From NCBI RefSeq assembly GCF_003952485.1, contig NZ_CP034447.1, forward strand, positions 7,020,501 to 7,084,500: a stretch of DNA of 64,000 nucleotides, read 5' to 3'. Source of the stretch: Mesorhizobium sp. M1E.F.Ca.ET.045.02.1.1 (lineage in GTDB: Bacteria; Pseudomonadota; Alphaproteobacteria; Rhizobiales; Rhizobiaceae). The notes beneath the pieces were generated by a model, which made no database searches, had not been told where the DNA came from, and saw nothing but the letters and a program-made list of their open reading frames with translations. Every line of letters begins with the position of its first letter. Positions within the stretch are counted from its first letter, which is position 1. A program made the position numbers and the translations under genes. Of this stretch, positions 1 through 64,000 are shown in pieces.

Positions 1-22
1 CACCTGGATTTTGGCGCTTGCC

Positions 23-48
23 AATACTAAGGTTTTTTCCGAAGTATT
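23..48. promoter_or_regulatory. candidate ArsR operator (inverted repeat)
   Basis: AATACT (23-28) and AGTATT (43-48) form a perfect 6-bp inverted repeat separated by 14 bases, just upstream of the ArsR-type regulator gene. ArsR proteins commonly bind such imperfect dyads and autoregulate. The site assignment is inference from position and symmetry only. Confidence 0.3.
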
Positions 49-74
49 ATCCAAACCCAAGGAGCGGATGGCCG

Positions 75-431
75 ATGATCAGCCTGCAGCCCAGCAGTCA
101 GAGCACGCCGCCGATCGACGGCATCTTCCGCGCGCTCGCCGATCCGACGCGCCGGCGTGTGGTGGAGCGGCTGAACAGAAGCCCGGCCTCGGTCAGCGAA
201 CTGGCGGAGCCTTTCGCCATGGCGCTGCCCTCCTTCGTCGAGCACCTCAAGGTGCTTGAGGGCTGCGGGCTGGTGCAGTCGGAAAAGGCCGGCCGTGTCA
301 GGACCTATCGGCTCTCGCCCGAGCCGCTGAAGCTGGCGGAAAACTGGCTCGCCGAGCAGCGCGCGCTGTGGGAGCGCCGCCTCGACCAGTTCGACGCCTA
401 TGTGATGAACCTCAAGGAGAACGAAAAGTGA
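75..431 (+). CDS. ArsR-family winged-helix transcriptional regulator
   Basis: The protein is about 118 residues and shows the ArsR HTH_5 pattern: [16 protein letters not shown] opens the domain and the recognition helix lies around [17 protein letters not shown], followed by a wing ([12 protein letters not shown]). No CxC metal-binding motif is seen, so it probably belongs to the non-metal ArsR group that is commonly paired with an SRPBCC protein. An earlier in-frame start exists at 18, but GGAG at 61-64 is spaced correctly for the ATG at 75. Its stop overlaps the GTG start of the next gene by 4 bases (GTGA), so the two are translationally coupled. The ligand is unknown. The family call is secure. 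Confidence 0.88.
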
Positions 432-907
432 GCTATCCGTTCAAGCCCAATCCAAAGCTGGACCTGACGCTGGAGCGCTTCCTGGATGCGCCGCGTGAAT
501 TGCTGTGGCGCGCCTGGACGAAGCCGGAGCATGTCAAGCAATGGTTCACACCGAAGCCATGGATCATCACCGACTGCGAGATCGATCTCAGGCCCGGCGG
601 CCTGTTCCGCACGCGCATGCAGTCGCCCGACGGAAAAGAGGTCAGCGACCGCCATTGCTGCTATCTCGAGATCGTGCCGCATGAACGGCTGGTGTGGACG
701 GACGCGCTGCTGCCGGGCTACCGACCGTCCGGCGAGCCTTTCATCACCGCGGTTATCGCTCTCATGCTCGAAGGCAAAGGCACGCGCTACACCGCCACCG
801 CCATCCACCGCGACGAGGCGACGCGCAACAAACACGAGGAGATGGGTTTCTTCGACGGCTGGGGCACGGTGGCCGACCAGCTTGCTCAGTATGTGAAAAC
901 GATTTGA
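428..907 (+). CDS. SRPBCC / AHSA1-domain protein
   Basis: A 159-residue protein of the START-like SRPBCC superfamily (activator of Hsp90 ATPase-like, AHSA1). The recognisable core is the N-terminal beta strand/helix with [25 protein letters not shown] and the later [16 protein letters not shown] helix. The start is taken as GTG at 428, inside the stop of the ArsR gene, rather than the upstream open frame from 368, which would overlap the regulator by 60 bases. ArsR-AHSA1 pairs are very common in proteobacteria; the domain holds a hydrophobic ligand, but the ligand is not predictable here. Confidence 0.85.
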
Positions 908-1000
908 GAAGCTGGCATGGCGGCCGGAATATCATCCTGGCCACCATCTCTGATTTCAAATTATGCAGCGAAGAGGCGAGACGCCTGAGGCCGATCGGCC

Positions 1001-1354
1001 TCAATAGTAAAAGCGCTCTTCGCTGATTTTACCTTTCTTGACCGTATAGAGGCCAACTTCATCCATTTTGACGCGTTCGCCGGTCGATTTGGGCGTCACG
1101 TCGAAGCTGAAGCGCAAAGCGAATTGGTCGCCATTGACATAGGGACCCTCGACCGAGCCGCCATGAACCTCGTGGTTGGCTTCCCACCACTCGCCCTTCT
1201 GCTTGACGGCTTCCTTGCCGTTGCAAACAGCCATCGGGCCTTCCATCGCTTCGTAGCTGACGATGTCGTCGGCATTGTACTTCGCGGCAGCGCTGTGGCT
1301 GTCGCCCTGCTTGAGGAGTTCGGTGAAATCCTTGGCAATTTCGGCAGTGGTCAT
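1001..1354 (-). CDS. SnoaL-like / NTF2-fold protein
   Basis: About 117 residues, beginning MTTAEIAKDFTELLKQGD and ending with KISEERFYY, the layout of the SnoaL-like NTF2 fold (helical N-terminus, cone-shaped beta sheet, conserved final strand). The ATG at 1354 is preceded by AGAGGAAG, so it is preferred over an in-frame start eight codons upstream at 1378. It converges on the AHSA1 gene. Members may be small isomerases or cyclases or have no known activity; no function can be assigned from sequence alone. Confidence 0.75.
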   Translation of the reverse strand: MTTAEIAKDFTELLKQGDSHSAAAKYNADDIVSYEAMEGPMAVCNGKEAVKQKGEWWEANHEVHGGSVEGPYVNGDQFALRFSFDVTPKSTGERVKMDEVGLYTVKKGKISEERFYY

Positions 1355-1470
1355 GACTTCCTCTCTTTCCAGACGCATTCCAAGTAGGGCGCCGCCTGCC
1401 GGCCGGCCACCGTGGGCCCGCTGGCAGCTGACAATCCGTGTCAGGATCGTCGCGCATTGCGACGCGGCGA

Positions 1471-1740
1471 TCAGGGACCAACGATCCAGGTCCTGTAGAT
1501 CGTCAGGCCGCGCAAGCTGTGAATAAGAATGAACTTCCTTGCTACGAAGCTGATTGGATCGATGGGCTGCCTAGGAATGAATTTCTCGTCATAGGCAAGC
1601 GTCATGTGCGGAACAAAATGATCTGCTGCCTCGGGGGAAGCGGGATGCCGAAATCTAACTCTTGCTGCCGATACATCTGAACTCGTTCGGCTGAGGAACG
1701 CTCCCGATAAGTTTTGTTAAAGAGTCAAGTGCAGCAAGGT
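1471..1740 (-). pseudogene. decayed 2'-5' RNA ligase (LigT)-like remnant
   Basis: Reading the minus strand towards 1471, one frame gives HFVPHMTLAYDEKFIPRQP followed by IDPISFVARKFILIHSLRGLT and a stop. This matches the C-terminal half of LigT-like cyclic phosphodiesterases: the second HxT motif appears as HMT, followed by the V(R/A)xFxLIHS strand. Upstream the frame is lost: a neighbouring frame continues (PPVKFADLAALDSLTKLIG) into a stop, and the first HxT half is absent. The interval 1355-1763 otherwise holds no intact gene. The remnant is called from motif recognition, not alignment. Confidence 0.5.
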
Positions 1741-1763
1741 CGGCGAATTTCACCGGTGGTGCG

Positions 1764-2741
1764 TCAATAACACCCGTGTTCGATCGCCAGCCGCCGCACC
1801 AGCGCCAGCACGCTGTCGATGGTGGGCGTCGGCTGGCCGGTCAGGCGGCCGAGTTCCTGCACGGCGCTCACCAGCGCGTCGATCTCCATCGGGCGGCCGC
1901 GCTCCAGATCCTGCAGCATCGAGGTCTTGTGCTCGCCGACATCGCCGGCGCCCTTGATGCGACGGTCGACGGCAACAGGAAAACGCACGCCGAGGCTTTC
2001 GCCGATCGCCTGCGCCTCGAGCATCATGGCACGGGCGACGGCGCGCGTACCTTCATCGGCAACGATTGCTGCAAGCGTGCTGCCGGTCAGCGCCGAGATC
2101 GGGTTGAAGGAGAGATTGCCCCAGAGCTTCACCCATATCTCGGAGCGGATATCCTCGCGGACCGGCGCCTGCAGCCCGGCTTTGACCATTTCGCGCGCCA
2201 GCGCAGTCACACGCTCGCTCTTCTCGCCCGAAGGCTCGCCGAGCGAAAAGCGCGTGCCCTCGACATGGCGGACCAGGCCGGGCGCGTCGACCTCGGCAGC
2301 GGGATAGACGACCGAGCCGATGACGCGCTCCGGACCGATGCTTTGCCAGATCGCGCCGCCGGGATCGACGGCTTGGATGCGGGTGCCCTCGAGCGCGCCG
2401 CCAATTTTGTAGAAATACCACCAGGGCACGCCGTTCTGCATGGTGACGACGGCGGTCCCCTCGCCCAGCAGCGGCGCGATCTGGTCGAGCGCAGGCGCCA
2501 GCGAATGCGCCTTCAGCGCCAGCACGACATAATCCTGCTTGCCGAGTTCCTCGGCGCGCGCCGCCGCCCGCACCGAAGCCACCGTCTCTTTGCCGTCCTC
2601 GATCAGCCGAAGACCGTCGGCCTTGATCGCTTCGAGATGCGCGCCGCGCGCCACAATCGACAGATCGACCCGGCCGGCGATCGCCAGCTTGGCGGCGAGG
2701 TAGCCGCCGATCGCGCCGGCGCCGAAGACTGTGATGCGCAT
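1764..2741 (-). CDS. ketopantoate reductase family oxidoreductase (PanE/ApbA)
   Basis: 325 residues. The N-terminus MRITVFGAGAIGGYLAAKLA is the Rossmann GxGxxG nucleotide-binding motif, and the C-terminal domain carries the PanE/ApbA signature around EIWVKLWGNLSFNPISALTG, which contains the catalytic lysine and an NADPH-site asparagine region. Family members reduce 2-dehydropantoate or other 2-oxo/beta-hydroxy acids with NADPH. The gene is last in the minus-strand operon; its ATG shares one base with the stop of the acyl-CoA ligase (TGATG), so the two are coupled. Given the neighbours, a catabolic 2-oxoacid reductase role is as likely as pantothenate synthesis. Confidence 0.85.
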   Translation of the reverse strand: MRITVFGAGAIGGYLAAKLAIAGRVDLSIVARGAHLEAIKADGLRLIEDGKETVASVRAAARAEELGKQDYVVLALKAHSLAPALDQIAPLLGEGTAVVTMQNGVPWWYFYKIGGALEGTRIQAVDPGGAIWQSIGPERVIGSVVYPAAEVDAPGLVRHVEGTRFSLGEPSGEKSERVTALAREMVKAGLQAPVREDIRSEIWVKLWGNLSFNPISALTGSTLAAIVADEGTRAVARAMMLEAQAIGESLGVRFPVAVDRRIKGAGDVGEHKTSMLQDLERGRPMEIDALVSAVQELGRLTGQPTPTIDSVLALVRRLAIEHGCY

Positions 2742-4270
2742 CAGCCGAGACCGAGCTTCGCCGCAAGGCCGATACGCTGCAGCTTGCCGGTGGCGCCCTT
2801 CGGGATCTCGTCGAGGATCACCACCTTGCGCGGCACTTTGAAATCGGCGAGCCGGGTCGATGCAAAGCCACGGATATCGGCCTCGCTGGCGCTCTGGCCT
2901 TCGCGCAGCACGACCGCAGCGGCGACCTCTTCGCCTAGCTTGTCATGCGGCATGGCGAAGGTGACGACCTGCGCCACAGCCGGATGGTCCATCAGCACGC
3001 CGTCGACCTCGAGCGGCGAGATTTTTTCGCCACCGCGGTTGATGATCTCCTTCAGCCGGCCGGTGACGCGCAGGTAGTTGTCCTCGTCGAGCACGCCCTG
3101 GTCGCCGGTATGGAACCAGCCATGCGCGAAGGCGCTGGCATTGGCGTCCGCATTCTTCTCATAGCCGGCGGTGACGTTCGGCCCGCGAATGACGATCTCG
3201 CCGACTTCTCCCGCTTTGAGCAAGCGTCCGTCCGGGGCCATGACGGCCACTACCGGTCCAGCCGCCGCGCCGACGCTGCCCGGCTTGCGCTGTCCAGGCG
3301 GCAGCCGGTTGGATGCCATCTGATGCGCGGCTTCGGTCATGCCGTAGGATTCGATCACCGGGCAGCCGAAGGTCGCTTCCAGCTCGGCCATCACCTGCGC
3401 CGGCAGGGAGGCCGAGGAGGAGCGGACGAAGCGCAGCTTCGCCTCGGCGAGTTGCTCGGGGTTGCGCGCGGCGCGCGGCAGGATCGCCTGATGCATGGTG
3501 GGCACCGCCGTGTACCAGCTCGGCTTCGCCTCGCTCAGCCACTGGAAGAAGCGCAGCGCGTTGAAGCCCGGCGTGCAGAAGACGCTGCCGCCGGCGGCAA
3601 GCGAGGACAGCACCGCCGCGATCAGCCCATGGATGTGGAACAGCGGCATGATGTTGAGGCAGCGGTCGGCCGGTGTCAGGCCGAGCGTCGCGCCGATGTG
3701 AGCGGCCGAGGCGGCGAGGTTGGCGTGGCTGAGCGGCACCAGTTTTGGACGCGAGGTGGTGCCGGAGGTGTGAAGAAGAAGTGCCGTGTCGCTGTCCTCG
3801 GCCAAACCGGATTCGACCGGCGGGCCGACCGGATCGCCCTCGATGATGAAGACACCAGCCGGCGCACCCACCGGTACGACAAGGCGCAGCACGGGGATAC
3901 CGAGGCGTTCGGCAACTTCCACCGATGGCCCCCGCTCGTCCTTGCCGACGAGAATCGCCTTCACGCCAATGTCGCTGAGATAAAAGTCGAGCTCGTCGGC
4001 GCGATAGGCCGGATTGAGCGGCGCGGTGGATGCGGCGGCGGCGACCGTGATGAAGGCCGTCGCCATCTCCGGTCCGTTCGGCAGCACGATGGCGACGCGA
4101 TCGCCACGGCCGATGCCGAGCGCGTTCAGCCGAGATACCGTCTCACCAATCAGCCGGCGCAGCCCGACATGCGAGAGGGCCGTTCGGTCAGGCGCAGCAA
4201 TGGCCGGCGCGTTGTCGGCGCCGGGCGCAAGACGGTGGGCGAGGTCGATGGAGTTTTCGCTTCTTGTCAT
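2741..4270 (-). CDS. acyl-CoA synthetase, oxalyl-CoA synthetase-like (AMP-binding)
   Basis: 509 residues of the ANL superfamily. The P-loop motif LLHTSGTTSRPKLVPLSH lies about one third of the way in, followed by ESYGMTEAAHQMASN (adenylation), GWFHTGDQG (hinge aspartate) and the C-terminal catalytic lysine in PKGATGKLQR. The stretch AHQMASNRLPPGQRKPGSVG resembles oxalate-CoA ligases (plant AAE3/yeast Pcs60 type), so a short dicarboxylic acid substrate is possible; the exact acid is not determined by sequence. It sits between the gamma-glutamyltransferase gene (50-bp gap) and the PanE-like gene (1-bp overlap). Confidence 0.82.
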   Translation of the reverse strand: MTRSENSIDLAHRLAPGADNAPAIAAPDRTALSHVGLRRLIGETVSRLNALGIGRGDRVAIVLPNGPEMATAFITVAAAASTAPLNPAYRADELDFYLSDIGVKAILVGKDERGPSVEVAERLGIPVLRLVVPVGAPAGVFIIEGDPVGPPVESGLAEDSDTALLLHTSGTTSRPKLVPLSHANLAASAAHIGATLGLTPADRCLNIMPLFHIHGLIAAVLSSLAAGGSVFCTPGFNALRFFQWLSEAKPSWYTAVPTMHQAILPRAARNPEQLAEAKLRFVRSSSASLPAQVMAELEATFGCPVIESYGMTEAAHQMASNRLPPGQRKPGSVGAAAGPVVAVMAPDGRLLKAGEVGEIVIRGPNVTAGYEKNADANASAFAHGWFHTGDQGVLDEDNYLRVTGRLKEIINRGGEKISPLEVDGVLMDHPAVAQVVTFAMPHDKLGEEVAAAVVLREGQSASEADIRGFASTRLADFKVPRKVVILDEIPKGATGKLQRIGLAAKLGLG

Positions 4271-4320
4271 GGCTCCAGACTATGTTTCGAACGATCGGCC
4301 AATGTCCAGCAAAGGGCTGC

Positions 4321-5907
4321 TCAATATCCGAGCGCCAGCCCGTCCTTGCGCGGATCGGAGGCGCCGGTCAGCGTGCCTTTTTCCCAATCGATGAATACAG
4401 CCTGCCCGCCGCCAAGCGGATGGTCTGGCTCGACGACGCGATGGCCCCGGCGGCGGAGACCTTCGACGGCATCGGCGCGCACGCTGCGCTCGGCCTCGAC
4501 GACATCGTGGTTGTAGAAGACGCGCGGCGCGTCCAGCGCCTGCTGCGGGTCCATGCCGAAGTCGATCATGTTGGTCAAAAGATGCACATGACCAAAGGGC
4601 TGGTAGCCGCCGCCCATGACGCCGAACGGCATCACCGCGCGGCCATTCCTTGTCATCATGCCCGGCATGATCGTGTGCATCGGCCGCTTGCCCGGCGCTA
4701 TTGCATTCGGGTGCTTGGGATCGAGCCGGAAGCTGGTGCCGCGATTCTGCAGCACGACACCCGTCTTCGGGCCGACGACGCCGCTGCCGAAGGAATAGTA
4801 GGTCGAGTTGATGAAGCTCACCGCGTTCAAGTCGCGGTCGACGACGCTGATGTAGACCGTATCACTGCCCGGCAAATCGACGCGCGGCAGATGCGTCATG
4901 GCGCGCTCGCGGTCGATCGCGACGCGCAGCCGGTCGGCATAGGCAGCGGAGAGAAGCTCCTTCACCGGCACCGCGACGTAATCCTGATCGGCAATCAGAT
5001 TGTCGCGATCGCGATAGGCCAGCCGCCCGGCCTCGATCTCCAGATGCAGCCGGTCGGCGCCATTCGGATCGAGCGCGCCGAGCTCGAAGCCGGAGAGCAC
5101 GTTCAGCATCAGGAGCGCGGTCAAGCCCTGGTTGTTCGGCGGCATCTGATGGATGTCATAGCCGCGATAGGAGGTACCGACGGGCGTCTTGTAATCCCCC
5201 CTGGTCGCAGCGAAATCGTCCAGCGTATGCAGTCCGCCAAGTACACGAAGCCGCCCGACCAAATCCTCCGCGACTTCGCCTTTGTAGAAGCCGGCGCGGC
5301 CTTTTTGGGCGATGATGCGCAGCGTCTCCGCCAGTTCCGGCTGGCGATGGATATCGCCGGCCTTGGGCGGTTGACCGCCCGGCAGGAAGATTCGCGCCGC
5401 CACCTCGTCGGCCGACAGATCGGTTTCCGGATCAGCCCAGTCGAAGGCGACGCGGTCGTGCACGACATAGCCGTTCTCGGCGTAGTGGATAGCGGGAGCG
5501 AGAGCATCGGCGATCCCCTTGCGGCCATGGTCTTCGAGCAGCCGGCACCAGGCATCGACGGCGCCGGGAATGGTCACCGCGTGCGCGCCCTGCTTCGGCA
5601 GCTCGCTGAAGCCATGCTCCAGGTACCAGTCGACCGTTGCGGCGTTCGGCGCGCGGCCCGAGCCGTTGAAGGCGATCACCTCACCCTGCCCTTTCGGGCA
5701 ATAGAGGACAAAGCAGTCGCCGCCGATGCCGGTCGATTGCGGCTCGACCACGGCCTGCACTGCCGCCGCGCAGACCGCCGCGTCCATGGCGTTGCCGCCG
5801 GAGCGCAGCATCTCAACGGCGGCAAGCGTCGACAAAGGATGCGAGGTCGCGGCCATGGCTTCGGTGGCGCGGACCGGCGAGCGGCCTGGGTACTGGAAAT
5901 CACGCAT
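4321..5907 (-). CDS. gamma-glutamyltransferase family protein (Ntn hydrolase)
   Basis: 528 residues from MRDFQYPGRSPV. The N-terminal part has the GGT pattern ATSHPLSTLAAVEMLRSGGNAMDAAV, and the autoprocessing/catalytic threonine is expected in GSDTVYISVVDRDLNAVS, followed by STYYSFGSGVV and the C-terminal DPRKDGLALGY. The start at 5907 is used; the open frame runs on to 6534 only because it shadows the permease. No Sec signal is evident at this start, unlike exported GGTs, so a cytoplasmic enzyme acting on imported gamma-glutamyl or similar amide compounds is inferred. It lies directly downstream of the transporter genes. Confidence 0.85.
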   Translation of the reverse strand: MRDFQYPGRSPVRATEAMAATSHPLSTLAAVEMLRSGGNAMDAAVCAAAVQAVVEPQSTGIGGDCFVLYCPKGQGEVIAFNGSGRAPNAATVDWYLEHGFSELPKQGAHAVTIPGAVDAWCRLLEDHGRKGIADALAPAIHYAENGYVVHDRVAFDWADPETDLSADEVAARIFLPGGQPPKAGDIHRQPELAETLRIIAQKGRAGFYKGEVAEDLVGRLRVLGGLHTLDDFAATRGDYKTPVGTSYRGYDIHQMPPNNQGLTALLMLNVLSGFELGALDPNGADRLHLEIEAGRLAYRDRDNLIADQDYVAVPVKELLSAAYADRLRVAIDRERAMTHLPRVDLPGSDTVYISVVDRDLNAVSFINSTYYSFGSGVVGPKTGVVLQNRGTSFRLDPKHPNAIAPGKRPMHTIMPGMMTRNGRAVMPFGVMGGGYQPFGHVHLLTNMIDFGMDPQQALDAPRVFYNHDVVEAERSVRADAVEGLRRRGHRVVEPDHPLGGGQAVFIDWEKGTLTGASDPRKDGLALGY

Positions 5908-5930
5908 GCGGTTCTGATTATCCCTCAACT

Positions 5931-6731
5931 TCAACGTCCGCGGCCGAAAAGCTGGGCGGCGGACAACAAAACGATCGATAGCACGATCAGGCAAGTCGAA
6001 ATGGCGGCAATCGTCGGATCGATCTGATCGCGCAGCGCGTTGAACATGCGGCGCGTCAGCGTCGTGGTCTCGCCACCAGAGATGAAGAGCGACACCACAA
6101 CCTCGTCGAACGAAGTGATGAAGGCAAACAGCGCGCCCGACACGATCGAGAAGCGCAGCTGCGGCATGGTCACCTGGAAGAAGGCGGCGAAGCGCCCGGC
6201 GCCGAGGCTGCGCGCCACCATCTCCTGGTTCATGTCGTAGGAGCGCAGCCCCGACAGGACGGTGAGTACGACCAGCGGCAGCGCTTGCACCGTGTGGGCG
6301 ATGACGAGCCCGGTCAGCGTGTTGTTGAGGCCGATGCGGGCGTAGAGGAAGAAGGTGCCGATGCCGATCAGGATGACCGGGATGATCAGCGAGGCCGTGA
6401 GCAGCGCGTTGATGGCGCCCGTCAGCCGCAGCGTGCCGGCATTGATGGCGTAGGCGGCAGCGGTTCCGAGCGGCGTTGCGACGATCGCCGTCATAACCGC
6501 AACCTTGACCGAAACGACAGTGGCGTCTCGCCACTCGACGGAGCCGAAATAGCTCTCATACCAACGCAGCGACCATTGCTGCGGCGGGAACTGCAGCAGC
6601 GTCGAGCCGGAGAAGGACATGATGACGATGATCACCGAAGGGGCGATCAGGAACAGCATGACAAGGCCGCCCAGCAGGTAGAGCCAGAGGCGTTGCCGAT
6701 GCGAGATGGGCAGGCTGTTTTCCGCGCTCAT
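5931..6731 (-). CDS. polyamine-type ABC transporter permease (PotC-like)
   Basis: 266 residues with about six membrane helices, the first at LWLYLLGGLVMLFLIAPSVI. The EAA loop for contacting the ATPase is visible as VARSLGAGRFAAFFQVTMPQL. The ATG at 6731 overlaps the stop of the preceding permease gene (ATGA). It forms the inner-membrane channel with the other permease for the substrate bound by the protein encoded at 8810-9844. The family (2TM, MalFG-like PotBC) is certain, the substrate is not. Confidence 0.9.
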   Translation of the reverse strand: MSAENSLPISHRQRLWLYLLGGLVMLFLIAPSVIIVIMSFSGSTLLQFPPQQWSLRWYESYFGSVEWRDATVVSVKVAVMTAIVATPLGTAAAYAINAGTLRLTGAINALLTASLIIPVILIGIGTFFLYARIGLNNTLTGLVIAHTVQALPLVVLTVLSGLRSYDMNQEMVARSLGAGRFAAFFQVTMPQLRFSIVSGALFAFITSFDEVVVSLFISGGETTTLTRRMFNALRDQIDPTIAAISTCLIVLSIVLLSAAQLFGRGR

Positions 6732-7651
6732 CGCCGGCTCCATACGCCGGTGGCGCGCGCGCCGAGCAGCCATTGGAAGAGGCCGAGCAGGGCCAGCGTG
6801 ACGGCAAGCAGCACGACGCCGAGCGCGGCACCTGCGCCCCAGTTGGAATAGAGGCTGGTGGCCTGTTCCATGCGCATTGCCCACATGATGACCTTGCCGC
6901 CGCCCATCAGCGCCGGCGTGACGAAGAAGCCGAGGCAAAGCACGAAGACGATGACCACGCCGGAGGCGAGGCCGGGCAGCGACAGCGGGAAGAATATCTG
7001 CCGGAAGGTGGCGGCCGGGCTGGCGCCGAGATTCATGCCGGCGCGCAGGCAGTCGACGTCGATCGTCTTCATCGAGGCGTAGAGCGGCAGCACCAGGAAC
7101 GGCAGCATGATGTGGGTCATGCCGATGACGACGCCGGCGAAATTGTTGGCGAGCGGCAGCGGCTGGCCGATCACGCCGAGGTCGATCAGCCAGTTGTTGA
7201 TCAGGCCCTTGCGCTGCAGGATGACCAGCCAGGCATAGGTGCGCACCAGCACCGAGGTCCAGAACGGCAGGATGACGAAGATCAGGCAGATCGAGGCCGC
7301 GCGGCGCGGCAGTTGCGAGAGCATATAGGCCAGCGGATAGCCGAACAGCACGCAGGCGCCGGTGACGACGAAGGCAACCTCGAAGGTCGTGGCGAAGGTC
7401 TTGATGTAGGACGCCTGCTCGAAGAAGCGCGCGTAGTTGGCGAGGCTGAGTTCACCGGTCTCGTCGAACAGCGAGAGCCAGAACAGCCAGCCGATTGGCA
7501 CGATGATGACGGCAAAGACCAGGAACAAACCAGGCGACAGCAACGCCAGCAGTCCCAGCGCCTGACGCCGGGCATCGGCGCGCAGCGCATCGGCGTTCAG
7601 CACGCCGTCCGGCCTGCCGGCATGATCGAGGCTGGCGGATCCGACGCTCAT
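6728..7651 (-). CDS. polyamine-type ABC transporter permease (PotB-like)
   Basis: 307 residues. A short N-terminal leader is followed by LLALLSPGLFLVFAVIIVPIGWLFWLSLF as the first membrane helix. The EAA motif is CLRAGMNLGASPAATFRQIFFPLSLPG. The ATG at 7651 overlaps the stop of the ATPase gene (ATGA), so the ATPase and both permeases are coupled in translation. Partner of the PotC-like permease. Confidence 0.9.
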   Translation of the reverse strand: MSVGSASLDHAGRPDGVLNADALRADARRQALGLLALLSPGLFLVFAVIIVPIGWLFWLSLFDETGELSLANYARFFEQASYIKTFATTFEVAFVVTGACVLFGYPLAYMLSQLPRRAASICLIFVILPFWTSVLVRTYAWLVILQRKGLINNWLIDLGVIGQPLPLANNFAGVVIGMTHIMLPFLVLPLYASMKTIDVDCLRAGMNLGASPAATFRQIFFPLSLPGLASGVVIVFVLCLGFFVTPALMGGGKVIMWAMRMEQATSLYSNWGAGAALGVVLLAVTLALLGLFQWLLGARATGVWSRR

Positions 7652-8736
7652 TGATCCGCCACCAGCACGACGTCCTGCGCATCGATGCCGAGCGTGATCG
7701 GCTCGCCCGGCGCCGGCAGCTTCGCCAGCACGTCGGAGCGGCAATAGTCGCGCAGCGTCACCTGCCGGCCGTCCCGGAGCGCCGCGTAGCAGATGAAGCT
7801 GTCGCCCTGATAGATCACGTCGCCGACGGTCGCCGCCAGCATGTTGAGGGCTCCGGCCTGTTCCCCGTCGGCGACCAGCCGCAGCTTTTCCGGCCGCACC
7901 ACCATGAGGTGCCGGCCGACGGCCGGCACGGGATCGTTCATGCGCAGCTTTCTATCACCATGCCAGATGCTGCCGTTACGGCATTCGACTGGGATGAAGT
8001 TGGATTCGCCGATGAAGCCGGCGACGAACTTCGTCTTCGGCCTGGCGTAGAGCGCTTCGGGCTGGTCGATCTGCTCGATGCGACCGGCATTCATGACGGC
8101 GATGCGGTCCGACATCGTGATCGCCTCGCGCTGGTCGTGCGTGACGTAGACCGTCGTCATGCCGAGCCGGCGGTGCAGGTTGCGCAATTCGATCTGCATA
8201 TGCTCGCGCAGGCCCTTGTCAAGCGCAGACAGCGGCTCGTCCATCAGCACGATGCGCGGCTCGAAGACGATGGCGCGAGCCAAAGCCACGCGCTGGCGCT
8301 GGCCGCCGGAAAGCTGGTCGACGCGGCGCTCGCCGAGGCCTTTCAGTCGCACAAGGTCCAGCGCCCTCTCGACACGCTCGGCCGTTTCCGCCGCCGACAC
8401 ACGCCGCTGCTTCAACGGAAAAGCGATGTTGTGGAAGACGTTCATGTGCGGGAACAGCGCGTAGTTCTGGAACACCATGCCGATGTTGCGCTTGTGCGGC
8501 GGCATGGTGATGATCTCATCGCCACCGACCTTGATGGAGCCGGCATTGGCTCGCACGAAGCCCGCCAGGATCATCAAGAGCGTCGTCTTTCCCGAGCCGG
8601 ACGGACCGAGCAGTGTCAGGAACTCTCCGGCGGCGACATCGAGGCTGAGATCGCTGAGGATGGAGACGGCGCCGAAGCGCTTCTCGATGCCGTGGATGCC
8701 GATGGGAAGCGCGGACGGCGCAAGAGACAAGAGCAT
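7648..8736 (-). CDS. polyamine-type ABC transporter ATP-binding protein (PotA-like)
   Basis: About 362 residues. Walker A GPSGSGKTT, signature LSGGQRQRVALARAI, Walker B VLMDEPLSALD and the H-loop TVYVTHDQ are all intact; the last ~100 residues form a TOBE domain as in PotA/FbpC. The ATG at 8736 is 9 bases from GGAG; a TTG three codons upstream (8745) and another just downstream are possible starts. It follows the binding-protein gene after a 73-base gap that contains a strong hairpin. Confidence 0.9.
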   Translation of the reverse strand: MLLSLAPSALPIGIHGIEKRFGAVSILSDLSLDVAAGEFLTLLGPSGSGKTTLLMILAGFVRANAGSIKVGGDEIITMPPHKRNIGMVFQNYALFPHMNVFHNIAFPLKQRRVSAAETAERVERALDLVRLKGLGERRVDQLSGGQRQRVALARAIVFEPRIVLMDEPLSALDKGLREHMQIELRNLHRRLGMTTVYVTHDQREAITMSDRIAVMNAGRIEQIDQPEALYARPKTKFVAGFIGESNFIPVECRNGSIWHGDRKLRMNDPVPAVGRHLMVVRPEKLRLVADGEQAGALNMLAATVGDVIYQGDSFICYAALRDGRQVTLRDYCRSDVLAKLPAPGEPITLGIDAQDVVLVADQ

Positions 8737-8771
8737 CTCCTTCAACTCCGGATCATTGTCGGCGAACAGTG

Positions 8772-8800
8772 CGGAGCGGCGCTTCGGGGGCGCCGCTCCG
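8772..8800 (-). other. intercistronic hairpin after binding-protein gene
   Basis: CGGAGCGGCGC (8772-8782) and GCGCCGCTCCG (8790-8800) form a perfect 11-bp stem with a 7-base loop between the binding-protein gene and the ATPase gene on the minus strand. There is no T-run, so it is more likely a 3'-end stabiliser or partial attenuator that raises binding-protein expression than a full terminator. Confidence 0.6.
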
Positions 8801-8809
8801 GCGGGCCCG

Positions 8810-9844
8810 CTATTGCTGGATCAGGTTGTTGAACTTCTCGGTCGCTTCGACGAGGTTGTCGCGCCAGAACTCCGGATCCTGCAGCACCTGCTTCTTGACG
8901 TTTTCCGGCGAGGAGTTGATGTCCTTGATCCGCTCCGGCGGGATCTTGCCGGTCTCGAAGGCCTTCTCGTTGGCCGGGCCGTTGTCGACATAGAGCGGCA
9001 GGTTGGCCTGGAGGTCGGGGCTGACGAATTTGGCCAGCGCCTTCATGGCGATGTCCTTGTTCTTCGAACCCTTCGGGATGACCATGCAGTCGGCGGTCAG
9101 CACGCCCTGGTCGAAGGAGAAGCTGACGGGCGCGCCTTCCTTTCGCAAAGTGCCGGCGCGGCCGTTCCAGATGCTCGCCATATCGACCTCGCCGTCCTTG
9201 ACGAGCTGCATGGCCTGCGCGCCGGAGGTCCACCAGGCATCGATATGGCCACGGACCTTGTCGACGGATTGCAGCGCGCCGTCGATGTCGACCGGATAGA
9301 CCTTGTCGATCGGCGTGCCCTTGGCGAGGGCGGCGACGCTCAGCGTTTCCGTCGCCTGGCTGCCGGAAAGGGCGCGGCGGCCGGGGAACTTCTCGACATC
9401 CCAGAAGTCGGCCCAGCTCTTCGGTCCCTTGTCGCCGAAAACATCGGTGCGGTAGATCAGCACGACGGAGGTGTAGGAGATGCCCACCCAGTCGTCATGG
9501 ACGAGCTTCGGGTTGATGCCGCTTTTGTCGATTAGGTTGTAGTCAAGCTTCTCGAACAGGCCTTCCTTGGAACCGCGCGCGCATTCGTCGGCGCCGAGCT
9601 CGGTGATATCCCATTTGACTGCGTTGCCGGTGACCTGCAGGCGGACGTCGTCAAGGCCGTTGGTGGTGTCCTGCTTGATGGTGATGCCGAGGTCCTTCGC
9701 CGTCGGATCGAAGAAAGCTTTGGTTTGCGCTTCCTGATAGGTGCCGCCCCATGAGGCGACGGTGATGGTGTCGGCGGCCGATGCCGGAACGGCGACCGAA
9801 GCCAGCAGGCCGGCAAGGCCGTGAATGCAAAGTCTCTTCGTCAT
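8810..9844 (-). CDS. polyamine-type ABC transporter substrate-binding protein (PotD/F-like)
   Basis: 344 residues starting MTKRLCIHGLAGLLASVAVPASA, a Sec signal peptide cleaved after ASA, then DTITVASWGGTYQEAQTKAFF, typical of the extracytoplasmic solute-binding family 1/SBP_bac_8 members used for spermidine, putrescine or opine-like solutes. The ATG at 9844 has GGAG 9 bases upstream; the in-frame TTG at 9859 would bury that site. First gene of a seven-gene minus-strand operon divergent from a GntR regulator. Confidence 0.9.
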   Translation of the reverse strand: MTKRLCIHGLAGLLASVAVPASAADTITVASWGGTYQEAQTKAFFDPTAKDLGITIKQDTTNGLDDVRLQVTGNAVKWDITELGADECARGSKEGLFEKLDYNLIDKSGINPKLVHDDWVGISYTSVVLIYRTDVFGDKGPKSWADFWDVEKFPGRRALSGSQATETLSVAALAKGTPIDKVYPVDIDGALQSVDKVRGHIDAWWTSGAQAMQLVKDGEVDMASIWNGRAGTLRKEGAPVSFSFDQGVLTADCMVIPKGSKNKDIAMKALAKFVSPDLQANLPLYVDNGPANEKAFETGKIPPERIKDINSSPENVKKQVLQDPEFWRDNLVEATEKFNNLIQQ

Positions 9845-9895
9845 TTTTCGCTTCTCCAACCGGTGTTCCCGTTATCGTTGATTTGGTATGCGAAT

Positions 9896-9905
9896 TTGTA
9901 TACAA
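9896..9905. promoter_or_regulatory. candidate GntR operator TTGTATACAA
   Basis: TTGTATACAA is a perfect 10-bp palindrome in the divergent intergenic region between the transporter operon and the FCD-type GntR gene. FadR/FCD-subfamily GntR proteins typically recognise short palindromes with a T-G-T...A-C-A core. The rest of the 233-base gap (9845-10077) shows no gene. Confidence 0.5.
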
Positions 9906-10077
9906 TTTTGAGTGTAATTCGTAGGAAGCCGATGTCAACACGAGTCGTGTGTTTTTCGGCGGCGATAAAACGAGGCTCGGCTCGGAGCGCCTGTTTCTGG
10001 CGAAACGGTCCTGTTTCAAGCAGGCGCTAAAATGCACTAGACTGTGATTCTGCGATGGACCGTTGGAGGCGGGACGC

Positions 10078-10779
10078 TTGAGCAAGGAACGGAAAAACAC
10101 GCTGCGCGACTCCGTGTTCGAGAAGCTGAAGGCGATGATCATCACCGGGCAGATCCCGCCGGGCGGCCGCGTCACGGAAAACGAGATCGCCGAGCGCCTG
10201 AAGGTGAGCCGCACGCCGGTGCGCGAGGCCTTCAACCGGCTGGAACGCGACGGTCTGGTGATAGGGCGCCCGCGCCAGGGCTATGTGGTTGCCGAATTCA
10301 ACCTGACCATGTTCCGCGAGGCCTTCGACATCCGCGAGCTGCTCGACGGGCGCGCGACCGAGCTGGCGGCGGCCAACGCGAGCGCCGCCGACAAGGCGAA
10401 GCTGCGCGGCATGCTCGCCGAATGTGAGCGGCTGGCGGCGATCCCCGACCGCAGCACGCGGGAGAAATTCGAGGAATTGCAGGTCGGCATCGACCTGCAC
10501 CGGGTGATCGCCGAGATCAGCGGCAACGAGATGCTCTACGGCATGCTCTGCGGCATACTCGACAAGTGCCAGCAATATGTCTGGACGGAGCTTCTTTGGC
10601 TGGATGAATGGAAGCCCACCCGCGAGGAGCACACCGGCATCGTCGATGCGATCTGTGACGGCGATGTCGCTTTAGCCGGCGAGCGCGCCCGCGCGCATGT
10701 GCGCGGCTCACGCGAAAACATCCTGCGCCTGCTGCAGGCCAAATCCGACTATCAGGGGTTCTTCGCCAAGGCGTCCTGA
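10078..10779 (+). CDS. GntR-family regulator, FCD subfamily
   Basis: About 233 residues. The N-terminal winged helix-turn-helix reads LKVSRTPVREAFNRLERDGLV, and the C-terminal two-thirds is an all-helical FCD ligand domain (FREAFDIRELLDGRATELAA ... DLHRVIAEISGNEML ... EEHTGIVDAICDGD) whose conserved Asp/His residues usually bind a metal and an organic acid. The start is TTG at 10078 with GGAGG 8 bases upstream; a TTG at 10063 lies before that site. Divergent from the transporter-GGT-ligase operon and therefore its likely regulator. Confidence 0.87.
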   Translation: MSKERKNTLRDSVFEKLKAMIITGQIPPGGRVTENEIAERLKVSRTPVREAFNRLERDGLVIGRPRQGYVVAEFNLTMFREAFDIRELLDGRATELAAANASAADKAKLRGMLAECERLAAIPDRSTREKFEELQVGIDLHRVIAEISGNEMLYGMLCGILDKCQQYVWTELLWLDEWKPTREEHTGIVDAICDGDVALAGERARAHVRGSRENILRLLQAKSDYQGFFAKAS

Positions 10780-10797
10780 ACCAGGCGCTCTATCGCA

Positions 10798-11883
10798 TCA
10801 GCTGGGAAGCATCGGGCAGTTGGCGCCGTGCCGCAGGCTGATATGCGCGACGTCGCCGACGCGGAATTGAGAGCCGTCGGCGCGGCGCGGCGCGTCGATG
10901 ACGATCGAGGTCCCCTGCCCCAGCTCGGCGTGAAGGCGCAGTGTGCGGCCGTGAAAGACGATGCCGCTCACCCGTGCCGGCGCTGTGCCGTCGGCGGCCT
11001 CGGTGGCTGCCAGAAGATCCTCTGGACGCACGCCAAGGGTGCGCGTATCGCCCGCGGCCGGCATCTCGCCGGTGTCGGAAATAGCCTCCAGCGGCAGCGT
11101 GCCGGCGGTAAAGCGCAGGCGCTCGCCGTCGCGGGCGACAAAGCGCGACTGCAAGAGATTCATGGTGCCGATGAAAGAGGCGACGAAGCGCGTCGCTGGC
11201 CGGTCGTAAAGTGTTGCCGGCGGCGCGATCTGCTCGATGCGGCCCTTGTTCATGACGACGATGCGGTCGGAGATCGACAGCGCCTCGGTCTGGTCGTGGG
11301 TGACCATGACGAAAGTGGTGCCAAGCCGCGACTGCAGTCGCTTCAGCTCCACCTGCATCTGCTCGCGCAGATGCGCATCGAGCGCCGACAGCGGCTCGTC
11401 GAGCAACAGCACGCGCGGCTCGCAGACGATGGCGCGGGCGAGCGCCACGCGCTGGCGCTGGCCGCCTGACAGCTCGGAGATACGGGCGCGCAGCTTGTCG
11501 GCGAGGCCTACCATGTCGAGCGCTTCGCCGACGCGACGCGCCTGCTCGGCGCCCGACAGCTTTCGCAGCGACAGGCCGAAGCCGACATTGGCCGCGACAT
11601 CCATGTGCGGGAACAACGCATAGTCCTGGAAGACGGTGTTGACCGGACGGTCGAAGGGCCTCAGGCCCGTGATGTCGCAGCCTTCAAGCTGAACCCTGCC
11701 GCTGGTCGGGCTCTCGAAGCCGGCGATGACGCGCAGGCTCGTCGTCTTGCCGCAGCCGGAGGGGCCGAGCAGAGTGAGGAACTCGCCCGGAGCAATATCG
11801 AGGTCGACGGCATCGAGGCCGACCACTCCGCCCGGAAAGACCTTCGATACTTTCTGAAGCCGGACGAGCGCATCAGGCGCCAT
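10798..11883 (-). CDS. polyamine-type ABC transporter ATP-binding protein
   Basis: 361 residues from MAPDALVRLQKVSKVFPGG. Walker A GPSGCGKTT, signature LSGGQRQRVALARAI, Walker B LLLDEPLSALD and H-loop VTHDQTEAL are intact, and the C-terminus carries a TOBE domain. It is the last gene of the second Pot-type operon and overlaps the upstream XRE-cupin regulator gene by 11 bases, so the regulator and ATPase are co-expressed. It converges on the GntR gene with only 18 bases between stops. Confidence 0.9.
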   Translation of the reverse strand: MAPDALVRLQKVSKVFPGGVVGLDAVDLDIAPGEFLTLLGPSGCGKTTSLRVIAGFESPTSGRVQLEGCDITGLRPFDRPVNTVFQDYALFPHMDVAANVGFGLSLRKLSGAEQARRVGEALDMVGLADKLRARISELSGGQRQRVALARAIVCEPRVLLLDEPLSALDAHLREQMQVELKRLQSRLGTTFVMVTHDQTEALSISDRIVVMNKGRIEQIAPPATLYDRPATRFVASFIGTMNLLQSRFVARDGERLRFTAGTLPLEAISDTGEMPAAGDTRTLGVRPEDLLAATEAADGTAPARVSGIVFHGRTLRLHAELGQGTSIVIDAPRRADGSQFRVGDVAHISLRHGANCPMLPS

Positions 11884-12481
11884 CGCGCACCTCGGACGGC
11901 TTGGTGGTGTTGACCCAGAGGATCTGGCAGCGCTCGGCGCCGGGGTTGCGGAAAGCGTGCAGCAGCGTGCTCTTGAACGCAAAACTGTCGCCGGCCTTGA
12001 GCAGGTAGGTCGTCGCATCCACCACCAGCTCGACTTCGCCCGTCATCACGAAGCCGAATTCGTGGCCGGCATGGGCGTATGCCTCGGCAGTGCCGCCGCC
12101 GGCCTCGACCGTGACCAGCATACCGGTGAGCGTCGCGGCGGGCGGCGACAGCAGCGCCTTGGCGATGCCTTCCGACTTGACCGGGATCGCGCGCCGCTTG
12201 TCGGCGCGCACGCAATAGAGGTCGTTGACCGCCTCGTTGCCGTCGGTGATCAGCGCGGAGGGTTCGATGTCGAGAGCGGCGGCAAGCGGCCAGATCACCT
12301 TGACGCGCAGCGAGGACATGCCGCGCTCGATTTGGCTGAGCGCGCCGATGGATATGCCGGCCTTGGCGGCAAGCTCGGCCAGCGACAGCTTGCGCTCTAA
12401 CCTGAGCGCCCGCACGCGCCGGCCGACGCGCACATCGGCCTCGTCCTTCGGCCTGTCGGCGGCTTCGTCGAAAATGTCCAT
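11873..12481 (-). CDS. XRE-cupin transcriptional regulator (PuuR-like)
   Basis: 202 residues. An N-terminal HTH_XRE domain (VRALRLERKLSLAELAAKAG, then ISIGALSQIERGMSSLRVKV) is followed by a C-terminal cupin (HAGHEFGFVMTGEVELVVDA ... LKAGDSFAFKSTLLHAFRNP). This architecture matches PuuR, the putrescine-utilisation repressor, which fits the PuuB-like oxidase and Pot-type transporter in the same operon. ATG 12481 is used; the frame continues upstream into a palindromic repeat that is not coding. Unusually, the gene is inside the transporter operon between the binding protein and ATPase genes. Confidence 0.85.
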   Translation of the reverse strand: MDIFDEAADRPKDEADVRVGRRVRALRLERKLSLAELAAKAGISIGALSQIERGMSSLRVKVIWPLAAALDIEPSALITDGNEAVNDLYCVRADKRRAIPVKSEGIAKALLSPPAATLTGMLVTVEAGGGTAEAYAHAGHEFGFVMTGEVELVVDATTYLLKAGDSFAFKSTLLHAFRNPGAERCQILWVNTTKPSEVRDGA

Positions 12482-12502
12482 GCGTTCGTCCTCGTTGTCT
12501 TT

Positions 12503-12649
12503 CCCTTCTCCCCTTGTGGGAGAAGGTGGATCGGCGCGATAGCGCCGAGACGGATGAGGGGTGTTCCAGCGGAGTGAGACGTTGGCTTTCCCTGGAACAC
12601 CCCTCATCCGGCCGCTGCGCGGCCACCTTCTCCCACAAGGGGAGAAGGG
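12503..12649. repeat. nested palindromic intergenic repeat, 147 bp
   Basis: The outer arms at 12503-12529 and 12623-12649 are perfect reverse complements (27 bases, CCCTTCTCCCC...). A second, 19-bp perfect pair lies inside at 12551-12569 and 12592-12610. The element fills most of the gap between the binding-protein and regulator genes. Its sequence (CTTCTCCC...GGAGAAGG with GGATGAGGGGTGTTCC) is of a type I recognise as dispersed in rhizobial genomes; a related copy is at 63782-63885. It will fold into a long RNA stem. Confidence 0.85.
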
Positions 12650-12660
12650 GGCGTCTCAGC

Positions 12661-13731
12661 TCACCCGCCGGCCTTCACCTTTTCGAACATCTTGGCGACG
12701 TCGTCATTCTGCTTCATCGGTCCGGTGAAGATGGTGCTCTTCAGCATCACGTCCGGGTCCGCCGGCAGCTGCAGCTTCTCCAGCTCGTCCTTCGACACGC
12801 CGGCGAAGGCGGTTGAGAGCGAGCTGCCATAGCCATAGGACTGGATCAGATACTTGCCCGAGTCGGCATCGAGCCGGCTGTTGATGAAGTCATAGGCGAG
12901 GTCGACGTTCTTGGCGTCCTTCAGCATGACGAAGCCGCAGGCCCAGGTGAGCATGCCTTCCTTCGGCTTCATGAATTCCACCGGGACGCCCTGCTTCTTC
13001 AGCGAGGTGGCGGACGCGTTCCAGGTCATGGCCGCGACCAGCTGGCCGCTCGCCAGCGCCTGTTCCACCGAGGTCATGTCGGTGGTGTAGCTCGACAGCA
13101 GCGGCCGTTGCTCGCGCAACTTCGCGGCGACCTTCTCTATCTGCTCAGGCGTCATGTCGAAGGGGTTCACGCCTGCCAGAAGTGCGGCGACGATCGGCGT
13201 GTCGTGGACGGCGTCGATGGTCGCCATGCGTCCGGCATATTGCTTGTCCCACAGAAGGGTCCAGCTCGCCTCGGGGTTCTTCACCAGATCGGTGCGGTAG
13301 AGGATCGAGGTGTTGCCCCAGTCCCACGGCACCATCCAGACCTTGCCATCGCCGACCTGCAGGTCGGGCAGGTTCTTGAAAACCGGGAAGATCGAATCCC
13401 AGTTCTTGATGCGCTTGGTGTCGATCGGCTGCAGCAGGCCTTCCTTGTTCCAGCGCGCCACCTTGTCGTAGCAGGGATGCGCAATGTCCGGCCGGAAACC
13501 GGCCTTGACCTTGGTGAAGGCATCGTCGTCATCGCCGAAGATCGTCGCCTCGACGCCGTCCGGATGCGCGGCGAGGAAGCTCTTGTTGAAGTCCGGCAGC
13601 TCGTAGCCCGACCAGGTGAAGTATTGCAGCTTGTCGGCGGCCAAAGCGACGGTCGACGACAGGGCCAATGCCAGTGCGGCAAGGCCGGTCCGGGCTCTGT
13701 GTCCGGCGATCGATTTCAGGTGGAATGTCAT
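12661..13731 (-). CDS. polyamine-type ABC transporter substrate-binding protein
   Basis: 356 residues. The signal peptide ends at VALAA, and the mature protein starts DKLQYFTWSGYELPDFNKSF. It has PotD/PotF-like features: ARPDIAHPCYDKVARW-type region (here FRPDIAHPCYDKVARWNKEG), a central VWMVPWDWGNTSILYRTD hinge segment, and a SBP family 8 layout. Located after two permease genes; the 147-bp palindromic repeat follows it, so its transcript ends in a large stem before the regulator gene. Confidence 0.9.
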   Translation of the reverse strand: MTFHLKSIAGHRARTGLAALALALSSTVALAADKLQYFTWSGYELPDFNKSFLAAHPDGVEATIFGDDDDAFTKVKAGFRPDIAHPCYDKVARWNKEGLLQPIDTKRIKNWDSIFPVFKNLPDLQVGDGKVWMVPWDWGNTSILYRTDLVKNPEASWTLLWDKQYAGRMATIDAVHDTPIVAALLAGVNPFDMTPEQIEKVAAKLREQRPLLSSYTTDMTSVEQALASGQLVAAMTWNASATSLKKQGVPVEFMKPKEGMLTWACGFVMLKDAKNVDLAYDFINSRLDADSGKYLIQSYGYGSSLSTAFAGVSKDELEKLQLPADPDVMLKSTIFTGPMKQNDDVAKMFEKVKAGG

Positions 13732-13758
13732 TTTCGTTCTCCTCTTCTTTGTTGTGGT

Positions 13759-14580
13759 TCAGGCTGGATTGCGGCGCGCGGCGCCAAGACCGCGATGGCG
13801 CAGGATTTCGGCGAGGGCGGCGATGATGAAGGACACGGTGAGGATCACAGTGCCGAGCGCCATCACGGTCGGCAGCGAGCGCGGGAAGCGAAGCTGGCTC
13901 CAGATGTAGAGCGGCAGCGTCGGCTCGGTGCCGGCCAGGAAGAAGACGACGATGAACTCGTCGAAGGAAGTCAGGAAGGCGAGCATGAAGGCCGACAGCA
14001 CCGCCGGCATACTCAGCGGCAGCATGACGCGCCGGAACGTCGTCCAGTCGGAGGCGCCGAGGTCGAGCGCCGCCTCGCGGATGGTTTTTGGAATGGCGGC
14101 GAAGCGGCTGCGCATCACCACCACCGTCGTGGGCAGCGCCGCCAGGATATGGCCGAGCACGATGGCGACGCGCGACGGGCCGAGGCCGATAAGGTTGACC
14201 AGGATAAGCAGCGAAATACCGACGATGACGCCGGGAATCAGGATCGGCAGCCGGGCGACGGCGCTGATCGTGGCCGCGAGCGGCGAGCGGCCGTAAAGGT
14301 CCATATAGGAGACGGTGATGCCACAGAGCGTCGCGCCGGAGGCGGCGATGACGCCGATGACCAGGCTGTTGGCCAAAGCGCCCGAAAGTGCGGGATTGCC
14401 GTAGAGCGTCTCATACCAACCGAGCGTAAAACCCTGCAGCGGAAATGCCGCCTGGATGGAATCGTTGAAGGAAAACAGCGGGATCAGCAGGATCGGCAGA
14501 TAGAGGAAGACGAGATAAGCAAGCACGTAGAGGCCGAGCCAGCGGCCGCCTGCATTTGCCTCTGTGCGCGCTTCGCTCAT
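13759..14580 (-). CDS. polyamine-type ABC transporter permease (PotC/PotI-like)
   Basis: 273 residues with about six membrane helices starting at LYVLAYLVFLYLPILLIPLF. The EAA loop is REAALDLGASDWTTFRRVMLPLSMP. The ATG at 14580 overlaps the stop of the partner permease (ATGA). A downstream 27-base gap leads to the binding-protein gene. Confidence 0.9.
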   Translation of the reverse strand: MSEARTEANAGGRWLGLYVLAYLVFLYLPILLIPLFSFNDSIQAAFPLQGFTLGWYETLYGNPALSGALANSLVIGVIAASGATLCGITVSYMDLYGRSPLAATISAVARLPILIPGVIVGISLLILVNLIGLGPSRVAIVLGHILAALPTTVVVMRSRFAAIPKTIREAALDLGASDWTTFRRVMLPLSMPAVLSAFMLAFLTSFDEFIVVFFLAGTEPTLPLYIWSQLRFPRSLPTVMALGTVILTVSFIIAALAEILRHRGLGAARRNPA

Positions 14581-15464
14581 GTGCGGCTGCCAAATCTGCG
14601 GTCGGCGCCGCGCGCGACCAGCACCACGCACAGGATCACCAGCATGACGCAGACCGAGAGCGCCGCCCCGAACGGCCAGTCATTGGCCTTGCCGAATTGC
14701 GACTGAATCAGCGTGCCGATCATGGTGCTGGTCGGGCCGCCGACCATCGCCGGCGTAACATAGTCGCCGACCGTCGGCACGAAAACGACGAGCGCTGCTG
14801 CCAAGACGCCAGGCATCGAGTTCGGCAGCACGACGCGGCGGAACGACGTGAAAGGTCGCGCGCCGAGATCGGAGGCGGCTTCGAGAAGTGATTTCGGAAT
14901 GGTGTCCAGCGCCACGTAGATCGGCAGGATGGCGAAGGGCGCGTAGGCGTGAGCGAGCGTCACCACCACCGCGGCCGGCGTGTTGAGGAAGGCCAGCGTC
15001 GGCTCCGACCAGAGGCCGCTTTCGATGAAAGCCGAATTCAGCACGCCATTATAGGCAAGCACGATCTTCCAGGCGAAGACGCGCAAAAGATAACTGGTCC
15101 AGAACGGCAGCGTGACCAGGAAGAGCAGCAGGTTGCGTCGGCGCCCGGCATGGAAGGCGAGGTAGTAGGCGACCGGATAGGCGGTGACGACGGTTGCCAG
15201 CGTCACCAGGCCGGCGATCACCAGCGAGCGCAGCGTCACCGTCCAGTAGAGCGGATCGGTGGCAACGGTGACGAAATTGGCGGCCGTCAGGCCGGCGCCG
15301 AGCAGTGAGCCGTCATTGCTCCTAAAGGCGAGAAAGATCACCAGGCCGAGCGCGAACAGGATCAGGAAGAAGGTGACCAGCCCGCCCGGCAGCAGCATGG
15401 CGAAACGGAAGACCGGCGAGATGCGGGATTCCGGCGATGGCCGCGCTGCAACGATGGTCGACAT
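14577..15464 (-). CDS. polyamine-type ABC transporter permease (PotB/PotH-like)
   Basis: 295 residues, first helix MLLPGGLVTFFLILFALGLV, EAA loop LLEAASDLGARPFTSFRRVVLPNSMPG. It pairs with the downstream permease. A 108-base gap separates it from the oxidase gene and holds a perfect dyad at 15517-15532, so the transporter genes may have their own regulated promoter. Confidence 0.9.
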   Translation of the reverse strand: MSTIVAARPSPESRISPVFRFAMLLPGGLVTFFLILFALGLVIFLAFRSNDGSLLGAGLTAANFVTVATDPLYWTVTLRSLVIAGLVTLATVVTAYPVAYYLAFHAGRRRNLLLFLVTLPFWTSYLLRVFAWKIVLAYNGVLNSAFIESGLWSEPTLAFLNTPAAVVVTLAHAYAPFAILPIYVALDTIPKSLLEAASDLGARPFTSFRRVVLPNSMPGVLAAALVVFVPTVGDYVTPAMVGGPTSTMIGTLIQSQFGKANDWPFGAALSVCVMLVILCVVLVARGADRRFGSRT

Positions 15465-15516
15465 CTGAGTGCCTATTGGGGGCTGCCCATCGGATTTTTG
15501 AAATCGTCCAATGCTT

Positions 15517-15532
15517 TTTCATATTCATGAAA
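15517..15532. promoter_or_regulatory. candidate operator TTTCAT-n4-ATGAAA
   Basis: TTTCAT (15517-15522) and ATGAAA (15527-15532) are perfect inverted arms around ATTC, in the gap between the amine oxidase gene and the permease genes. Similar ATGAAA/TTTCA half-sites recur upstream of the oxidase gene (16878-16915). A shared site for the operon's XRE-cupin regulator is the simplest reading, but it is inference. Confidence 0.45.
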
Positions 15533-15572
15533 CTGTCAAGTAGAATCGCTTCTGCGCTGCACGCGTTCGGCG

Positions 15573-16856
15573 TCAGCGCTCGAATGCGTCGAGCATCCGG
15601 TACCAGGCGATGGTCGCGGCGACGCCGACCTGGCGGAAGGCGTGGAACGGGATCGGCCGGATCGGCGAAAGCAGGAACGGCAATTGCCTGGTATCGCCGC
15701 TCGCCAGATAGTTCGCCATGCGCTTGCCCAGCGCGCTCATCAAGCCGACGCCCCTGCCCTGGCAGCCGACCACGGCGAGCAGGCCCTTTTCCGGTTCATG
15801 CAGATGCGGCAGGTGATCCGGCGTCATCGTGACGCGCCCGAACCAGCGCTTTTCGATCGCGATGCCGCCAAGCGCGGGATAGAGGCGAATGAGCGCGCGT
15901 TCGAGATGCGCCCAGTCCGCAGCGCTGGACGGCAGGGCCATGCGGCCGCGGCCGCCGAGCACCAGCCGGCCATCGGCGCTCTTGCGGTAGTAGACGAGAA
16001 TGCGATGCGAATCCGAGACGGCTTGGCCATCGGGCAGGATGCTGGCGCCGAGATCAGCCGGTAGGGGCGCCGTGGCGATCTGGAAGGAATGCAGCGGCAC
16101 GATCGTCTGCGCAAGGCCGGGCAGCAGGCCGTCCGTATAGGCATTGGTGGCGAGCAAGACCGATTTCGCGTGCAGCTCGGCGCCGCCTTGGATCGAAACC
16201 CGCCAGAGGGCCGCTTGCTTGCCGAGTTTCACCACCTTCTGCCGTTCTGCGATCTTCGCCCCGGCAGCCGCGGCGACGCGCGCCAGCTCCAGCGTGTAGG
16301 AAAGCGGATCGACGACGCCGGCGCGGCGGTCGAGCCAGCCGCCGAGATAGCCCTTGGCGCCGGTCATCGCCGCGATCTCGGTCTGGTCGAGCAGCTTGAC
16401 GTCGGCGCCGCGCGCCCGCCACTGCCGGTCGCGATTGGCCGCCGCCTTCAAGGCGGTTTCAGTATGCGCGGCCTGTATCCAGCCGTTGCGTGTGAACGGC
16501 ACCGCGAGCTTCTCGTCGCAGATCACATCGAACACCGCATCGGCCGTCGAGGCGGCGAAGTCGACCAGGGCATCGCCGCGCTCCTTGCCGAAATGCTCGA
16601 TCAGCCATTCCGGATCGTATTTGAGGCCGGGAATGACCTGACCGCCATTCAAGCCGGACGCGCCCTGCCCGATCGCGCCGGCATCCAGCACCTGGATCGA
16701 AAGCCCGGCGCGGGCCGCATGCAAGGCGGTCGACAGGCCCATGATGCCGCCGCCGACGATCACAGCATCGAGCGTGCCGCCGGCCGACAGCTCGGACTGG
16801 AATGCCGGAGCTGTCTGAGGCTTCCGCCAGATCGGATCGGAAAAGGCTGCAGGCAA
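15573..16856 (-). CDS. FAD-dependent oxidoreductase, gamma-glutamylputrescine oxidase-like (DAO family)
   Basis: 427 residues. The FAD dinucleotide motif is VIVGGGIMGLSTALHAARAG, followed by DAGAIGQGASGLNGGQVIPG, the pattern of PuuB/DAO-type amine oxidases, and by WFGRVTMTPDHLPHLHEP plus GCQGRGVGLMSALG near the C-terminus (FAD-closing region). No ATG is available at the N-terminus; TTG at 16856 with AGGTGA just upstream is the likely start. Predicted to oxidise an amine or N-substituted amino acid imported by the adjacent Pot-type transporter. A gamma-glutamylputrescine substrate is plausible, but no PuuA gene is adjacent. Confidence 0.8.
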   Translation of the reverse strand: MPAAFSDPIWRKPQTAPAFQSELSAGGTLDAVIVGGGIMGLSTALHAARAGLSIQVLDAGAIGQGASGLNGGQVIPGLKYDPEWLIEHFGKERGDALVDFAASTADAVFDVICDEKLAVPFTRNGWIQAAHTETALKAAANRDRQWRARGADVKLLDQTEIAAMTGAKGYLGGWLDRRAGVVDPLSYTLELARVAAAAGAKIAERQKVVKLGKQAALWRVSIQGGAELHAKSVLLATNAYTDGLLPGLAQTIVPLHSFQIATAPLPADLGASILPDGQAVSDSHRILVYYRKSADGRLVLGGRGRMALPSSAADWAHLERALIRLYPALGGIAIEKRWFGRVTMTPDHLPHLHEPEKGLLAVVGCQGRGVGLMSALGKRMANYLASGDTRQLPFLLSPIRPIPFHAFRQVGVAATIAWYRMLDAFER

Positions 16857-16877
16857 GGATCACCTAGCGTTCGACGC

Positions 16878-16915
16878 TTCATGAAAATTCTATTTTAGAT
16901 TTCACGAATTTGAAA
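16878..16915. promoter_or_regulatory. cluster of ATGAAA/TTTCA half-sites, divergent promoter region
   Basis: TTCATGAAAATTC (16878-16890) and ATTTCACGAATTTGAAA (16899-16915) carry half-sites like the dyad at 15517-15532. They lie just upstream of the amine oxidase gene in the 197-base divergent gap to the FAH gene. Probable regulator-binding and promoter region; exact boxes are not resolved. Confidence 0.35.
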
Positions 16916-17053
16916 GCGCGTTTCACTTGGGCCAGTCTGCCTATGCTTTGAGACAGCAAGCCCGTTGGCCCACAAACGATGCCATCAACGGGATAGACGT
17001 TTGGGCAAAATCCGGGGAAAGTGCCGCCCGCAAAATCGAGAGGAGACAAGACG

Positions 17054-18211
17054 ATGACCGACCCAACCCACCTCCCTGCCGATGGTCTTTTCGTCGGCCG
17101 CGTCAGGACCGGCGAAGCCTCCCATCCGCGGGTTGTCACGGTGCGAGGCGGCGAGGTCATCGACATCACGTCGAACGCCGCGCCCACGGTGCGTGACCTC
17201 TGCGAGCTGAAGGATCCGTCCGACTATGTGCGCTCGGCCAAGGGCAAGACGATCGGGTCGCTCGAGGAGATCGCGGCCAACAGCTTCGAGGCGAAGCGCA
17301 ACGCGAAGAAGCCCATCCTGCTTTCGCCAGTCGACCTGCAGGCGGTGAAAGCTTCAGGCGTGACCTTCGTCGTCAGCCTGCTCGAACGCGTCATCGAGGA
17401 ACAGGCGCGCGGCTCGGCGGAAAAGGCCGACGCCATTCGCGCCGACATCGCCGGATTGATCGGCCACGACCTCTCGAAGCTGAAACCCGGCTCGCCGGAA
17501 GCGATGGAGATCAAGGCGAAGCTCATTCAGCGTGGCGCCTGGTCGCAATATCTGGAAGTGGGCATCGGTCCCGATGCCGAGATCTTCACCAAGTGCCAGC
17601 CGATGGCCTCCGTCGGCTTCGGCGCCGATGTCGGCTTGCATCCCGTCTCCACCTGGAACAATCCGGAGCCGGAGATCGCCATGATCGCCGACAGCTCGGG
17701 TCGCATCGTCGGCGCCACGCTCGGCAACGACGTCAATCTGCGTGACGTCGAGGGGCGCTCGGCGCTGCTGCTCGGCAAGGCCAAGGATAACAATGCCTCC
17801 GCCGCGCTCGGACCGTTCATCCGGCTCTTCGACGAGACCTTTTCCATTGCCGACGTGAAGCGCGCCACGGTGCGGCTCAGTGTCGAGGGCGAGGACGGGT
17901 TCTCGCTGGAGGGCGCAAGCTCGATGGCGGAAATCAGCCGCTCGCCGGAAGAACTGGTCAAGGCGGCGATGGGGCCGCATCATCAATATCCGGACGGGCT
18001 GGCGCTCTATCTCGGCACAATGTTCGTGCCGTCGAAGGACCGCGGCGAGAAGGGCAAGGGTTTTACCCACAAGGTCGGCGACATCGTCACCATCTCGTCG
18101 GAAAAGCTCGGCGCGCTGGTCAACCGCGTGCGCCTGTCGCCCGATTGTCCGCACTGGACCTACGGCGCCAGCCATCTCATGCGCGACCTTGCCGGGGCCG
18201 GACTCCTCTAG
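17054..18211 (+). CDS. fumarylacetoacetate hydrolase-family dehydratase (XylX-like)
   Basis: 385 residues with AGGAGA before the ATG. The C-terminal FAH fold is marked by WSQYLEVGIGPDAEIFTKCQ, WNNPEPEIAMIADSSGRIVG, GNDVNLRDVEGRSALLLGKA and DNNASAALGPFIRLFDETF; the acidic residues in EPE and the later D contribute to metal binding. Length and these blocks match the Caulobacter XylX type, 2-keto-3-deoxy-D-xylonate dehydratase, better than fumarylacetoacetase or short FAH proteins. The sugar ABC transporter and LacI regulator downstream support a sugar-acid catabolic role. The exact stereochemistry of the substrate (xylonate, arabonate or another) cannot be read from sequence. Confidence 0.8.
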   Translation: MTDPTHLPADGLFVGRVRTGEASHPRVVTVRGGEVIDITSNAAPTVRDLCELKDPSDYVRSAKGKTIGSLEEIAANSFEAKRNAKKPILLSPVDLQAVKASGVTFVVSLLERVIEEQARGSAEKADAIRADIAGLIGHDLSKLKPGSPEAMEIKAKLIQRGAWSQYLEVGIGPDAEIFTKCQPMASVGFGADVGLHPVSTWNNPEPEIAMIADSSGRIVGATLGNDVNLRDVEGRSALLLGKAKDNNASAALGPFIRLFDETFSIADVKRATVRLSVEGEDGFSLEGASSMAEISRSPEELVKAAMGPHHQYPDGLALYLGTMFVPSKDRGEKGKGFTHKVGDIVTISSEKLGALVNRVRLSPDCPHWTYGASHLMRDLAGAGLL

Positions 18212-18301
18212 CATCGCACCGGAGCCCGTTAGACCACATACGGTCCGGCAACTGACGGGCCGACGGCACCGCTTGCCCAGGAAAATAGCACCTGAACTGA
18301 T

Positions 18302-18319
18302 GCAATCTGATGGGATTGC
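18302..18319. promoter_or_regulatory. inverted repeat GCAATC-n6-GATTGC upstream of sugar transporter
   Basis: Perfect 6-bp arms (18302-18307, 18314-18319) lie about 165 bases upstream of the binding-protein start, in an otherwise gene-free 272-base gap. It may be an operator for the LacI-type regulator at the end of this cluster; spacing differs from the classic LacI central-CG dyad, so the assignment is weak. Confidence 0.25.
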
Positions 18320-18483
18320 TGATGGCGCGCTTCGCTGTGCCAACATCCATTGGCGATGAAGGCTTGTCAGCGACCGAAAAAGGGAATGCTCTAATGCATC
18401 CGGTCGGCGCTGGCAGGAGATGCGGTCCTTGGGGCCCATCGCGCCTGATGTGGAGGAAAGTTTTCAACATGGGAGGAAATCGA

Positions 18484-19416
18484 ATGCTTTCGAGGCTGAA
18501 ACTGCTCGTGCTTGGCTTGATCGCGGCACTCGCCATTCCGGCGATGGCCGAGGCCAAGACGTTCTACTGGATTTCGCATGGCGGCCCCGCCGATCCGGTC
18601 TGGACCTACTTCCTGGCCGGCGCCAAGCAATGGGCGAAAGACACCGGCAACACCGTGAACACCTCGTTCCACAATGGCGACGTCGCCTCGCAGCAGGAAG
18701 CTATCCGCGCCGCCATCTCGGCCAAGGCCGATGGCATCGCCACCACCAGCCCCGATCCGGGCAGCCTGATCGAACTGGCCAAGGAGGCGCGCGCGGCCAA
18801 CATCCCGATCATCAACTTCAACACGCCCGACCCGAAGGCGAACTTCAACGCCTATGTCGGCGGCGACAACACGACGTTCGGCAAGCATTGGGCGCAATAT
18901 CTGGTCGACAAGGGCCTGGTGAAGAAGGGCGACTTCGTCTGGATGCCCGTCGAAGTTCCCGGCGCCACCTATGGCGTGCAGGAAGAGGAAGGCATCAAGA
19001 GCGTGTTCGGGCCGCTCGGCATCACCTATGAGGTGACCGAAGCGACGCTCGACCAAGCCGAAGTGATCAACCGCATGGTCGACTACCTCACCGCCCACAA
19101 GGGCAAGGTGAAGGCGATTATCGGCCTCGGCGACCTCGTCACCGGCTCGATCAAACGCGTGTTCGACCAGGTCGGCGTCAAGCCGGGTGAGATTCCGGTC
19201 GTCGGCTGGGGCAACTCGCTCGACACCACCCAGGAAGTGCTCAACGGCTATGTCAACGCGGCGCAGTGGCAGGACCCGCAGGCGACCAGCTATGTCGCGC
19301 TGTCGCTTGCCGCGATGGCCTCTGCCGGCATTCCTCCGGGCTTCAACGTGATCACCGGCGCGCTCTATGAAAAGGACACCGCCGGCGTCTACGATAAGAT
19401 CCTGTCCGGCAAGTAA
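18484..19416 (+). CDS. sugar ABC transporter substrate-binding protein
   Basis: 310 residues. MLSRLKLLVLGLIAALAIPAMAEA is a Sec signal peptide; the mature region (FYWISHGGPADPVWTYFLAG ... GIATTSPDPGSLIELAKEA ... YVGGDNTTFGKHWAQYLVDK) is the periplasmic-binding type 4 (ribose-binding-like) fold. GGAGGAAATCG precedes ATG 18484; an ATG at 18469 would hide that site. Heads a FrcBCA-like set (binding protein, one permease, one-domain ATPase). The likely ligand is a pentose, hexose or sugar acid linked to the XylX-like enzyme upstream. Confidence 0.88.
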   Translation: MLSRLKLLVLGLIAALAIPAMAEAKTFYWISHGGPADPVWTYFLAGAKQWAKDTGNTVNTSFHNGDVASQQEAIRAAISAKADGIATTSPDPGSLIELAKEARAANIPIINFNTPDPKANFNAYVGGDNTTFGKHWAQYLVDKGLVKKGDFVWMPVEVPGATYGVQEEEGIKSVFGPLGITYEVTEATLDQAEVINRMVDYLTAHKGKVKAIIGLGDLVTGSIKRVFDQVGVKPGEIPVVGWGNSLDTTQEVLNGYVNAAQWQDPQATSYVALSLAAMASAGIPPGFNVITGALYEKDTAGVYDKILSGK

Positions 19417-19426
19417 TCCGCGACCG

Positions 19427-19458
19427 ATGGCCGTGGCCGCCTCCGCGGCCACGGCCAT
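19427..19458 (+). other. perfect intercistronic hairpin after binding-protein gene
   Basis: A 14-bp perfect stem (19427-19440 with 19445-19458) with a 4-base loop lies 10 bases after the binding-protein stop. It lacks a T-run. Such structures commonly stabilise the upstream binding-protein mRNA and lower permease expression. Confidence 0.7.
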
Positions 19459-19519
19459 TCCTTTCGCCGGGCCTGCCGCCGCGCGGGCTTCAGCCAAGTT
19501 CATTCACGTCGCGGACTCC

Positions 19520-20506
19520 ATGGAAAACCGTTCCTTCATCCAAAGTTTCATCGCGCGGCCGGAATTCGGCCCGCTGGTGCTGCTGATCGTCGAACTCGTC
19601 GTCTTCTGGGGCATCAATCCGGATTTCCTGTCGCCGCAGAACATCTCCAACATCCTCGCCTTCACCGTCGAGCTCGGCCTGATCGCGCTGGCGATGACCC
19701 TGCTGATGACATCGGGCGAATTCGACCTCTCGGTCGGCTCATTGTTTGGCTTCTCGCCGGTGCTGATGTGGACGCTGTTCAACGGCGGCGTCACTTCGCT
19801 GGAGATGGGTTTCGCCATCGCGCTGGTGGTCGCGGCCATCATCGGACTGGTCAATGGCTGGTTCGTCACCAAGCTCAAGATCCCGTCCTTCCTGGTCACG
19901 CTCGGCATGCTCCTGGTGGTGCGCGGCACCGCGCTGTTCGTAACCGACGGCTTTCCGCAGCGCACCTGGAGCGCCGAAGGAAGCTGGCTGGCGGACATGC
20001 TGGTCGGCGATTTCTACATCGGGCCGTTCCGCATCTATGCATCGCTGTTCTGGTTCATCGGCGCGGCGATCGTGCTGGGCTATGTGCTGACGCAAAGCCG
20101 CACCGGCAACTGGATCCAGGCGGCCGGCGGCAATCCCAATGCGGCGCGTGCGCGCGGCGTCAATGTCAGCCGCGTCAAGGTCGGCCTGTTCATCCTCTCG
20201 GCGGTGATGGCATCGCTGGCCGGCGTCATCTCGTCGCTGCGCACCTCGGCCGCCAACCCGAACAGCGGTACCGGCTACGAGCTCGAGGTGATCGCCATGG
20301 TGGTGATCGGCGGCACGGCGCTGACCGGCGGACGCGGCACCATCATCGGCACGGTGCTCGGCATCCTGATCCTGCGCGTCATGCGCAACGGCATCGTGCT
20401 GATCGGCGTGCCGGGGCTCGCCTACAACATCTTCATCGGCGCGATCATCCTTGGCATGATGGCGCTGCATTCATGGCTCGAACGCCGGCACCAGGCAGGG
20501 ACTTGA
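19520..20506 (+). CDS. sugar ABC transporter permease (RbsC/FrcC-like)
   Basis: 328 residues from MENRSFIQSF with 8-10 membrane segments. Family marks are LIALAMTLLMTSGEFDLSVGSLFG and, near the C-terminus, YELEVIAMVVIGGTALTGGRGTIIGTVLG (BPD_transp_2 family). The frame is open further upstream, but an earlier start would be translated through the hairpin at 19427-19458. A clear Shine-Dalgarno sequence is not seen at 19520. Confidence 0.88.
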   Translation: MENRSFIQSFIARPEFGPLVLLIVELVVFWGINPDFLSPQNISNILAFTVELGLIALAMTLLMTSGEFDLSVGSLFGFSPVLMWTLFNGGVTSLEMGFAIALVVAAIIGLVNGWFVTKLKIPSFLVTLGMLLVVRGTALFVTDGFPQRTWSAEGSWLADMLVGDFYIGPFRIYASLFWFIGAAIVLGYVLTQSRTGNWIQAAGGNPNAARARGVNVSRVKVGLFILSAVMASLAGVISSLRTSAANPNSGTGYELEVIAMVVIGGTALTGGRGTIIGTVLGILILRVMRNGIVLIGVPGLAYNIFIGAIILGMMALHSWLERRHQAGT

Positions 20507-20509
20507 CCT

Positions 20510-21304
20510 ATGGCCGAACCGCTCATCCGCATGACGAACATCCGCAAGTCCTACGGGCGCGTGCAAGCGCTGGTGGATGCCAACTTCCATGTCAACGAAC
20601 GGGAGATCGTCGGCCTGCTCGGCGATAACGGCGCCGGCAAGTCGACCCTGATCAAGGTGCTGTCGGGCGCGGTGCCGCTGACCAGCGGCGATATCTTCGT
20701 TCGCGGCAAGAAGGTGGATTTCCGCAGCACCAGCGACGCCATCGCTGAGGGCATCGAGACCATTTACCAGGACTCGGCTCTCGTCACGCAGCTATCGATC
20801 GCGCGCAACCTGTTCCTCGGTCGCGAGCCGATCAAGCCGCCGCGCTTCCTCAACCGAATGGATCAGGAGGCGATGAACTCGGTGGCGCGCGACCTGCTGA
20901 AACAAGTCGGCATCTCGAAGAACATCCCGCCGACGACGCCGATCGGCTCGCTGTCGGGCGGCGAGCGGCAGGCGGTGGCGATCGCGCGCGCCATGCATTT
21001 CGACAGCGATCTCATCATCCTCGACGAGCCGACCAACAATCTCGGCGTCGCCGAGACGCAAGGCGTGCTGAGCTTCGTGCGCAGTGCCCGCGATTCCGGC
21101 CACTCCTGCATCTTCATCGCCCACAACATCCACCATGTCTTCCAGGTGGTGGACCGCATCGTGGTGATGCGCCGAGGCAAGGTGGTGGCCGACGACATCG
21201 ACCCGAAGCAGACCACCGTCGCCGAGGTCGAGCGCATCATCACCGGCATGTCGGACAAGGAGATCCGCGACGCCATCGCCGAAGGCCCAAGACCGCATGG
21301 CTGA
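20510..21304 (+). CDS. sugar ABC transporter ATP-binding protein, single domain (FrcA-like)
   Basis: 264 residues, so one nucleotide-binding domain rather than the ~500-residue tandem form of RbsA. Walker A GDNGAGKST, signature LSGGERQAVAIARAM, Walker B LIILDEPTNNLG; the usual catalytic Glu after the Walker B Asp is present (DEP). Begins 3 bases after the permease stop. Two copies must dimerise for function, as in FrcA of Sinorhizobium. Confidence 0.9.
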   Translation: MAEPLIRMTNIRKSYGRVQALVDANFHVNEREIVGLLGDNGAGKSTLIKVLSGAVPLTSGDIFVRGKKVDFRSTSDAIAEGIETIYQDSALVTQLSIARNLFLGREPIKPPRFLNRMDQEAMNSVARDLLKQVGISKNIPPTTPIGSLSGGERQAVAIARAMHFDSDLIILDEPTNNLGVAETQGVLSFVRSARDSGHSCIFIAHNIHHVFQVVDRIVVMRRGKVVADDIDPKQTTVAEVERIITGMSDKEIRDAIAEGPRPHG

Positions 21305-21353
21305 TTTTAGCCTGGAGTTGATTTTGGCCTGACAGGCGCTCGCATCCCATCCT

Positions 21354-22388
21354 ATGACTGGACCCATGAAAGCCACCGTAGCCGACATCGCCCGGAGCTG
21401 CGGCCTGTCGACCGCGACGGTCGACAGGGTGCTCAACAACCGTCCGGGCGCGAGTGCTGCCAACCGGCAGCGGGTGATGGAGGCGGCCAAGCAGCTCGGC
21501 TATCTGCCGACGCTCGACCAGGTCGTGCTGCCGTCGAAGCCGGCGCATCTGGAATTCTTCCTGCCGATCGGCAGCAACGCCTTCATGGCCGATCTCGCCC
21601 ATCACATCGAAGACTATGCCGCGCGCCTGCCGCTGGTCGCCTCCTGCCGCATCCACAATCTCGCGGGCATTTCGCCCGGCGCGCTGCAGGGCGCGGTCGA
21701 GAACCTCTCGCTCAAGGCCAACGGCGTCGGCGTCATCGCCGTAGACCATCCGCGCACGCGCAACATCCTGCGCGAGCTCGTCGAGGCGGGCATCCGGCTG
21801 GTTACCCTCGTCTCCGACGTGCCGGCTGCACCCCGCTCGGCCTATGTCGGCATCGACAATCGGGTCGCCGGGCGCACGGCGGCGCTCTTGATGGGGCGTT
21901 TTCTCGGCGGCAGGACCGGCCATCTGGCGATGGTGGTCGGCTCGCGCTCCTATCGCGGCCATGAAGAGCGCGAGATGGGCTTCCGCTCGGTGCTCAGCGA
22001 GGAGTTCTCCAATCTCACCATTTCAAGCGCGGTCGAGATCAATGACGAACCGGATGCCAGCTACCGCGCAACCGTGCAGGCGCTGCACAACGAGCCGGAA
22101 CTGCTCGGCATCTATTGCGTCGGCGCGGGGCACTCTGGCGTGGCAAAGGCTCTGCTTGAGGCCAAACCGCGCAAGAAGCCGATCTTCATCTGCCATGACC
22201 TGACGAAGGAAACGCGCCGGTACCTCGTCGACGACCTCGCCGACGTCGTCATCGACCAGAATGCGCGGCTGATCGCCGAGCAGTCGGTGATCCGCCTGCT
22301 CGGCTCGATCGCCTCATCGGCGCCGTACCTGACGAAGAAATTCATCGAGCCGCGACTGATCTTCAAGGAAAACGTGCCGGTTCAATGA
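21354..22388 (+). CDS. LacI-family transcriptional regulator
   Basis: 344 residues. The DNA-binding headpiece is ATVADIARSCGLSTATVDRVLNNRPGASAANRQRV, followed by a periplasmic-binding-like ligand domain (VIAVDHPRTRNILRELVEAG ... AYVGIDNRVAGRTAALLMGR). STATVDRVLN departs from the usual STVSRVLN and is the LacI subgroup found with sugar transporters in rhizobia. ATG at 21354 or 21366 are both possible. Located at the end of the XylX-transporter cluster and probably its regulator. Confidence 0.88.
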   Translation: MTGPMKATVADIARSCGLSTATVDRVLNNRPGASAANRQRVMEAAKQLGYLPTLDQVVLPSKPAHLEFFLPIGSNAFMADLAHHIEDYAARLPLVASCRIHNLAGISPGALQGAVENLSLKANGVGVIAVDHPRTRNILRELVEAGIRLVTLVSDVPAAPRSAYVGIDNRVAGRTAALLMGRFLGGRTGHLAMVVGSRSYRGHEEREMGFRSVLSEEFSNLTISSAVEINDEPDASYRATVQALHNEPELLGIYCVGAGHSGVAKALLEAKPRKKPIFICHDLTKETRRYLVDDLADVVIDQNARLIAEQSVIRLLGSIASSAPYLTKKFIEPRLIFKENVPVQ

Positions 22389-22483
22389 GTTAGCGCGCCC
22401 TGGCAAACGCGCATTGTCCGGATTTGTCGGAGGATTGGTCGGCGATGCGACAATTCTGCACACCAGCTATGCAACTTTCATGA

Positions 22484-22511
22484 TTGCCGAATCGTTGGGC
22501 AACGCTTATAC
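22484..22511 (+). promoter_or_regulatory. sigma-70-type promoter of the ar14-like sRNA
   Basis: TTGCCG (22484-22489) and TTATAC (22506-22511) are spaced by 16 bases. This places the first transcribed base near 22517-22519, immediately before the first sRNA hairpin. Confidence 0.6.
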
Positions 22512-22516
22512 ATTTT

Positions 22517-22638
22517 GGTGTCGGCCATCTCCTCCTCCCAGATGGATGCCGACGATGAATGCGGTGCACCTCCTCCCGCGCCGTATTCGAAATCGAAGCC
22601 CGCTGCCTCCTCCTCCTCCCGGCAGCGGGCTTTTCTTT
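22517..22638 (+). ncRNA. ar14-family-like small RNA with three anti-Shine-Dalgarno loops
   Basis: Three consecutive hairpins each display CCUCCUCCC in the loop: stem 22520-22530/22540-22553 with loop 22531-22539; stem 22558-22567/22578-22587 with loop motif 22569-22577; and the terminator stem 22598-22607/22621-22630 with motif 22612-22620. The ~120-nt length, three-hairpin layout and ultraconserved CCUCCUCCC motif match the alphaproteobacterial ar14 sRNAs (for example NfeR1 of Sinorhizobium) and recall the 'cuckoo' RNAs. These RNAs are thought to bind ribosome-binding sites of many mRNAs (often with Hfq) and to respond to stress or growth state. It occupies the gap between the LacI and TetR genes. 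Motif and fold are read directly; family membership is by recognition. Confidence 0.85.
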
Positions 22639-22639
22639 G
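22598..22639 (+). terminator. Rho-independent terminator of the sRNA
   Basis: GCCCGCTGCC (22598-22607) pairs perfectly with GGCAGCGGGC (22621-22630), followed by TTTTCTTTG. It ends the ar14-like RNA, and its loop supplies the third CCUCCUCCC motif. It faces the convergent TetR gene. Confidence 0.85.
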
Positions 22640-22673
22640 TCCGCTCGGAACTCGGAACAGGTAGGCAGCGCGC

Positions 22674-23258
22674 TCAGCGCGCCCTGAAGGACGCAATCAG
22701 GCTCTCGGCCATGCGCACGAACTGCGCGCTCGGTCCTTCGGCGCCGACGCTCTGCATCGAGACGCGCGCGCCTTCAAGCAGCAGCGACAGCGTGTCGGCG
22801 AGAAGCTCCGCCTGGCCAATCCCGGCATCACGGCAAAGCGCAACGAGCTTTTCGCGCTGGGCTTCCTTCAGTTCCTTGATGACGCGCCTTGCCGGGTGAT
22901 CGGTCTCGGTGAGCTCGACCGCCGCATTGGCCATGTCGCAGCCGCGGCTGTCGACGCTGAGCAGTTCCGAAGCCTTGCGGACCCAGGCGTGCAACTGGGC
23001 CAGCTTATCGCCCGGATGCTCGGCCTCGAACTCGTCCCATATCCTCGAGGCCTTCGCCGCCGTGGCGCGCAGGCATTCGATGACCAGTTCGTCCTTGGAT
23101 TCGAAGTGACGATAGAGCGTCATCTTGTTGGTGCCGGCAGCCTCGGTGATGGCGTCGACGCCAACGCCCTTGATGCCGTGCTTGTGGAACATGTCCTGCG
23201 CCGTCTCCAGGATCCGATCCCGGGGGCGAGAACGCTCCACGACGCCGTCTGTCATCAT
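22674..23258 (-). CDS. TetR-family regulator of the adjacent RND pump
   Basis: 194 residues with an N-terminal TetR HTH (RILETAQDMFHKHGIKGVGV ... EAAGTNKMTLYRHFESKDEL) and an all-helical ligand domain. It is transcribed away from the RND operon, and the 249-base divergent gap contains repeated GTTAC/GTAAC half-sites, the classic arrangement of a local efflux repressor. Inducer unknown. Confidence 0.9.
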   Translation of the reverse strand: MMTDGVVERSRPRDRILETAQDMFHKHGIKGVGVDAITEAAGTNKMTLYRHFESKDELVIECLRATAAKASRIWDEFEAEHPGDKLAQLHAWVRKASELLSVDSRGCDMANAAVELTETDHPARRVIKELKEAQREKLVALCRDAGIGQAELLADTLSLLLEGARVSMQSVGAEGPSAQFVRMAESLIASFRAR

Positions 23259-23298
23259 GATCTCCTTTCGTCGTTTCCAAAAAACCCTCGGCCACCTC

Positions 23299-23352
23299 TT
23301 GACTAGGGTGTTACCGGTCTGTAACTTCTAGATGTTACTTACTGGTAACACC
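23299..23352. promoter_or_regulatory. efflux promoter with nested TetR operator
   Basis: A -35-like TTGACT (23299-23304) with TAACTT 17 bases on (23322-23327) overlaps a nested dyad: GGTGTTACC (23307-23315) pairs with GGTAACACC (23344-23352), and GTAAC (23321-23325) pairs with GTTAC (23334-23338). Two concentric inverted repeats suggest binding of two TetR dimers over the promoter. Confidence 0.6.
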
Positions 23353-23507
23353 TATGTCGCCCGTCGTCAACGACAAGGCCCCCACCGATAGGCCCTGCCA
23401 GAGCGAGATAGGACAGAAGACCTGCCTGTCATGCGGCTTCGGCCGGTGAAATCGAGAAAAACGGTCCGCGATCATTCGATGCGGACCGCAAGCAAGGAGC
23501 CGCTCCT

Positions 23508-23744
23508 ATGCAGAAGCGCAAAGATCTGACGATCGACGAAGCCATCCGGGATCCGATGATCCGGCTGGTGATGAAGGCGGACGGGGTCGATCCCAAGGCC
23601 TTCGAACGGATGCTGCGCTCGCGCGCGGCGGAACAGGCGCCGGGCGAAGTCCCGCCAGCCTTCCTGGAGGACTCCGGCTCCGGCCGGACCCGGCGCATGC
23701 GCCATTTCGCAAAACCGTTCGGCGAGGCATCCGCATCATGGTGA
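23508..23744 (+). CDS. small conserved-type hypothetical protein upstream of RND pump
   Basis: 78 residues, MQKRKDLTIDEAIRDPMIRL to FAKPFGEASASW. AAGGAG lies about 8 bases before the ATG. It overlaps the RND gene by 7 bases (ATGGTGA), so it is translated in the same message and coupled to the pump. There is no membrane segment or signal peptide; the C-terminus is basic (GRTRRMRHFAKPF). No family recognised. The opening DEAIRDPMIRLVMKADGVD looks helical. A role in pump expression or assembly is speculation. Confidence 0.65.
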   Translation: MQKRKDLTIDEAIRDPMIRLVMKADGVDPKAFERMLRSRAAEQAPGEVPPAFLEDSGSGRTRRMRHFAKPFGEASASW

Positions 23745-26700
23745 ACTTCTTCATCCACCGTCCGATCTTCGCATCGGCGATCGCCATCATCATGGTGCTC
23801 GCCGGCGCTATCGCCTATTTCCTGCTGCCGGTCTCGCAGTTTCCCGACATCACGCCCCCGCAAGTGGTGGTGAGCGCCCATTATCCGGGCGCCAGCGCGC
23901 AGGTGGTGGCCGATACGGTCACCACGCCGCTCGAACAGCAGATCAATGGCGTGCAAGGCATGACCTACATGTCGTCGACGAGCTCGAATGACGGCTCCTC
24001 GACCATCACCATCACCTTCGATGTCGGCTATCCGCTGAGCACCGCGGCCGTCGACGTGCAGAACCGCGTCTCGCAAGCGGCATCCTCCCTGCCGGCCATC
24101 GTCAACCAGGGCGGCGTGACGATCAAGAAGCAGAACCCCAATTTCGTCTTGATCGTCGACCTCACCTCCCCGGACGGCTCCGTCGATCCGGTGGCGCTGA
24201 GCAACCTTGCCTATCTGCAGGTGGTCGACCCGCTGAAGCGGCTGCCCGGCGTCGGCGACGTGCAGATCTTCGGCGAGCGCCGCTATTCGATGCGCGTCTG
24301 GCTCGATCCGGACAAATTGGCCAATCTCGGCATCACCGCCGTCGACGTGCAGAATGCCATTGCCGAACAGAACGTGCAGGTGGCGGCCGGCAAGATCGGC
24401 CAGTCGCCGGCGCCTGCCGGCACCGCCTTCGAAATGCAGGTCAACGCGGTCGGTCGCCTCAGCGACCCGAAGGAATTCGGCGACATCGTCGTGCGCGCCG
24501 ATCCGGCGAACGGCTCGCTTGTGCGGCTGCGCGACGTCGCCCGCATCGAGCTCGGCGCGCTGCAATATTCCTCATCCGCCTTCTTCGGCAAGGATCCGAC
24601 CGTGGTGCTGGCCGTCTACCAGATGCCGGGCTCCAACGCGCTCGACCTGCAGCAGCGGGTCAAGGACAAGATGCAGGAGTTGTCGGCGCGCTTCCCGAAG
24701 GGCGTCCACTACGCCATGCATTACGACACGACGCGCTTCGTTTCGGCCTCGATGCATGACGTGCTGATCACGCTCGGCGAAGCTCTGGTGCTGGTCGTTG
24801 CCGTGGTGTTCATCTTCCTGCAGAGCTGGCGCACCACCATCATCCCGACCATCGCCATCCCCGTTTCGCTGATCGCGACGCTGGCCATCATGTACATGCT
24901 GGGCTTCTCGCTCAACATGCTCTCGCTGCTCGGCATGGTGCTGGCGATCGGCCTCGTCGTCGACGACGCCATCGTGGTCGTCGAGAATGTCGAGCGACAG
25001 CTCGAAGCCGGCCTCGCGCCGCTGGCCGCGACGCGCGCGGCGATGGCGGAAGTGACGGGACCGATCATCGCCACCACCGCTGTGTTGGCGGCGGTGTTCA
25101 TTCCCGTCGCCTTCATCCCCGGCGTGTCGGGGCGGCTCTACAACCAGTTCGCGCTGACGGTGGCCATCTCGGTCGGCATCTCGGCCTTCAACTCGCTGAC
25201 GCTCAGCCCGGCGCTGAGCGCAGCGTTCCTGCGCCATCGCGGCGAGACGCAGTTCGTGCTGTTCCGCTGGTTCAACGCCGGCTTCGACTGGCTGTCGCAT
25301 GCCTATGCCCATGGCGTGCGCATCCTGATCAAGCTGCGCTGGGCGATGCTCGGCCTGTTCGCGGCCGGCCTGGTCGCCACCTATTTCGTCTGGCAGAAAC
25401 TGCCCTCGACCTTCCTTCCCGTGGAGGACCAGGGCTATTTCTTCGTCGTCATCCAGTTGCCGGACGGCGCCTCGCTGGAGCGCACCGATGCTGTGGCGCA
25501 GAAGGCGCGCGACATCCTGCAGAACACGCCCGGCGTCGACATAGTCGGCTCGATCAGCGGCCTCAACTTCCTGACCAGCGCCGCGCAGTCGAACTCGGCG
25601 GTCGAATTCGCGATCCTGAAGCCGTGGGACGAGCGCGGGCCTGAGCAGAACGCCTCGAAGCTGGTCGAGCAGGTGCGGAGCAAGCTCCTGCAGATGCCGG
25701 AAGCCTTCGCGCTGTCCTTCGATCCGCCCTCGATCCCGGGCCTCGGCACCACCGGCGGCTTCGAGTTCCAGGTGGAGGATCTTTCGGGCCGCGGCAGCGC
25801 CGCGCTCAACGAAGTGACGCAGGCGCTGATCGCCGAGGCGCGCAAGCAGCCGGAGCTCAACCCGCAGCAGCTGTTCTCGTCCTTCTCGACCTCGACGCCG
25901 CAGTTCAACTACGACCTCGACCGCAGCAAGGCGAAGCTTCTGGGCCTCAGCCTGCCGGACGTGTTCAACACGCTGCAGATCTATCTCGGCTCGCTCTACG
26001 TCAACGACTTCAACCTGTTCGGCCGCACCTTCCGTGTGACCATCCAGGCCGACAAGGACGCGCGCGCCGACGCGACCGACATCTCGCGCCTCTACGTGCG
26101 CAACGCGTCGGGCGGCATGGTGCCGCTGAGCACGCTGGGCAGACTGGTGCCGATCGTCGGCCCCGAGACCGTGCCCCATTACAACAACAATGCCTCGGCT
26201 CTCATCAATGGCGGCGCGGCTCCGGGCTTCTCGTCCGGGCAGGCGGTGGCGGCGATGGAGCGGGCGGCGGCGAATGTGTTGCCGCGGGACTTCGGCTATG
26301 AGTGGACGGGCATCACCTATCAGGAGCTCAAAGCCGGCTCGATCGCCTCTGTTGTCTTCGGGCTGGCGATCGTCTTCGTCTTCCTGATCCTGGCGGCGCA
26401 GTATGAGAGCTTCGCGATGCCCTTCATGGTGCTGCTCGCCGTGCCGCTTGCCCTGTTCGGGGCTTTCGTGGTGCTCCTGCTGCGCGGCATGCAGATCGAC
26501 GTCTACTCGCAGATCGGCTTCGTCATGCTGATCGGCCTGGCGGCGAAGAACGCCATCCTGATCGTCGAGTTCGCCCGACGGCGGCGCGAGGAAGGCCTGA
26601 CCATCGTCGAGGCGGCGATGGAAGCCGCACGGCTGAGGCTGCGGCCGATCCTGATGACGGCTTTCGCCTTCATCCTCGGCGTGCTGCCGCTGATGTTCGC

Positions 26701-26938
26701 GACGGGCGCGGGTGCCGCCAGCCGGCAGTCGATCGGCACCACCGTCTTCGGCGGCATGGTGGCGGCGACGATCCTGTCGCTGGTCTTCGTGCCGGTCTTC
26801 TACGCGGTCATCGAAAAGCTGCGCGAGCGCGGCGGCGAGCAGGAACCTGCCACGGGGCGCCAGTATGCCCCGCACCAACAAGAGATTGAACCGACCGCCG
26901 AGCCGGCGCCTCAGCCGCTCGCCCAAGCGGCTGAATAG
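23738..26938 (+). CDS. RND multidrug efflux permease (HAE1 / AcrB-MexB type)
   Basis: 1066 residues. The N-terminal helix (FFIHRPIFASAIAIIMVLAGAIAYFLLPVSQFPDI) is canonical. Proton-relay aspartates occur in the fourth helix region GLVVDDAIVVVENVERQLE, and the lysine/GxAxKN motif is in GLAAKNAILIVEFARRRREEG. Two large periplasmic loops are present. The tail is proline-rich and repetitive and ends at a duplicated 21-bp unit. Exports hydrophobic or amphipathic compounds with the fusion protein encoded downstream and an outer-membrane channel that is not in this window. The gene order (pump before fusion protein) is reversed relative to most RND operons. Confidence 0.95.
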   Translation: MVNFFIHRPIFASAIAIIMVLAGAIAYFLLPVSQFPDITPPQVVVSAHYPGASAQVVADTVTTPLEQQINGVQGMTYMSSTSSNDGSSTITITFDVGYPLSTAAVDVQNRVSQAASSLPAIVNQGGVTIKKQNPNFVLIVDLTSPDGSVDPVALSNLAYLQVVDPLKRLPGVGDVQIFGERRYSMRVWLDPDKLANLGITAVDVQNAIAEQNVQVAAGKIGQSPAPAGTAFEMQVNAVGRLSDPKEFGDIVVRADPANGSLVRLRDVARIELGALQYSSSAFFGKDPTVVLAVYQMPGSNALDLQQRVKDKMQELSARFPKGVHYAMHYDTTRFVSASMHDVLITLGEALVLVVAVVFIFLQSWRTTIIPTIAIPVSLIATLAIMYMLGFSLNMLSLLGMVLAIGLVVDDAIVVVENVERQLEAGLAPLAATRAAMAEVTGPIIATTAVLAAVFIPVAFIPGVSGRLYNQFALTVAISVGISAFNSLTLSPALSAAFLRHRGETQFVLFRWFNAGFDWLSHAYAHGVRILIKLRWAMLGLFAAGLVATYFVWQKLPSTFLPVEDQGYFFVVIQLPDGASLERTDAVAQKARDILQNTPGVDIVGSISGLNFLTSAAQSNSAVEFAILKPWDERGPEQNASKLVEQVRSKLLQMPEAFALSFDPPSIPGLGTTGGFEFQVEDLSGRGSAALNEVTQALIAEARKQPELNPQQLFSSFSTSTPQFNYDLDRSKAKLLGLSLPDVFNTLQIYLGSLYVNDFNLFGRTFRVTIQADKDARADATDISRLYVRNASGGMVPLSTLGRLVPIVGPETVPHYNNNASALINGGAAPGFSSGQAVAAMERAAANVLPRDFGYEWTGITYQELKAGSIASVVFGLAIVFVFLILAAQYESFAMPFMVLLAVPLALFGAFVVLLLRGMQIDVYSQIGFVMLIGLAAKNAILIVEFARRRREEGLTIVEAAMEAARLRLRPILMTAFAFILGVLPLMFATGAGAASRQSIGTTVFGGMVAATILSLVFVPVFYAVIEKLRERGGEQEPATGRQYAPHQQEIEPTAEPAPQPLAQAAE

Positions 26939-26959
26939 CTCGCCCAGGCGGCCGAATAG
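26918..26959 (+). repeat. 21-bp tandem duplication spanning the RND stop codon
   Basis: 26918-26938 and 26939-26959 are near-identical (three mismatches or fewer), each encoding LAQAAE plus a TAG stop in the same frame. The first TAG ends the RND protein; the second copy lies just before the ribosome-binding site of the next gene. Likely a recent slippage duplication. Confidence 0.75.
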
Positions 26960-26973
26960 GATTGGAGATCAAT

Positions 26974-28128
26974 ATGCGTAAATGGAAAATCGCTTTGGGA
27001 ACGGCCGTCGCGCTGGGCGCGATCTCGGTGGCCAGCGTCCACCTGCTCGACATGGGCAATCTGAGCCTCAACGGCGGCACGGCGGGCGCAGCACCTGCAC
27101 CGGCGGCCTTCGTCATGCCGGTGCCGGTGGTCAACGTCGTCAAGAAGACGCTGCCGATCTATCTCGACTACGCGGCGCGCGTCGAGTCGATCCGCAGCAT
27201 CACCCTGCAGGCGCGCGTGCCGGGCTACCTGCAGGAGCAGACAGCGGCGGACGGCAGCGACGTCAAGCAGGGCGACCTGCTCTACAGGATCGCGCCGGAA
27301 GACTATCAGGCAGCCCTCGACCAGGCCAAGGCGCAGGTCGAGCGCGATACCGCGACGCTCGACTATGCGCGCTCGAACCTCGGCCGCGGCAGCGAGCTCG
27401 CCAAGAGCGGCTATCTTGCCAAGGATAGTTTCGACCAGCGCACCAGCACCTTGCGCGGGGCCGAAGCGGCATTGCTTCTCGACAAGGCGGCAGTGCGAAC
27501 GGCTGAGCTCAATCTCGGCTATGCGGAAATCAAAGCCCCCTTCCCGGGCCGCATCGGCCGCAACCAGGCCTCGGTCGGCACGCTGGTGAGCGTCGCCGGC
27601 ACCGTGCTCAACACGCTGGTGCAGCTCGACCCGATCTACGTCACCTTCAATCCGAGTGAGACCGACCTCGTTGAGATCGAGCAAGCCAAGGCGGCCGGTC
27701 CGATCGCGGTCGACGTGCTCTTGCCCGGCGAGACCGAGCCAAGCCAGAAGGGTGAGCTCACCTTCATCGACAACACGATCGACCATTCGACCGGCACGAT
27801 CACGGCCCGCGCAACGATCGGCAACGCCAAGTTCAGGCTGCTGCCAGGCCAATATGTCCGCGTGCGGCTGCATGTGAAGGAACAGCCCAACACGCTGATG
27901 GTGCCGCAGGTGGCGCTGGGCTCCAGCCAGCTCGGCAAATACCTCTATGTCCTCGGCAAGGGCAATACCGTCGACCAGAAACTGGTCTCGCTCGGGCCGA
28001 CCGACGGCGACCTGATCTCCGTGACCTCCGGCATCTCCGAGAGCGACCAGGTGATCACGGGCAATCTGCAGAAGATCGGACCCGGAATGCCGGTTTCTCC
28101 CTTGCCGCAACCGAAACCGGCCAGCTGA
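26974..28128 (+). CDS. RND efflux membrane-fusion protein (HlyD/AcrA type)
   Basis: 384 residues from MRKWKIALGTAVALGAISVA, an uncleaved or lipoprotein-less N-terminal membrane anchor (no lipobox cysteine seen). The lipoyl/beta-barrel parts read VESIRSITLQARVPGYLQEQ and LNLGYAEIKAPFPGRIGRNQ, then ALDQAKAQVERDTATLDYAR in the coiled-coil hairpin. GGAG (26964-26967) is 6 bases before ATG. Links the RND pump to an outer-membrane channel. Confidence 0.92.
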   Translation: MRKWKIALGTAVALGAISVASVHLLDMGNLSLNGGTAGAAPAPAAFVMPVPVVNVVKKTLPIYLDYAARVESIRSITLQARVPGYLQEQTAADGSDVKQGDLLYRIAPEDYQAALDQAKAQVERDTATLDYARSNLGRGSELAKSGYLAKDSFDQRTSTLRGAEAALLLDKAAVRTAELNLGYAEIKAPFPGRIGRNQASVGTLVSVAGTVLNTLVQLDPIYVTFNPSETDLVEIEQAKAAGPIAVDVLLPGETEPSQKGELTFIDNTIDHSTGTITARATIGNAKFRLLPGQYVRVRLHVKEQPNTLMVPQVALGSSQLGKYLYVLGKGNTVDQKLVSLGPTDGDLISVTSGISESDQVITGNLQKIGPGMPVSPLPQPKPAS

Positions 28129-28137
28129 TAACCCCCA

Positions 28138-29076
28138 TCAGTCCCGGTCCGACGGCGCCCTCGACTCCCACGTCGAGGGCGCCGTTTTGCTAAGAAGCTC
28201 CACCAAGTCCGCAATGTCCGCGCGCTCGGCCTTGGCCGGCAGCATGAAGGCGCAATAGGGCTGGCCGAGGCGCACTGAAACCGGCGAGAGCGCGATCAGC
28301 CGTCCAGCTTGCAGGTCGGCGCTGGCCATCACCCTTTGTCCCAGGGCGATTCCCAGTCCCAGCTTCGCCGCGCCGATCGCCAGGCTGGAGAGGCCGACGC
28401 GGCGACCGTGCGAAGGATCGGGCGCGCGGTTGCCGCCCGCTGCCGCGAACCAGTCTGCCCAGGTGGGATGCGAGGCGTAGTTCGGGCCCCAGTTGGTGTG
28501 GATGAACTGGCTCTCATGCGCGTTCGACAGATCGAGGGCCTCGTTGCCGTGGCGCCGCCAGAACTCCGGCGACGCGACCGGCAGCACGTCGTCATGGACG
28601 AGGCGGACCATTTTCAGCGCCGGATAGTGGTAGTCGCCGTAGCTGATGCGCAGGTCGATGTTCTGGCGCACGACGTCGACGGGATCGTCCTCGACGCGGA
28701 CATCGATCGCCATCTGCGGGAAGCCGTCGAGCAGCACGGCCAGGCGCGGCGCCAGCCACAGTTCGGCCAGCGAGAACGGCACGCTGACGACGAGGCGCGT
28801 CCGCAAGCCGCCTTCCAGCATGCGCCGGCCGACAGCGGCTATCTCGCCCAGCGCCCGCGCCGTCTGCGGATAGATGGCATGGCCGGCATCGGTGAGCGTG
28901 ATGCGGTTGCCGTTGCGCACGAACAATTGCTTGCCGAACCAGTCTTCGAGATTGCGAATCTGCTGGCTGACCGCGGCCGACGAGACACCGAGCTCGGTGG
29001 CGGCAAGCGTGAAGCTGCCGGCGCGGGCGGCGACCTCGAACGCCCTGACCGCGTTGAGTGGCGGAAGCTTTTCCAT
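28138..29076 (-). CDS. LysR-family regulator, GcvA-like
   Basis: 312 residues from MEKLPPLNAVRAFEVAARAGSF, with the HTH helix AATELGVSSAAVSQQIRNLE, which is typical of GcvA-type LysR proteins, and a type-2 periplasmic-binding effector domain. The start at 29076 (AAGG about 8 bases upstream) is preferred to 29115. Divergent from the dioxygenase gene with about 100 bases between starts, so it is the probable activator of that gene. The last ~16 residues (TAPSTWESRAPSDRD) come from the terminator stem and are probably not conserved. Confidence 0.88.
   Translation of the reverse strand: MEKLPPLNAVRAFEVAARAGSFTLAATELGVSSAAVSQQIRNLEDWFGKQLFVRNGNRITLTDAGHAIYPQTARALGEIAAVGRRMLEGGLRTRLVVSVPFSLAELWLAPRLAVLLDGFPQMAIDVRVEDDPVDVVRQNIDLRISYGDYHYPALKMVRLVHDDVLPVASPEFWRRHGNEALDLSNAHESQFIHTNWGPNYASHPTWADWFAAAGGNRAPDPSHGRRVGLSSLAIGAAKLGLGIALGQRVMASADLQAGRLIALSPVSVRLGQPYCAFMLPAKAERADIADLVELLSKTAPSTWESRAPSDRD
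28152..28188. terminator. strong bidirectional hairpin between fusion protein and LysR genes
   Basis: A 14-bp perfect stem (28152-28165 with 28172-28185) with a 6-base loop and TTTT on the plus side follows the fusion-protein gene by 23 bases. It lies inside the last codons of the convergent LysR gene, so that gene's C-terminus is encoded by the stem. Confidence 0.8.
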
Positions 29077-29177
29077 ATAGGCCTTCACCAAGTTTTTCTT
29101 GCGGAAGCCTAACAATTTTCCGCGTTGAGAGAAAGATTTCCTTGCTGTCTAGTGACCTCAGATTTTTGGAGGACACA

Positions 29178-29969
29178 ATGATCGAAGACATTCTCGACCT
29201 CGACCGCTACCCGCTCGACCGCGAGGGCAGCCCAGAATGGCAGCGCCTTGTGGAGGAATCGACCGCGGCGCTCAACGCCAACGGCATGTTCAACCTGGAA
29301 GGCTTCCTGCGCCCGGGCGTTGCCGAGAGGGCCGTCGCGGAAATCCGGCCGGTGATGGATACGCGCTCGCATACGCACAAGCGCATGCACAACATCTACT
29401 TCAAGCCCTCGATCCCGGAGCTTTCGCCCGACCATCCGGCGCTGCGCAAGGTCGAGACGATCAGCCACACGGTCTGCGCCGACCAGATTCCCGGCAGCAT
29501 TGTCCTCGCCATCTACGAATACGAGCCCCTGGTGCGTTTCCTGGCGGTGACGATGGACAAGCCGCAATTGCATGTCATGCAGGATCCGCTCGCCCGCGCC
29601 AATGTCATGGCCTATCGGGCCGGCGAGGCGTTGAACTGGCACTTCGACCGCTCGGAATTCACCACGACGCTGCTGCTCCAGGCTCCGGAGCGCGGCGGCG
29701 ACCTCGAATACCGCACCGACCTGCGTTCGGACGACGATCCGAACTACGACGGCGTCGCCAGGCTGCTCGAAGGGCGCGATCCGGAAGCGAAGATCCTGCG
29801 CATGAAGGCCGGTACGCTGAATGTCTTCCGCGGCAAGAACACCGCGCATCGCGTCACCACGGTCGAAGGCGAGCGGGAGCGCATGATCGCGGTGTTTTCC
29901 TACTACGAGCGCCCCGGCGTCATGTTCACCGAGGAGGAGCGCATCGGCTTCTACGGCCGCGCGGCTTGA
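29178..29969 (+). CDS. Fe(II)/2-oxoglutarate-dependent hydroxylase, BesD/ArpA-like
   Basis: 263 residues with GGAGG before the ATG. The double-stranded beta-helix iron triad is visible as H155-x-D157 (in ALNWHFDRSEF) and H224 (in GKNTAHRVTTVEG), with a downstream arginine for 2-oxoglutarate. The surrounding pattern (HNIYFKPSIPELSPDHPALR, ERGGDLEYRTDLRSDDDPNYD) resembles the BesD/HalD and ArpA family, some members of which chlorinate free amino acids. Here the Asp is intact, so hydroxylation is predicted rather than halogenation. A free amino acid or small amine is a likely substrate. Confidence 0.75.
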   Translation: MIEDILDLDRYPLDREGSPEWQRLVEESTAALNANGMFNLEGFLRPGVAERAVAEIRPVMDTRSHTHKRMHNIYFKPSIPELSPDHPALRKVETISHTVCADQIPGSIVLAIYEYEPLVRFLAVTMDKPQLHVMQDPLARANVMAYRAGEALNWHFDRSEFTTTLLLQAPERGGDLEYRTDLRSDDDPNYDGVARLLEGRDPEAKILRMKAGTLNVFRGKNTAHRVTTVEGERERMIAVFSYYERPGVMFTEEERIGFYGRAA

Positions 29970-30009
29970 GCATCGATGAAAATCCTGAATTCGCAAATTG
30001 CCCCTTGTT

Positions 30010-30025
30010 AGATTGTCGACAATCT
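30010..30025. promoter_or_regulatory. candidate GntR operator, 16-bp perfect palindrome
   Basis: AGATTGTCGACAATCT is a perfect palindrome 36 bases upstream of the GntR start, followed by an extra GATTGTC half-site (30026-30032). The ATTGTCGACAAT core is typical of FadR/FCD-type GntR operators; autoregulation and control of the downstream catabolic operon is the likely function. Confidence 0.6.
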
Positions 30026-30061
30026 GATTGTCTTGCAGCCGGTTCATCCGGAGTGGGACGC

Positions 30062-30754
30062 ATGGCGAAACTGGATTTCAGTCCGATCGCGGATACGACG
30101 CGCAGGGCGGAGATCGTCGCCCTGCTCAGGCGCGCCATCCTGACCGGCCAGTTGGAGCCTGGGCAAAAGCTCAACGAGCTCAGGATTTCCGAGCAGATGC
30201 GGGTGAGCCGCGCGCCGCTGCGCGAGGCGATGCGCGAGCTGGTGCAGGAAGGCATCCTGACCAGCATCCCCTATGCCGGAACTTTCGTCATCGACGTCGC
30301 CGCCAAGGACATCATCGACGTCTATTCGCTCAACAAGGTGCTCGACGAGTTCGCCATCGAGCTCGCCTGGCCGCTGCGCGACCAGCGCTTCTTCGACGAG
30401 CTCGACCGCCGCCATGAAACGGTCAAAGCGGCGACGCGCGCGCTCGACACCACGCGCCAGATCGAGACGGCGCTACAACTGCATGGGCTGATCTACGAAT
30501 GGGCCGACAATTCGGTGCTGCTCGAGACCTGGCAGCGGCTGACCAGTCGCCTGCAAATGTATTTCGCCCTGCATCAGCGGGCCCGCAACGAGCCGGTGCC
30601 GGCAGAAGACGTGCACGAGACTTATGTGGCGCTGCTCAAGGGCTCGGACATGCGCGCCGCCCAGCGCCACGCGCGCGAGCATATCGACCTCGATTTCGAA
30701 GAGCTGCTTGCCTACGCGCGCGGCCTTGAAAAGCGTGGGTCGAAGGGCGCCTGA
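30062..30754 (+). CDS. GntR-family regulator, FCD subfamily
   Basis: 230 residues. The winged HTH reads LRISEQMRVSRAPLREAMRELVQEGIL and the C-terminal FCD domain includes LHGLIYEWADNSVLLETWQRL. The start at 30062 follows GGAGTGGGACGC. It is the first gene before the two enolase-superfamily enzymes on the same strand (29-base gap), so it probably regulates them through the palindrome at 30010-30025. Confidence 0.87.
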   Translation: MAKLDFSPIADTTRRAEIVALLRRAILTGQLEPGQKLNELRISEQMRVSRAPLREAMRELVQEGILTSIPYAGTFVIDVAAKDIIDVYSLNKVLDEFAIELAWPLRDQRFFDELDRRHETVKAATRALDTTRQIETALQLHGLIYEWADNSVLLETWQRLTSRLQMYFALHQRARNEPVPAEDVHETYVALLKGSDMRAAQRHAREHIDLDFEELLAYARGLEKRGSKGA

Positions 30755-30783
30755 CCATTCCCTCGCTGACAACGGACACCAAC

Positions 30784-31887
30784 GTGAAGATAAAGAGCAT
30801 AAAAGCCTACCATGTCGTGCAGCCCTTCGTGGACGGGCCCTACCGCATGTCGAAGGGGCGGGTCGCCGACTGTTTCGACGCGGTGATCGTCGCCATCACT
30901 TCCGACACAGGTGTGACCGGCTGGGGCGAGATGGCGCCGCTCGGCAATTTCTACTCGGCCGCGTTTCCGGCGGGAACGCGTGCGGGCGTGCCGGAAATCG
31001 CGCCGCATCTCATCGGCCACGACCCGCGCGGGCTTGCCGGCATCGGCAGGCTGATGGACACGGTGTTCAAGGGCCATCCCTACATCAAGGCCGCGCTCGA
31101 CATGGCGTGCTGGGATCTCGCCGCCTGTGCCGCCGACGTGCCGCTGGTGACGATGCTTGGCGGCCGCGAGAGCGAGACGGCGGAGCTCTACAGGGTCGTC
31201 ACCCACGGCACGGTCGACCAGATGGCGGCACTTGCCAAGAAGATCGTCGCCGAAGGCTACCACCGGCTGCAGGTCAAGGTCGGCGGCAATGTGCGCGACG
31301 ACATCGAGCGCGTCACCGCGGTGGCCGCGGCCGTGCCGAAGGGCACGGTGATCTTCTGCGACGCCAATGCCGGCTGGACGCCTTACCAGGCGCGCCAGTT
31401 CGCCGACGCAACACGCGGCATCGACTACACGTTCGAGCAGCCCTGCACGACGATCGAGGAGAACATGTCGGTGCGCCGCATGCTCGACAAGCCGATGGTG
31501 CTGGATGAGTCCGTTACCTCGCTGCAGGAGATGCTGGAAATCCATCGCCGCGGCGCGGCCGACGGGCTGACGCTGAAGATCTCGCGGCTGGGCGGCGTGA
31601 CGCAGACCCGCCAGATCCGTGACGTTGCGGTCGATCTCGGCTTCATGATCACGGTCGAGGATACCGGCGGCGCCGAGATCGACACCGCCGCCATGGCGCA
31701 TCTGTCGCTGTCGACGCCGGAGGAGCGCCGGCTGCATGCGATCGCCTTCCACGAATGGGTGACGGTGCGCACCGCCTCCAACAAGCCGCCCGTGACGGGC
31801 AGCCGCATGGGCATTCCCGATGGACCCGGCCTCGGCATCGATGTCGTGCCGGACCTGCTCGGCAAGCCTTTCTTCGAGATCGGCTGA
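30784..31887 (+). CDS. enolase-superfamily enzyme, hydroxyproline dehydratase/betaine epimerase-like
   Basis: 367 residues starting with GTG. Mandelate racemase/muconate-lactonising fold: capping domain KIKSIKAYHVVQPFVDGPYRMSKGR, then the barrel with the KxK-type catalytic strand RLQVKVGG, metal ligands in FCDANAGWTPYQ, FEQPC and LDES, and the second-base lysine in TLKISRLGG. N-terminus and strand motifs resemble cis-3-hydroxy-L-proline dehydratase and hydroxyproline-betaine 2-epimerase. Role: proton abstraction next to a carboxylate, giving dehydration or epimerisation. The substrate is uncertain. Confidence 0.78.
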   Translation: MKIKSIKAYHVVQPFVDGPYRMSKGRVADCFDAVIVAITSDTGVTGWGEMAPLGNFYSAAFPAGTRAGVPEIAPHLIGHDPRGLAGIGRLMDTVFKGHPYIKAALDMACWDLAACAADVPLVTMLGGRESETAELYRVVTHGTVDQMAALAKKIVAEGYHRLQVKVGGNVRDDIERVTAVAAAVPKGTVIFCDANAGWTPYQARQFADATRGIDYTFEQPCTTIEENMSVRRMLDKPMVLDESVTSLQEMLEIHRRGAADGLTLKISRLGGVTQTRQIRDVAVDLGFMITVEDTGGAEIDTAAMAHLSLSTPEERRLHAIAFHEWVTVRTASNKPPVTGSRMGIPDGPGLGIDVVPDLLGKPFFEIG

Positions 31888-31888
31888 G

Positions 31889-33073
31889 ATGAAGATCAGG
31901 CGCGTCAGGGCAACGCCGATCAACTACAGGCTCGAAGCGCCCTACGTCTGGGTGTTCGGCGAGCTCGACGGCTTCTCGCCCACCATCGTCGAGGTCGAGA
32001 CGGAGGACGGGCTTGTCGGTCTCGGCGAGGCACCGACGCCGGCGGCCGCTGCCGTCATCGACGATGTGCTGGCACCCAGGCTCGCCGGCCGTGACGCCTT
32101 CGACATCGCCGGCGCGGAGCAAGTCTGCCTGCCCTTCTGGACCGGCGTGCAGTCGATCAACGACCGCATCCGCATCATGGCCTTCGGCGCCATCGAAATG
32201 GCGCTGTGGGACCTGCGCGGCAAGGCCTGGAAGCAGCCGCTCTACCAGTTGCTCGGGGGCGCGGTGCGCAAGGATATCCCCTTCACCGATTATTTCTCGC
32301 TGCGCGGCGACGGGTCGAAGGTGAAGGGCGAGAAGACGCCGGAAGCGGTCGCAGATTACTGCGTCGAACTCCACGAGCGCCACGGCACGACCTTCTTCGA
32401 GGGCAAGTTCTCGACGCAGGATCCGAAAGTCTCGCTAAAGATGGTCGAGCTGATCCGCGACAAGCTCGGCGACGATGCGATGATCCGCATCGATTCCAAC
32501 CAGGCCTATTCGCTCGCCACCGCCAGGCAGCTGGCGAGGCCGCTGGAAGACCTCGGCGTGCGCAACTGGGAGGATCCGGTCGCAACCATCGAGGAAATGC
32601 GCGAGCTGCGGCGCCACACGTCGATCCCGTTCTCGACCCACAATATCGACATCGCGCGCGCCATGGATCTCAAAGTGCCGGACGCGTTTGTCGGCAATCC
32701 GACAGCACATGGCGGCATCGTCCGCATGCTGCGCTTCATCGGCGCCTGCGAGCATTCCGGCATCGATTACTGGTGCTACAGCGGCGACACCGGCATCGGC
32801 AGCGCCTGCTACCTGCATCTTTGCTCAGCACTCGGCTGGATCAGAGAGCCCAACCAGTCGTTGTTCCGCATGCAGCCGATGGACGTGATCGAGGAAGGGC
32901 CGTTCGCGCCGAAGAACAACACCGTGCCGGTGCCGGAAGGCTATGGCCTCGGCGTAACGCTGTCTTGCGACAGGCTCGCTGCCTGCCATCGCGACTTCGT
33001 CGAGAACGGGCCCTGCAACAAGTATCACGACCCGGCGAAGCCCGGCACCTATCGCCGGCTGCCGCTGAACTGA
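31889..33073 (+). CDS. enolase-superfamily enzyme, glucarate dehydratase-related
   Basis: 394 residues, ATG one base after the stop of the previous enzyme. Motifs: FFEGKFSTQDPKVSLKMVEL (catalytic lysine strand), RIDSNQAYSLATARQL, NWEDPVATIEEMRELRRHTS, PFSTHNIDI and GGIVRMLRFIGACEHSG. The ordered Asp/Glu/Asn ligands and the 394-residue length fit glucarate-dehydratase-like MR-group enzymes. Two different enolase-superfamily enzymes in tandem suggest consecutive steps or alternative stereoisomers of an acid sugar or hydroxy-amino acid. Confidence 0.78.
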   Translation: MKIRRVRATPINYRLEAPYVWVFGELDGFSPTIVEVETEDGLVGLGEAPTPAAAAVIDDVLAPRLAGRDAFDIAGAEQVCLPFWTGVQSINDRIRIMAFGAIEMALWDLRGKAWKQPLYQLLGGAVRKDIPFTDYFSLRGDGSKVKGEKTPEAVADYCVELHERHGTTFFEGKFSTQDPKVSLKMVELIRDKLGDDAMIRIDSNQAYSLATARQLARPLEDLGVRNWEDPVATIEEMRELRRHTSIPFSTHNIDIARAMDLKVPDAFVGNPTAHGGIVRMLRFIGACEHSGIDYWCYSGDTGIGSACYLHLCSALGWIREPNQSLFRMQPMDVIEEGPFAPKNNTVPVPEGYGLGVTLSCDRLAACHRDFVENGPCNKYHDPAKPGTYRRLPLN

Positions 33074-33335
33074 ACCAGGAGACCGTCAAAGGAAAGGAGG
33101 CGACAGACCGAGTAGAAGAAGCGGCCGCGATTTCGATCGGACCGCGAGACCGGACAAGGCATGCATCAAGAAAATCTGACCTTCCCCCCTCAAGGAGCGG
33201 ATGGACCGGATCAACCTGCATGCTACAGTTCGATCGACAGAAATTCTTGACGATGGCCGGGACAGGAGAACTCCACGGAACCGTCAACTGGAACGCACTC
33301 GCCAACCACAAGAACTGGGGAAAGGGTTCAGACCC

Positions 33336-35000
33336 ATGAGCAAGAACTACCGCATTCTCGATCTCATCCGGCGCAACCGCACGCCGCTCGAAAACCACCT
33401 CATCGATGGCCTTATCGACGGCCGCGTCAGCCGCCGCGAATTCGTGCGCCACGGCAGCCTGCTCGGCCTGTCGCTGCCGCTTCTCGGCCGCATCGGCATG
33501 GCCGCCGGTTTTGGCGCCGCGCCCTCGCTTGCCCGCGCTCAAGCGACGCCGGGCGCCACCATCCGCGTCGGCAGCAGCGTGCCGGCCGCAGCGATCGACC
33601 CGGTCACAATCGCGGACGCCGGCGGCCTGCTGGTGATGCAGCAGGTGGCTGAATTCCTCTGCATCGACGGCCCGGACCTGGTGCTGAAGCCGGCGCTGGC
33701 GGAAAGCTGGAAGCCGAACGCCGACGGCACGGTGTGGACCTTCACACTGCGCAAGGGCGTGAAATTCCACTCGGGCGGCGAGATGAAGGCCGAAGACGTG
33801 GTGGCCAGCATCGACCGCCTCGCCGATCCCGCCAACTCGTCCAACGCGCTGTCGGTGTTCAGCGGCATCCTGCAGAAGGGCAACACCAAGAAGGTCGACG
33901 ACTACACGGTTGAATTCCACCTCGACGCGCCGAACGGCAACTTCCCTTACATGGTGTCGTCCGACAACTACAACGCCGTCATCATCCCGGCGAGCTACAA
34001 GGGCGACTACGAAAAGAGCTTCGACGGCACCGGGCCGTTCAAGCTGGAGAAGTACACGCCGAAGGTCGGCGCCTCTTTCGTGCGCAACGAGGACTACTGG
34101 GGCGAAAAGGCCTTGCCGGAACGCACCGAGTTCACCTTCTTCACCGACATCCAGCCGCAGATCCTGGCGCTGCAGGGCGGCCAGATCGACATCATCAACC
34201 AGATGCCGGTGCTGGCCGGCGTCGGTCTGCTCAACGATCCGAATGTCGACATCATCAGCCTGAAGTCGGTGGCGCACCAGCAGTTGCACCTGCGCTGCGA
34301 TTCCGACCCGTTCAAGGATCCGCGGGTGCGCCGGGCAATCGCGCTCAGCATCGACCGCAAGAAGCTGGTCGCCGGCCTGATGAAGGGCCGCGCCCAGGAA
34401 GGCAACGACAGCCCGTTTGCGAGCGCCTATCCGTCGACCGACACCAGCGTGCCGCAGCGCGAGCAGGACATCGCGCAGGCCAAGCAGCTGATGGAAGCGG
34501 CCGGCGCCGGCAAGGGCTTCAAGGTAACGCTGACGACCGAGCGCTATCTGGAAATCCCCGAATACGCCCAGCTCATCCAGAATTGGGTCAAGGAGATCGG
34601 CATCGAGCTCGAGCTCAACATCCTCGACCAGGGCGCCTATTACGGCGATGCGGTGTTCGGCAAGTCGAACTGGCTGGACTCGGTGATGGGCATCACCGAC
34701 TACGGCCATCGCGGCGTGCCGAACGTCTATCTCGCGGCGCCGCTGAAGAGCGACGGCACCTGGAATGCCGCCCACTTCAAGAACAAGGACTACGACCAGC
34801 TGGCGACCAGCTATATCGCGGCCCTCGACCTCGAGGCGCAGAAGGCCAGCGCCGGCAAGATCCAGAAGCTGCTGCTCGAGGAAACGCCGGTGATCTTCGG
34901 CTATTTCTACGACTACCTGACTGCGACGGCGAAGGGCGTGACGGGCGTGCAGCCCACCGCCATGTCGCAGCTGTTCCTGGAAAAGGCATCGAAGGCCTGA
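33336..35000 (+). CDS. dipeptide-type ABC transporter substrate-binding protein with Tat signal
   Basis: 554 residues, SBP family 5 (DppA/OppA). The N-terminal region is long: ~30 residues, then SRREFVRHGSLLGLSLPLLG (twin-arginine at 33-34) and a cut expected near ALARA-like SLARAQA. Family marks include LKPALAESWKPNADGTVWTFTLRKGVKFH, SYKGDYEKSFDGTGPFKLEK and RVRRAIALSIDRKKLV. GGGGAAAGGG precedes ATG 33336. The 262-base gap upstream (33074-33335) holds no supported gene, only a possible 28-codon leader. Binds a peptide or a charged metabolite linked to the enolase enzymes. Confidence 0.88.
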   Translation: MSKNYRILDLIRRNRTPLENHLIDGLIDGRVSRREFVRHGSLLGLSLPLLGRIGMAAGFGAAPSLARAQATPGATIRVGSSVPAAAIDPVTIADAGGLLVMQQVAEFLCIDGPDLVLKPALAESWKPNADGTVWTFTLRKGVKFHSGGEMKAEDVVASIDRLADPANSSNALSVFSGILQKGNTKKVDDYTVEFHLDAPNGNFPYMVSSDNYNAVIIPASYKGDYEKSFDGTGPFKLEKYTPKVGASFVRNEDYWGEKALPERTEFTFFTDIQPQILALQGGQIDIINQMPVLAGVGLLNDPNVDIISLKSVAHQQLHLRCDSDPFKDPRVRRAIALSIDRKKLVAGLMKGRAQEGNDSPFASAYPSTDTSVPQREQDIAQAKQLMEAAGAGKGFKVTLTTERYLEIPEYAQLIQNWVKEIGIELELNILDQGAYYGDAVFGKSNWLDSVMGITDYGHRGVPNVYLAAPLKSDGTWNAAHFKNKDYDQLATSYIAALDLEAQKASAGKIQKLLLEETPVIFGYFYDYLTATAKGVTGVQPTAMSQLFLEKASKA

Positions 35001-35026
35001 CGACAGCGAACAAGCTTATCCCTGAC

Positions 35027-35052
35027 AGCCGGCTCTCCGCGGAGAGCCGGCT
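35027..35052 (+). other. perfect 26-bp palindrome after binding-protein gene
   Basis: 35027-35052 is fully self-complementary (arms starting AGCCGGCTCTCC) and will form a hairpin in the mRNA, 26 bases after the binding-protein stop and just before the permease ribosome-binding site (AGGAG 35058-35062). Likely stabilises the upstream message and tunes permease expression. Confidence 0.7.
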
Positions 35053-35070
35053 CCAATAGGAGTATTCGCC

Positions 35071-36024
35071 ATCCTCGCCTTCCTCGTCCGGCGCCTCGGC
35101 CTGTCGCTCATTACGCTGTTCCTGCTCAGCGTCATGGTGTTCCTCGGCGGCCAGGTGCTGCCCGGCAATGTCGGGCGCGCCATATTGGGGCCATTCGCCG
35201 ATGAGCGCGCCGTCGACGCGCTCAACCATTCGCTCGGCGTCGATCGCCCGCTGCTCGTCCAGTACGGAACCTGGATCTGGAACTTCCTGCATGGCGACAT
35301 GGGCACGTCCTACATTTTCCGCGCGCCGGTCGCGCCCTTCGTCATCGACGCTTTGGGCAATTCGATGAAGCTGGCGCTGGTCGCTTTCGTGCTGGTGGTG
35401 CCGATCGGCATCCTCGGCGGCGTCATCGCCGCGCTCAACCTCAACCGGCCGCTCGACCGCATCATCAGCCTCGGCGGCCTGTCGGTGACGGTGCTGCCGG
35501 AATTCGTCACCGGCATCATCCTGATCCTGATCTTCGGCGTGTGGCTGCGCTGGCTGCCGATCGCCGCTTCCTGGCCGAAGGGCGCCGGCTTCTTCACCCA
35601 GCTCTACTATCTCATCCTGCCGTCGCTGCCGCTGTTTTTGGTGCTGTTCGGCTATATCGCCCGGATGGCGCGATCCGGCATGATCGAGGCGCTCGATTCC
35701 GACTATACTCGCACCGCCGTGCTCAAGGGCCTGCCGTGGCGCACGGTGATCTGGCGGCATGTGCTGCGCAACGCGCTGTTGCCGACCATCACCGTCATCG
35801 CCACGCAGACCGGCTACCTGATCGGCGGCCTGGTCGTGATCGAGACGCTGTTCCGCTACCAGGGCATCGGCTCGCTGATCTTCACCGCGGCACGCGGCAA
35901 GGATTTCCCGATGCTCGAGGCCGGCATCCTCACCATCGGCATCGTCTATGCGGTGGCGACCCTCGTCGCCGACTTCCTCTATTCCGTGCTCAACCCGCGC
36001 ATCCGGCTGGGAGCAGAGCAATGA
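35071..36024 (+). CDS. dipeptide-type ABC transporter permease (DppB-like), non-canonical start
   Basis: The conserved DppB N-terminus (ILAFLVRRLGLSLITLFLLSV) is encoded in frame from 35071, with AGGAG (35058-35062) 8 bases upstream, but the codon there is ATC, not ATG/GTG/TTG. The first ATG in frame is at 35134, which would delete most of the first membrane helix. The rest is normal: NSMKLALVAFVLVVPIGILG, EAA loop DYTRTAVLKGLPWRTVIWRHVLRNAL, about six helices. Either a rare AUC start or a base error/mutation. Stop overlaps the next gene (ATGA). Confidence 0.85.
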   Translation: MLAFLVRRLGLSLITLFLLSVMVFLGGQVLPGNVGRAILGPFADERAVDALNHSLGVDRPLLVQYGTWIWNFLHGDMGTSYIFRAPVAPFVIDALGNSMKLALVAFVLVVPIGILGGVIAALNLNRPLDRIISLGGLSVTVLPEFVTGIILILIFGVWLRWLPIAASWPKGAGFFTQLYYLILPSLPLFLVLFGYIARMARSGMIEALDSDYTRTAVLKGLPWRTVIWRHVLRNALLPTITVIATQTGYLIGGLVVIETLFRYQGIGSLIFTAARGKDFPMLEAGILTIGIVYAVATLVADFLYSVLNPRIRLGAEQ

Positions 36025-36905
36025 GCGTGACAGATACTCCCGCGAACCTGCCCACACCCGACGCCGCGACGCGGCGCGGTCCCTGGGGCGAGGTGTTGCA
36101 CTCGCTGTTGCGGTCAGGAACGTTCCTGACCGGGCTCGGCATCGTCCTGTTCTGGATCATCTGCGCGCTGTTCGGCGAGCATTTCGTGCCTTACGACCCA
36201 CTCGCCGACGACATCATCAACGCCCTTGCACCACCGTCGGCCGAGCACTGGTTCGGCACCGACCAGATCGGCCGCGACGTCTTCTCGCGCGTCATCGTCG
36301 GCTCGCGTGACATCCTGACGGTGGCGCCTTTAGCCACGTTGCTCGCGACCGTCGCCGGCACCGCACTCGGCCTCCTCATCGGCTATTTCCGCGGCATCGT
36401 CGACGACGTGATCAGCCGCGTTCTCGAGGCCTTCATGGCGATCCCGGTGGTGATCATCGCGCTGCTCGCCATCGTCGCGCTCGGCACGTCGAAGATCACC
36501 GTCATCGTCGTCATCGGCCTGAGCTTCGCGCCGATCATCGCCCGCACGGTGCGCTCGGCGGTGCTTGCTGAACGCGAACTCGACTATGTCGCGGCGGCAA
36601 AGCTGCGCCACGAAGGCGCGCTGCATACGATGTTCGTCGAGATCCTGCCCAATGTCATCCCGCCGATCCTGGTCGAGACGACGGTACGTCTCGGCTACGC
36701 GATCTTCGCCGTCGCCACGCTCTCGTTCATGGGCTTCGGCATCCAGCCGCCCTCCCCCGACTGGGGTCTAAGCATCTCCAGCAATTACGGCATGATCGGC
36801 GGCGGCTTCTGGTGGACGGTGCTGTTCGATGCCCTGGCCATCGCCTCCCTGGTTATCGGCGTCAATCTGGTGGCCGACGGCGTCCATGGAGCGTTCAATG
36901 ACTGA
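36021..36905 (+). CDS. dipeptide-type ABC transporter permease (DppC-like)
   Basis: 294 residues. First helix around FLTGLGIVLFWIICALFGEH, then PSAEHWFGTDQIGRDVFSRV (OppC N-terminal domain motif) and the EAA loop DYVAAAKLRHEGALHTMFVEILPNVIPP. Coupled to DppB by ATGA and to the ATPase by an 8-base overlap. Confidence 0.92.
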   Translation: MSVTDTPANLPTPDAATRRGPWGEVLHSLLRSGTFLTGLGIVLFWIICALFGEHFVPYDPLADDIINALAPPSAEHWFGTDQIGRDVFSRVIVGSRDILTVAPLATLLATVAGTALGLLIGYFRGIVDDVISRVLEAFMAIPVVIIALLAIVALGTSKITVIVVIGLSFAPIIARTVRSAVLAERELDYVAAAKLRHEGALHTMFVEILPNVIPPILVETTVRLGYAIFAVATLSFMGFGIQPPSPDWGLSISSNYGMIGGGFWWTVLFDALAIASLVIGVNLVADGVHGAFND

Positions 36906-38919
36906 CAAGAACGCACTCGAGCTCAGAGATCTCTCCGTCGCCTACCGTGTCGGCGGCCGCAACCGGGCGGTGCTGCGCAATGTCAACCTCACCATCGGCC
37001 GCGGCGAGGCCTACGGGCTCGTCGGCGAATCCGGCTGCGGCAAGTCGACGGCGGCGCTCGCTGTGGTCCGCTACCTGCCGCGCAATGGCTCGATCACCGG
37101 CGGCTCGATCGCGCTCGACGGCCAGGACGTGATGAAGCTCGATGGCGAAGCGCTGCGGCGGGCGCGGGCGGAAAGCGTGTCGATGGTCTATCAGGACCCC
37201 GGCAAGGCGCTGAACCCGTCGCTGCGCATCGGCCGCCAGCTGACCGAGATCTTTGAGCTCGCCGGTGTCACTGGACAGGCGGCGAGCGACAAGGCCATTG
37301 CCATGCTGAACCGGGTGCGCATCTCCGATCCGGCAAGTGTCATGCAGCGCTACCCGCACCAGCTTTCCGGCGGCATGCAGCAGCGCGTGGCGATCGCCAT
37401 GGCCTTGGCCAACGATCCGTCGATGCTGATCCTCGACGAGCCGACGACGGGTCTCGACGCGACGGTGGAAGCCGAAGTGCTCGACCTGATCGCGCAATTG
37501 CGGCGCGAGCTCTCGGCCTCGATCCTGTTCATCAGCCACAACCTCGCCGTCGTCTCGAAGATGTGCGACCGTGTCGGCGTGCTCTACGCCGGCATGCTGG
37601 TCGAGGAAGGCTCGACCAAGGACGTCTTCAACGATCCGCGCCATCCCTACACGGTGGCGCTGATGCGTTGCCTGCCGCGCGGCGGCCAGCGCAAGGACCA
37701 GGGCCGCCTGGACACCATCCCCGGATTCCTGCCCGGCATCGGCGCCAACATCACCGGCTGCGCCTTCGCCGATCGCTGCGCCCTGGCGACGGAGCGCTGC
37801 CGCAGCGAGCCGCCGCCGCTCTACGACCTGGGGGAAGGCCGACTGTCGCGCTGCCACTATCATGACAAGGCGCAGTCGCTGCCGCGCGCGACACCAGCCG
37901 AGATCCCCGCCGCAGCACCCAAGCAGGCACCGCCGGTGCTGCAGGTCGAGGGGCTGAACAAGACCTATGCCAGCCACGGCCGGCCGCTGAGGGCGGTGAA
38001 GGACGTCTCGGTCAGCCTGAGGCCCGGCGAGACGCTCGGTCTGGTCGGCGAATCCGGCAGCGGCAAGACGACCTTCGCCAGGCTGCTGCTCGGCCTCGTA
38101 CCGCCGGACGAAGGCGGCAGCATCGAGCTCGAGGGCAGAGAGCTCGCGCCACGGCTTGCCAACCGCACCGAGGATCAGGTCAAGGCGGTGCAGATCGTCT
38201 TCCAGAATCCGGATTCGGCGCTCAACCGCTCGCATTCGATCCGGCATATCCTGAGCCGCGCCTTGAAGCGGCTGGGCGGGCTGACCGGCAAGGCGCTGGA
38301 CACGCGGCTGGAAGAGCTCGTCCGCTCGGTGCGGCTCACCGACCGGCATCTCGCGGTCAAGCCGCGCCAGCTGTCGGGCGGGCTGAAGCAGCGCGTGGCG
38401 ATCGCGCGCGCCTTCGCCGGCGAGCCACGCATCGTCGTCTGCGACGAGCCGACCTCGGCGCTCGACGTGTCGGTGCAGGCGGCGATCCTCAACCTCCTGG
38501 CGGACCTGCAGTCGAAGCAGGACGTCAGCTACATCTTCATTTCGCACGACCTCGGCGTGGTGCGCTATCTCTCCGACAAGATCGCCGTGCTCTATCTCGG
38601 CCGCATCATGGAGTTCGGGCCGTCGGAAGCGGTCTTTTCCGGCCCGCACCATCCCTATACGGAAGCGCTTCTGTCGGCCGTGCCGAAACTCGACCGGACC
38701 GAGAGCGCGCGCATCCGCCTCGACGGCGAGATACCGAGCGCCGCCAACCCGCCGACGGGCTGCGTCTTCCACACGAGATGCCCGCGCAAGATCGGCGCGA
38801 TTTGCGAGACGCAGGAGCCGGAGCTCATCGAGGCCGAGCCCGGGCACACGATCCGCTGCCATATTCCTTTTGAGGAATTGGCAAGGCTGCAGAAGCCCAC
38901 GGCCGTGGAGCCGGCGTGA
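36898..38919 (+). CDS. fused dipeptide ABC transporter ATPase (DppD-DppF in one chain)
   Basis: 673 residues containing two complete nucleotide-binding domains. First: Walker A GESGCGKST, signature LSGGMQQRVAIAMAL, Walker B LILDEPTTGLD, then the oligopeptide-transporter C-terminal domain with GCAFADRCALATERCRSEPP (Cys cluster). Second: GESGSGKTT, LSGGLKQRVAIARAF, VVCDEPTSALD, and GCVFHTRCPRKIGAICETQEP. Separate DppD and DppF are the usual form; here they are fused, which fixes stoichiometry. Last gene of the transporter operon. Confidence 0.93.
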   Translation: MTDKNALELRDLSVAYRVGGRNRAVLRNVNLTIGRGEAYGLVGESGCGKSTAALAVVRYLPRNGSITGGSIALDGQDVMKLDGEALRRARAESVSMVYQDPGKALNPSLRIGRQLTEIFELAGVTGQAASDKAIAMLNRVRISDPASVMQRYPHQLSGGMQQRVAIAMALANDPSMLILDEPTTGLDATVEAEVLDLIAQLRRELSASILFISHNLAVVSKMCDRVGVLYAGMLVEEGSTKDVFNDPRHPYTVALMRCLPRGGQRKDQGRLDTIPGFLPGIGANITGCAFADRCALATERCRSEPPPLYDLGEGRLSRCHYHDKAQSLPRATPAEIPAAAPKQAPPVLQVEGLNKTYASHGRPLRAVKDVSVSLRPGETLGLVGESGSGKTTFARLLLGLVPPDEGGSIELEGRELAPRLANRTEDQVKAVQIVFQNPDSALNRSHSIRHILSRALKRLGGLTGKALDTRLEELVRSVRLTDRHLAVKPRQLSGGLKQRVAIARAFAGEPRIVVCDEPTSALDVSVQAAILNLLADLQSKQDVSYIFISHDLGVVRYLSDKIAVLYLGRIMEFGPSEAVFSGPHHPYTEALLSAVPKLDRTESARIRLDGEIPSAANPPTGCVFHTRCPRKIGAICETQEPELIEAEPGHTIRCHIPFEELARLQKPTAVEPA

Positions 38920-38925
38920 TCGCCG

Positions 38926-39834
38926 TCAGAATGCCGCCGCGCCTGCCATGCTGAAGGCGCGGTCGCTTTCCGCGAAAGCTTGATCGCCCGACAGGTTCCT
39001 GGCGAGCGTGCGCAGGCCCGTCAAGGCGATGTCGAGGGCATCGGAAGAGGCCGGGTTCTCCGGATAGGCTAGATAAATCGGCCGCTGGAACACCGGCGCG
39101 TCCTCGACGCGCCGCAACTCGCCGCGCTCGATGTGACCGCTGACGGCGCTCAGCGGCAGATAGGCGGCCGCCCGTTGCGACAGCACATGCTGCAGGCCGA
39201 TGAACACCAGCCCGGCGGAGATCGCAGGCTTCACCATGCCGGCAAAGGCGCGGTCATGCTCGACGCGGAACTCCAGCCCCCAGTCCATCAGTATGTAGTT
39301 CTGCGTCCACGATCCGGCTTGCGCCGTATGCTGGACGAGGACCACCTGATCGACGGCCAATGTCTCATAGACGATGCCGGGATGCGGCTTGGGCAGATAG
39401 AGGATGCAGATGTCGAGCAGGCCTTCGGCCATCTGGTCGATCGCCAGATCGGGAAAACTCCCTTCGAGGCGAAGCGCCACGTTTGGCCGCCTCGCCCGCA
39501 TCCAGTCGATCCAGGGCGAGGTGATGCTGTCCCAGAGATAGGCTGGCGCGGTGAGCCTCAGCAGCGTCTCGTAGCCATCGGGAACGGCGATGTCCTGACG
39601 CGATTGCTCCCAGGTCCGGGTGATCGTCGCAGCGTGCGGCAGGAACTGCCGGCCGGCCGGCGTCAGCGTGACGCCGTCGCTGTCGCGAACGAAGAGCTTG
39701 CGTCCCAACTGCTCTTCGAGGCCGCGAATGCGCGCGCTGACGGTGGACTGGGCGAGGTTCAGCCGATGGGCGGCGACGGTGAAGCTGCCATGCTCCGCGA
39801 CCTCGAGGAAACTGCGCAGATTCTCGGTGTCCAT
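38926..39834 (-). CDS. LysR-family transcriptional regulator
   Basis: 302 residues. HTH: LRSFLEVAEHGSFTVAAHRLNLAQSTVSARIRGLEEQLGRKLF. The C-terminal effector domain is of the type-2 periplasmic-binding fold. It converges on the fused ATPase gene (6-base gap) and diverges from the second binding-protein gene (about 125 bases), so it may control the latter and its DUF427 neighbour. Effector unknown. Confidence 0.9.
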   Translation of the reverse strand: MDTENLRSFLEVAEHGSFTVAAHRLNLAQSTVSARIRGLEEQLGRKLFVRDSDGVTLTPAGRQFLPHAATITRTWEQSRQDIAVPDGYETLLRLTAPAYLWDSITSPWIDWMRARRPNVALRLEGSFPDLAIDQMAEGLLDICILYLPKPHPGIVYETLAVDQVVLVQHTAQAGSWTQNYILMDWGLEFRVEHDRAFAGMVKPAISAGLVFIGLQHVLSQRAAAYLPLSAVSGHIERGELRRVEDAPVFQRPIYLAYPENPASSDALDIALTGLRTLARNLSGDQAFAESDRAFSMAGAAAF

Positions 39835-39960
39835 GGCTTTCGCCCCCGGCTCGGCGGCAATCGAAGATTCCGATGGCCCTCATCAAAAAATATCGCTTTT
39901 CGGCCGTGGTCAACAATGAACTAGATGGCAGAACCTCCACGCCAGCCAAGGAATGCAGCC

Positions 39961-41616
39961 ATGCCGAAGCATTTCAGGACGATCGATGCCGCTCGCAGAA
40001 ATCTTAGCGCAATCGAAAATTCCGCTGTCGACGAATTGCTCGCCGGCAGGATCGGCCGGCGCGAATTCCTGCGCCATGGCAGCGTGCTCGGCCTTTCGCT
40101 GCCATTCCTCGGCGGCATCGTCTCGGCGATCGGCCTTGGCGCTCCAGAAGCGCGCGCCGAGGGCAAGCCGGGCGGCACGGTGCGTGCAGGCGTCGCCGTG
40201 CCCGGCGGCGCCATCGACCCGGTCACCTTCTATGACAGCGGCAGCTACCAGCTCGTCTTCCAGACGGCCGAATTCCTGTGCGTGACGCAGCCCGACCTGA
40301 CGCTGAAGCCGGTGCTGGCCGAGAGCTGGTCGCCCAATGCCGACGGAAGTGTGTGGACCTTCAAGCTGCGCAAGGGCGTGAAATTCCACAATGGCGAGGA
40401 CTTCAAGGCCGACGACGTGGTGGCGACCTTCGACCGCCTCGCCGATCCGAGCGGCGCCTCCAACGCGCTGTCGGTATTCAAGGGGCTGCTGTCGAAGGGC
40501 GGCACGCGCAAGGTCGACGACCACACCGTCGAGTTCCATCTCGACGCGCCGAACGGCAGCTTCCCTTATTCGGTGTCGATCGACAATTACAACGCCGTCA
40601 TCCTGCCGGCGAGCTACAAGGGCGATTACGAGAAGACCTTCGAGGGCACCGGGCCGTTCCGGCTCGAAAGCTACACGCCGAAAGTCGGCGCGAGCTTCGT
40701 GCGCAATCCCGACTATTGGGGCGAGAAGGCGCTGCCCGACCGGCTGGAGTTCAAATTCTACGGTGACGTGCAGCCGCGCATCCTGGCGCTGCAGGCGGGC
40801 GAGGTCGACGTGCTCGACGCCATCCCGCTCGACGTCAGCCAGGTGGTGCTCGGCAATCCGGACATCACGGTGCTGCGCGTCGCCTCCACCGCGCATCGCC
40901 AGTTCCATATGCGCTGCGACATGGCGCCCTTCACCGACAAGCGCGTGCGCCAGGCGCTGGCGCTGTGCATCGACCGCTCGAAGCTGGTCGACGGGCTCTG
41001 CCGCGGCATGGCGGCGACCGGCAATGACAGCCCGTTCGCGCCGGCTTTCCCCGCGACCGACAAGTCGGTGGCGCAGCGCACGCAGGACATCGCCAAGGCC
41101 AAGCAGCTGATGGAAGCAGCGGGCCTTGCCAGCGGCTTCGACATGACGCTGACGACGCTGCTCTATTCCGACATTCCCGGATACGCGCAGCTCTTCCAGA
41201 ACTTCGCCAAGGAGATCGGCGCCCGTATCTCGCTCAACATCGAGGACCAGGACAAATATTACGGCAAGGCGGTGTTCGGCCAGTCGGACTGGCTGGACAG
41301 CCCGCTCGGCATCACCGACTACGCGCATCGCAGCGTGCCGAACGTCTTCCTGAAAAGCCCGTTGGTCAGCGACGGTCCGTGGAATGCGGCGCATTTCAAG
41401 AATACGGCCTATGACGGGCTGGTGACCGGCTATCTCAAGGCGCTCGACCTCGACACGCAGCGCAAGGCGGCGTCGGACATCCAAAAGCTGCTGCTCGACG
41501 AGACGCCGGTGATCTTCAGCTACTTCCCGGACCTTTTGGTGCCGGTGCGCAAGAATGTCAGCGGCCTGCCGCCGATCGCCGCCGGGCTGCTGCTCGACCG
41601 GGTATCGATAGGTTGA
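39961..41616 (+). CDS. second dipeptide-type ABC substrate-binding protein with Tat signal (orphan paralogue)
   Basis: 551 residues, clearly paralogous to the protein at 33336-35000 over its whole length (for example SYKGDYEKTFEGTGPFRLES, WNAAHFKNTAYDGL, KLLLDETPVIF). Twin-arginine motif GRREFLRHGSVLGLSLPFLG is at the same position. AAGGAA precedes ATG 39961; an ATG at 39925 lies before that site. No permease or ATPase follows, so it may share the transporter at 35071-38919 with a different ligand preference. Confidence 0.88.
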   Translation: MPKHFRTIDAARRNLSAIENSAVDELLAGRIGRREFLRHGSVLGLSLPFLGGIVSAIGLGAPEARAEGKPGGTVRAGVAVPGGAIDPVTFYDSGSYQLVFQTAEFLCVTQPDLTLKPVLAESWSPNADGSVWTFKLRKGVKFHNGEDFKADDVVATFDRLADPSGASNALSVFKGLLSKGGTRKVDDHTVEFHLDAPNGSFPYSVSIDNYNAVILPASYKGDYEKTFEGTGPFRLESYTPKVGASFVRNPDYWGEKALPDRLEFKFYGDVQPRILALQAGEVDVLDAIPLDVSQVVLGNPDITVLRVASTAHRQFHMRCDMAPFTDKRVRQALALCIDRSKLVDGLCRGMAATGNDSPFAPAFPATDKSVAQRTQDIAKAKQLMEAAGLASGFDMTLTTLLYSDIPGYAQLFQNFAKEIGARISLNIEDQDKYYGKAVFGQSDWLDSPLGITDYAHRSVPNVFLKSPLVSDGPWNAAHFKNTAYDGLVTGYLKALDLDTQRKAASDIQKLLLDETPVIFSYFPDLLVPVRKNVSGLPPIAAGLLLDRVSIG

Positions 41617-41618
41617 TC

Positions 41619-42509
41619 ATGGTCGCGCGCAAGGCCCTGGCTGCCAACGACGAAAAAAGGACGACTACCATTCGCAAGCCTCATTTGCGCGGCCGCGGGC
41701 CGCATTTCCCGCTGCTCGACAATATCGTGCAATATGAGTTCGAGCCCGGCTATGTCGCCTTCACCATGCCCTCGCCCAAGCGGCTGCGCGTGCAGGTCGG
41801 GCCGATGATCGTCGCCGACACCACCAAGGCGCTGGTGTTCTACGAGAGCGACCATCTGCCGGTCTATTACTTCCCGATGAGCGACGTGCGCGAGGAGTTC
41901 CTGCTGCCGAGCCGGACGACGACGGAAGACCCGTTCAAGGGCGTGGCCACGCATTATTCGCTGAACACCGGCATCACGCTGGTCGAGGATGGCGCCTGGC
42001 GCTATCTCGACCCCGTCAAGGGATGCCCGCCGATCGCGGACTACATATCCTTCTACTGGCCGAAGATGACGCATTGGTGGGAGGAGGACGAGGAGATCTT
42101 CGTCCATGCCCGCGATCCGTTCCGGCGCGTCGACTGCCTGCCTTCGTCGCGGCGCGTGCAGGTGATCCTCGACGGCGAGCAAGTCGCCGATTCACGGCGC
42201 GGCGTTTTCCTTTTCGAGACCGGTCATCCGGTGCGCCACTATCTGCCGATTTCGGACACGCGGCTCGATATGTTTACGCCTAGCCGCTACATCTCGCGCT
42301 GCCCCTACAAGGGCATCTCCAACTACTACCATGTGACCACACCTAAGAAGCGGCACGAGAACCTGGTCTGGTATTATCCCGAACCCGTGCATGAGGCCGA
42401 GCGCATCAAGGGGCTGGTGTGTTTTCATCACGAGCTGGTCGACAGGATACTGGTCGACGGCGTGGAGATTCCAAAGGAAGCGACGGCGGCATCCGACGGG
42501 TATTTCTGA
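41619..42509 (+). CDS. tandem DUF427 (NTP_transf_9) protein
   Basis: 296 residues with two DUF427 domains: the first around RLRVQVGPMIVADTTKALVFYESDHLPVYYFP, the second around RRVQVILDGEQVADSRRGVFLFETGHPVRHYLP, each ending in a conserved Y/WYYP or THYSL type strand (NLVWYYPEPVHEAERIKGLV). DUF427 proteins are small beta-rich proteins of unknown biochemical role. It starts 3 bases after the binding-protein stop, so the two are co-transcribed. Function unknown; a ligand-handling role tied to the transporter is conjecture. Confidence 0.82.
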   Translation: MVARKALAANDEKRTTTIRKPHLRGRGPHFPLLDNIVQYEFEPGYVAFTMPSPKRLRVQVGPMIVADTTKALVFYESDHLPVYYFPMSDVREEFLLPSRTTTEDPFKGVATHYSLNTGITLVEDGAWRYLDPVKGCPPIADYISFYWPKMTHWWEEDEEIFVHARDPFRRVDCLPSSRRVQVILDGEQVADSRRGVFLFETGHPVRHYLPISDTRLDMFTPSRYISRCPYKGISNYYHVTTPKKRHENLVWYYPEPVHEAERIKGLVCFHHELVDRILVDGVEIPKEATAASDGYF

Positions 42510-42573
42510 GCGGTCCCCATTGGGCTAGGAACGCGAGGGCGCAAAATGAAAACCGTCTTCGTGGCGTTCCTTC

Positions 42574-42616
42574 ACAGCACCCCCCTCTGTCCGGTAGGAC
42601 AGAGGGGGGGTGCTGT
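42574..42616 (+). terminator. long hairpin terminator after the DUF427 gene
   Basis: A 19-base arm (42574-42592) pairs with 42597-42616 around a 4-base loop, with one bulged G in the C6/G7 run. There is no long T-run. It ends the binding-protein/DUF427 operon. The 311-base gap 42510-42820 contains only this hairpin and the operator at 42735-42778. Confidence 0.7.
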
Positions 42617-42734
42617 TCCGCCAGCGTAAAAACTTTACCGCCTCGATCTTGCACGCCTCGGTGGTTGATTGCTTGCTGTGGCCGCCGCCAGCGCACTCCA
42701 TCTCACTCGAAATCCCGTAGCAACCGCCGAAATG

Positions 42735-42778
42735 CCGGTTGAAATATTTTTCAAATAGAAATAGGAATGTTCAACCGG
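42735..42778. promoter_or_regulatory. nested dyad upstream of SAF-domain gene (SorC-type half-sites)
   Basis: CCGGTTGAA (42735-42743) pairs with TTCAACCGG (42770-42778), and inside lie TTGAAA (42739-42744) and TTTTCAA (42748-42754). TGTTCA (42768-42773) matches the half-site of the SorC gene's own region (47493-47526). Probable operator of the cluster. Confidence 0.4.
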
Positions 42779-42820
42779 TGATCGCGGCGCGGCGGCGCGC
42801 CAATGAGTGGAGGAAGCGAC

Positions 42821-44143
42821 ATGTCCCATCCGCAATTCGCAGCGGAACTCCTGCAGCGCGCTGAGAAACAAGGGCCGATCACCATCGGTCTGGCCGGCGC
42901 CGGGCAGATGGGAACGGATATCGTCGTCCAGGTAGCACTCATGCCGGGCATGCGCATCGGCGCTATTTCCGAAGTCAGGCCGCAGGCGGCAATCGATGCG
43001 GCGCTTCTTGCCGGCCATGACCGTTCCGACATCGTGCAGGCGCCCAATGCCGCGGCCATCGACCGCGCCATCGAGGCCGGCAAGATCGCAGTCACCGAGG
43101 ACCTTCATGCGCTCGCCGCCGCCGGCCGCATCGACGTCATCATCGATGCCACCGGCAATCCCAATATCGGCACGCTGTTCGCGCTCGAAGTGATGAAGAA
43201 CGGCAAGCATATCGTCATGCTCAATGTCGAGGCCGACATCACCATCGGCCGTTTCCTCAAGGAAGAGGCGCGCAAGGCCGGCGTCGTCTACACCGGTGCG
43301 GCCGGCGACGAGCCCGCCTGCACGCTGGAGATCATCGGCTTCGCCAAAAGCCTCGGCTTCACAATAGTCGCCGCCGGCAAGGGCAAGAACAATCCGCTCA
43401 ACATCGACGCGGTGCCCGCCGACTACGAGAAGGAAGCGGCCGAGCGCAACATGAATGCTCGCATGCTGGTCGAGTTCGTCGACGGCTCGAAGACGGCGAT
43501 CGAGATGGTGGCGATCGCCAACGCCACCGGCCTGGTGCCCGACGTGCCCGGCATGCATGGCCCGACGGCGACGCTGGAGGAACTGGCCAGCGTGCTCTGC
43601 CCGCGCGAGGACGGCGGCGTGCTGCACCGCAAGGGCGCGGTCGACTATTCGATCGGCAAGGGCGTCGCGCCCGGCGTGTTCTGCATCATCGAGACGAAGC
43701 ACCCTCGCGTGCTGGAGCGCATGATCGACCTCAAGGTCGGCAAAGGCCCCTATTTCACGATCTTCCGCCCCTATCACCTCACCAGCCTCGAAGTACCGCT
43801 GTCGGCGGCGCGCGCCGTGGTCTACAAGCGCGCCGACATGGAGCCGCTCGACCATCCGGTGGCCGAAGCGGTGGCGGTCGCCAAGACCAATCTCGGAACC
43901 GGACAGTCGCTGGGCATGATCGGCGAGAACGACTATCGCGGCTTCGCCATGACCTGGGAAGACGCGCGCGCCAAGGGCGTGTTGCCGATCGGGCTTGCAG
44001 AACGCGCCAAGGTGGTGAAGCCGATCAAAGCCGGCGACTTCCTGACCTATGAAAATTGTGTACCCGACGATTCGATGGTGATAACCCAGATCCGCCGTCG
44101 TCTCGACCAGTCGGACGGGCGGTTCGTTACCAACGCGGCCTAA
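42821..44143 (+). CDS. NAD(P)-dependent oxidoreductase with C-terminal SAF domain
   Basis: 440 residues, ATG preceded by GGAGGAAGCGAC. The N-terminal Rossmann fold is TIGLAGAGQMGTDIVVQVAL, then DVIIDATGNPNIGTLFALE, homoserine-dehydrogenase-like; the C-terminus (GFAMTWEDARAKGVLPIGLA ... KPIKAGDFLTYENCVPDDSM) is a SAF domain. Sometimes misnamed FlgA. Proteins of this layout accompany kinases and sugar transporters in rhizobia; the reaction is not established. First gene of the SAF-FGGY pair; the gene's stop is the first bases of a repeat. Confidence 0.8.
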   Translation: MSHPQFAAELLQRAEKQGPITIGLAGAGQMGTDIVVQVALMPGMRIGAISEVRPQAAIDAALLAGHDRSDIVQAPNAAAIDRAIEAGKIAVTEDLHALAAAGRIDVIIDATGNPNIGTLFALEVMKNGKHIVMLNVEADITIGRFLKEEARKAGVVYTGAAGDEPACTLEIIGFAKSLGFTIVAAGKGKNNPLNIDAVPADYEKEAAERNMNARMLVEFVDGSKTAIEMVAIANATGLVPDVPGMHGPTATLEELASVLCPREDGGVLHRKGAVDYSIGKGVAPGVFCIIETKHPRVLERMIDLKVGKGPYFTIFRPYHLTSLEVPLSAARAVVYKRADMEPLDHPVAEAVAVAKTNLGTGQSLGMIGENDYRGFAMTWEDARAKGVLPIGLAERAKVVKPIKAGDFLTYENCVPDDSMVITQIRRRLDQSDGRFVTNAA

Positions 44144-44246
44144 AGCGCGTCGCGCTGAAACGGATCCAGGCGACGCGCTTTAGGTCTTTGTTTTCATGCA
44201 TGCCGTTTTCGCAAAACCGCTGCATACTTTTGCGCGACATGCATTA
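44141..44246. repeat. intergenic dispersed palindromic repeat, about 106 bp
   Basis: TAAAGCGCGTCGC (44141-44153) pairs with GCGACGCGCTTTA (44170-44182), followed by a second dyad with arms CATGCATG (44195-44202) and ACATGCAT (44237-44244). The wording AAAGCGCGTCGC...GGATCCAG...GCGCTTTAGGTC is one I associate with repeats scattered through Mesorhizobium intergenic regions. The stop codon of the SAF gene is contained in it. Confidence 0.65.
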
Positions 44247-44266
44247 ACCTTGCGGATCCTCGGCTG

Positions 44267-45751
44267 ATGGACGATGTCGTAATCGGGATCGACGCCTCGA
44301 CGACGGCCGTGAAGGCGATCGCTTTCGCGCGGGACGGCACGGAACTCTTCCAGGCACGCGAAACCTATCCGCTGTCCAATCCGGCGCCGGGCCATTTCGA
44401 GCAGGACGCCGAGCATTGGTGGACGGCGCTGCTGTCGGCGCTGAGACAGGTTGCCGACAAGATCGATGCGCCTCGCGTCAAGGCGATCGCAATAGCCCAC
44501 CAGCGCGAGAGCTTCACGCTGATCGACCGGAACGGCAAGCCGCTCATCCCCGCCATCCTGTGGCTGGACGAGCGCGCCCGCCTCCAGGTGGCGCGGCTTT
44601 CAGAAGAACTTGGCCGCGAGGCGATCCGCGACTGGAGCGGCAAGCCGCCGGACCCGACGCCGGCGCTCTACGCCTTGGCCTGGCTGATGGAGCATAAGCC
44701 GCAGGCGCTCGCCGATGCGGCAGCGCTGGTCGACGTGCATGCCTTCTTCGTCCACCGGCTCACGGGGCGCCTCGTCACCAGCACGGCGAGCGCCGATCCG
44801 CTCGGCCTGCTCGACATAGCGCATGGTGCATGGCATCCGCGGCTTGTCGAGGCGGCAGGCTTGCGGACGGAGCAACTGCCGAAGCTCACAGCCCCCGGCG
44901 AAATTTGTGGCACGCTGTCGGAACACATCGCGGCGACGACAGGCCTGAAGGCCGGCACGCCGGTCGTGGCCGGATCCGGCGACGGCCAGGCGATGGGCCT
45001 CGGCATGGGCGTCTACGGTCCCGGCAAGAGCTATCTCTCGTTGGGCTCGGGCGTCGTCAGCGGAAACTATTCCGGCACGGTCACGACATCGGATGCATTC
45101 CGCACGCTGGTCTCGCCGACCGGCTCCGGCTTCATGCTGGAAACCGTGCTGCGCTCCGGCATGCAGCTGGTCGACTGGATCGTGCGCACCACCGGCTCGC
45201 CTTCGGCCGCCGTGCTCGAAAAGGGGGCGATGACTGTTGCCTCCGGCAGCGACGGCCTGCTCGTCATGCCTTATTGGGCCGGCGTCATGAGCCCATACTG
45301 GGACGGCGCGGCGCGCGGCGCCATCGTCGGCCTGTCGCTCGATCACGAACCAAAGCATCTCTTCCGCGCAGTGCTGGAAGGCATCGCGCTGGAACAGGCG
45401 ATCGCCACCGACGCGATGGAGGAGCAGACCGGCAAGGCCGGCGCGATGATCGCGGCCGGCGGCGGCACCAATTCGACGCTGCTGATGCAGATCATGGCGA
45501 GCGTGCTCGAGCGGCCGCTCTTCGTCTCGCCGGTCAACGAGGCGGCCGCGCTTGGCGCAGCCATGCTCGCGGCCTCGGCAATCGGCTGGTTCGCTTCGCC
45601 GGAGGACGCGGCAAAAGCGATGGCTGCGGAACCGGCAAGGCAGATCGTTCCCATCGAGGCGCTGGTACCGACCTATCGCGCCCGCAAGGAAATCTACCGC
45701 GACCTTTATCACGCGACACGCGACATCCACGCGCGACTAGGCTCGGCCTGA
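44267..45751 (+). CDS. FGGY-family carbohydrate kinase (xylulokinase-like)
   Basis: 494 residues. N-terminal FGGY domain with IGIDASTTAVKAIAFARDGT; C-terminal domain with SYLSLGSGVVSGNYSG and AAGGGTNSTLLMQIMASVLERPLFVSP plus AAALGAAMLAASA (FGGY signature region). ATP-dependent phosphorylation of a ketose or polyol is predicted. The order with the SAF oxidoreductase, SDRs and Rbs-type transporter suggests sugar-alcohol or branched-sugar catabolism. Confidence 0.88.
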   Translation: MDDVVIGIDASTTAVKAIAFARDGTELFQARETYPLSNPAPGHFEQDAEHWWTALLSALRQVADKIDAPRVKAIAIAHQRESFTLIDRNGKPLIPAILWLDERARLQVARLSEELGREAIRDWSGKPPDPTPALYALAWLMEHKPQALADAAALVDVHAFFVHRLTGRLVTSTASADPLGLLDIAHGAWHPRLVEAAGLRTEQLPKLTAPGEICGTLSEHIAATTGLKAGTPVVAGSGDGQAMGLGMGVYGPGKSYLSLGSGVVSGNYSGTVTTSDAFRTLVSPTGSGFMLETVLRSGMQLVDWIVRTTGSPSAAVLEKGAMTVASGSDGLLVMPYWAGVMSPYWDGAARGAIVGLSLDHEPKHLFRAVLEGIALEQAIATDAMEEQTGKAGAMIAAGGGTNSTLLMQIMASVLERPLFVSPVNEAAALGAAMLAASAIGWFASPEDAAKAMAAEPARQIVPIEALVPTYRARKEIYRDLYHATRDIHARLGSA

Positions 45752-45819
45752 ATGTGATCAACGCCATATGCGTGCGCTCCGGCCGATGCTAAGTTGCCTG
45801 GCGCTGCGGATAATTGCTC

Positions 45820-46407
45820 ATGAAGACAGTTTTTCATCATGCTGCCTTGCCCTTGATTGCCACCCTGGCGGCAATGCCGGCGCCGGCGCTTGCCGGCGAC
45901 AGGCCGGCATTCGAGCTCACGCTCGACATCGACCAGGACGGCACGATGGACCGTGCCGTGGTAGTGCAGGACGACGGCCCGGCCGACCTCTACATCTATC
46001 TGGCGACGGCCGGGGAGAAGCTAGATCCCTCGCGAAAACCCGATTTCGTGCGGAAGGCGCTGACCGAGGACCGGATCCTCGATCTCGAAAGCAAGGGCAA
46101 GGGATCGCTGGCGATCACCTCCTGCTTCGGTTGCGGCGCCAGCAAATCGACGGAAGACACACTGACCATCGTCCATCGCCAGGGCAAGTTCCTGGTCGGC
46201 GGCTACAGCCGCTATTGGGACTGGGGCATCCAGAAATCAGACGGAACCGTCGAGACGACGATCGGTGATTGCGACATCAACTACCTCACCGGCAAGGCCA
46301 CGGCTTCCAGAGACCTGGAAGCCGGCAAGCCGGTCAAGGGTAGGTTCAAGCCGGTGCCGCTGAAGAACTGGTCCTACGAGAAGCGACCCAAGATCTGCAG
46401 CTTCTGA
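45820..46407 (+). CDS. secreted hypothetical protein
   Basis: 195 residues with a clear Sec signal peptide (KTVFHHAALPLIATLAAMPAPALAG). The mature part FELTLDIDQDGTMDRAVVVQDD looks like an FG-GAP/VCBS or calcium-binding-type DxDxDG loop, followed by a CFGCG pair and one more Cys near the end (KICSF). It lies between the kinase and the convergent SorC gene. No family name recognised; the DQDGTMD loop suggests a repeat-fold secreted protein. Independent of the catabolic genes. Confidence 0.65.
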   Translation: MKTVFHHAALPLIATLAAMPAPALAGDRPAFELTLDIDQDGTMDRAVVVQDDGPADLYIYLATAGEKLDPSRKPDFVRKALTEDRILDLESKGKGSLAITSCFGCGASKSTEDTLTIVHRQGKFLVGGYSRYWDWGIQKSDGTVETTIGDCDINYLTGKATASRDLEAGKPVKGRFKPVPLKNWSYEKRPKICSF

Positions 46408-46418
46408 TCCAGTGAATT

Positions 46419-47381
46419 TCAACGACTGAGCAGCCCCTTGGCCGCGTCCTCGTCGGTGATCAGCACGGAAACTCTCGCGTTGGCGAGCGCCGCGCGCATG
46501 ACGGCGATCTTCTCCTGTCCGCCAGACACCAGGATGGTGGTAGGGATGTCGGACAGGTCCTGGAGCGGATAGGCGCAGACGCGGCGATTGACTTCATGGT
46601 CGACCGTGCGGCCCTCGGCATCAATGAAATGGCACAGGATATCGCCGACCGCGCCGGCCGCCTGCAGTTCCTCCAGCTCGCTCGGCTTGATGAAGCCGTA
46701 GTTGGCGATCGGGCTGTCGTTGGAGAAGGAGCCGACGCTGAGCACCGCGATGTTGGCGCGCCGCGCCCTGTAGACCACGTCCTGGACGCTGCGCTGGCTC
46801 ATGAAGGCATCGCGCTGCTCCGGCCTGTCGGCATAGACCGGCACGGGCAGCAGATAGCATTCGGCGCCGATCTTCTCGGCGAACTCCCAGGCGCTCTCGG
46901 TCGGGTTGAGCGGCTGCGCATGGGTGAGGCCGCCGAGCATCGAGACCACTGTGGTCCTGGCGATCGGCCGCCTGGGCAGTTCGTTGATGGCGAATTTCAA
47001 TGTACGTCCCCAGCCGAGCGCGATCACATCGCCGGGATTGACGTTGTCGGCGAGATAGGCGGCGGCGGCGTGACCGATCAGCAGCGGCGTGTTGCTGCGG
47101 TCGGCGGCCGACGGCACGACCACGGCCTGGCTGAGGCCGAAGCGCTGCTTCAGGCCCTCCTCCAGTTGCACGCATTCGACGACGCTGTCGCGGATGCGGA
47201 ATTGGACCACGCCCTCCTCACGCGCGGCCGACAGAATGCGATGCACCTTGATGCGGCCGACGCCGAGGATCTCCGAGATCCGCTCCTGCGTCAGGCCTTC
47301 GACATAATAGTGCCAGGCAGCGCGGGCCTTGAGCTCGGCATCCGGAAAGCGCGAAGCCCTCTCGTTCTCGATCACCGCCAT
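46419..47381 (-). CDS. SorC/DeoR-type sugar-binding transcriptional regulator
   Basis: 320 residues from MAVIENERASRFP. HTH in WHYYVEGLTQERISEILGVGRIKVHRILSAA, then a SorC sugar-binding domain (GWGRTLKFAINELP ... SMLGGLTHAQPLNPTES ... ANYGFIKPSELEELQAAGAVGDILCHF). GGGAGG lies upstream of ATG 47381; the frame runs open to 48866 but that part is the shadow of the opposite-strand permease gene. Divergent from the RbsC-type permease operon and convergent with the secreted protein gene. Confidence 0.9.
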   Translation of the reverse strand: MAVIENERASRFPDAELKARAAWHYYVEGLTQERISEILGVGRIKVHRILSAAREEGVVQFRIRDSVVECVQLEEGLKQRFGLSQAVVVPSAADRSNTPLLIGHAAAAYLADNVNPGDVIALGWGRTLKFAINELPRRPIARTTVVSMLGGLTHAQPLNPTESAWEFAEKIGAECYLLPVPVYADRPEQRDAFMSQRSVQDVVYRARRANIAVLSVGSFSNDSPIANYGFIKPSELEELQAAGAVGDILCHFIDAEGRTVDHEVNRRVCAYPLQDLSDIPTTILVSGGQEKIAVMRAALANARVSVLITDEDAAKGLLSR

Positions 47382-47464
47382 CCTTGTGCCTCCCGGGTGC
47401 GCTGGACTTTCCCTATGGCAAACCGTCGGTTCGCGCAAACCATCGCCGAATGCATGCACGGCAC

Positions 47465-47526
47465 TTGACAATTTTCTGATGAACGTTTTAGCTGAACAAA
47501 ATTGCATATCAAAGATAAATTGTTCA
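47465..47526. promoter_or_regulatory. promoter and SorC operator of the Rbs-type transporter
   Basis: A -35-like TTGACA (47465-47470) lies in the 213-base divergent gap, and TGAACAA (47493-47499) with TTGTTCA (47520-47526) is a perfect inverted pair, the usual shape of SorC/DeoR-type operators. The same TGTTCA half-site occurs upstream of the SAF gene. Confidence 0.45.
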
Positions 47527-47541
47527 CAAGGGAGGTGCCTG

Positions 47542-47604
47542 GTGAACAAGAGCGGCCGGCGCGCCATCGCCGGTCCGCTGACGGAGGAGACGAAGTGGCC
47601 GTGA
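47542..47604 (+). CDS. possible 20-residue leader peptide coupled to permease gene
   Basis: A GTG at 47542 with GGGAGG (47530-47535) 6 bases upstream opens a 20-codon frame whose TGA (47602-47604) overlaps a GTG (47601) of the permease gene by GTGA. If used, the permease could start at 47601 instead of 47595. The frame is too short to test by composition; it may be incidental. Confidence 0.3.
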   Translation: MNKSGRRAIAGPLTEETKWP

Positions 47605-48608
47605 GCAACGAGACGAGCGAGTTGAAGGCTGGCACCGGCGCCGCGCAGGCCGCGTCGGTCGCGAAGCTTTCGGCGCTGTTTGCCGGGACGATGGGACCTT
47701 TGATCGGGCTGGCGCTCTTGTGCCTGGCGCTGGCGCTGACCACCGATACCTTCCTGACCTTTCGCAACATCCTCAACGTGCTCGACCAGGTCACCGTGCT
47801 CGGCATCATGGCGATCGGCATGACGCTGGTCATCCTGATCGGCGGCATCGACCTTTCGGTCGGCTCGGTGCTGGCGCTTGCCTCGATGGTGATGGGCTAT
47901 GTCGCCTATCCCGACTACCTCAACCTGGGCGTTCCGGTGGGCATTGCCGCGGCGTTGGTCGTGGCCGGCCTCTGCGGCCTGGTCTCCGGCCTGCTGGTGA
48001 CAGTGACCAAGCTGCCGCCCTTCATCGCGACGCTCGCCATGATGTCGGTGGCGCGCGGTCTCGCCAACATGATCACCGACGGCTCGCAGATCGTCGGCTT
48101 TCCCGATTGGTTCACCAACCTGTCGATCGTCCGCCATTTCGGCTTCCTGTCGGTCACCGTCGGGCTGATGATCGTGCTGGCGATCATCTTCGCCATCTTC
48201 CTCAACTATCGCGCCACGGGCCGCAACCTTTATGCGATCGGCGGCAGCGCCGAGGTCGCCCGTCTTTCCGGCATTCCGGTGAAGTCGCTGACAAACTGGG
48301 TCTATGCCGTCTGCGGCCTGCTTGCCGGGCTCGCCGGCATCGTGCTCGCGGCACGGCTCGATTCCGTGCAGCCGAGCTCGGGCGTCGGCTACGAGCTCGA
48401 CACGATCGCCGCGGTGGTCATTGGCGGCGCCAGCCTTTCGGGCGGCATCGGCTCGATCGGCGGCACGGCTATCGGCGTGCTGATTATCGGCGTGCTGCGC
48501 AACGGGCTCAACCTGCTCGGCGTCTCGCCCTTCGTCCAGCAGGTGGTGATCGGCGTGGTGATCGCGCTGGCGGTCGCCACCGACACGTGGCGGCGCCGCA
48601 GGCAATGA
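47595..48608 (+). CDS. sugar ABC transporter permease (RbsC-like)
   Basis: 337 residues if read from GTG 47595 (GGAGG 47583-47587, 7 bases upstream) or two codons shorter from GTG 47601. About 9-10 membrane helices; family marks GIMAIGMTLVILIGGIDLSVGSVLAL and YELDTIAAVVIGGASLSGGI. First gene of the transporter operon, with the binding protein and ATPase genes downstream. Confidence 0.9.
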   Translation: MAVSNETSELKAGTGAAQAASVAKLSALFAGTMGPLIGLALLCLALALTTDTFLTFRNILNVLDQVTVLGIMAIGMTLVILIGGIDLSVGSVLALASMVMGYVAYPDYLNLGVPVGIAAALVVAGLCGLVSGLLVTVTKLPPFIATLAMMSVARGLANMITDGSQIVGFPDWFTNLSIVRHFGFLSVTVGLMIVLAIIFAIFLNYRATGRNLYAIGGSAEVARLSGIPVKSLTNWVYAVCGLLAGLAGIVLAARLDSVQPSSGVGYELDTIAAVVIGGASLSGGIGSIGGTAIGVLIIGVLRNGLNLLGVSPFVQQVVIGVVIALAVATDTWRRRRQ

Positions 48609-48723
48609 GAATTCGCCCGGATGTCCGGGCGGAACGGATCGGTCGATCCGAGACTGGGACTGTCCGGCCGGGGGCGCCGCGATGCGCAGGCGGGACGGAA
48701 TTGAACACCAACGGAGGAAAAAC

Positions 48724-49662
48724 ATGCTGACCAAACGTTCACTGCTGCTTGCGGCCGCGGCCATCGTCCCGCTGCTCGGCCTGTCCGACGCCGCCTCGGC
48801 CAAGGACGCCAAGAAGCTCGGGCTGGCCGTCGCCAACCTGCAGGCGGACTTCTTCAACCAGATCAAGCAGTCTGTCGAAGCCTACGCCAAGGAGAAGGGT
48901 ATCGAGGTCATCACCGTCGACGCCAAGGGCGACTCGGCAACGCAGGTCAGCCAGGTGCAGGACCTCGTCACGCAGAACATCGACGCGCTGATCTACATCC
49001 CGGCCGGCGCCACCGCCGCGACCGTACCGACCAAGACCGCCAAGGCCGCCGGCATCCCTGTGGTCAATGTCGACCGCAACGCCGACGGCGCGCCCGGCGA
49101 CACCTTCATCGCCACCGACAGCGTCAACTCCGCCAAGGGCGTGTGCGACTACATCGCCAAGCAGGCCGGCGGCAAGGGCGAGATGGTCATCATCCATGGC
49201 CAGAAGGGCACGACGCCGGAAGTCGACCGTTCCAAGGGCTGCGGTGAGGCGCTGAAGGCTTATCCGGACATCAAGGTGGTCGGCGAGCTCTGGAGCGACC
49301 AGTGGCACCAGGACGAGGGCTTCAAGCTGGCGCAGGACCTGCTGCAGGCCCATCCCAATGTCTCGGTCATCTTCGGTCAGGCCGACGCGCTGGCGCTGGG
49401 TGCCGCGCAGGCGGTCAAGGTCGCCAATCCGGATCACAAGGTCTGGATCGCCGGCTTCGACGGCGACGTGGCGGCCTTGAAAGCACTGAAGGACGGCGTG
49501 TTCGACGTCACCGCGACGCAGCAGACGCAAGGCATGGGCCGGCTCGCCGTCGACTCGGCGATCAAGATCGTGGCCGGCGAGAAGCTTGCCGCCGATCAGT
49601 TGCAGGATGCGACGCTGACCACCAAGGACAATGTCGCGCAGTTCATCGAAAAGCATCCCTAA
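48724..49662 (+). CDS. sugar ABC transporter substrate-binding protein (RbsB-like)
   Basis: 312 residues; signal peptide MLTKRSLLLAAAAIVPLLGL...AASA; mature region KLGLAVANLQADFFNQIKQS and AGIPVVNVDRNADG typical of the type-1 ribose-binding fold. GGAGG precedes ATG 48724. Two Cys (GVCDY, KGCGE) could form a disulfide. Ligand probably a sugar or polyol of the cluster. Confidence 0.92.
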   Translation: MLTKRSLLLAAAAIVPLLGLSDAASAKDAKKLGLAVANLQADFFNQIKQSVEAYAKEKGIEVITVDAKGDSATQVSQVQDLVTQNIDALIYIPAGATAATVPTKTAKAAGIPVVNVDRNADGAPGDTFIATDSVNSAKGVCDYIAKQAGGKGEMVIIHGQKGTTPEVDRSKGCGEALKAYPDIKVVGELWSDQWHQDEGFKLAQDLLQAHPNVSVIFGQADALALGAAQAVKVANPDHKVWIAGFDGDVAALKALKDGVFDVTATQQTQGMGRLAVDSAIKIVAGEKLAADQLQDATLTTKDNVAQFIEKHP

Positions 49663-49691
49663 AGAGCCGGCACCTTCAAGAGAGCGCCACG

Positions 49692-51200
49692 ATGTCCACT
49701 GAACTTCGCCAAAGCGAAGGCCCGCATAACGGACTCTTCGTCAACGGGCTGAGCAAAAGCTACGGACCGGTGCAGGTCCTGGCCGATGCGAGCTTCGAGG
49801 TGCGGCCGGGAGAAGTCGTGGCGCTGCTCGGCGAGAACGGCGCCGGCAAGTCGACGGTGTCCAACATCATCGCCGGTTCGACGAAGCCCGATGCTGGCAC
49901 CATCATCTGGCGGGGGAAGCCATACTCCCCCGCCAATCCCGCCGCGGCCATCGAGGCCGGGGTCGGCATGATCCATCAGGAACTGAAGCTGCTGCCGGAC
50001 TTGTCGGTGGCGGAGAACGTCTATGTCGGGCGCCTGCCGATGCGCGGCGGCCGCATCGACCGCGCGACCATGAACGCCAAGGCCTCGGCGCAGTTGAAGC
50101 GCCTCGGCCTCGATGTCTCGCCCGAACGCAAGGTGCGCACACTGCGCGTCGCCGCCCAGCAGCAGGTCGAGATCGCCAAGGCGCTGACGCTGAACGCGGA
50201 GCTTTTGATCCTCGACGAGCCGACCGCGGCGCTCGGCGGCGAGGAGACGGAACTGCTCTTCCAGCAGATCCGCAAGCTCAAGACCGAAGGCATGTCCTTC
50301 ATCTATATCAGCCACCGCCTCGACGAGATCGCGCAGATCGCCGACCGCGTGGTGGTGATGCGCGACGGCCGCATCGTCGCGCGGCACGAGCGCGCCAATA
50401 TCCCGGTGCGCACCGTGGTGGAACAGATGGTCGGGCGCAGCGTCGAGCGCATGTTCCCGAAGCTCTCGCCGCCCGGCGACAAGACGCTGCTCGAAGTCGA
50501 GAACCTGTCCTCTCCGGAGCGCAGCTTCAACAACGTTTCCTTCTCGGTGAAATCGGGTGAAATCCTCGGCATCGCCGGGCTGATCGGCGCCGGACGCACG
50601 GAGCTGGTGCGGGCGATCGCCGGCGCCGACCCGATCTCGTCAGGCTCGGTGCGCGTCGCGGGCCAGCCGATCGGCCTCAGCGGCCCCGCCGCGGCGATCA
50701 GGGCCGGCGTCGTGCTGGTGCCGGAGGACCGCAAGGAACAGGGCGTGGTGCTGGAGCAGACGATCGGCGAGAACCTCGCCATCGGCAATTTCGATCATGT
50801 CGCGCCGAACGGCTGGGTGTTTCCGAAAGCGGTGCAGAGATTCGCCGAGGCCGGCATTTCGAGGCTCGGCGTCAAGGGACGGCCGAACCAGGCGGTCTCA
50901 AAACTTTCCGGCGGCAACCAGCAGAAGGTGATCATCGCCAAATGGGTGTCGCGGCCGCCCAAGGTGTTCATCCTCGACGAGCCGACGCGCGGCATCGATG
51001 TCGGAGCCCGCGCGGCGATCTACGACGTCATCGCCGACCTCGCCCGCTCGGGCATGGCGGTGGTGGTGGTGAGCTCGGACCTCGAGGAAGTGCTGGGGCT
51101 CTCGCATCGCGTGCTGGTGCTGAGCCGCGGCCGCCAGCGCGGCATCCTCGATCGCGACGAGGCAAGCAATGTCGCCGTGATGGAGCTCGCCACGAGCTGA
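49692..51200 (+). CDS. sugar ABC transporter tandem ATP-binding protein (RbsA-like)
   Basis: 502 residues with two nucleotide-binding halves. Half one: Walker A GENGAGKST, Walker B LLILDEPTAALG, with a degenerate signature LRVAAQQQVEIAKAL. Half two: degenerate Walker A GLIGAGRTEL, canonical signature LSGGNQQKVIIAKWV and Walker B FILDEPTRGIDVG. This complementary degeneracy is the normal RbsA/MglA pattern. Confidence 0.93.
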   Translation: MSTELRQSEGPHNGLFVNGLSKSYGPVQVLADASFEVRPGEVVALLGENGAGKSTVSNIIAGSTKPDAGTIIWRGKPYSPANPAAAIEAGVGMIHQELKLLPDLSVAENVYVGRLPMRGGRIDRATMNAKASAQLKRLGLDVSPERKVRTLRVAAQQQVEIAKALTLNAELLILDEPTAALGGEETELLFQQIRKLKTEGMSFIYISHRLDEIAQIADRVVVMRDGRIVARHERANIPVRTVVEQMVGRSVERMFPKLSPPGDKTLLEVENLSSPERSFNNVSFSVKSGEILGIAGLIGAGRTELVRAIAGADPISSGSVRVAGQPIGLSGPAAAIRAGVVLVPEDRKEQGVVLEQTIGENLAIGNFDHVAPNGWVFPKAVQRFAEAGISRLGVKGRPNQAVSKLSGGNQQKVIIAKWVSRPPKVFILDEPTRGIDVGARAAIYDVIADLARSGMAVVVVSSDLEEVLGLSHRVLVLSRGRQRGILDRDEASNVAVMELATS

Positions 51201-51307
51201 GGCACGGCGGATGGGAACAAAGCGCAGCAGGTGATACCCTCCCAGGCACCGGACCGCGCGGGGCGCCAGCAGGACTGGCGCCCCTTCTTTCAGGAAGAGG
51301 GAGAGAG

Positions 51308-52072
51308 ATGAAACTGTTCGATCTTCACGGCGACGTGGCATTGGTGACAGGCGCCGGCAGCGGCATCGGTCAGGCGATCGCCATCGGGCTTGCGGAGGCC
51401 GGCGCCGATGTCGCCTGCTTCGGCCACAGCTCGAAAGGCGGGCTTGAAGAGACGGCCGGCAAGATCAAGGCGCTCGGCCGCAAGGCGCTGGTGCTGACCG
51501 GCACGGTGACATCCGAAAGCGACCTTGCGGCGGCGGTGGAACGTATCGAGAAGAAACTCGGCGCGCTGACGATTGCCGTCAACAATGCCGGCGTCGCCGG
51601 GGCAGAACCCGCCGAGACGCTGCCGATGGAAAAGTGGCAGAAGATCTACGACGTCAATGTCAGCGGCGTCTTCCTGTCCTGCCAGGCCGAGGCGCGCGTC
51701 ATGCTGCCCCGCCGCCGGGGCTCGATCATCAACATCGCCTCGATGTCGGGCTCGATCGTCAATCGCGGCCTGACGCAGGCGCACTACAATTCCTCCAAGG
51801 CGGCGGTGATCCACATGTCGAAGAGCCTCGCCATGGAGTGGGCCGACCGCGGCCTGCGCGTCAATGTGGTGAGCCCCGGCTACACACTGACGCCAATGAA
51901 CAAACGCCCAGAGGTCGCCGAGCAGATAAAAATCTTCGAGCGCGACACGCCGATGGGCCGCATGGCGACGCCGGAGGAGATGGTCGGCCCGACTGTGTTC
52001 CTGGCAAGCCGGGCCGCGAGTTTCGTCACCGGCATCGACCTCATCGTCGATGGCGGCTTCGTCTGCTGGTAG
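51308..52072 (+). CDS. short-chain dehydrogenase/reductase (SDR), polyol-type
   Basis: 254 residues. Cofactor motif TGAGSGIGQAIAIG, NNAG, catalytic Ser in IASMSGS and Y-x-x-x-K as YNSSK. C-terminal VDGGFVCW. Starts after a GGAAGAGGGAGAGAG stretch. First of two SDRs downstream of the transporter; likely oxidises the imported sugar alcohol or a related hydroxy compound with NAD(P). Confidence 0.88.
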   Translation: MKLFDLHGDVALVTGAGSGIGQAIAIGLAEAGADVACFGHSSKGGLEETAGKIKALGRKALVLTGTVTSESDLAAAVERIEKKLGALTIAVNNAGVAGAEPAETLPMEKWQKIYDVNVSGVFLSCQAEARVMLPRRRGSIINIASMSGSIVNRGLTQAHYNSSKAAVIHMSKSLAMEWADRGLRVNVVSPGYTLTPMNKRPEVAEQIKIFERDTPMGRMATPEEMVGPTVFLASRAASFVTGIDLIVDGGFVCW

Positions 52073-52084
52073 GGGAAAGTTGAA

Positions 52085-52870
52085 GTGCAGAAGCGTTTCG
52101 AAGGAAAGACAGCGGTCGTCACGGGCGCCAGCGGCGGCATCGGCGCCGCCATGGCCAAGCGCTTCGCGGCGGAAGGCTCGGCGGTCGTGGTCAGCGCCAT
52201 CGATCCCCGCGTCGACGAAGTTGCAGCAAGCCTCAAGGCATCGGGTGCGAAGGTCGCCTCGATGCGCATGGACGTAACGAAGAAGGACGAGGTCGAGGCA
52301 CTCTACGATCTTGCCGAGAAGGAATTCGGCCGCGTCGACATCTCCGTGCAGAACGCCGGCGTCATCACCATCGCCAGGATCGAGGCGATGACGGAAGCCG
52401 AGTGGGACAAGGTGATGGCGGTGAACACCAAGGGCGTGTTCCTGTGCTGCCAGGAGGCGATTGCCCGCATGCGCAAGCATGGCCAAGGCGGCCGGCTGAT
52501 CAACACGGCGTCCGGCCAGGCGCGGCAGGGCTTCATCTACACTCCGCACTACGCGGCCTCGAAATTCGGCGTCGTCGGCATCACCCAGAGCCTCGCCAAG
52601 GAAGTCGCCAAGGAGAAGATCACCGTCAACGCCATCTGCCCCGGCATCATCGACACCGACATGTGGGCCTATAACGACACCGCCTGGGGCAAGCTGCTAG
52701 GCGACTACAAGCCGGGCGAGCTGATGGCGGAATGGGTGAAGAACATCCCGATGGGCCGCGCCGGCAGCGGCGAGGATGTGTCCGGCCTGGTCAGCTTCCT
52801 CGCCAGCGACGACGCGGCCTACATCACCGGACAGACCATCAATGTCGACGGCGGCCTGATCATGTCGTGA
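52085..52870 (+). CDS. short-chain dehydrogenase/reductase (SDR), second
   Basis: 261 residues starting with GTG 52085 (GGGGAAAG upstream). TGASGGIGAAMAKRF, NAG in VQNAGV, catalytic YAASK, and the terminal NVDGGLIM. About 40% like classical polyol/acetoin-type SDRs by pattern only. Twelve bases after the first SDR, so the two act in one pathway, perhaps successive oxidations or different stereoisomers. Confidence 0.88.
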   Translation: MQKRFEGKTAVVTGASGGIGAAMAKRFAAEGSAVVVSAIDPRVDEVAASLKASGAKVASMRMDVTKKDEVEALYDLAEKEFGRVDISVQNAGVITIARIEAMTEAEWDKVMAVNTKGVFLCCQEAIARMRKHGQGGRLINTASGQARQGFIYTPHYAASKFGVVGITQSLAKEVAKEKITVNAICPGIIDTDMWAYNDTAWGKLLGDYKPGELMAEWVKNIPMGRAGSGEDVSGLVSFLASDDAAYITGQTINVDGGLIMS

Positions 52871-52999
52871 GGGGCCACGACCGTATCTCGGCTGGCGGCA
52901 AACTCTTATGGGCGACCCGCCGACGGCGCCAATACCTTGCCCGACGTATAGTGCGCGCACCTTTGTTCTTCGCACATACGGAAGCTTCCTCAACCAACT

Positions 53000-53242
53000 G
53001 TGAAAGGCCGCGGTCTGGTGCCTGTCGCCATCGATCCCGAGACGGCCTTCAAGCTGGCGGTAATAGAGGCCTTCGCCACTGCCGGCATTTCCAAGTCGGA
53101 ACTCGCTCGGCGCCTCGGGCGGGGCGAGACGGAGGCGGGTCGTATCCTCGACCCGGACCACCCGACGGGCTTGCCGCTGATGAAAGCGGCGCTTGCCGTG
53201 CTCGGCAAGCAAGCTGTCGTATCAATCATGGATGCGGCTTGA
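53000..53242 (+). CDS. HicB-like HTH fragment or solitary antitoxin-like protein
   Basis: 80 residues from GTG. The pattern LAVIEAFATAGISKSELARRLGRGETEAGRILDPDHPTGLPLMKAALAVLGK is the C-terminal helix-turn-helix region of HicB-family antitoxins. The N-terminal partial-RNase-H domain and a HicA toxin are not seen in the 130 bases upstream or in the next gene. Either a truncated remnant or a free-standing DNA-binding protein. Confidence 0.5.
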   Translation: MKGRGLVPVAIDPETAFKLAVIEAFATAGISKSELARRLGRGETEAGRILDPDHPTGLPLMKAALAVLGKQAVVSIMDAA

Positions 53243-53339
53243 CGCCCGCGCCGGGACCGTGTCGGAAGATTTCGTTGCCGGACCCGCGACATAAGAAGGC
53301 TTGCCGCCACGATTGCGCTCCTGTGTCGCACCGAATATG

Positions 53340-53354
53340 TTCACTTGGAGTGAA
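53340..53354. promoter_or_regulatory. candidate XRE-cupin operator TTCACT-n3-AGTGAA
   Basis: TTCACT (53340-53345) and AGTGAA (53349-53354) are perfect 6-bp arms around TGG, 27 bases before the regulator's ATG. A related TTTCAC element lies upstream of the small-protein/APC operon at 54281. Autoregulation and control of the next operon is inferred. Confidence 0.5.
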
Positions 53355-53380
53355 ATAACTCCGCATTGGCTTGGGGCGAC

Positions 53381-54103
53381 ATGGCGAAGAAGAATTCCAA
53401 TACCAAGCCTGCCGGCGTGGCCGCCAAGGGCAAGACGCTGCCAAAAAACATCCCGGCCCATGGGCCCACGATCCGAACGCCGCTGACGCAAGACCCGCAC
53501 GCGATCCGCGACACCCGCGAAAAAGTGCTGGAGGTCGCCATTGGCCATGAGGTGCGCGCCTTCCGCAAGAAGCTCGGCATCACGGTCGCCGATCTCGCGG
53601 CGGCCACCGACATTTCGCTCGGCATGCTGTCGAAGATCGAGAACGGCATCACCTCGCCTTCGCTGACCACGCTGCAGGCGCTGTCGCGGGCGCTCGGCGT
53701 TCCTCTCACCGCCTTCTTTCGCCGCTTCGAGGAGGAACACAGCGCAGTCTTCGTCAAGGCCGGCGAAGGCGTCGATGTCGAGCGGCGCGGCACGCGCGCT
53801 GGCCACCAGTACAATCTGCTCGGCCATATCGGCGCAAACACCAGCGGCGTCGTCGTCGAGCCCTACATGATCACGCTGACCGAGGAGTCGGATGTGTTCC
53901 CGACCTTCCAGCATGAAGGCATGGAGTTCCTCTACATGCTCGAGGGCGAGGTTCTGTACCGGCATGGCAGCAACCTCTACCCGATGAAGCCGGGCGACAG
54001 TCTGTTCTTCGATGCCGACGCGCCGCACGGACCGGAAGAGCTGACGCGGCTGCCGATGCGCTATCTTTCCATAATCTGCTACCCGCAGAACAGCACGAGC
54101 TGA
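53381..54103 (+). CDS. XRE-cupin transcriptional regulator
   Basis: 240 residues. A ~45-residue basic N-terminal extension precedes the HTH (RAFRKKLGITVADLAAATDISLGMLSKIENGITSPS), then a cupin (FPTFQHEGMEFLYMLEGEVLYRHGSNLYPMKPGDSLFFDADAPHGP). Start chosen at ATG 53381; a TTG at 53366 is less likely. Sits directly upstream of the small-protein/APC operon, which it probably controls. Confidence 0.85.
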   Translation: MAKKNSNTKPAGVAAKGKTLPKNIPAHGPTIRTPLTQDPHAIRDTREKVLEVAIGHEVRAFRKKLGITVADLAAATDISLGMLSKIENGITSPSLTTLQALSRALGVPLTAFFRRFEEEHSAVFVKAGEGVDVERRGTRAGHQYNLLGHIGANTSGVVVEPYMITLTEESDVFPTFQHEGMEFLYMLEGEVLYRHGSNLYPMKPGDSLFFDADAPHGPEELTRLPMRYLSIICYPQNSTS

Positions 54104-54241
54104 TCAGCGCGTAAGCCCTACCTCGCGAGGCATTTCAGCTGGCTCGTGCCCAGCGTCATGCAGTTCCTGCGGGCAAATGGTTTTATCCACAGGCAAGCGG
54201 CGGGCCATGAAGCCAAGTCGTTTACGCTGCGTAAAACCGGC

Positions 54242-54296
54242 TTGACAATCTCGCGGTTCGAGCAGAACTTATGAAAAAAATTTCACTCTGTTGAAA
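54242..54296 (+). promoter_or_regulatory. promoter and dyad of the APC permease operon
   Basis: TTGACA (54242-54247) and AACTTA (54266-54271), 18 bases apart, form a good promoter; the dyad TTTCA (54281-54285) with TGAAA (54292-54296) follows near the expected +1. The half-site resembles TTCACT in front of the XRE-cupin gene. The gap 54104-54349 otherwise holds no gene. Confidence 0.55.
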
Positions 54297-54349
54297 GAGT
54301 GGACGCCCGGTCGTTTCGGGACCGGACGTCGAGAAAAGGGGAAAAACCG

Positions 54350-54637
54350 ATGTCCGACCTTAAGCAGCGCGTCGAAGCGCTGTACCGTTCCGACGTGCGC
54401 GGATCCGTGCTCCTGATCGTCTGCCTGTGGGCAACGATCCTCTTCGTCCTCCTGATGACCTGGGCTTATATCCCCGACAGCGGGATCAAGCTCGTGGTGG
54501 TGGTCGCGGCCGCCGCGGTGCTGATCTTCAACACCGCCGCCATCCTGGCGATGCTCAATCACTACAAGGAAGACAAGGACTTCATCTACGGCCTCGACAT
54601 CAAGAACGCCGACGCGTTCCGCAACCGCAAGTCCTGA
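54350..54637 (+). CDS. small two-helix membrane protein, APC operon gene 1
   Basis: 95 residues. Two membrane helices: residues ~19-40 (SVLLIVCLWATILFVLLMTW) and ~47-68 (IKLVVVVAAAAVLIFNTAAI), then a charged tail (NHYKEDKDFIYGLDIKNADA). No family name recognised. First of three small membrane proteins that precede an APC permease; ATG follows AAAGGGGAAAAACC. Possible subunit or accessory of the transporter. Confidence 0.8.
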   Translation: MSDLKQRVEALYRSDVRGSVLLIVCLWATILFVLLMTWAYIPDSGIKLVVVVAAAAVLIFNTAAILAMLNHYKEDKDFIYGLDIKNADAFRNRKS

Positions 54638-54648
54638 GGGGAAAGACC

Positions 54649-55026
54649 ATGTCTCGCTACATCCCGCCGGAACAGAGCAAGGCCGGCCAGATCTTCGACA
54701 TCGCCGTCGTCGTGGTCGCCATCTTCGTGGCGCTGTGGCTGCCGCTGAAACTCGGCCTCGCCGGCGCGGCGAAATCCATCGATCCCCTGGACGCCAAGAC
54801 CTGGGACGCGCTCGGCCAGAACGCGACCATGGCCTCGGTCTGGGAAAAGCTCGGCTATACGCCAGAGACCGCGCACGACATCATCCAGAACCGCTTCCAC
54901 TACATCATCGACTGGCCGACGCTGATCATCATGGCGGTCGTGCTGATCGCCTATTTCGTCTTCCTGTTCCGCGCCTCCGATCGCGAGTATCGCGAGGTGA
55001 TCAACGAAAAATTCGACGACAAGTAA
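54649..55026 (+). CDS. small membrane protein, APC operon gene 2
   Basis: 125 residues. Helix one at ~15-37 (IFDIAVVVVAIFVALWLPLK), an extracytoplasmic stretch with WEKLGYTPETAHDIIQNRFHYI, and helix two at ~90-108 (LIIMAVVLIAYFVFLFRA), then an acidic/basic tail (SDREYREVINEKFDDK). GGGGAAAG before ATG; 11 bases after gene 1. Family not recognised. The conserved-looking Tyr/Trp-rich middle suggests a specific interaction. Confidence 0.8.
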   Translation: MSRYIPPEQSKAGQIFDIAVVVVAIFVALWLPLKLGLAGAAKSIDPLDAKTWDALGQNATMASVWEKLGYTPETAHDIIQNRFHYIIDWPTLIIMAVVLIAYFVFLFRASDREYREVINEKFDDK

Positions 55027-55059
55027 TCCTTCGACGACACGTAATTCAGGGACACGATC

Positions 55060-55221
55060 ATGTGGATGACAGTCTCTTACGCATGCTGGGGCATCTCGAT
55101 CCTGCTGGCGCTCTGGATGCTCTACGACTGGTTCAAAGTCGATACGACCTATTCCGAGGGTGTTTTGACCTCCTCGCGCGAGGGCGAGCTTGAAGCCGTT
55201 TCCGAAAAACACCGGATCTGA
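55060..55221 (+). CDS. 53-residue membrane peptide, APC operon gene 3
   Basis: Too short for usual cut-offs but well supported: ATG, one membrane helix (VSYACWGISILLALWMLYDW) and a C-terminal tail to KHRI, in the same direction and only 33 bases after gene 2. Its TGA is 13 bases before the permease ATG. It uses the same codon style as its neighbours. Likely a small subunit of the transporter. Confidence 0.7.
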   Translation: MWMTVSYACWGISILLALWMLYDWFKVDTTYSEGVLTSSREGELEAVSEKHRI

Positions 55222-55234
55222 GTGGGGACTGACG

Positions 55235-56641
55235 ATGACCGCTGCGGTTGAAACGGGACTAACGACGACTATCCACGGCGACAGGGTTTCGCTGCTCAGG
55301 GTGCTCGGCCCCGCCCATGTCTGGGCGCTCGGCGTCGGCATCGTGCTGGTCGGCGAGTTCACCGGCTGGAACTTTGCGGCCGACAAGGGCGGGGCGCTTG
55401 CCGCTCTGATCGTCTGCTGGATCGTCGGGTTGCTCTACACATCGGTCGCCATGATCGATTCCGAAGTGACCTCGACCGTCGCCGCGGCCGGCGGGCAATA
55501 CGCGCAGGCCAAGCACATCGTCGGGCCGCTGATGGCCTTCAACGTCGCGCTGTTCCTGGTCTTCGCCTACACCATGCTCGAAGTGTCGGACGCGATCCTG
55601 CTCGGCGACACGATCGTCGCCAAGGCCGGCGTCGAAGGATTGACGCACAATTCCTTCATCGCCGCCACCATCGTGGTGCTCGCCTGGCTCAACTATCGCG
55701 GCGTGCTGATGACGCTCAACGTCAACTTCATCATCACCGCGGTCGCCTATATCTCGATCGTCATCCTGTTCTTCTCGGTGAGCCCCTGGACGCAAGGGGC
55801 GGTGCTGAAACTCAATGAGTTGGTCACGCCCGGCAACGCGCTGCCCTATGGCTGGATCGGCGTTATCGCCGCCTTCCAGTTCGGCATCTGGTATTATCTC
55901 GGCATCGAAGGCACCACGCAGGCCGCCGAGGAAGTGCGCTCGCCGGCGCGCTCCCTGCCCTATGGCACGATGGCCGGCATGATCACGCTTTTGATCGCCG
56001 CCGCCATGACCTGGTATGTCTGCGCCTCGCTGATGCCTTGGGAATATCTTGGCATCACCTATTATCCGCTCTGGGACGCCGGCAAGCTGACCGGCAGCCC
56101 GTTGCTCGAGAACCTGCTCTTCATCGCGACATTGCTCGCGGCGCTCGCCTCGGCCAATGGCTGCATCAACGACGCGGCGCGCGCCTGGTTCTCGCTCGGC
56201 CGCGACCGCTACCTGCCGAGCTGGTTCTCGGCGGTGCATCCGAAGTACCGCACCCCCTATCGCTCGATCCTGTTCCTGCTGCCGATCGCGCTGGCCTTCG
56301 CCTTCATCGCCGACCTCAACCAGGCGATCACCTTCTCGATCCTGTCGGGCGTGCTGCAATACACCTTCATGAGCATCAACATCCTGATGTTCCGCAAGAA
56401 GTGGCCGCTGGGCTCGATCCGCCGCGGCTACACGCATCCCTTCCATCCGCTGCCGGCGATCGTTCTGTTCTGCCTGTGCGTGGTGACCTTCTTCGCCATC
56501 TTCCTCGGCTTCGGCTCGCAGTTGATCGCGATGACCATCTTCTATTTCCTGATCTCGCTGTGGTTCCACTTCTACCGCTACAAGTTCGTGCGCCGCGGCG
56601 ACCAGTTCACCATGCCGTGGCCGAAACCACAGGGCTATTGA
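55235..56641 (+). CDS. APC-family amino acid/amine permease
   Basis: 468 residues, about 12 membrane helices. Opening LLRVLGPAHVWALGVGIVLVGEFTGWNFAAD matches the G(x)GxxxG first-helix pattern of APC transporters related to ethanolamine/amino acid permeases. Other marks: GIEGTTQAAEEVRSPARSLPYG. Start at ATG 55235 after GGGG. It is fourth in a unit with three small membrane proteins, followed by a terminator. Given the methylamine (N-methylglutamate) pathway further downstream, an amine or amino-acid substrate is probable. Confidence 0.88.
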   Translation: MTAAVETGLTTTIHGDRVSLLRVLGPAHVWALGVGIVLVGEFTGWNFAADKGGALAALIVCWIVGLLYTSVAMIDSEVTSTVAAAGGQYAQAKHIVGPLMAFNVALFLVFAYTMLEVSDAILLGDTIVAKAGVEGLTHNSFIAATIVVLAWLNYRGVLMTLNVNFIITAVAYISIVILFFSVSPWTQGAVLKLNELVTPGNALPYGWIGVIAAFQFGIWYYLGIEGTTQAAEEVRSPARSLPYGTMAGMITLLIAAAMTWYVCASLMPWEYLGITYYPLWDAGKLTGSPLLENLLFIATLLAALASANGCINDAARAWFSLGRDRYLPSWFSAVHPKYRTPYRSILFLLPIALAFAFIADLNQAITFSILSGVLQYTFMSINILMFRKKWPLGSIRRGYTHPFHPLPAIVLFCLCVVTFFAIFLGFGSQLIAMTIFYFLISLWFHFYRYKFVRRGDQFTMPWPKPQGY

Positions 56642-56647
56642 ACGGAA

Positions 56648-56675
56648 AAAACCCGCCGCCGGGGCGGCGGGTTTT
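56648..56675 (+). terminator. Rho-independent terminator of APC operon
   Basis: AAAACCCGCCGCC (56648-56660) pairs with GGCGGCGGGTTTT (56663-56675), a GC-rich stem flanked by A- and T-runs, starting 6 bases after the permease stop. It separates the permease unit from the following membrane genes. Confidence 0.85.
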
Positions 56676-56686
56676 GGCGTGTCGAG

Positions 56687-57376
56687 ATGTCTGAGTTGAC
56701 GTCAGCTTTGCTTACCGGAGCGATCGCGCTTGCGGTCGTCCTCCACCTTGCCTGGCTCGCGCGCGCCAGCCGCAACAGGGCCAGTGCGGCGCGCGCCGCC
56801 GACGAGGCAAGCATTCGCGCGGTTATCCCGGACGCCGTCGATGTCTCCGATGGTGCGGCTGGCGTCGCCACCTGGGCCGGTTCGTGGAACGGCGAACGCG
56901 CGCAGGTGCGCACCATCGTCGATACGCTTGCGACCCGGAAGCTTCCAACACGCTGGCTGAGTGTGTCGATCACTGAGCCGGTCGCGGTGCCGGGCATTTT
57001 CGACATGATGATGCGGCCGGGATCGCCGACGACCTTCTCCAATTTCGACCATCTCGAGCACACGCTGCCCAAAACAACCGCCCTGCCCGCCGAAGCGGTG
57101 CTCAGGACCGACCGCCGCGGTGTTGCTTTCCCGCAAGACTTGATCGCAGCGTATGCCGGGGTCTTTGCCGAAGGCCGCGCCAAGGAACTGCTGATCACGC
57201 CCAAGGGCGTGCGCATCGTCTGGCTGCTGGCCCAGGCCGACCGGGTGCGCTACGGCGTCTTCCGGCAAGCCGCTTTCGTCGACGCGAGGCTCGATCCGGC
57301 ATTGCTCGAAGAACTGGTCGAAGCCGCATCCTCGCTTCGTCACGCGATCAACCGGCGCGAAAGGCAGGCCGCATGA
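56687..57376 (+). CDS. membrane-anchored hypothetical protein
   Basis: 229 residues. An N-terminal helix (SALLTGAIALAVVLHLAWLA) anchors a soluble domain. No catalytic motif recognised; the domain contains VWLLAQADRVRYGVFRQAAF and is mostly mixed alpha/beta. Begins 11 bases past the APC terminator and is coupled by ATGA to the next gene. Function unknown. Confidence 0.75.
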   Translation: MSELTSALLTGAIALAVVLHLAWLARASRNRASAARAADEASIRAVIPDAVDVSDGAAGVATWAGSWNGERAQVRTIVDTLATRKLPTRWLSVSITEPVAVPGIFDMMMRPGSPTTFSNFDHLEHTLPKTTALPAEAVLRTDRRGVAFPQDLIAAYAGVFAEGRAKELLITPKGVRIVWLLAQADRVRYGVFRQAAFVDARLDPALLEELVEAASSLRHAINRRERQAA

Positions 57377-57705
57377 GCGACGCCACCGACCACACTGCCA
57401 GGCCTTCGAACCCCTATCTTGTGCTGGCCTCCGCAATCGTCCTGCCAGGCAGCGGGCATGTCATGCTGGGCTTGCCCGCGCGCGGCCTGCAGTTCCTGTT
57501 CTTCATGGTGATCCTCGGCTGGGTGACGACCAAGGTGGCGCCGCCGGACGCCAGCTTCATCGGCCGTCACGCCGGCGGCTTTCTCATCTATGCGCTGTCG
57601 ATCCTCGACGCCTATAGGATAGCGCGCGTCCGCCATGCAATATGGGCCCACAAGCCCCACCCCGATGGCGATAGCGCCACAAGCGGCATGAAGGCTGATA
57701 TATAA
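57373..57705 (+). CDS. small membrane hypothetical protein
   Basis: 110 residues with three probable membrane segments (LVLASAIVLPGSGHVMLGL, LQFLFFMVILGWVTTKV, HAGGFLIYALSILDAYRI). The LPGSGHxxLGLPxRGLxF pattern resembles TM2-like and related small membrane domains. Start ATG overlaps the previous stop (ATGA), so the two form a unit between the APC operon and the N-methylglutamate genes. Function unknown. Confidence 0.75.
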   Translation: MSDATDHTARPSNPYLVLASAIVLPGSGHVMLGLPARGLQFLFFMVILGWVTTKVAPPDASFIGRHAGGFLIYALSILDAYRIARVRHAIWAHKPHPDGDSATSGMKADI

Positions 57706-57730
57706 TCAGAGGAAAATTTCTTTCATACCA

Positions 57731-57784
57731 TTGAGTTACCTGATTTCATTCGGTACATCATCAGGGAGCCATAAACGTCGGAGG
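57731..57784 (+). promoter_or_regulatory. promoter of the N-methylglutamate pathway operon
   Basis: TTGAGT (57731-57736) and TACATC (57754-57759) are spaced by 17 bases; GGAGG (57780-57784) is the ribosome-binding site 5 bases before the ATG at 57790. TTTCAT elements (57721-57726 and 57744-57749) flank the -35 box and may be regulator half-sites. Confidence 0.45.
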
Positions 57785-57789
57785 CTGAC

Positions 57790-58686
57790 ATGTGCGGAAT
57801 CGTCGGACTTTTCCTGAAGGACAAGGCGCTGGAGCCGAAACTCGGCGCGATGCTGTCGGAGATGCTGATCTCGCTCAGCGACCGCGGTCCGGACAGCGCC
57901 GGCATCGCCATCTACGGCGCCGCGACCGGCAATGAGGCCAAGATCACAGTACAGTCGCCGAAGCCCGATCGCGATTTTCGCGGCCTGGATGCCGAGGTCG
58001 CCAAGGCGATCGGCGCGCCGGTGAGCGTCGCGGTCAAGTCCACGCACGCGGTCGTCAGAACCACGCCCGACAAGGTCGACGCCGCACGTGAGGCGCTGCA
58101 GTCGCTGCGCCCCGACATCCGCATCATGGGCGCCGGCGAAGCGGTCGAAATCTACAAGGAAGTCGGCCTGCCGGAAGCCGTCGTCGATCGCTTCGACGTG
58201 CGCTCGATGACCGGCACGCACGGCATCGGCCACACCCGCATGGCGACGGAATCGGCGGTGACGACGATGGGCGCGCATCCGTTTTCCACTGGCGCCGACC
58301 AGTGCCTTGTACATAACGGGTCGCTGTCCAACCACAACAATGTCCGCCGCGAGCTACGGCGCGAAGGCATGACCTTCGAGACCGAGAACGACACCGAGGT
58401 GGCAGCCGCCTATCTCTCCAACAGGATCGCGCATGGCAAGAATCTCGGCGAGGCGCTGGAAGGCACGCTTTCCGATCTCGACGGCTTCTTCACCTTCGTC
58501 GTCGGCACCAAGAACGGCTTCGGCGTGGTGCGCGATCCGATCGCCTGCAAGCCCGCCGTGATGGCCGAGACCGACCAGTACGTCGCCTTCGGCTCGGAAT
58601 ATCGCGCGCTCACCAAGCTGCCCGGCATAGACAATGCGAGGGTTTGGGAACCGGAGCCCGCAACCGTCTATTTCTGGGAGCATTGA
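57790..58686 (+). CDS. mgsA: N-methylglutamate synthase subunit A (class II glutamine amidotransferase, GlxB-like)
   Basis: 298 residues. MCGIVGLFLK supplies the N-terminal catalytic cysteine (Cys2) of the Ntn amidotransferase, with later marks RGPDSAGIAIYG, GIGHTRMATESAV and HNGSLSNHNN. It matches GlxB/MgsA (COG0067). Family role: releases the amino/methylamine group from the glutamyl substrate, for transfer to 2-oxoglutarate in the MgsABC complex. First gene of the operon. Confidence 0.9.
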   Translation: MCGIVGLFLKDKALEPKLGAMLSEMLISLSDRGPDSAGIAIYGAATGNEAKITVQSPKPDRDFRGLDAEVAKAIGAPVSVAVKSTHAVVRTTPDKVDAAREALQSLRPDIRIMGAGEAVEIYKEVGLPEAVVDRFDVRSMTGTHGIGHTRMATESAVTTMGAHPFSTGADQCLVHNGSLSNHNNVRRELRREGMTFETENDTEVAAAYLSNRIAHGKNLGEALEGTLSDLDGFFTFVVGTKNGFGVVRDPIACKPAVMAETDQYVAFGSEYRALTKLPGIDNARVWEPEPATVYFWEH

Positions 58687-58690
58687 GTTC

Positions 58691-59422
58691 ATGCCCGCAA
58701 CACCCATGCCGAAGGCGCAGCGCGAGCAAGGCCATGCGAGGGTATTCGACCTCGGCCAGCAGTCCCTGCGCGAGCTGAACCAGGCGCTGCACGATCTCGG
58801 CCCCGGCTCGAACGAAACCGCTTGGGAAGTACTCAATCCGAAAGGCAGCCACTCGGTAGCTGTCGGCGTCGACCAGCCGATCAGCATCGATGTGCGCGGC
58901 AGCGTCGGCTATTACTGCGCCGGCATGAATGACGGCGGCACTATTACCGTGCACGGTTCGGCCGGCCCCGGCGTCGGCGAGAACATGATGTCGGGCCAGA
59001 TCGTGGTCAAAGGCGACGCCAGCCAGTATGCCGGCGCCACCGGCCGCGGCGGCCTGCTGGTCATCGAAGGCAACGCTTCCTCGCGCTGCGGCATCTCGAT
59101 GAAAGGCATCGACATCGTCGTGCGCGGCAATATCGGCCACATGTCGGCCTTCATGGCGCAGTCCGGCAATCTGGTGGTGCTGGGCGATGCCGGCGATGCG
59201 CTGGGCGATTCCATCTACGAGGCGCGGCTCTTCGTGCGCGGCAAGGTCGAGAGCCTTGGCGCCGACTGCATCGCCAAGGAGATGCGGCCCGAGCATATCG
59301 AACTCTTGCAGGGCCTGCTCGACCGCGCCGGCATCACCGACGTCAAGCCTTCGGAATTCAAGCGCTACGGCTCGGCGCGCAAGCTTTACAATTTCAACAT
59401 CGACAACGCCGACGCGTATTGA
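58691..59422 (+). CDS. mgsB: N-methylglutamate synthase subunit B (glutamate synthase beta-helix domain, GlxC-like)
   Basis: 243 residues from MPATPMPKAQ. The right-handed beta-helix of the glutamate synthase C-terminal (alpha-subunit third) domain is visible as GxxGxxxG-type repeats: GYYCAGMNDGGTITVHGSAGPGVGENMMSGQIVVKG and GNIGHMSAFMAQSGNLVVLGDAG. Structural partner of MgsA and MgsC. Four bases after MgsA. Confidence 0.9.
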   Translation: MPATPMPKAQREQGHARVFDLGQQSLRELNQALHDLGPGSNETAWEVLNPKGSHSVAVGVDQPISIDVRGSVGYYCAGMNDGGTITVHGSAGPGVGENMMSGQIVVKGDASQYAGATGRGGLLVIEGNASSRCGISMKGIDIVVRGNIGHMSAFMAQSGNLVVLGDAGDALGDSIYEARLFVRGKVESLGADCIAKEMRPEHIELLQGLLDRAGITDVKPSEFKRYGSARKLYNFNIDNADAY

Positions 59423-59430
59423 GGACAGAA

Positions 59431-60759
59431 ATGGCCTATCACAATCCTCCCACGACGCCGCGCAGATCCGCGACCTTCGACGACTACACGCTCTCTGAAA
59501 TCCGCCGCGCGGCCGCCACCGGCATCTACGATATCCGCGGCGGCGGCGCCAAGCGCAAGCTGCCGCATTTCGACGACCTTCTGTTCCTCGGCGCCTCGAT
59601 CTCGCGCTATCCGCTCGAAGGCTATCGCGAGCGCTGCGACACCAGCGTCGTGCTGGGCTCGCGTCACGCCAAGAAGCCGATCGAACTGAAGATCCCGATC
59701 ACCATTGCCGGCATGAGCTTCGGCTCGCTCTCCGGCCCGGCCAAGGAAGCGCTCGGCCGCGGCGCCACGCTCGCCGGCACCTCGACCACTACCGGTGACG
59801 GCGGCATGACCGAGGAAGAGCGCGGCCATTCGAAGACGCTGGTCTATCAGTATCTGCCCTCGCGCTACGGCATGAACCCGCGCGACCTGCGCCGCGCCGA
59901 CGCGATCGAAGTCGTCGTCGGCCAAGGCGCCAAGCCAGGCGGTGGCGGCATGCTGCTCGGCCAGAAGATTTCCGACCGCGTCGCCGAAATGCGCACCCTG
60001 CCCAAGGGCATCGACCAGCGCTCGGCCTCGCGCCATCCCGACTGGACCGGGCCGGACGATCTCGAGATCAAGATCCTGGAACTGCGCGAGATCACCGACT
60101 GGGAAAAGCCGATCTACGTCAAGGTCGGTGGCGCCCGCCCCTATTACGATACAGCGCTCGCGGTGAAGGCCGGCGCCGATGTCGTCGTGGTCGACGGCAT
60201 GCAGGGCGGCACGGCAGCGACCCAGGAAGTGTTCATCGAGAATGTCGGCCAGCCGACGCTTGCCTGCATCAGGCCGGCGGTGCAGGCGCTGCAGGATCTC
60301 GGCATGCACCGCAAGGTGCAGTTGATCGTCTCGGGCGGCATCCGCAACGGCGCCGATGTCGCCAAGGCGCTGGCGCTTGGCGTCGACGCAGTGTCGATCG
60401 GCACGGCGGCGCTGGTCGCGCTCGGCGACAACGATCCGCGCTGGGAAGCGGATTACAACGCGCTCGGCACCACTGCCGGCGCCTATGACGACTGGCATGA
60501 AGGCCGCGACCCGGCCGGCATCACCACCCAGGACCCCGAGCTGATGAAGCGGATCGACCCGATCGCTGCCGGACGGCGACTGGCGAATTACCTCAAGGTG
60601 ATGACGCTGGAGGCGCAGACGATTGCGCGCGCCTGCGGCAAGAACAGCCTGCACAATCTCGAGCCCGAGGATCTCGTCGCGCTTACCATCGAAGCGGCTG
60701 CCATGGCCGGCGTGCCGCTTGCCGGCACCAACTGGATACCGGGGAAGAACGGCTTCTGA
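59431..60759 (+). CDS. mgsC: N-methylglutamate synthase subunit C (FMN-binding glutamate synthase, GlxD-like)
   Basis: 442 residues. TIM-barrel with AGMSFGSLSGPAKEALGRGA, GGGGMLLGQKISDRVAEMR, IYVKVGGARPYYDTALAVKAGADVVVVDGMQGGTAA and LIVSGGIRNGADVAKALALG, the FMN/2-oxoglutarate-binding pattern of glutamate synthase central domains (COG0069). Catalyses the reductive amination part of N-methylglutamate synthesis. Eight bases after MgsB. Confidence 0.92.
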   Translation: MAYHNPPTTPRRSATFDDYTLSEIRRAAATGIYDIRGGGAKRKLPHFDDLLFLGASISRYPLEGYRERCDTSVVLGSRHAKKPIELKIPITIAGMSFGSLSGPAKEALGRGATLAGTSTTTGDGGMTEEERGHSKTLVYQYLPSRYGMNPRDLRRADAIEVVVGQGAKPGGGGMLLGQKISDRVAEMRTLPKGIDQRSASRHPDWTGPDDLEIKILELREITDWEKPIYVKVGGARPYYDTALAVKAGADVVVVDGMQGGTAATQEVFIENVGQPTLACIRPAVQALQDLGMHRKVQLIVSGGIRNGADVAKALALGVDAVSIGTAALVALGDNDPRWEADYNALGTTAGAYDDWHEGRDPAGITTQDPELMKRIDPIAAGRRLANYLKVMTLEAQTIARACGKNSLHNLEPEDLVALTIEAAAMAGVPLAGTNWIPGKNGF

Positions 60760-60795
60760 GACAAACTTCCAAGATCACATAAGCGAGGAACTATA

Positions 60796-62103
60796 ATGGG
60801 GAACGATCTCGCCGCATTCGCCAAGGAGAACGGCGTAAAATATTTCATGATCTCCTACACCGACCTGTTCGGCGGGCAGCGCGCCAAGCTGGTGCCGGCG
60901 CAGGCGATCGCCGACATGCAGAAGGACGGTGCCGGATTCGCCGGTTTCGCGACGTGGCTCGACCTGACGCCGGCGCATCCCGACATGCTGGCTGTGCCGG
61001 ATCCGGATTCGGTGATTCAACTGCCATGGAAGCGCGAGGTCGCCTGGGTTGCCGCTAACTGCATCATGGACGACAAGTCGGTCGAGCAGGCGCCGCGCAA
61101 CACGCTGAAGCGGCTGATCACCGAGGCCGCCCGAGACGGCATGCATGTCAAGACCGGCATCGAGGCCGAGTTCTTCCTGATCTCGCCGGACGGCAGCGCC
61201 ATCTCCGACCAGTACGACACTGCGTCCAAGCCCTGCTACGACCAGCAGGCGGTGATGCGCCGCTACGACGTGATCGCCGAGATCTGCGACCACATGCTGG
61301 CGCTCGGCTGGGGCCCGTATCAGAACGACCATGAGGACGCCAACGGCCAGTTCGAGATGAACTGGGCCTTCGACGACGCGCTGGCAACCGCCGACAAGCA
61401 CTCCTTCTTCAAGTTCATGGTCAAGTCTGTCGCGGAAAAGCACGGCCTGCGCGCGACCTTCATGCCCAAGCCTTTCCAGGGCCTGACCGGCAATGGCTGC
61501 CATGCGCATATCTCGGTTTGGGACGAGACCGGCAAGACCAATGTCTTCGCCGACAATTCGGAAGAACTCGGGCTGTCCGCCAAGGGCAGGAACTTCCTCG
61601 GCGGCATCATGAAGCATGCCTCGGCGCTAGCCGCGATCACCAATCCGACGGTGAACTCCTACAAGCGCATCAACGCGCCACGCACGATTTCGGGGGCGAC
61701 CTGGGCCCCGAACACGGTGACCTGGACCGGAAACAACCGCACCCATATGGTGCGCGTGCCCGGTCCCGGCCGCTTCGAGCTGCGCCTGCCCGACGGCGCG
61801 GCCAATCCCTACCTGCTGCAGGCCGTGATCGTCGCCGCCGGCCTCGACGGCATCCGCTCCAGGGCCGATCCCGGCAAGCGCTACGACATCGACATGTACC
61901 AGTTCGGCCATACCGTGACGGATGCGCCGAAACTGCCGCTCAACCTGCTCGATGCGTTGCGCGAATTCGACAACGACAAATCGCTCAAGGCGGCGCTGGG
62001 TGAGGAATTTTCGTCGGCATATCTAAAGCTGAAGCAGCAGGAATGGAATTCCTATGCTTCGCACTTCACGCAGTGGGAGCGCGACCACACGCTGGATATC
62101 TAG
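60796..62103 (+). CDS. gmaS: gamma-glutamylmethylamide synthetase (GlnT/GmaS type glutamine synthetase)
   Basis: 435 residues of the GlnA superfamily. Marks: GIEAEFFL (metal-binding Glu), NDHEDANGQFEMNW, FMPKPFQGLTGNGCHAHISV and NSYKRINAPRTISGATWAPN. Placement directly after mgsABC and before the mgd genes assigns it to ATP-dependent ligation of methylamine to glutamate. Alternatively labelled glnT (type III-like glutamine synthetase). Context makes GmaS the better call. Confidence 0.88.
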   Translation: MGNDLAAFAKENGVKYFMISYTDLFGGQRAKLVPAQAIADMQKDGAGFAGFATWLDLTPAHPDMLAVPDPDSVIQLPWKREVAWVAANCIMDDKSVEQAPRNTLKRLITEAARDGMHVKTGIEAEFFLISPDGSAISDQYDTASKPCYDQQAVMRRYDVIAEICDHMLALGWGPYQNDHEDANGQFEMNWAFDDALATADKHSFFKFMVKSVAEKHGLRATFMPKPFQGLTGNGCHAHISVWDETGKTNVFADNSEELGLSAKGRNFLGGIMKHASALAAITNPTVNSYKRINAPRTISGATWAPNTVTWTGNNRTHMVRVPGPGRFELRLPDGAANPYLLQAVIVAAGLDGIRSRADPGKRYDIDMYQFGHTVTDAPKLPLNLLDALREFDNDKSLKAALGEEFSSAYLKLKQQEWNSYASHFTQWERDHTLDI

Positions 62104-62105
62104 AA

Positions 62106-62151
62106 GCATCGGACCGAAAAGGGTGAAGCGGTCTTCGGGCAAATCCGATGC
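62106..62151. repeat. short palindromic intergenic repeat
   Basis: GCATCGGA (62106-62113) and TCCGATGC (62144-62151) flank CCGAAAAGGGTGAAGCGGTCTTCGGGCAAA, giving a stem-loop. GCATCGGACCGAAAAG-type units are a repeat I recognise from rhizobial intergenic regions. It lies two bases after the gmaS stop and may act as a 3' stem. Confidence 0.6.
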
Positions 62152-62196
62152 GTCAAGAAAGGTTCGGCGTAAGGCGAGCGGCCTTGGAATGATTTT

Positions 62197-63450
62197 ATGA
62201 AATACTCGATCTTCTCGCTCGCCCGCGCCGCCCTCTCCGGCCACAAGAACTGGAAGCCCACCTGGCGGGACGCCGCGCCCAAGGATCGCTACGACGTGGT
62301 GATCATCGGCGGCGGCGGTCATGGGCTGGCAACGGCCTGGTTCCTCGCCAGCGAGTTCGGCATCCGCAACGTCGCTGTGCTGGAGAAGAGCTGGATCGGC
62401 TCCGGCAATGCCGGCCGCAACACCACCATCATCCGCTCCAATTACGGCCTGCCCGGCAACACCGGCTTCTACGAGCTTTCGATGAAGCTGTGGGAGCGGA
62501 TGGAGCAGGATTTGAACTACAACGCGATGGTCAGCCAGCGCGGCGTGATCAACCTCTATCATTCCGACGCCCAGCGCGACGCCTTTGCCCGGCGCGGCAA
62601 CACCATGCGCATCAACGGCATCGACGCGGAGCTGCTCGACCAGGCGGCGCTCCGGAAGATGATGCCGTTCCTCAATTTCGAGAATGCGCGCTTTCCGATC
62701 CAGGGCGGGCTGCTGCAACGACGCGGCGGCACGGCGCGCCACGACGCCGTGGTCTGGGGCTATGCGCATGCTGCGAGCGAGCTCGGCGTCGACATCATCC
62801 AGAACTGCGAGGTCACCGGCTTCGTGCGCGACGCCAACGACAAGGTGACCGGCGTCGAGACCTCGCGCGGCCGGATCGGCGCCGGCAAGGTCGGCATGGC
62901 GGTTGCCGGCTCTTCGTCTCGCGTCGCGGCAATGGCGGGACTGAGGCTGCCGATCGAAAGCCACGTCCTGCAGGCCTTCGTCTCCGAAGCGATCAAGCCG
63001 CTCTTGCCCAACGTCATGACCTTCGGCGCCGGGCACTTCTACGTCAGCCAGTCCGACAAGGGCGGATTGGTCTTCGGCGGCGACATCGACGGCTACAATT
63101 CCTATGCCCAGCGCGGCAACCTGCCGGTCGTCGAGGATGTCTGCGAAGGCGGCATGGCGCTGATCCCGATGATCGGCCGCATACGGCTGCTGCGCCAGTG
63201 GGGCGGCATCATGGATATGTCGATGGACGGCTCGCCGATCATCGACAAGAGCCCGATCGACGGCCTCTATCTCAACGCCGGCTGGTGCTATGGCGGCTTC
63301 AAGGCGACGCCCGGCTCAGGCCTGGTCTTTGCCCATCTCATCGCGCGCGACGTACCGCACAAGGAAGCCGCCAGCTTCCGCCTCGACCGGTTCCAGCGCG
63401 GCGCCATGATCGACGAAAAGGGCCAGGGCGCCCAACCGAACCTGCACTGA
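62197..63450 (+). CDS. mgdA: N-methylglutamate dehydrogenase subunit A (sarcosine oxidase beta-like)
   Basis: 417 residues. FAD motif YDVVIIGGGGHGLATAWFLA, then VLEKSWIGSGNAGRNTTIIRSNY, and the DAO-type LYLNAGWCYGGFKATPGSGLVFAHL. Equivalent to SoxB. Together with MgdB-D forms a heterotetramer that oxidises N-methylglutamate to glutamate and a C1 unit taken up by tetrahydrofolate. Ninety-three bases after gmaS, a gap carrying the repeat. Confidence 0.9.
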   Translation: MKYSIFSLARAALSGHKNWKPTWRDAAPKDRYDVVIIGGGGHGLATAWFLASEFGIRNVAVLEKSWIGSGNAGRNTTIIRSNYGLPGNTGFYELSMKLWERMEQDLNYNAMVSQRGVINLYHSDAQRDAFARRGNTMRINGIDAELLDQAALRKMMPFLNFENARFPIQGGLLQRRGGTARHDAVVWGYAHAASELGVDIIQNCEVTGFVRDANDKVTGVETSRGRIGAGKVGMAVAGSSSRVAAMAGLRLPIESHVLQAFVSEAIKPLLPNVMTFGAGHFYVSQSDKGGLVFGGDIDGYNSYAQRGNLPVVEDVCEGGMALIPMIGRIRLLRQWGGIMDMSMDGSPIIDKSPIDGLYLNAGWCYGGFKATPGSGLVFAHLIARDVPHKEAASFRLDRFQRGAMIDEKGQGAQPNLH

Positions 63451-63460
63451 AGGCCCTGTC

Positions 63461-63736
63461 ATGCGGATAGTCTGTCCCTTCTGCGGCGAACGCGAACTCG
63501 GCGAGTTCACCTATCTCGGCGACGCCAAGCCGGAACGGCCGGCGGCCGGTGCCGGCGAGGACGCCGTCTACGACTATGTCTACCTGCGCGACAACATCGC
63601 CGGCGTGATGAGCGAGCACTGGTACCATGGCGGCGGCTGCCGGGCCTGGCTGAAGGTCACCCGCAACACGCTAACGCATGAGATTTCGGCCGTAGAGCCG
63701 GCGGCGGGCGCTGGGGCTAGGCAGGTTGCGAAATGA
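63461..63736 (+). CDS. mgdB: N-methylglutamate dehydrogenase subunit B (sarcosine oxidase delta-like)
   Basis: 91 residues. Zinc-ribbon-like CPFCGERELGEFTYLGDA and EHWYHGGGCRAWL are the SoxD marks (two Cys plus His/Cys for zinc). Slightly shorter than the ~100-residue norm. The stop overlaps an ATG (63733) whose frame is not continued by mgdC, because a repeat lies between mgdB and mgdC. Confidence 0.88.
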   Translation: MRIVCPFCGERELGEFTYLGDAKPERPAAGAGEDAVYDYVYLRDNIAGVMSEHWYHGGGCRAWLKVTRNTLTHEISAVEPAAGAGARQVAK

Positions 63737-63781
63737 GTTCTCCTGTCGAAGTCAGTGCTGCGGCGAAGATCGCCAGCTCCC

Positions 63782-63885
63782 TACCTCCCCCTTGTGGGGA
63801 GGTCGGACCGCAGGTCCGGGTGGGGGTCGGCGCCGTCCCCCCGCCCCGCTGTTTCGCAGCGACCCTCTCCACAAGGGGGAGGGTA
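63782..63885. repeat. palindromic intergenic repeat between mgdB and mgdC, 104 bp
   Basis: Outer arms: TACCTCCCCCTTGTGGGGAGGT (63782-63803) and the near-complement at 63862-63885. Inside are CGGACC-gca-GGTCCG (63804-63818) and CGCTG-tttcg-CAGCG (63847-63861). It belongs to the same general family as 12503-12649 (CTTGTGGG/CACAAGG). It occupies a gap where the sarcosine-oxidase-type genes normally touch. Confidence 0.8.
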
Positions 63886-63938
63886 AGGGGCGGCGCAAAC
63901 GTCTCCCATGAAGTCGAACCAATCGAAGGCCGGGCATC

Positions 63939-64000
63939 GTGATTTCCAGCCAATCCAATCGCCTCCCGTCCGGCGGCCTCATCGATCGCTCGGACGCGCT
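63939..64000 (+). CDS. mgdC: N-methylglutamate dehydrogenase subunit C (sarcosine oxidase alpha-like), start only
   Basis: The last 62 bases read VISSQSNRLPSGGLIDRSDAL from GTG 63939, the conserved opening of SoxA/MgdC (NRLPxGGLIDR). An AAGG stretch lies about 9 bases upstream. The rest of the ~1000-residue protein, with mgdD, would lie beyond the window edge. The GTG start is offset from the ATG at 63733 by a length that is not a multiple of three, so the repeat insertion changed the gene's start. Confidence 0.85.
   Translation, partial: MISSQSNRLPSGGLIDRSDA

What the first reader, a model, noticed from the sequence alone, without database searches (positions are those of the whole stretch)
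22484..22639. ar14-like sRNA with three CCUCCUCCC loops between LacI and TetR genes
Three adjacent hairpins each present the anti-Shine-Dalgarno motif in the loop, behind a good promoter and ending in a terminator. This is the hallmark of alphaproteobacterial ar14/cuckoo RNAs. It would go unseen in protein-only annotation, and it lies next to a sugar operon regulator and an efflux repressor.
Basis: partly seen in the sequence, partly recalled or inferred. Interest (0 to 1): 0.7.

Follow-up and report, generated by a model that had tools for sequence, protein, structure and literature searches.

The report
Rhizobial ar14 small RNA beside LacI
A short regulatory RNA of a known rhizobial family (ar14), with three exposed loops that can block ribosome-binding sites, sits between a sugar-transport regulator gene and an efflux repressor gene; it is a real but ordinary family member, with a strikingly conserved promoter and a plausible target in the transport operon next door.

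Summary
Window 22516-22637 (+) matches Rfam ar14 (RF02344) end to end at 74.3 bits (gathering 58.8). Its three CCTCCTCCC motifs fall in three predicted hairpin loops; the third hairpin runs into TTTTCTTT. It folds far better than shuffles (z -6.6). The genome holds four ar14 genes over threshold and one shortened copy. This kind is found in 131 of 146 genus genomes, and in at least 120 of 146 it follows the same lacI. Plasmid relatives point to Mesorhizobium.

New here: between lacI and the RNA two dyads are almost invariant in 56 unique orthologues. The upstream one resembles the published LsrB site and lies like the one before one of the genome's two abcR RNAs; the other overlaps the -35. 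The first gene of the neighbouring ABC operon has the ribosome site GGGAGGA, complementary to the loops, in 30 of 30 orthologues examined.

Best reading: an NfeR1-type anti-Shine-Dalgarno RNA, probably LsrB-activated, repressing solute-binding-protein mRNAs. No expression data were available. Known family, new well-conserved locus.

The parts
22516..22637 (+). ar14 small RNA (about 122 nt)
   Evidence: Rfam RF02344, 74.3 bits, model 1-123 of 123; fold z -6.59
22531..22539 (+). anti-Shine-Dalgarno loop 1, CCTCCTCCC (ACTCCTCCC-type in half of the orthologues)
22569..22577 (+). anti-Shine-Dalgarno loop 2, CCTCCTCCC
   Evidence: invariant in 50 unique RNAs
22612..22620 (+). anti-Shine-Dalgarno loop 3, CCTCCTCCC, in the terminator-like hairpin
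22457..22473 (.). dyad 1, TGCACACCAGCTATGCA; inferred LsrB-type site (minus strand 22460-22472 fits GCAT-N3-TG-N3-T)
   Evidence: consensus from PMC8844928 passage
22484..22502 (.). dyad 2, TTGCCGAATCGTTGGGCAA, over the -35
   Evidence: TTGCC-N9-[GA]GCA in 56 of 56; only exact match in the genome
22484..22489 (+). -35-like hexamer TTGCCG
   Evidence: not found by the scan
22507..22512 (+). -10-like hexamer TATACA, 17 bp from the -35
   Evidence: not found by the scan
21354..22388 (+). LacI-family regulator gene
   Evidence: Pfam; colinear with the RNA in at least 120 of 146 genus genomes
18471..18477 (+). GGGAGGA ribosome site of the ABC binding-protein gene (start 18484 chosen by me), proposed target
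   Evidence: kept in 30 of 30 orthologues examined
18484..19416 (+). ABC solute-binding protein gene (Peripla_BP_4), proposed target

Best explanation
The locus encodes an ar14 (NfeR1-type) trans-acting small RNA. Shown: family membership, three hairpins with anti-Shine-Dalgarno loops, a terminator-like end, a conserved promoter region and genus-wide placement after lacI. Inferred: (1) it is transcribed from its own promoter, activated by the LysR-type regulator LsrB at dyad 1, with dyad 2 over the -35 as a second LsrB contact or a repressor site (NtrC is a candidate by analogy with NfeR1); (2) the open UCCUCCC loops pair with GGGAGGA-type ribosome sites and block translation, with solute-binding proteins among the targets; (3) one target is the first gene of the ABC operon about 4 kb upstream, so that LacI and the RNA would control one transporter at two levels. 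Step 3 is the least certain (about 0.3); the confidence given is for steps 1 and 2 together.
For: Rfam match and fold. Both-sided base-pair changes in hairpin 2 with an unchanged loop. All 56 unique lacI-linked RNAs keep three CUCCUCCC. Dyad 1 fits GCAT-N3-[AT]G-N3-T in 56 of 56 and the strict LsrB consensus in 37 of 56, and one of the two abcR promoters of this genome has the same two-dyad layout. In S. meliloti LsrB activates and NtrC represses nfeR1, and its three loops silence targets redundantly (PMC10746234 and PMC7143759 passages). Binding-protein SD GGGAGGA in 30 of 30 orthologues.
Against: No expression or binding data. Of six nfeR1 loci in S. meliloti only one was reliably detected by northern blot (PMC7143759), so a paralogue may be silent. 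The S. meliloti LsrB box is TGCA-N6-GCAT at -72 to -60; dyad 1 has TGCA-N6-CTAT and lies near -59 to -43. The exact form TGCA-N8-ATGCA was found in 0 of 30 ar14 promoters of other genera, and TGC-N11-GCA in 1 of 30 (controls 2 and 21 of 570 windows); the second abcR has no such site. LsrB itself was not looked for in this genome. Duplex energies do not single out the binding-protein start: the ATPase and ntrB starts reach similar values with loop 3. The 30 orthologues are the closest of 130, and an SD is expected to be kept anyway. ntrB, an NfeR1 target, has no GGGAGG site here.
Confidence: 0.6

Rival explanations
1. It is a 3' end of the lacI transcript: a terminator region from which at most a processed RNA is released, without a promoter of its own.
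For: It follows lacI in the same direction in at least 120 of 146 genus genomes; the other ar14 classes also follow a gene in the same direction; the sigma-70 scan found no promoter.
Against: Two near-invariant dyads and a -35/-10-like pair with fixed place stand directly before the RNA, while the rest of the gap varies. pMc1192 (L073) has a related promoter and RNA with no LacI hit in the fetched stretch.
Confidence: 0.12
2. It is a redundant or silent paralogue: an ar14 gene by structure that is hardly expressed, the work being done by another copy.
For: Four copies over threshold in the genome; only one of six nfeR1 loci in S. meliloti was reliably detected (PMC7143759); a shortened copy exists at 253491.
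Against: Promoter dyads, loops and hairpin 2 pairing are conserved across the genus, which a silent gene would not keep.
Confidence: 0.18
3. Dyad 2 is an operator of the adjacent LacI protein, so that the RNA answers to the sugar and not to LsrB or NtrC.
For: An imperfect palindrome over the -35, next to lacI, in 56 of 56 unique lacI-linked sequences.
Against: LacI would be expected to bind its own ABC operon too, but the motif's only other match in the genome at up to 2 mismatches is elsewhere. One abcR promoter has a loosely similar second dyad.
Confidence: 0.07
4. The match is a chance cluster of CT-rich motifs.
For: None found.
Confidence: 0.01

Closest known systems
NfeR1 / Smr14C2 (ar14 family) of Sinorhizobium meliloti
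   Same: Same Rfam family; three hairpins with CCUCCUCCC loops; anti-Shine-Dalgarno targeting reported for NfeR1 (PMC10746234, PMC7143759, PMC8844928 passages).
   Different: Promoter: NfeR1 has CTTAGAC-N17-CTATAT, an LsrB box at -72 to -60 and NtrC site at -116 to -101; here the dyads are closer to the start and one overlaps the -35. ntrB lacks a GGGAGG site here. Its genome place was not compared.
AbcR1/2 (ar15, RF02345)
   Same: Anti-Shine-Dalgarno loops and solute-binding-protein targets in S. meliloti; a two-dyad promoter before one of the two copies in this genome.
   Different: A separate Rfam family; reported to bind Hfq, unlike NfeR1.
CcsR1 (RF02791)
   Same: CCUCCUCCC loops; weak match to 22551-22638 (36.3 bits).
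   Different: Below its gathering score of 65.3; model of 83 positions against three hairpins here.
Cuckoo RNA family
   Same: Hairpins with variable stems and a conserved loop motif (2-4 hairpins, as described in PMC4504443, passage).
   Different: The defining paper is not held and its matchers were not run.

Membership tests
ar14 (RF02344) | Covariance-model score at or above the gathering score, full length | tested here: met
   74.3 against 58.8 bits, model 1-123 of 123
ar14 (RF02344) | Three hairpins with CCUCCUCCC in unpaired regions | tested here: met
   loop 1 only partly open in the ensemble
ar14 (RF02344) | Expressed as a discrete transcript of about 115-125 nt | not testable with these tools
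   no expression data
NfeR1-type regulation | LsrB site upstream of the promoter | tested here: inconclusive
   strict consensus GCAT-N3-TG-N3-T in the window and in 37 of 56 unique orthologues, relaxed in 56 of 56; S. meliloti box TGCA-N6-GCAT not matched exactly
NfeR1-type regulation | NtrC site TGC-N11-GCA | tested here: inconclusive
   both dyads fit, but the motif is loose (21 of 570 control windows) and the places differ from S. meliloti
NfeR1-type regulation | Silences ntrB through its ribosome site | tested here: inconclusive
   no GGGAGG at the ntrB start; duplex -8.9 to -15.5
CcsR1 (RF02791) | Score at or above the gathering score | tested here: not met
   36.3 against 65.3 bits
ar7 (RF02342) | Score at or above the gathering score | tested here: not met
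   29 against 60 bits

The most novel reading that the evidence does not exclude
In Mesorhizobium one ar14 paralogue has been fixed beside the lacI of an ABC transporter operon whose first mRNA it silences, under a compact AbcR-like switch with two dyads that both fit LsrB- and NtrC-like motifs, so that the transporter is set jointly by sugar (LacI), LsrB and nitrogen (NtrC): a small RNA inherited together with its target operon.
Probability: 0.2. Interest if true: 0.5.

Novelty: new member of a known kind. Interest (0 to 1): 0.3.

Why it matters
An ar14 RNA affects nodulation and nitrogen regulation in S. meliloti (PMC10746234, PMC7143759). Mesorhizobium keeps several ar14 copies, each class after a different gene and with its own upstream region, so why rhizobia carry so many near-identical anti-Shine-Dalgarno RNAs becomes testable copy by copy. 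This copy has a clear promoter footprint and a candidate target in its own neighbourhood.

Tried and rejected
Chance motif cluster: rejected. CcsR1, ar7, Pseudomon-1 and anti-hemB: below threshold. Recent mobile insertion of this copy: not supported, since lacI and RNA are colinear in at least 120 of 146 genus genomes, though related copies on plasmids lie in varied places. A conserved protein inside the RNA: not supported, hairpin 1 differs among orthologues by insertions and deletions that shift frame. LacI as binder of dyad 2: disfavoured. A second exact dyad-1 match elsewhere may be chance. ntrB as target: no clear ribosome-site match. TetR is not a fixed partner: only 21 genomes have one listed match running from lacI into tetR.

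Alignment A1 misregisters its first row, the window's RNA, in hairpin 3, so it was not used for pair counts; those come from a direct comparison of hairpin 2 arms.

Rows dropped: searches left out places without 130 bases upstream or 128 bases of RNA and merged identical sequences, giving 56 lacI-linked and 20 other entries (19 rows aligned, one locus name being used twice). The shortened copy was left out of the reference list; A1 used 50 of 68 listed. One search examined 30 loci, the closest of 130 genomes. Searches used 30 loci of 178 sites, of which 19 had an ORF of at least 50 aa. One search counted the listed rows, whose listing was cut.

Full report
What is there. Window 22516-22637 (+) matches Rfam ar14 (RF02344) end to end with 74.3 bits against a gathering score of 58.8; it is the only match at gathering threshold in the window. 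The three CCTCCTCCC motifs are at 22531, 22569 and 22612 and lie in the loops of three hairpins (MFE -56.7 kcal/mol, z -6.59). Loops 2 and 3 are open; loop 1 is partly paired in the ensemble. The third hairpin runs into TTTTCTTT. Upstream, TTGCCG and TATACA are 17 bp apart. The flanking genes are a LacI-family regulator (21354-22388, +) behind genes for an ABC binding protein, permease and ATPase, and a convergent TetR-family regulator (22674-23258, -) next to an AcrB-type RND gene.

Where it sits among relatives. The window lies in a one-contig genome of 7.35 Mb. Plasmid records with related DNA are 15 Mesorhizobium and 2 Phyllobacterium, so I take the genus to be Mesorhizobium (inference). 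Four ar14 genes are over threshold: a tandem pair just after a DUF1127 gene, one after a phasin gene, and this one after lacI. A further class with another upstream motif follows a MucR gene or lies in varied places on plasmids. At 253491 lies a shortened, sub-threshold relative of the present copy (27.2 bits): loop 1 reads ACTCCTCCC as in many orthologues, loop 2 is intact, and hairpin 3 is missing. With strict filters 28 of 41 mixed relatives (25 over cut-off) and 186 of 199 family genomes (184 over cut-off) hold ar14. The present kind is in 131 of 146 genus genomes; one colinear match from the lacI end through the RNA is listed for 120 of 146 (the listing was cut, so this is a minimum), and in 21 of these the match runs on into tetR. 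The ABC binding-protein gene is in 130 of 146.

Selection on the RNA. All of 56 unique lacI-linked sequences have three CUCCUCCC; 28 have three full nonamers and 28 have two. In 53 trimmed unique RNAs, 36 have all three motifs open and 17 have two, at a threshold of mean unpaired probability 0.8. In hairpin 2 of 50 unique RNAs, 531 of 550 pair cells are standard, with changes on both sides at several pairs (G-C and A-U at one, U-A and C-G at another) and no change in the loop nonamer. Hairpin 1 has two forms that differ by insertion or deletion, both presenting the motif. Relatedness was not corrected for.

Promoter. In the gap between lacI and the RNA two islands are as conserved as the RNA while much of the rest varies. 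Dyad 1, TGCACA-N3-GC[TC]ATGCA, is in 52 of 56; on the minus strand it fits GCAT-N3-[AT]G-N3-T in 56 of 56 and the published LsrB consensus GCAT-N3-TG-N3-T in 37 of 56 (consensus from a passage of PMC8844928). It spans about -59 to -43 from 22516. Among 30 ar14 promoters of other genera 5 have the relaxed consensus, starting at -57 to -54, against 14 of 570 control windows; but TGCA-N8-ATGCA is in 0 of 30 and TGC-N11-GCA in 1 of 30. Dyad 2, TTGCC-N9-[GA]GCA, is in 56 of 56, overlaps the -35, and has one exact match in the genome, a second at 2 mismatches, and none for the reversed control. One of the two abcR (ar15) genes of this genome has TGC-N11-GCA dyads at -62 and -38; the other has none; the phasin-linked ar14 has one TGC-N11-GCA, at -60. 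In S. meliloti LsrB activates abcR1 and nfeR1, and NtrC represses nfeR1. I infer LsrB control; NtrC is possible but its motif is too loose to decide. Two Phyllobacterium plasmid copies (62.9 and 59.2 bits) have a recognisable dyad 1 (read by eye).

Targets. The loops are complementary to GGGAGGA. The ABC binding-protein gene has GGGAGGA six bases before ATG 18484, a start that I chose for this site and the signal-peptide-like sequence; the site is in 30 of 30 orthologues examined, the closest ones. Permease, ATPase and lacI starts show no such site. GGGAGGA-N4-9-ATG occurs 178 times in the genome against 14 for the reversed pattern; one of the 178 is the shortened ar14 copy read backwards. Of 19 ORFs of at least 50 aa from the first 30 sites, 3 are solute-binding proteins (SBP_bac_5, DctP, Peripla_BP_4); enrichment was not tested. 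The two targets named as validated for NfeR1 in PMC8844928 are periplasmic binding proteins (passage). Duplex energies are -14.7 to -15.6 for the binding-protein start with each loop, but the ATPase and ntrB starts reach -15.0 and -15.5 with the third, so energies alone single out no target. ntrB has no GGGAGG site here.

Literature. Seen: passages of PMC3927594, PMC5596092, PMC7143759, PMC4504443, PMC8844928 and PMC10746234, the last also with its abstract and one section. Two cited papers on the cuckoo family and on alpha-proteobacterial sRNA families were not held. Other papers were seen only as listings (one search listed none). None of these listings showed a paper on this lacI-linked copy that I could recognise; that is not proof of absence.

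Verdict. This is a new, well-conserved member of a known small-RNA family, with an inferred LsrB-type promoter and a plausible, unproven target in its own neighbourhood.

Noticed in passing
G000:C1:253491-253570 (L005, L149): A shortened relative of this RNA that keeps two hairpins; the 3' arm of hairpin 2 now runs into a T-rich stretch, so it might be a two-hairpin RNA with its own terminator or a relic.
   Followed up: partly
L147 (2436-2716, -): Two tandem ar14 genes directly after a small DUF1127 gene.
   Followed up: partly
L148 (2521-2635, +): An ar14 gene 3' of a phasin gene.
   Followed up: no
L075, L118, L135: ar14 copies 3' of a MucR-type gene (Pfam tested for L075 only), with a TTTGTGC[AG]TTGCAATAT element upstream of the RNA.
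   Followed up: partly
G000:C1:4502733-4502749 (L231): A second exact match to the dyad-1 pattern, upstream of an ORF that reads like an efflux membrane-fusion protein (by eye, untested); may be chance.
   Followed up: partly
L200 (upstream of 1501): One of the genome's two abcR (ar15) RNAs has a two-dyad promoter with a GCAT-N3-TG-N3-T site at -61.
   Followed up: partly
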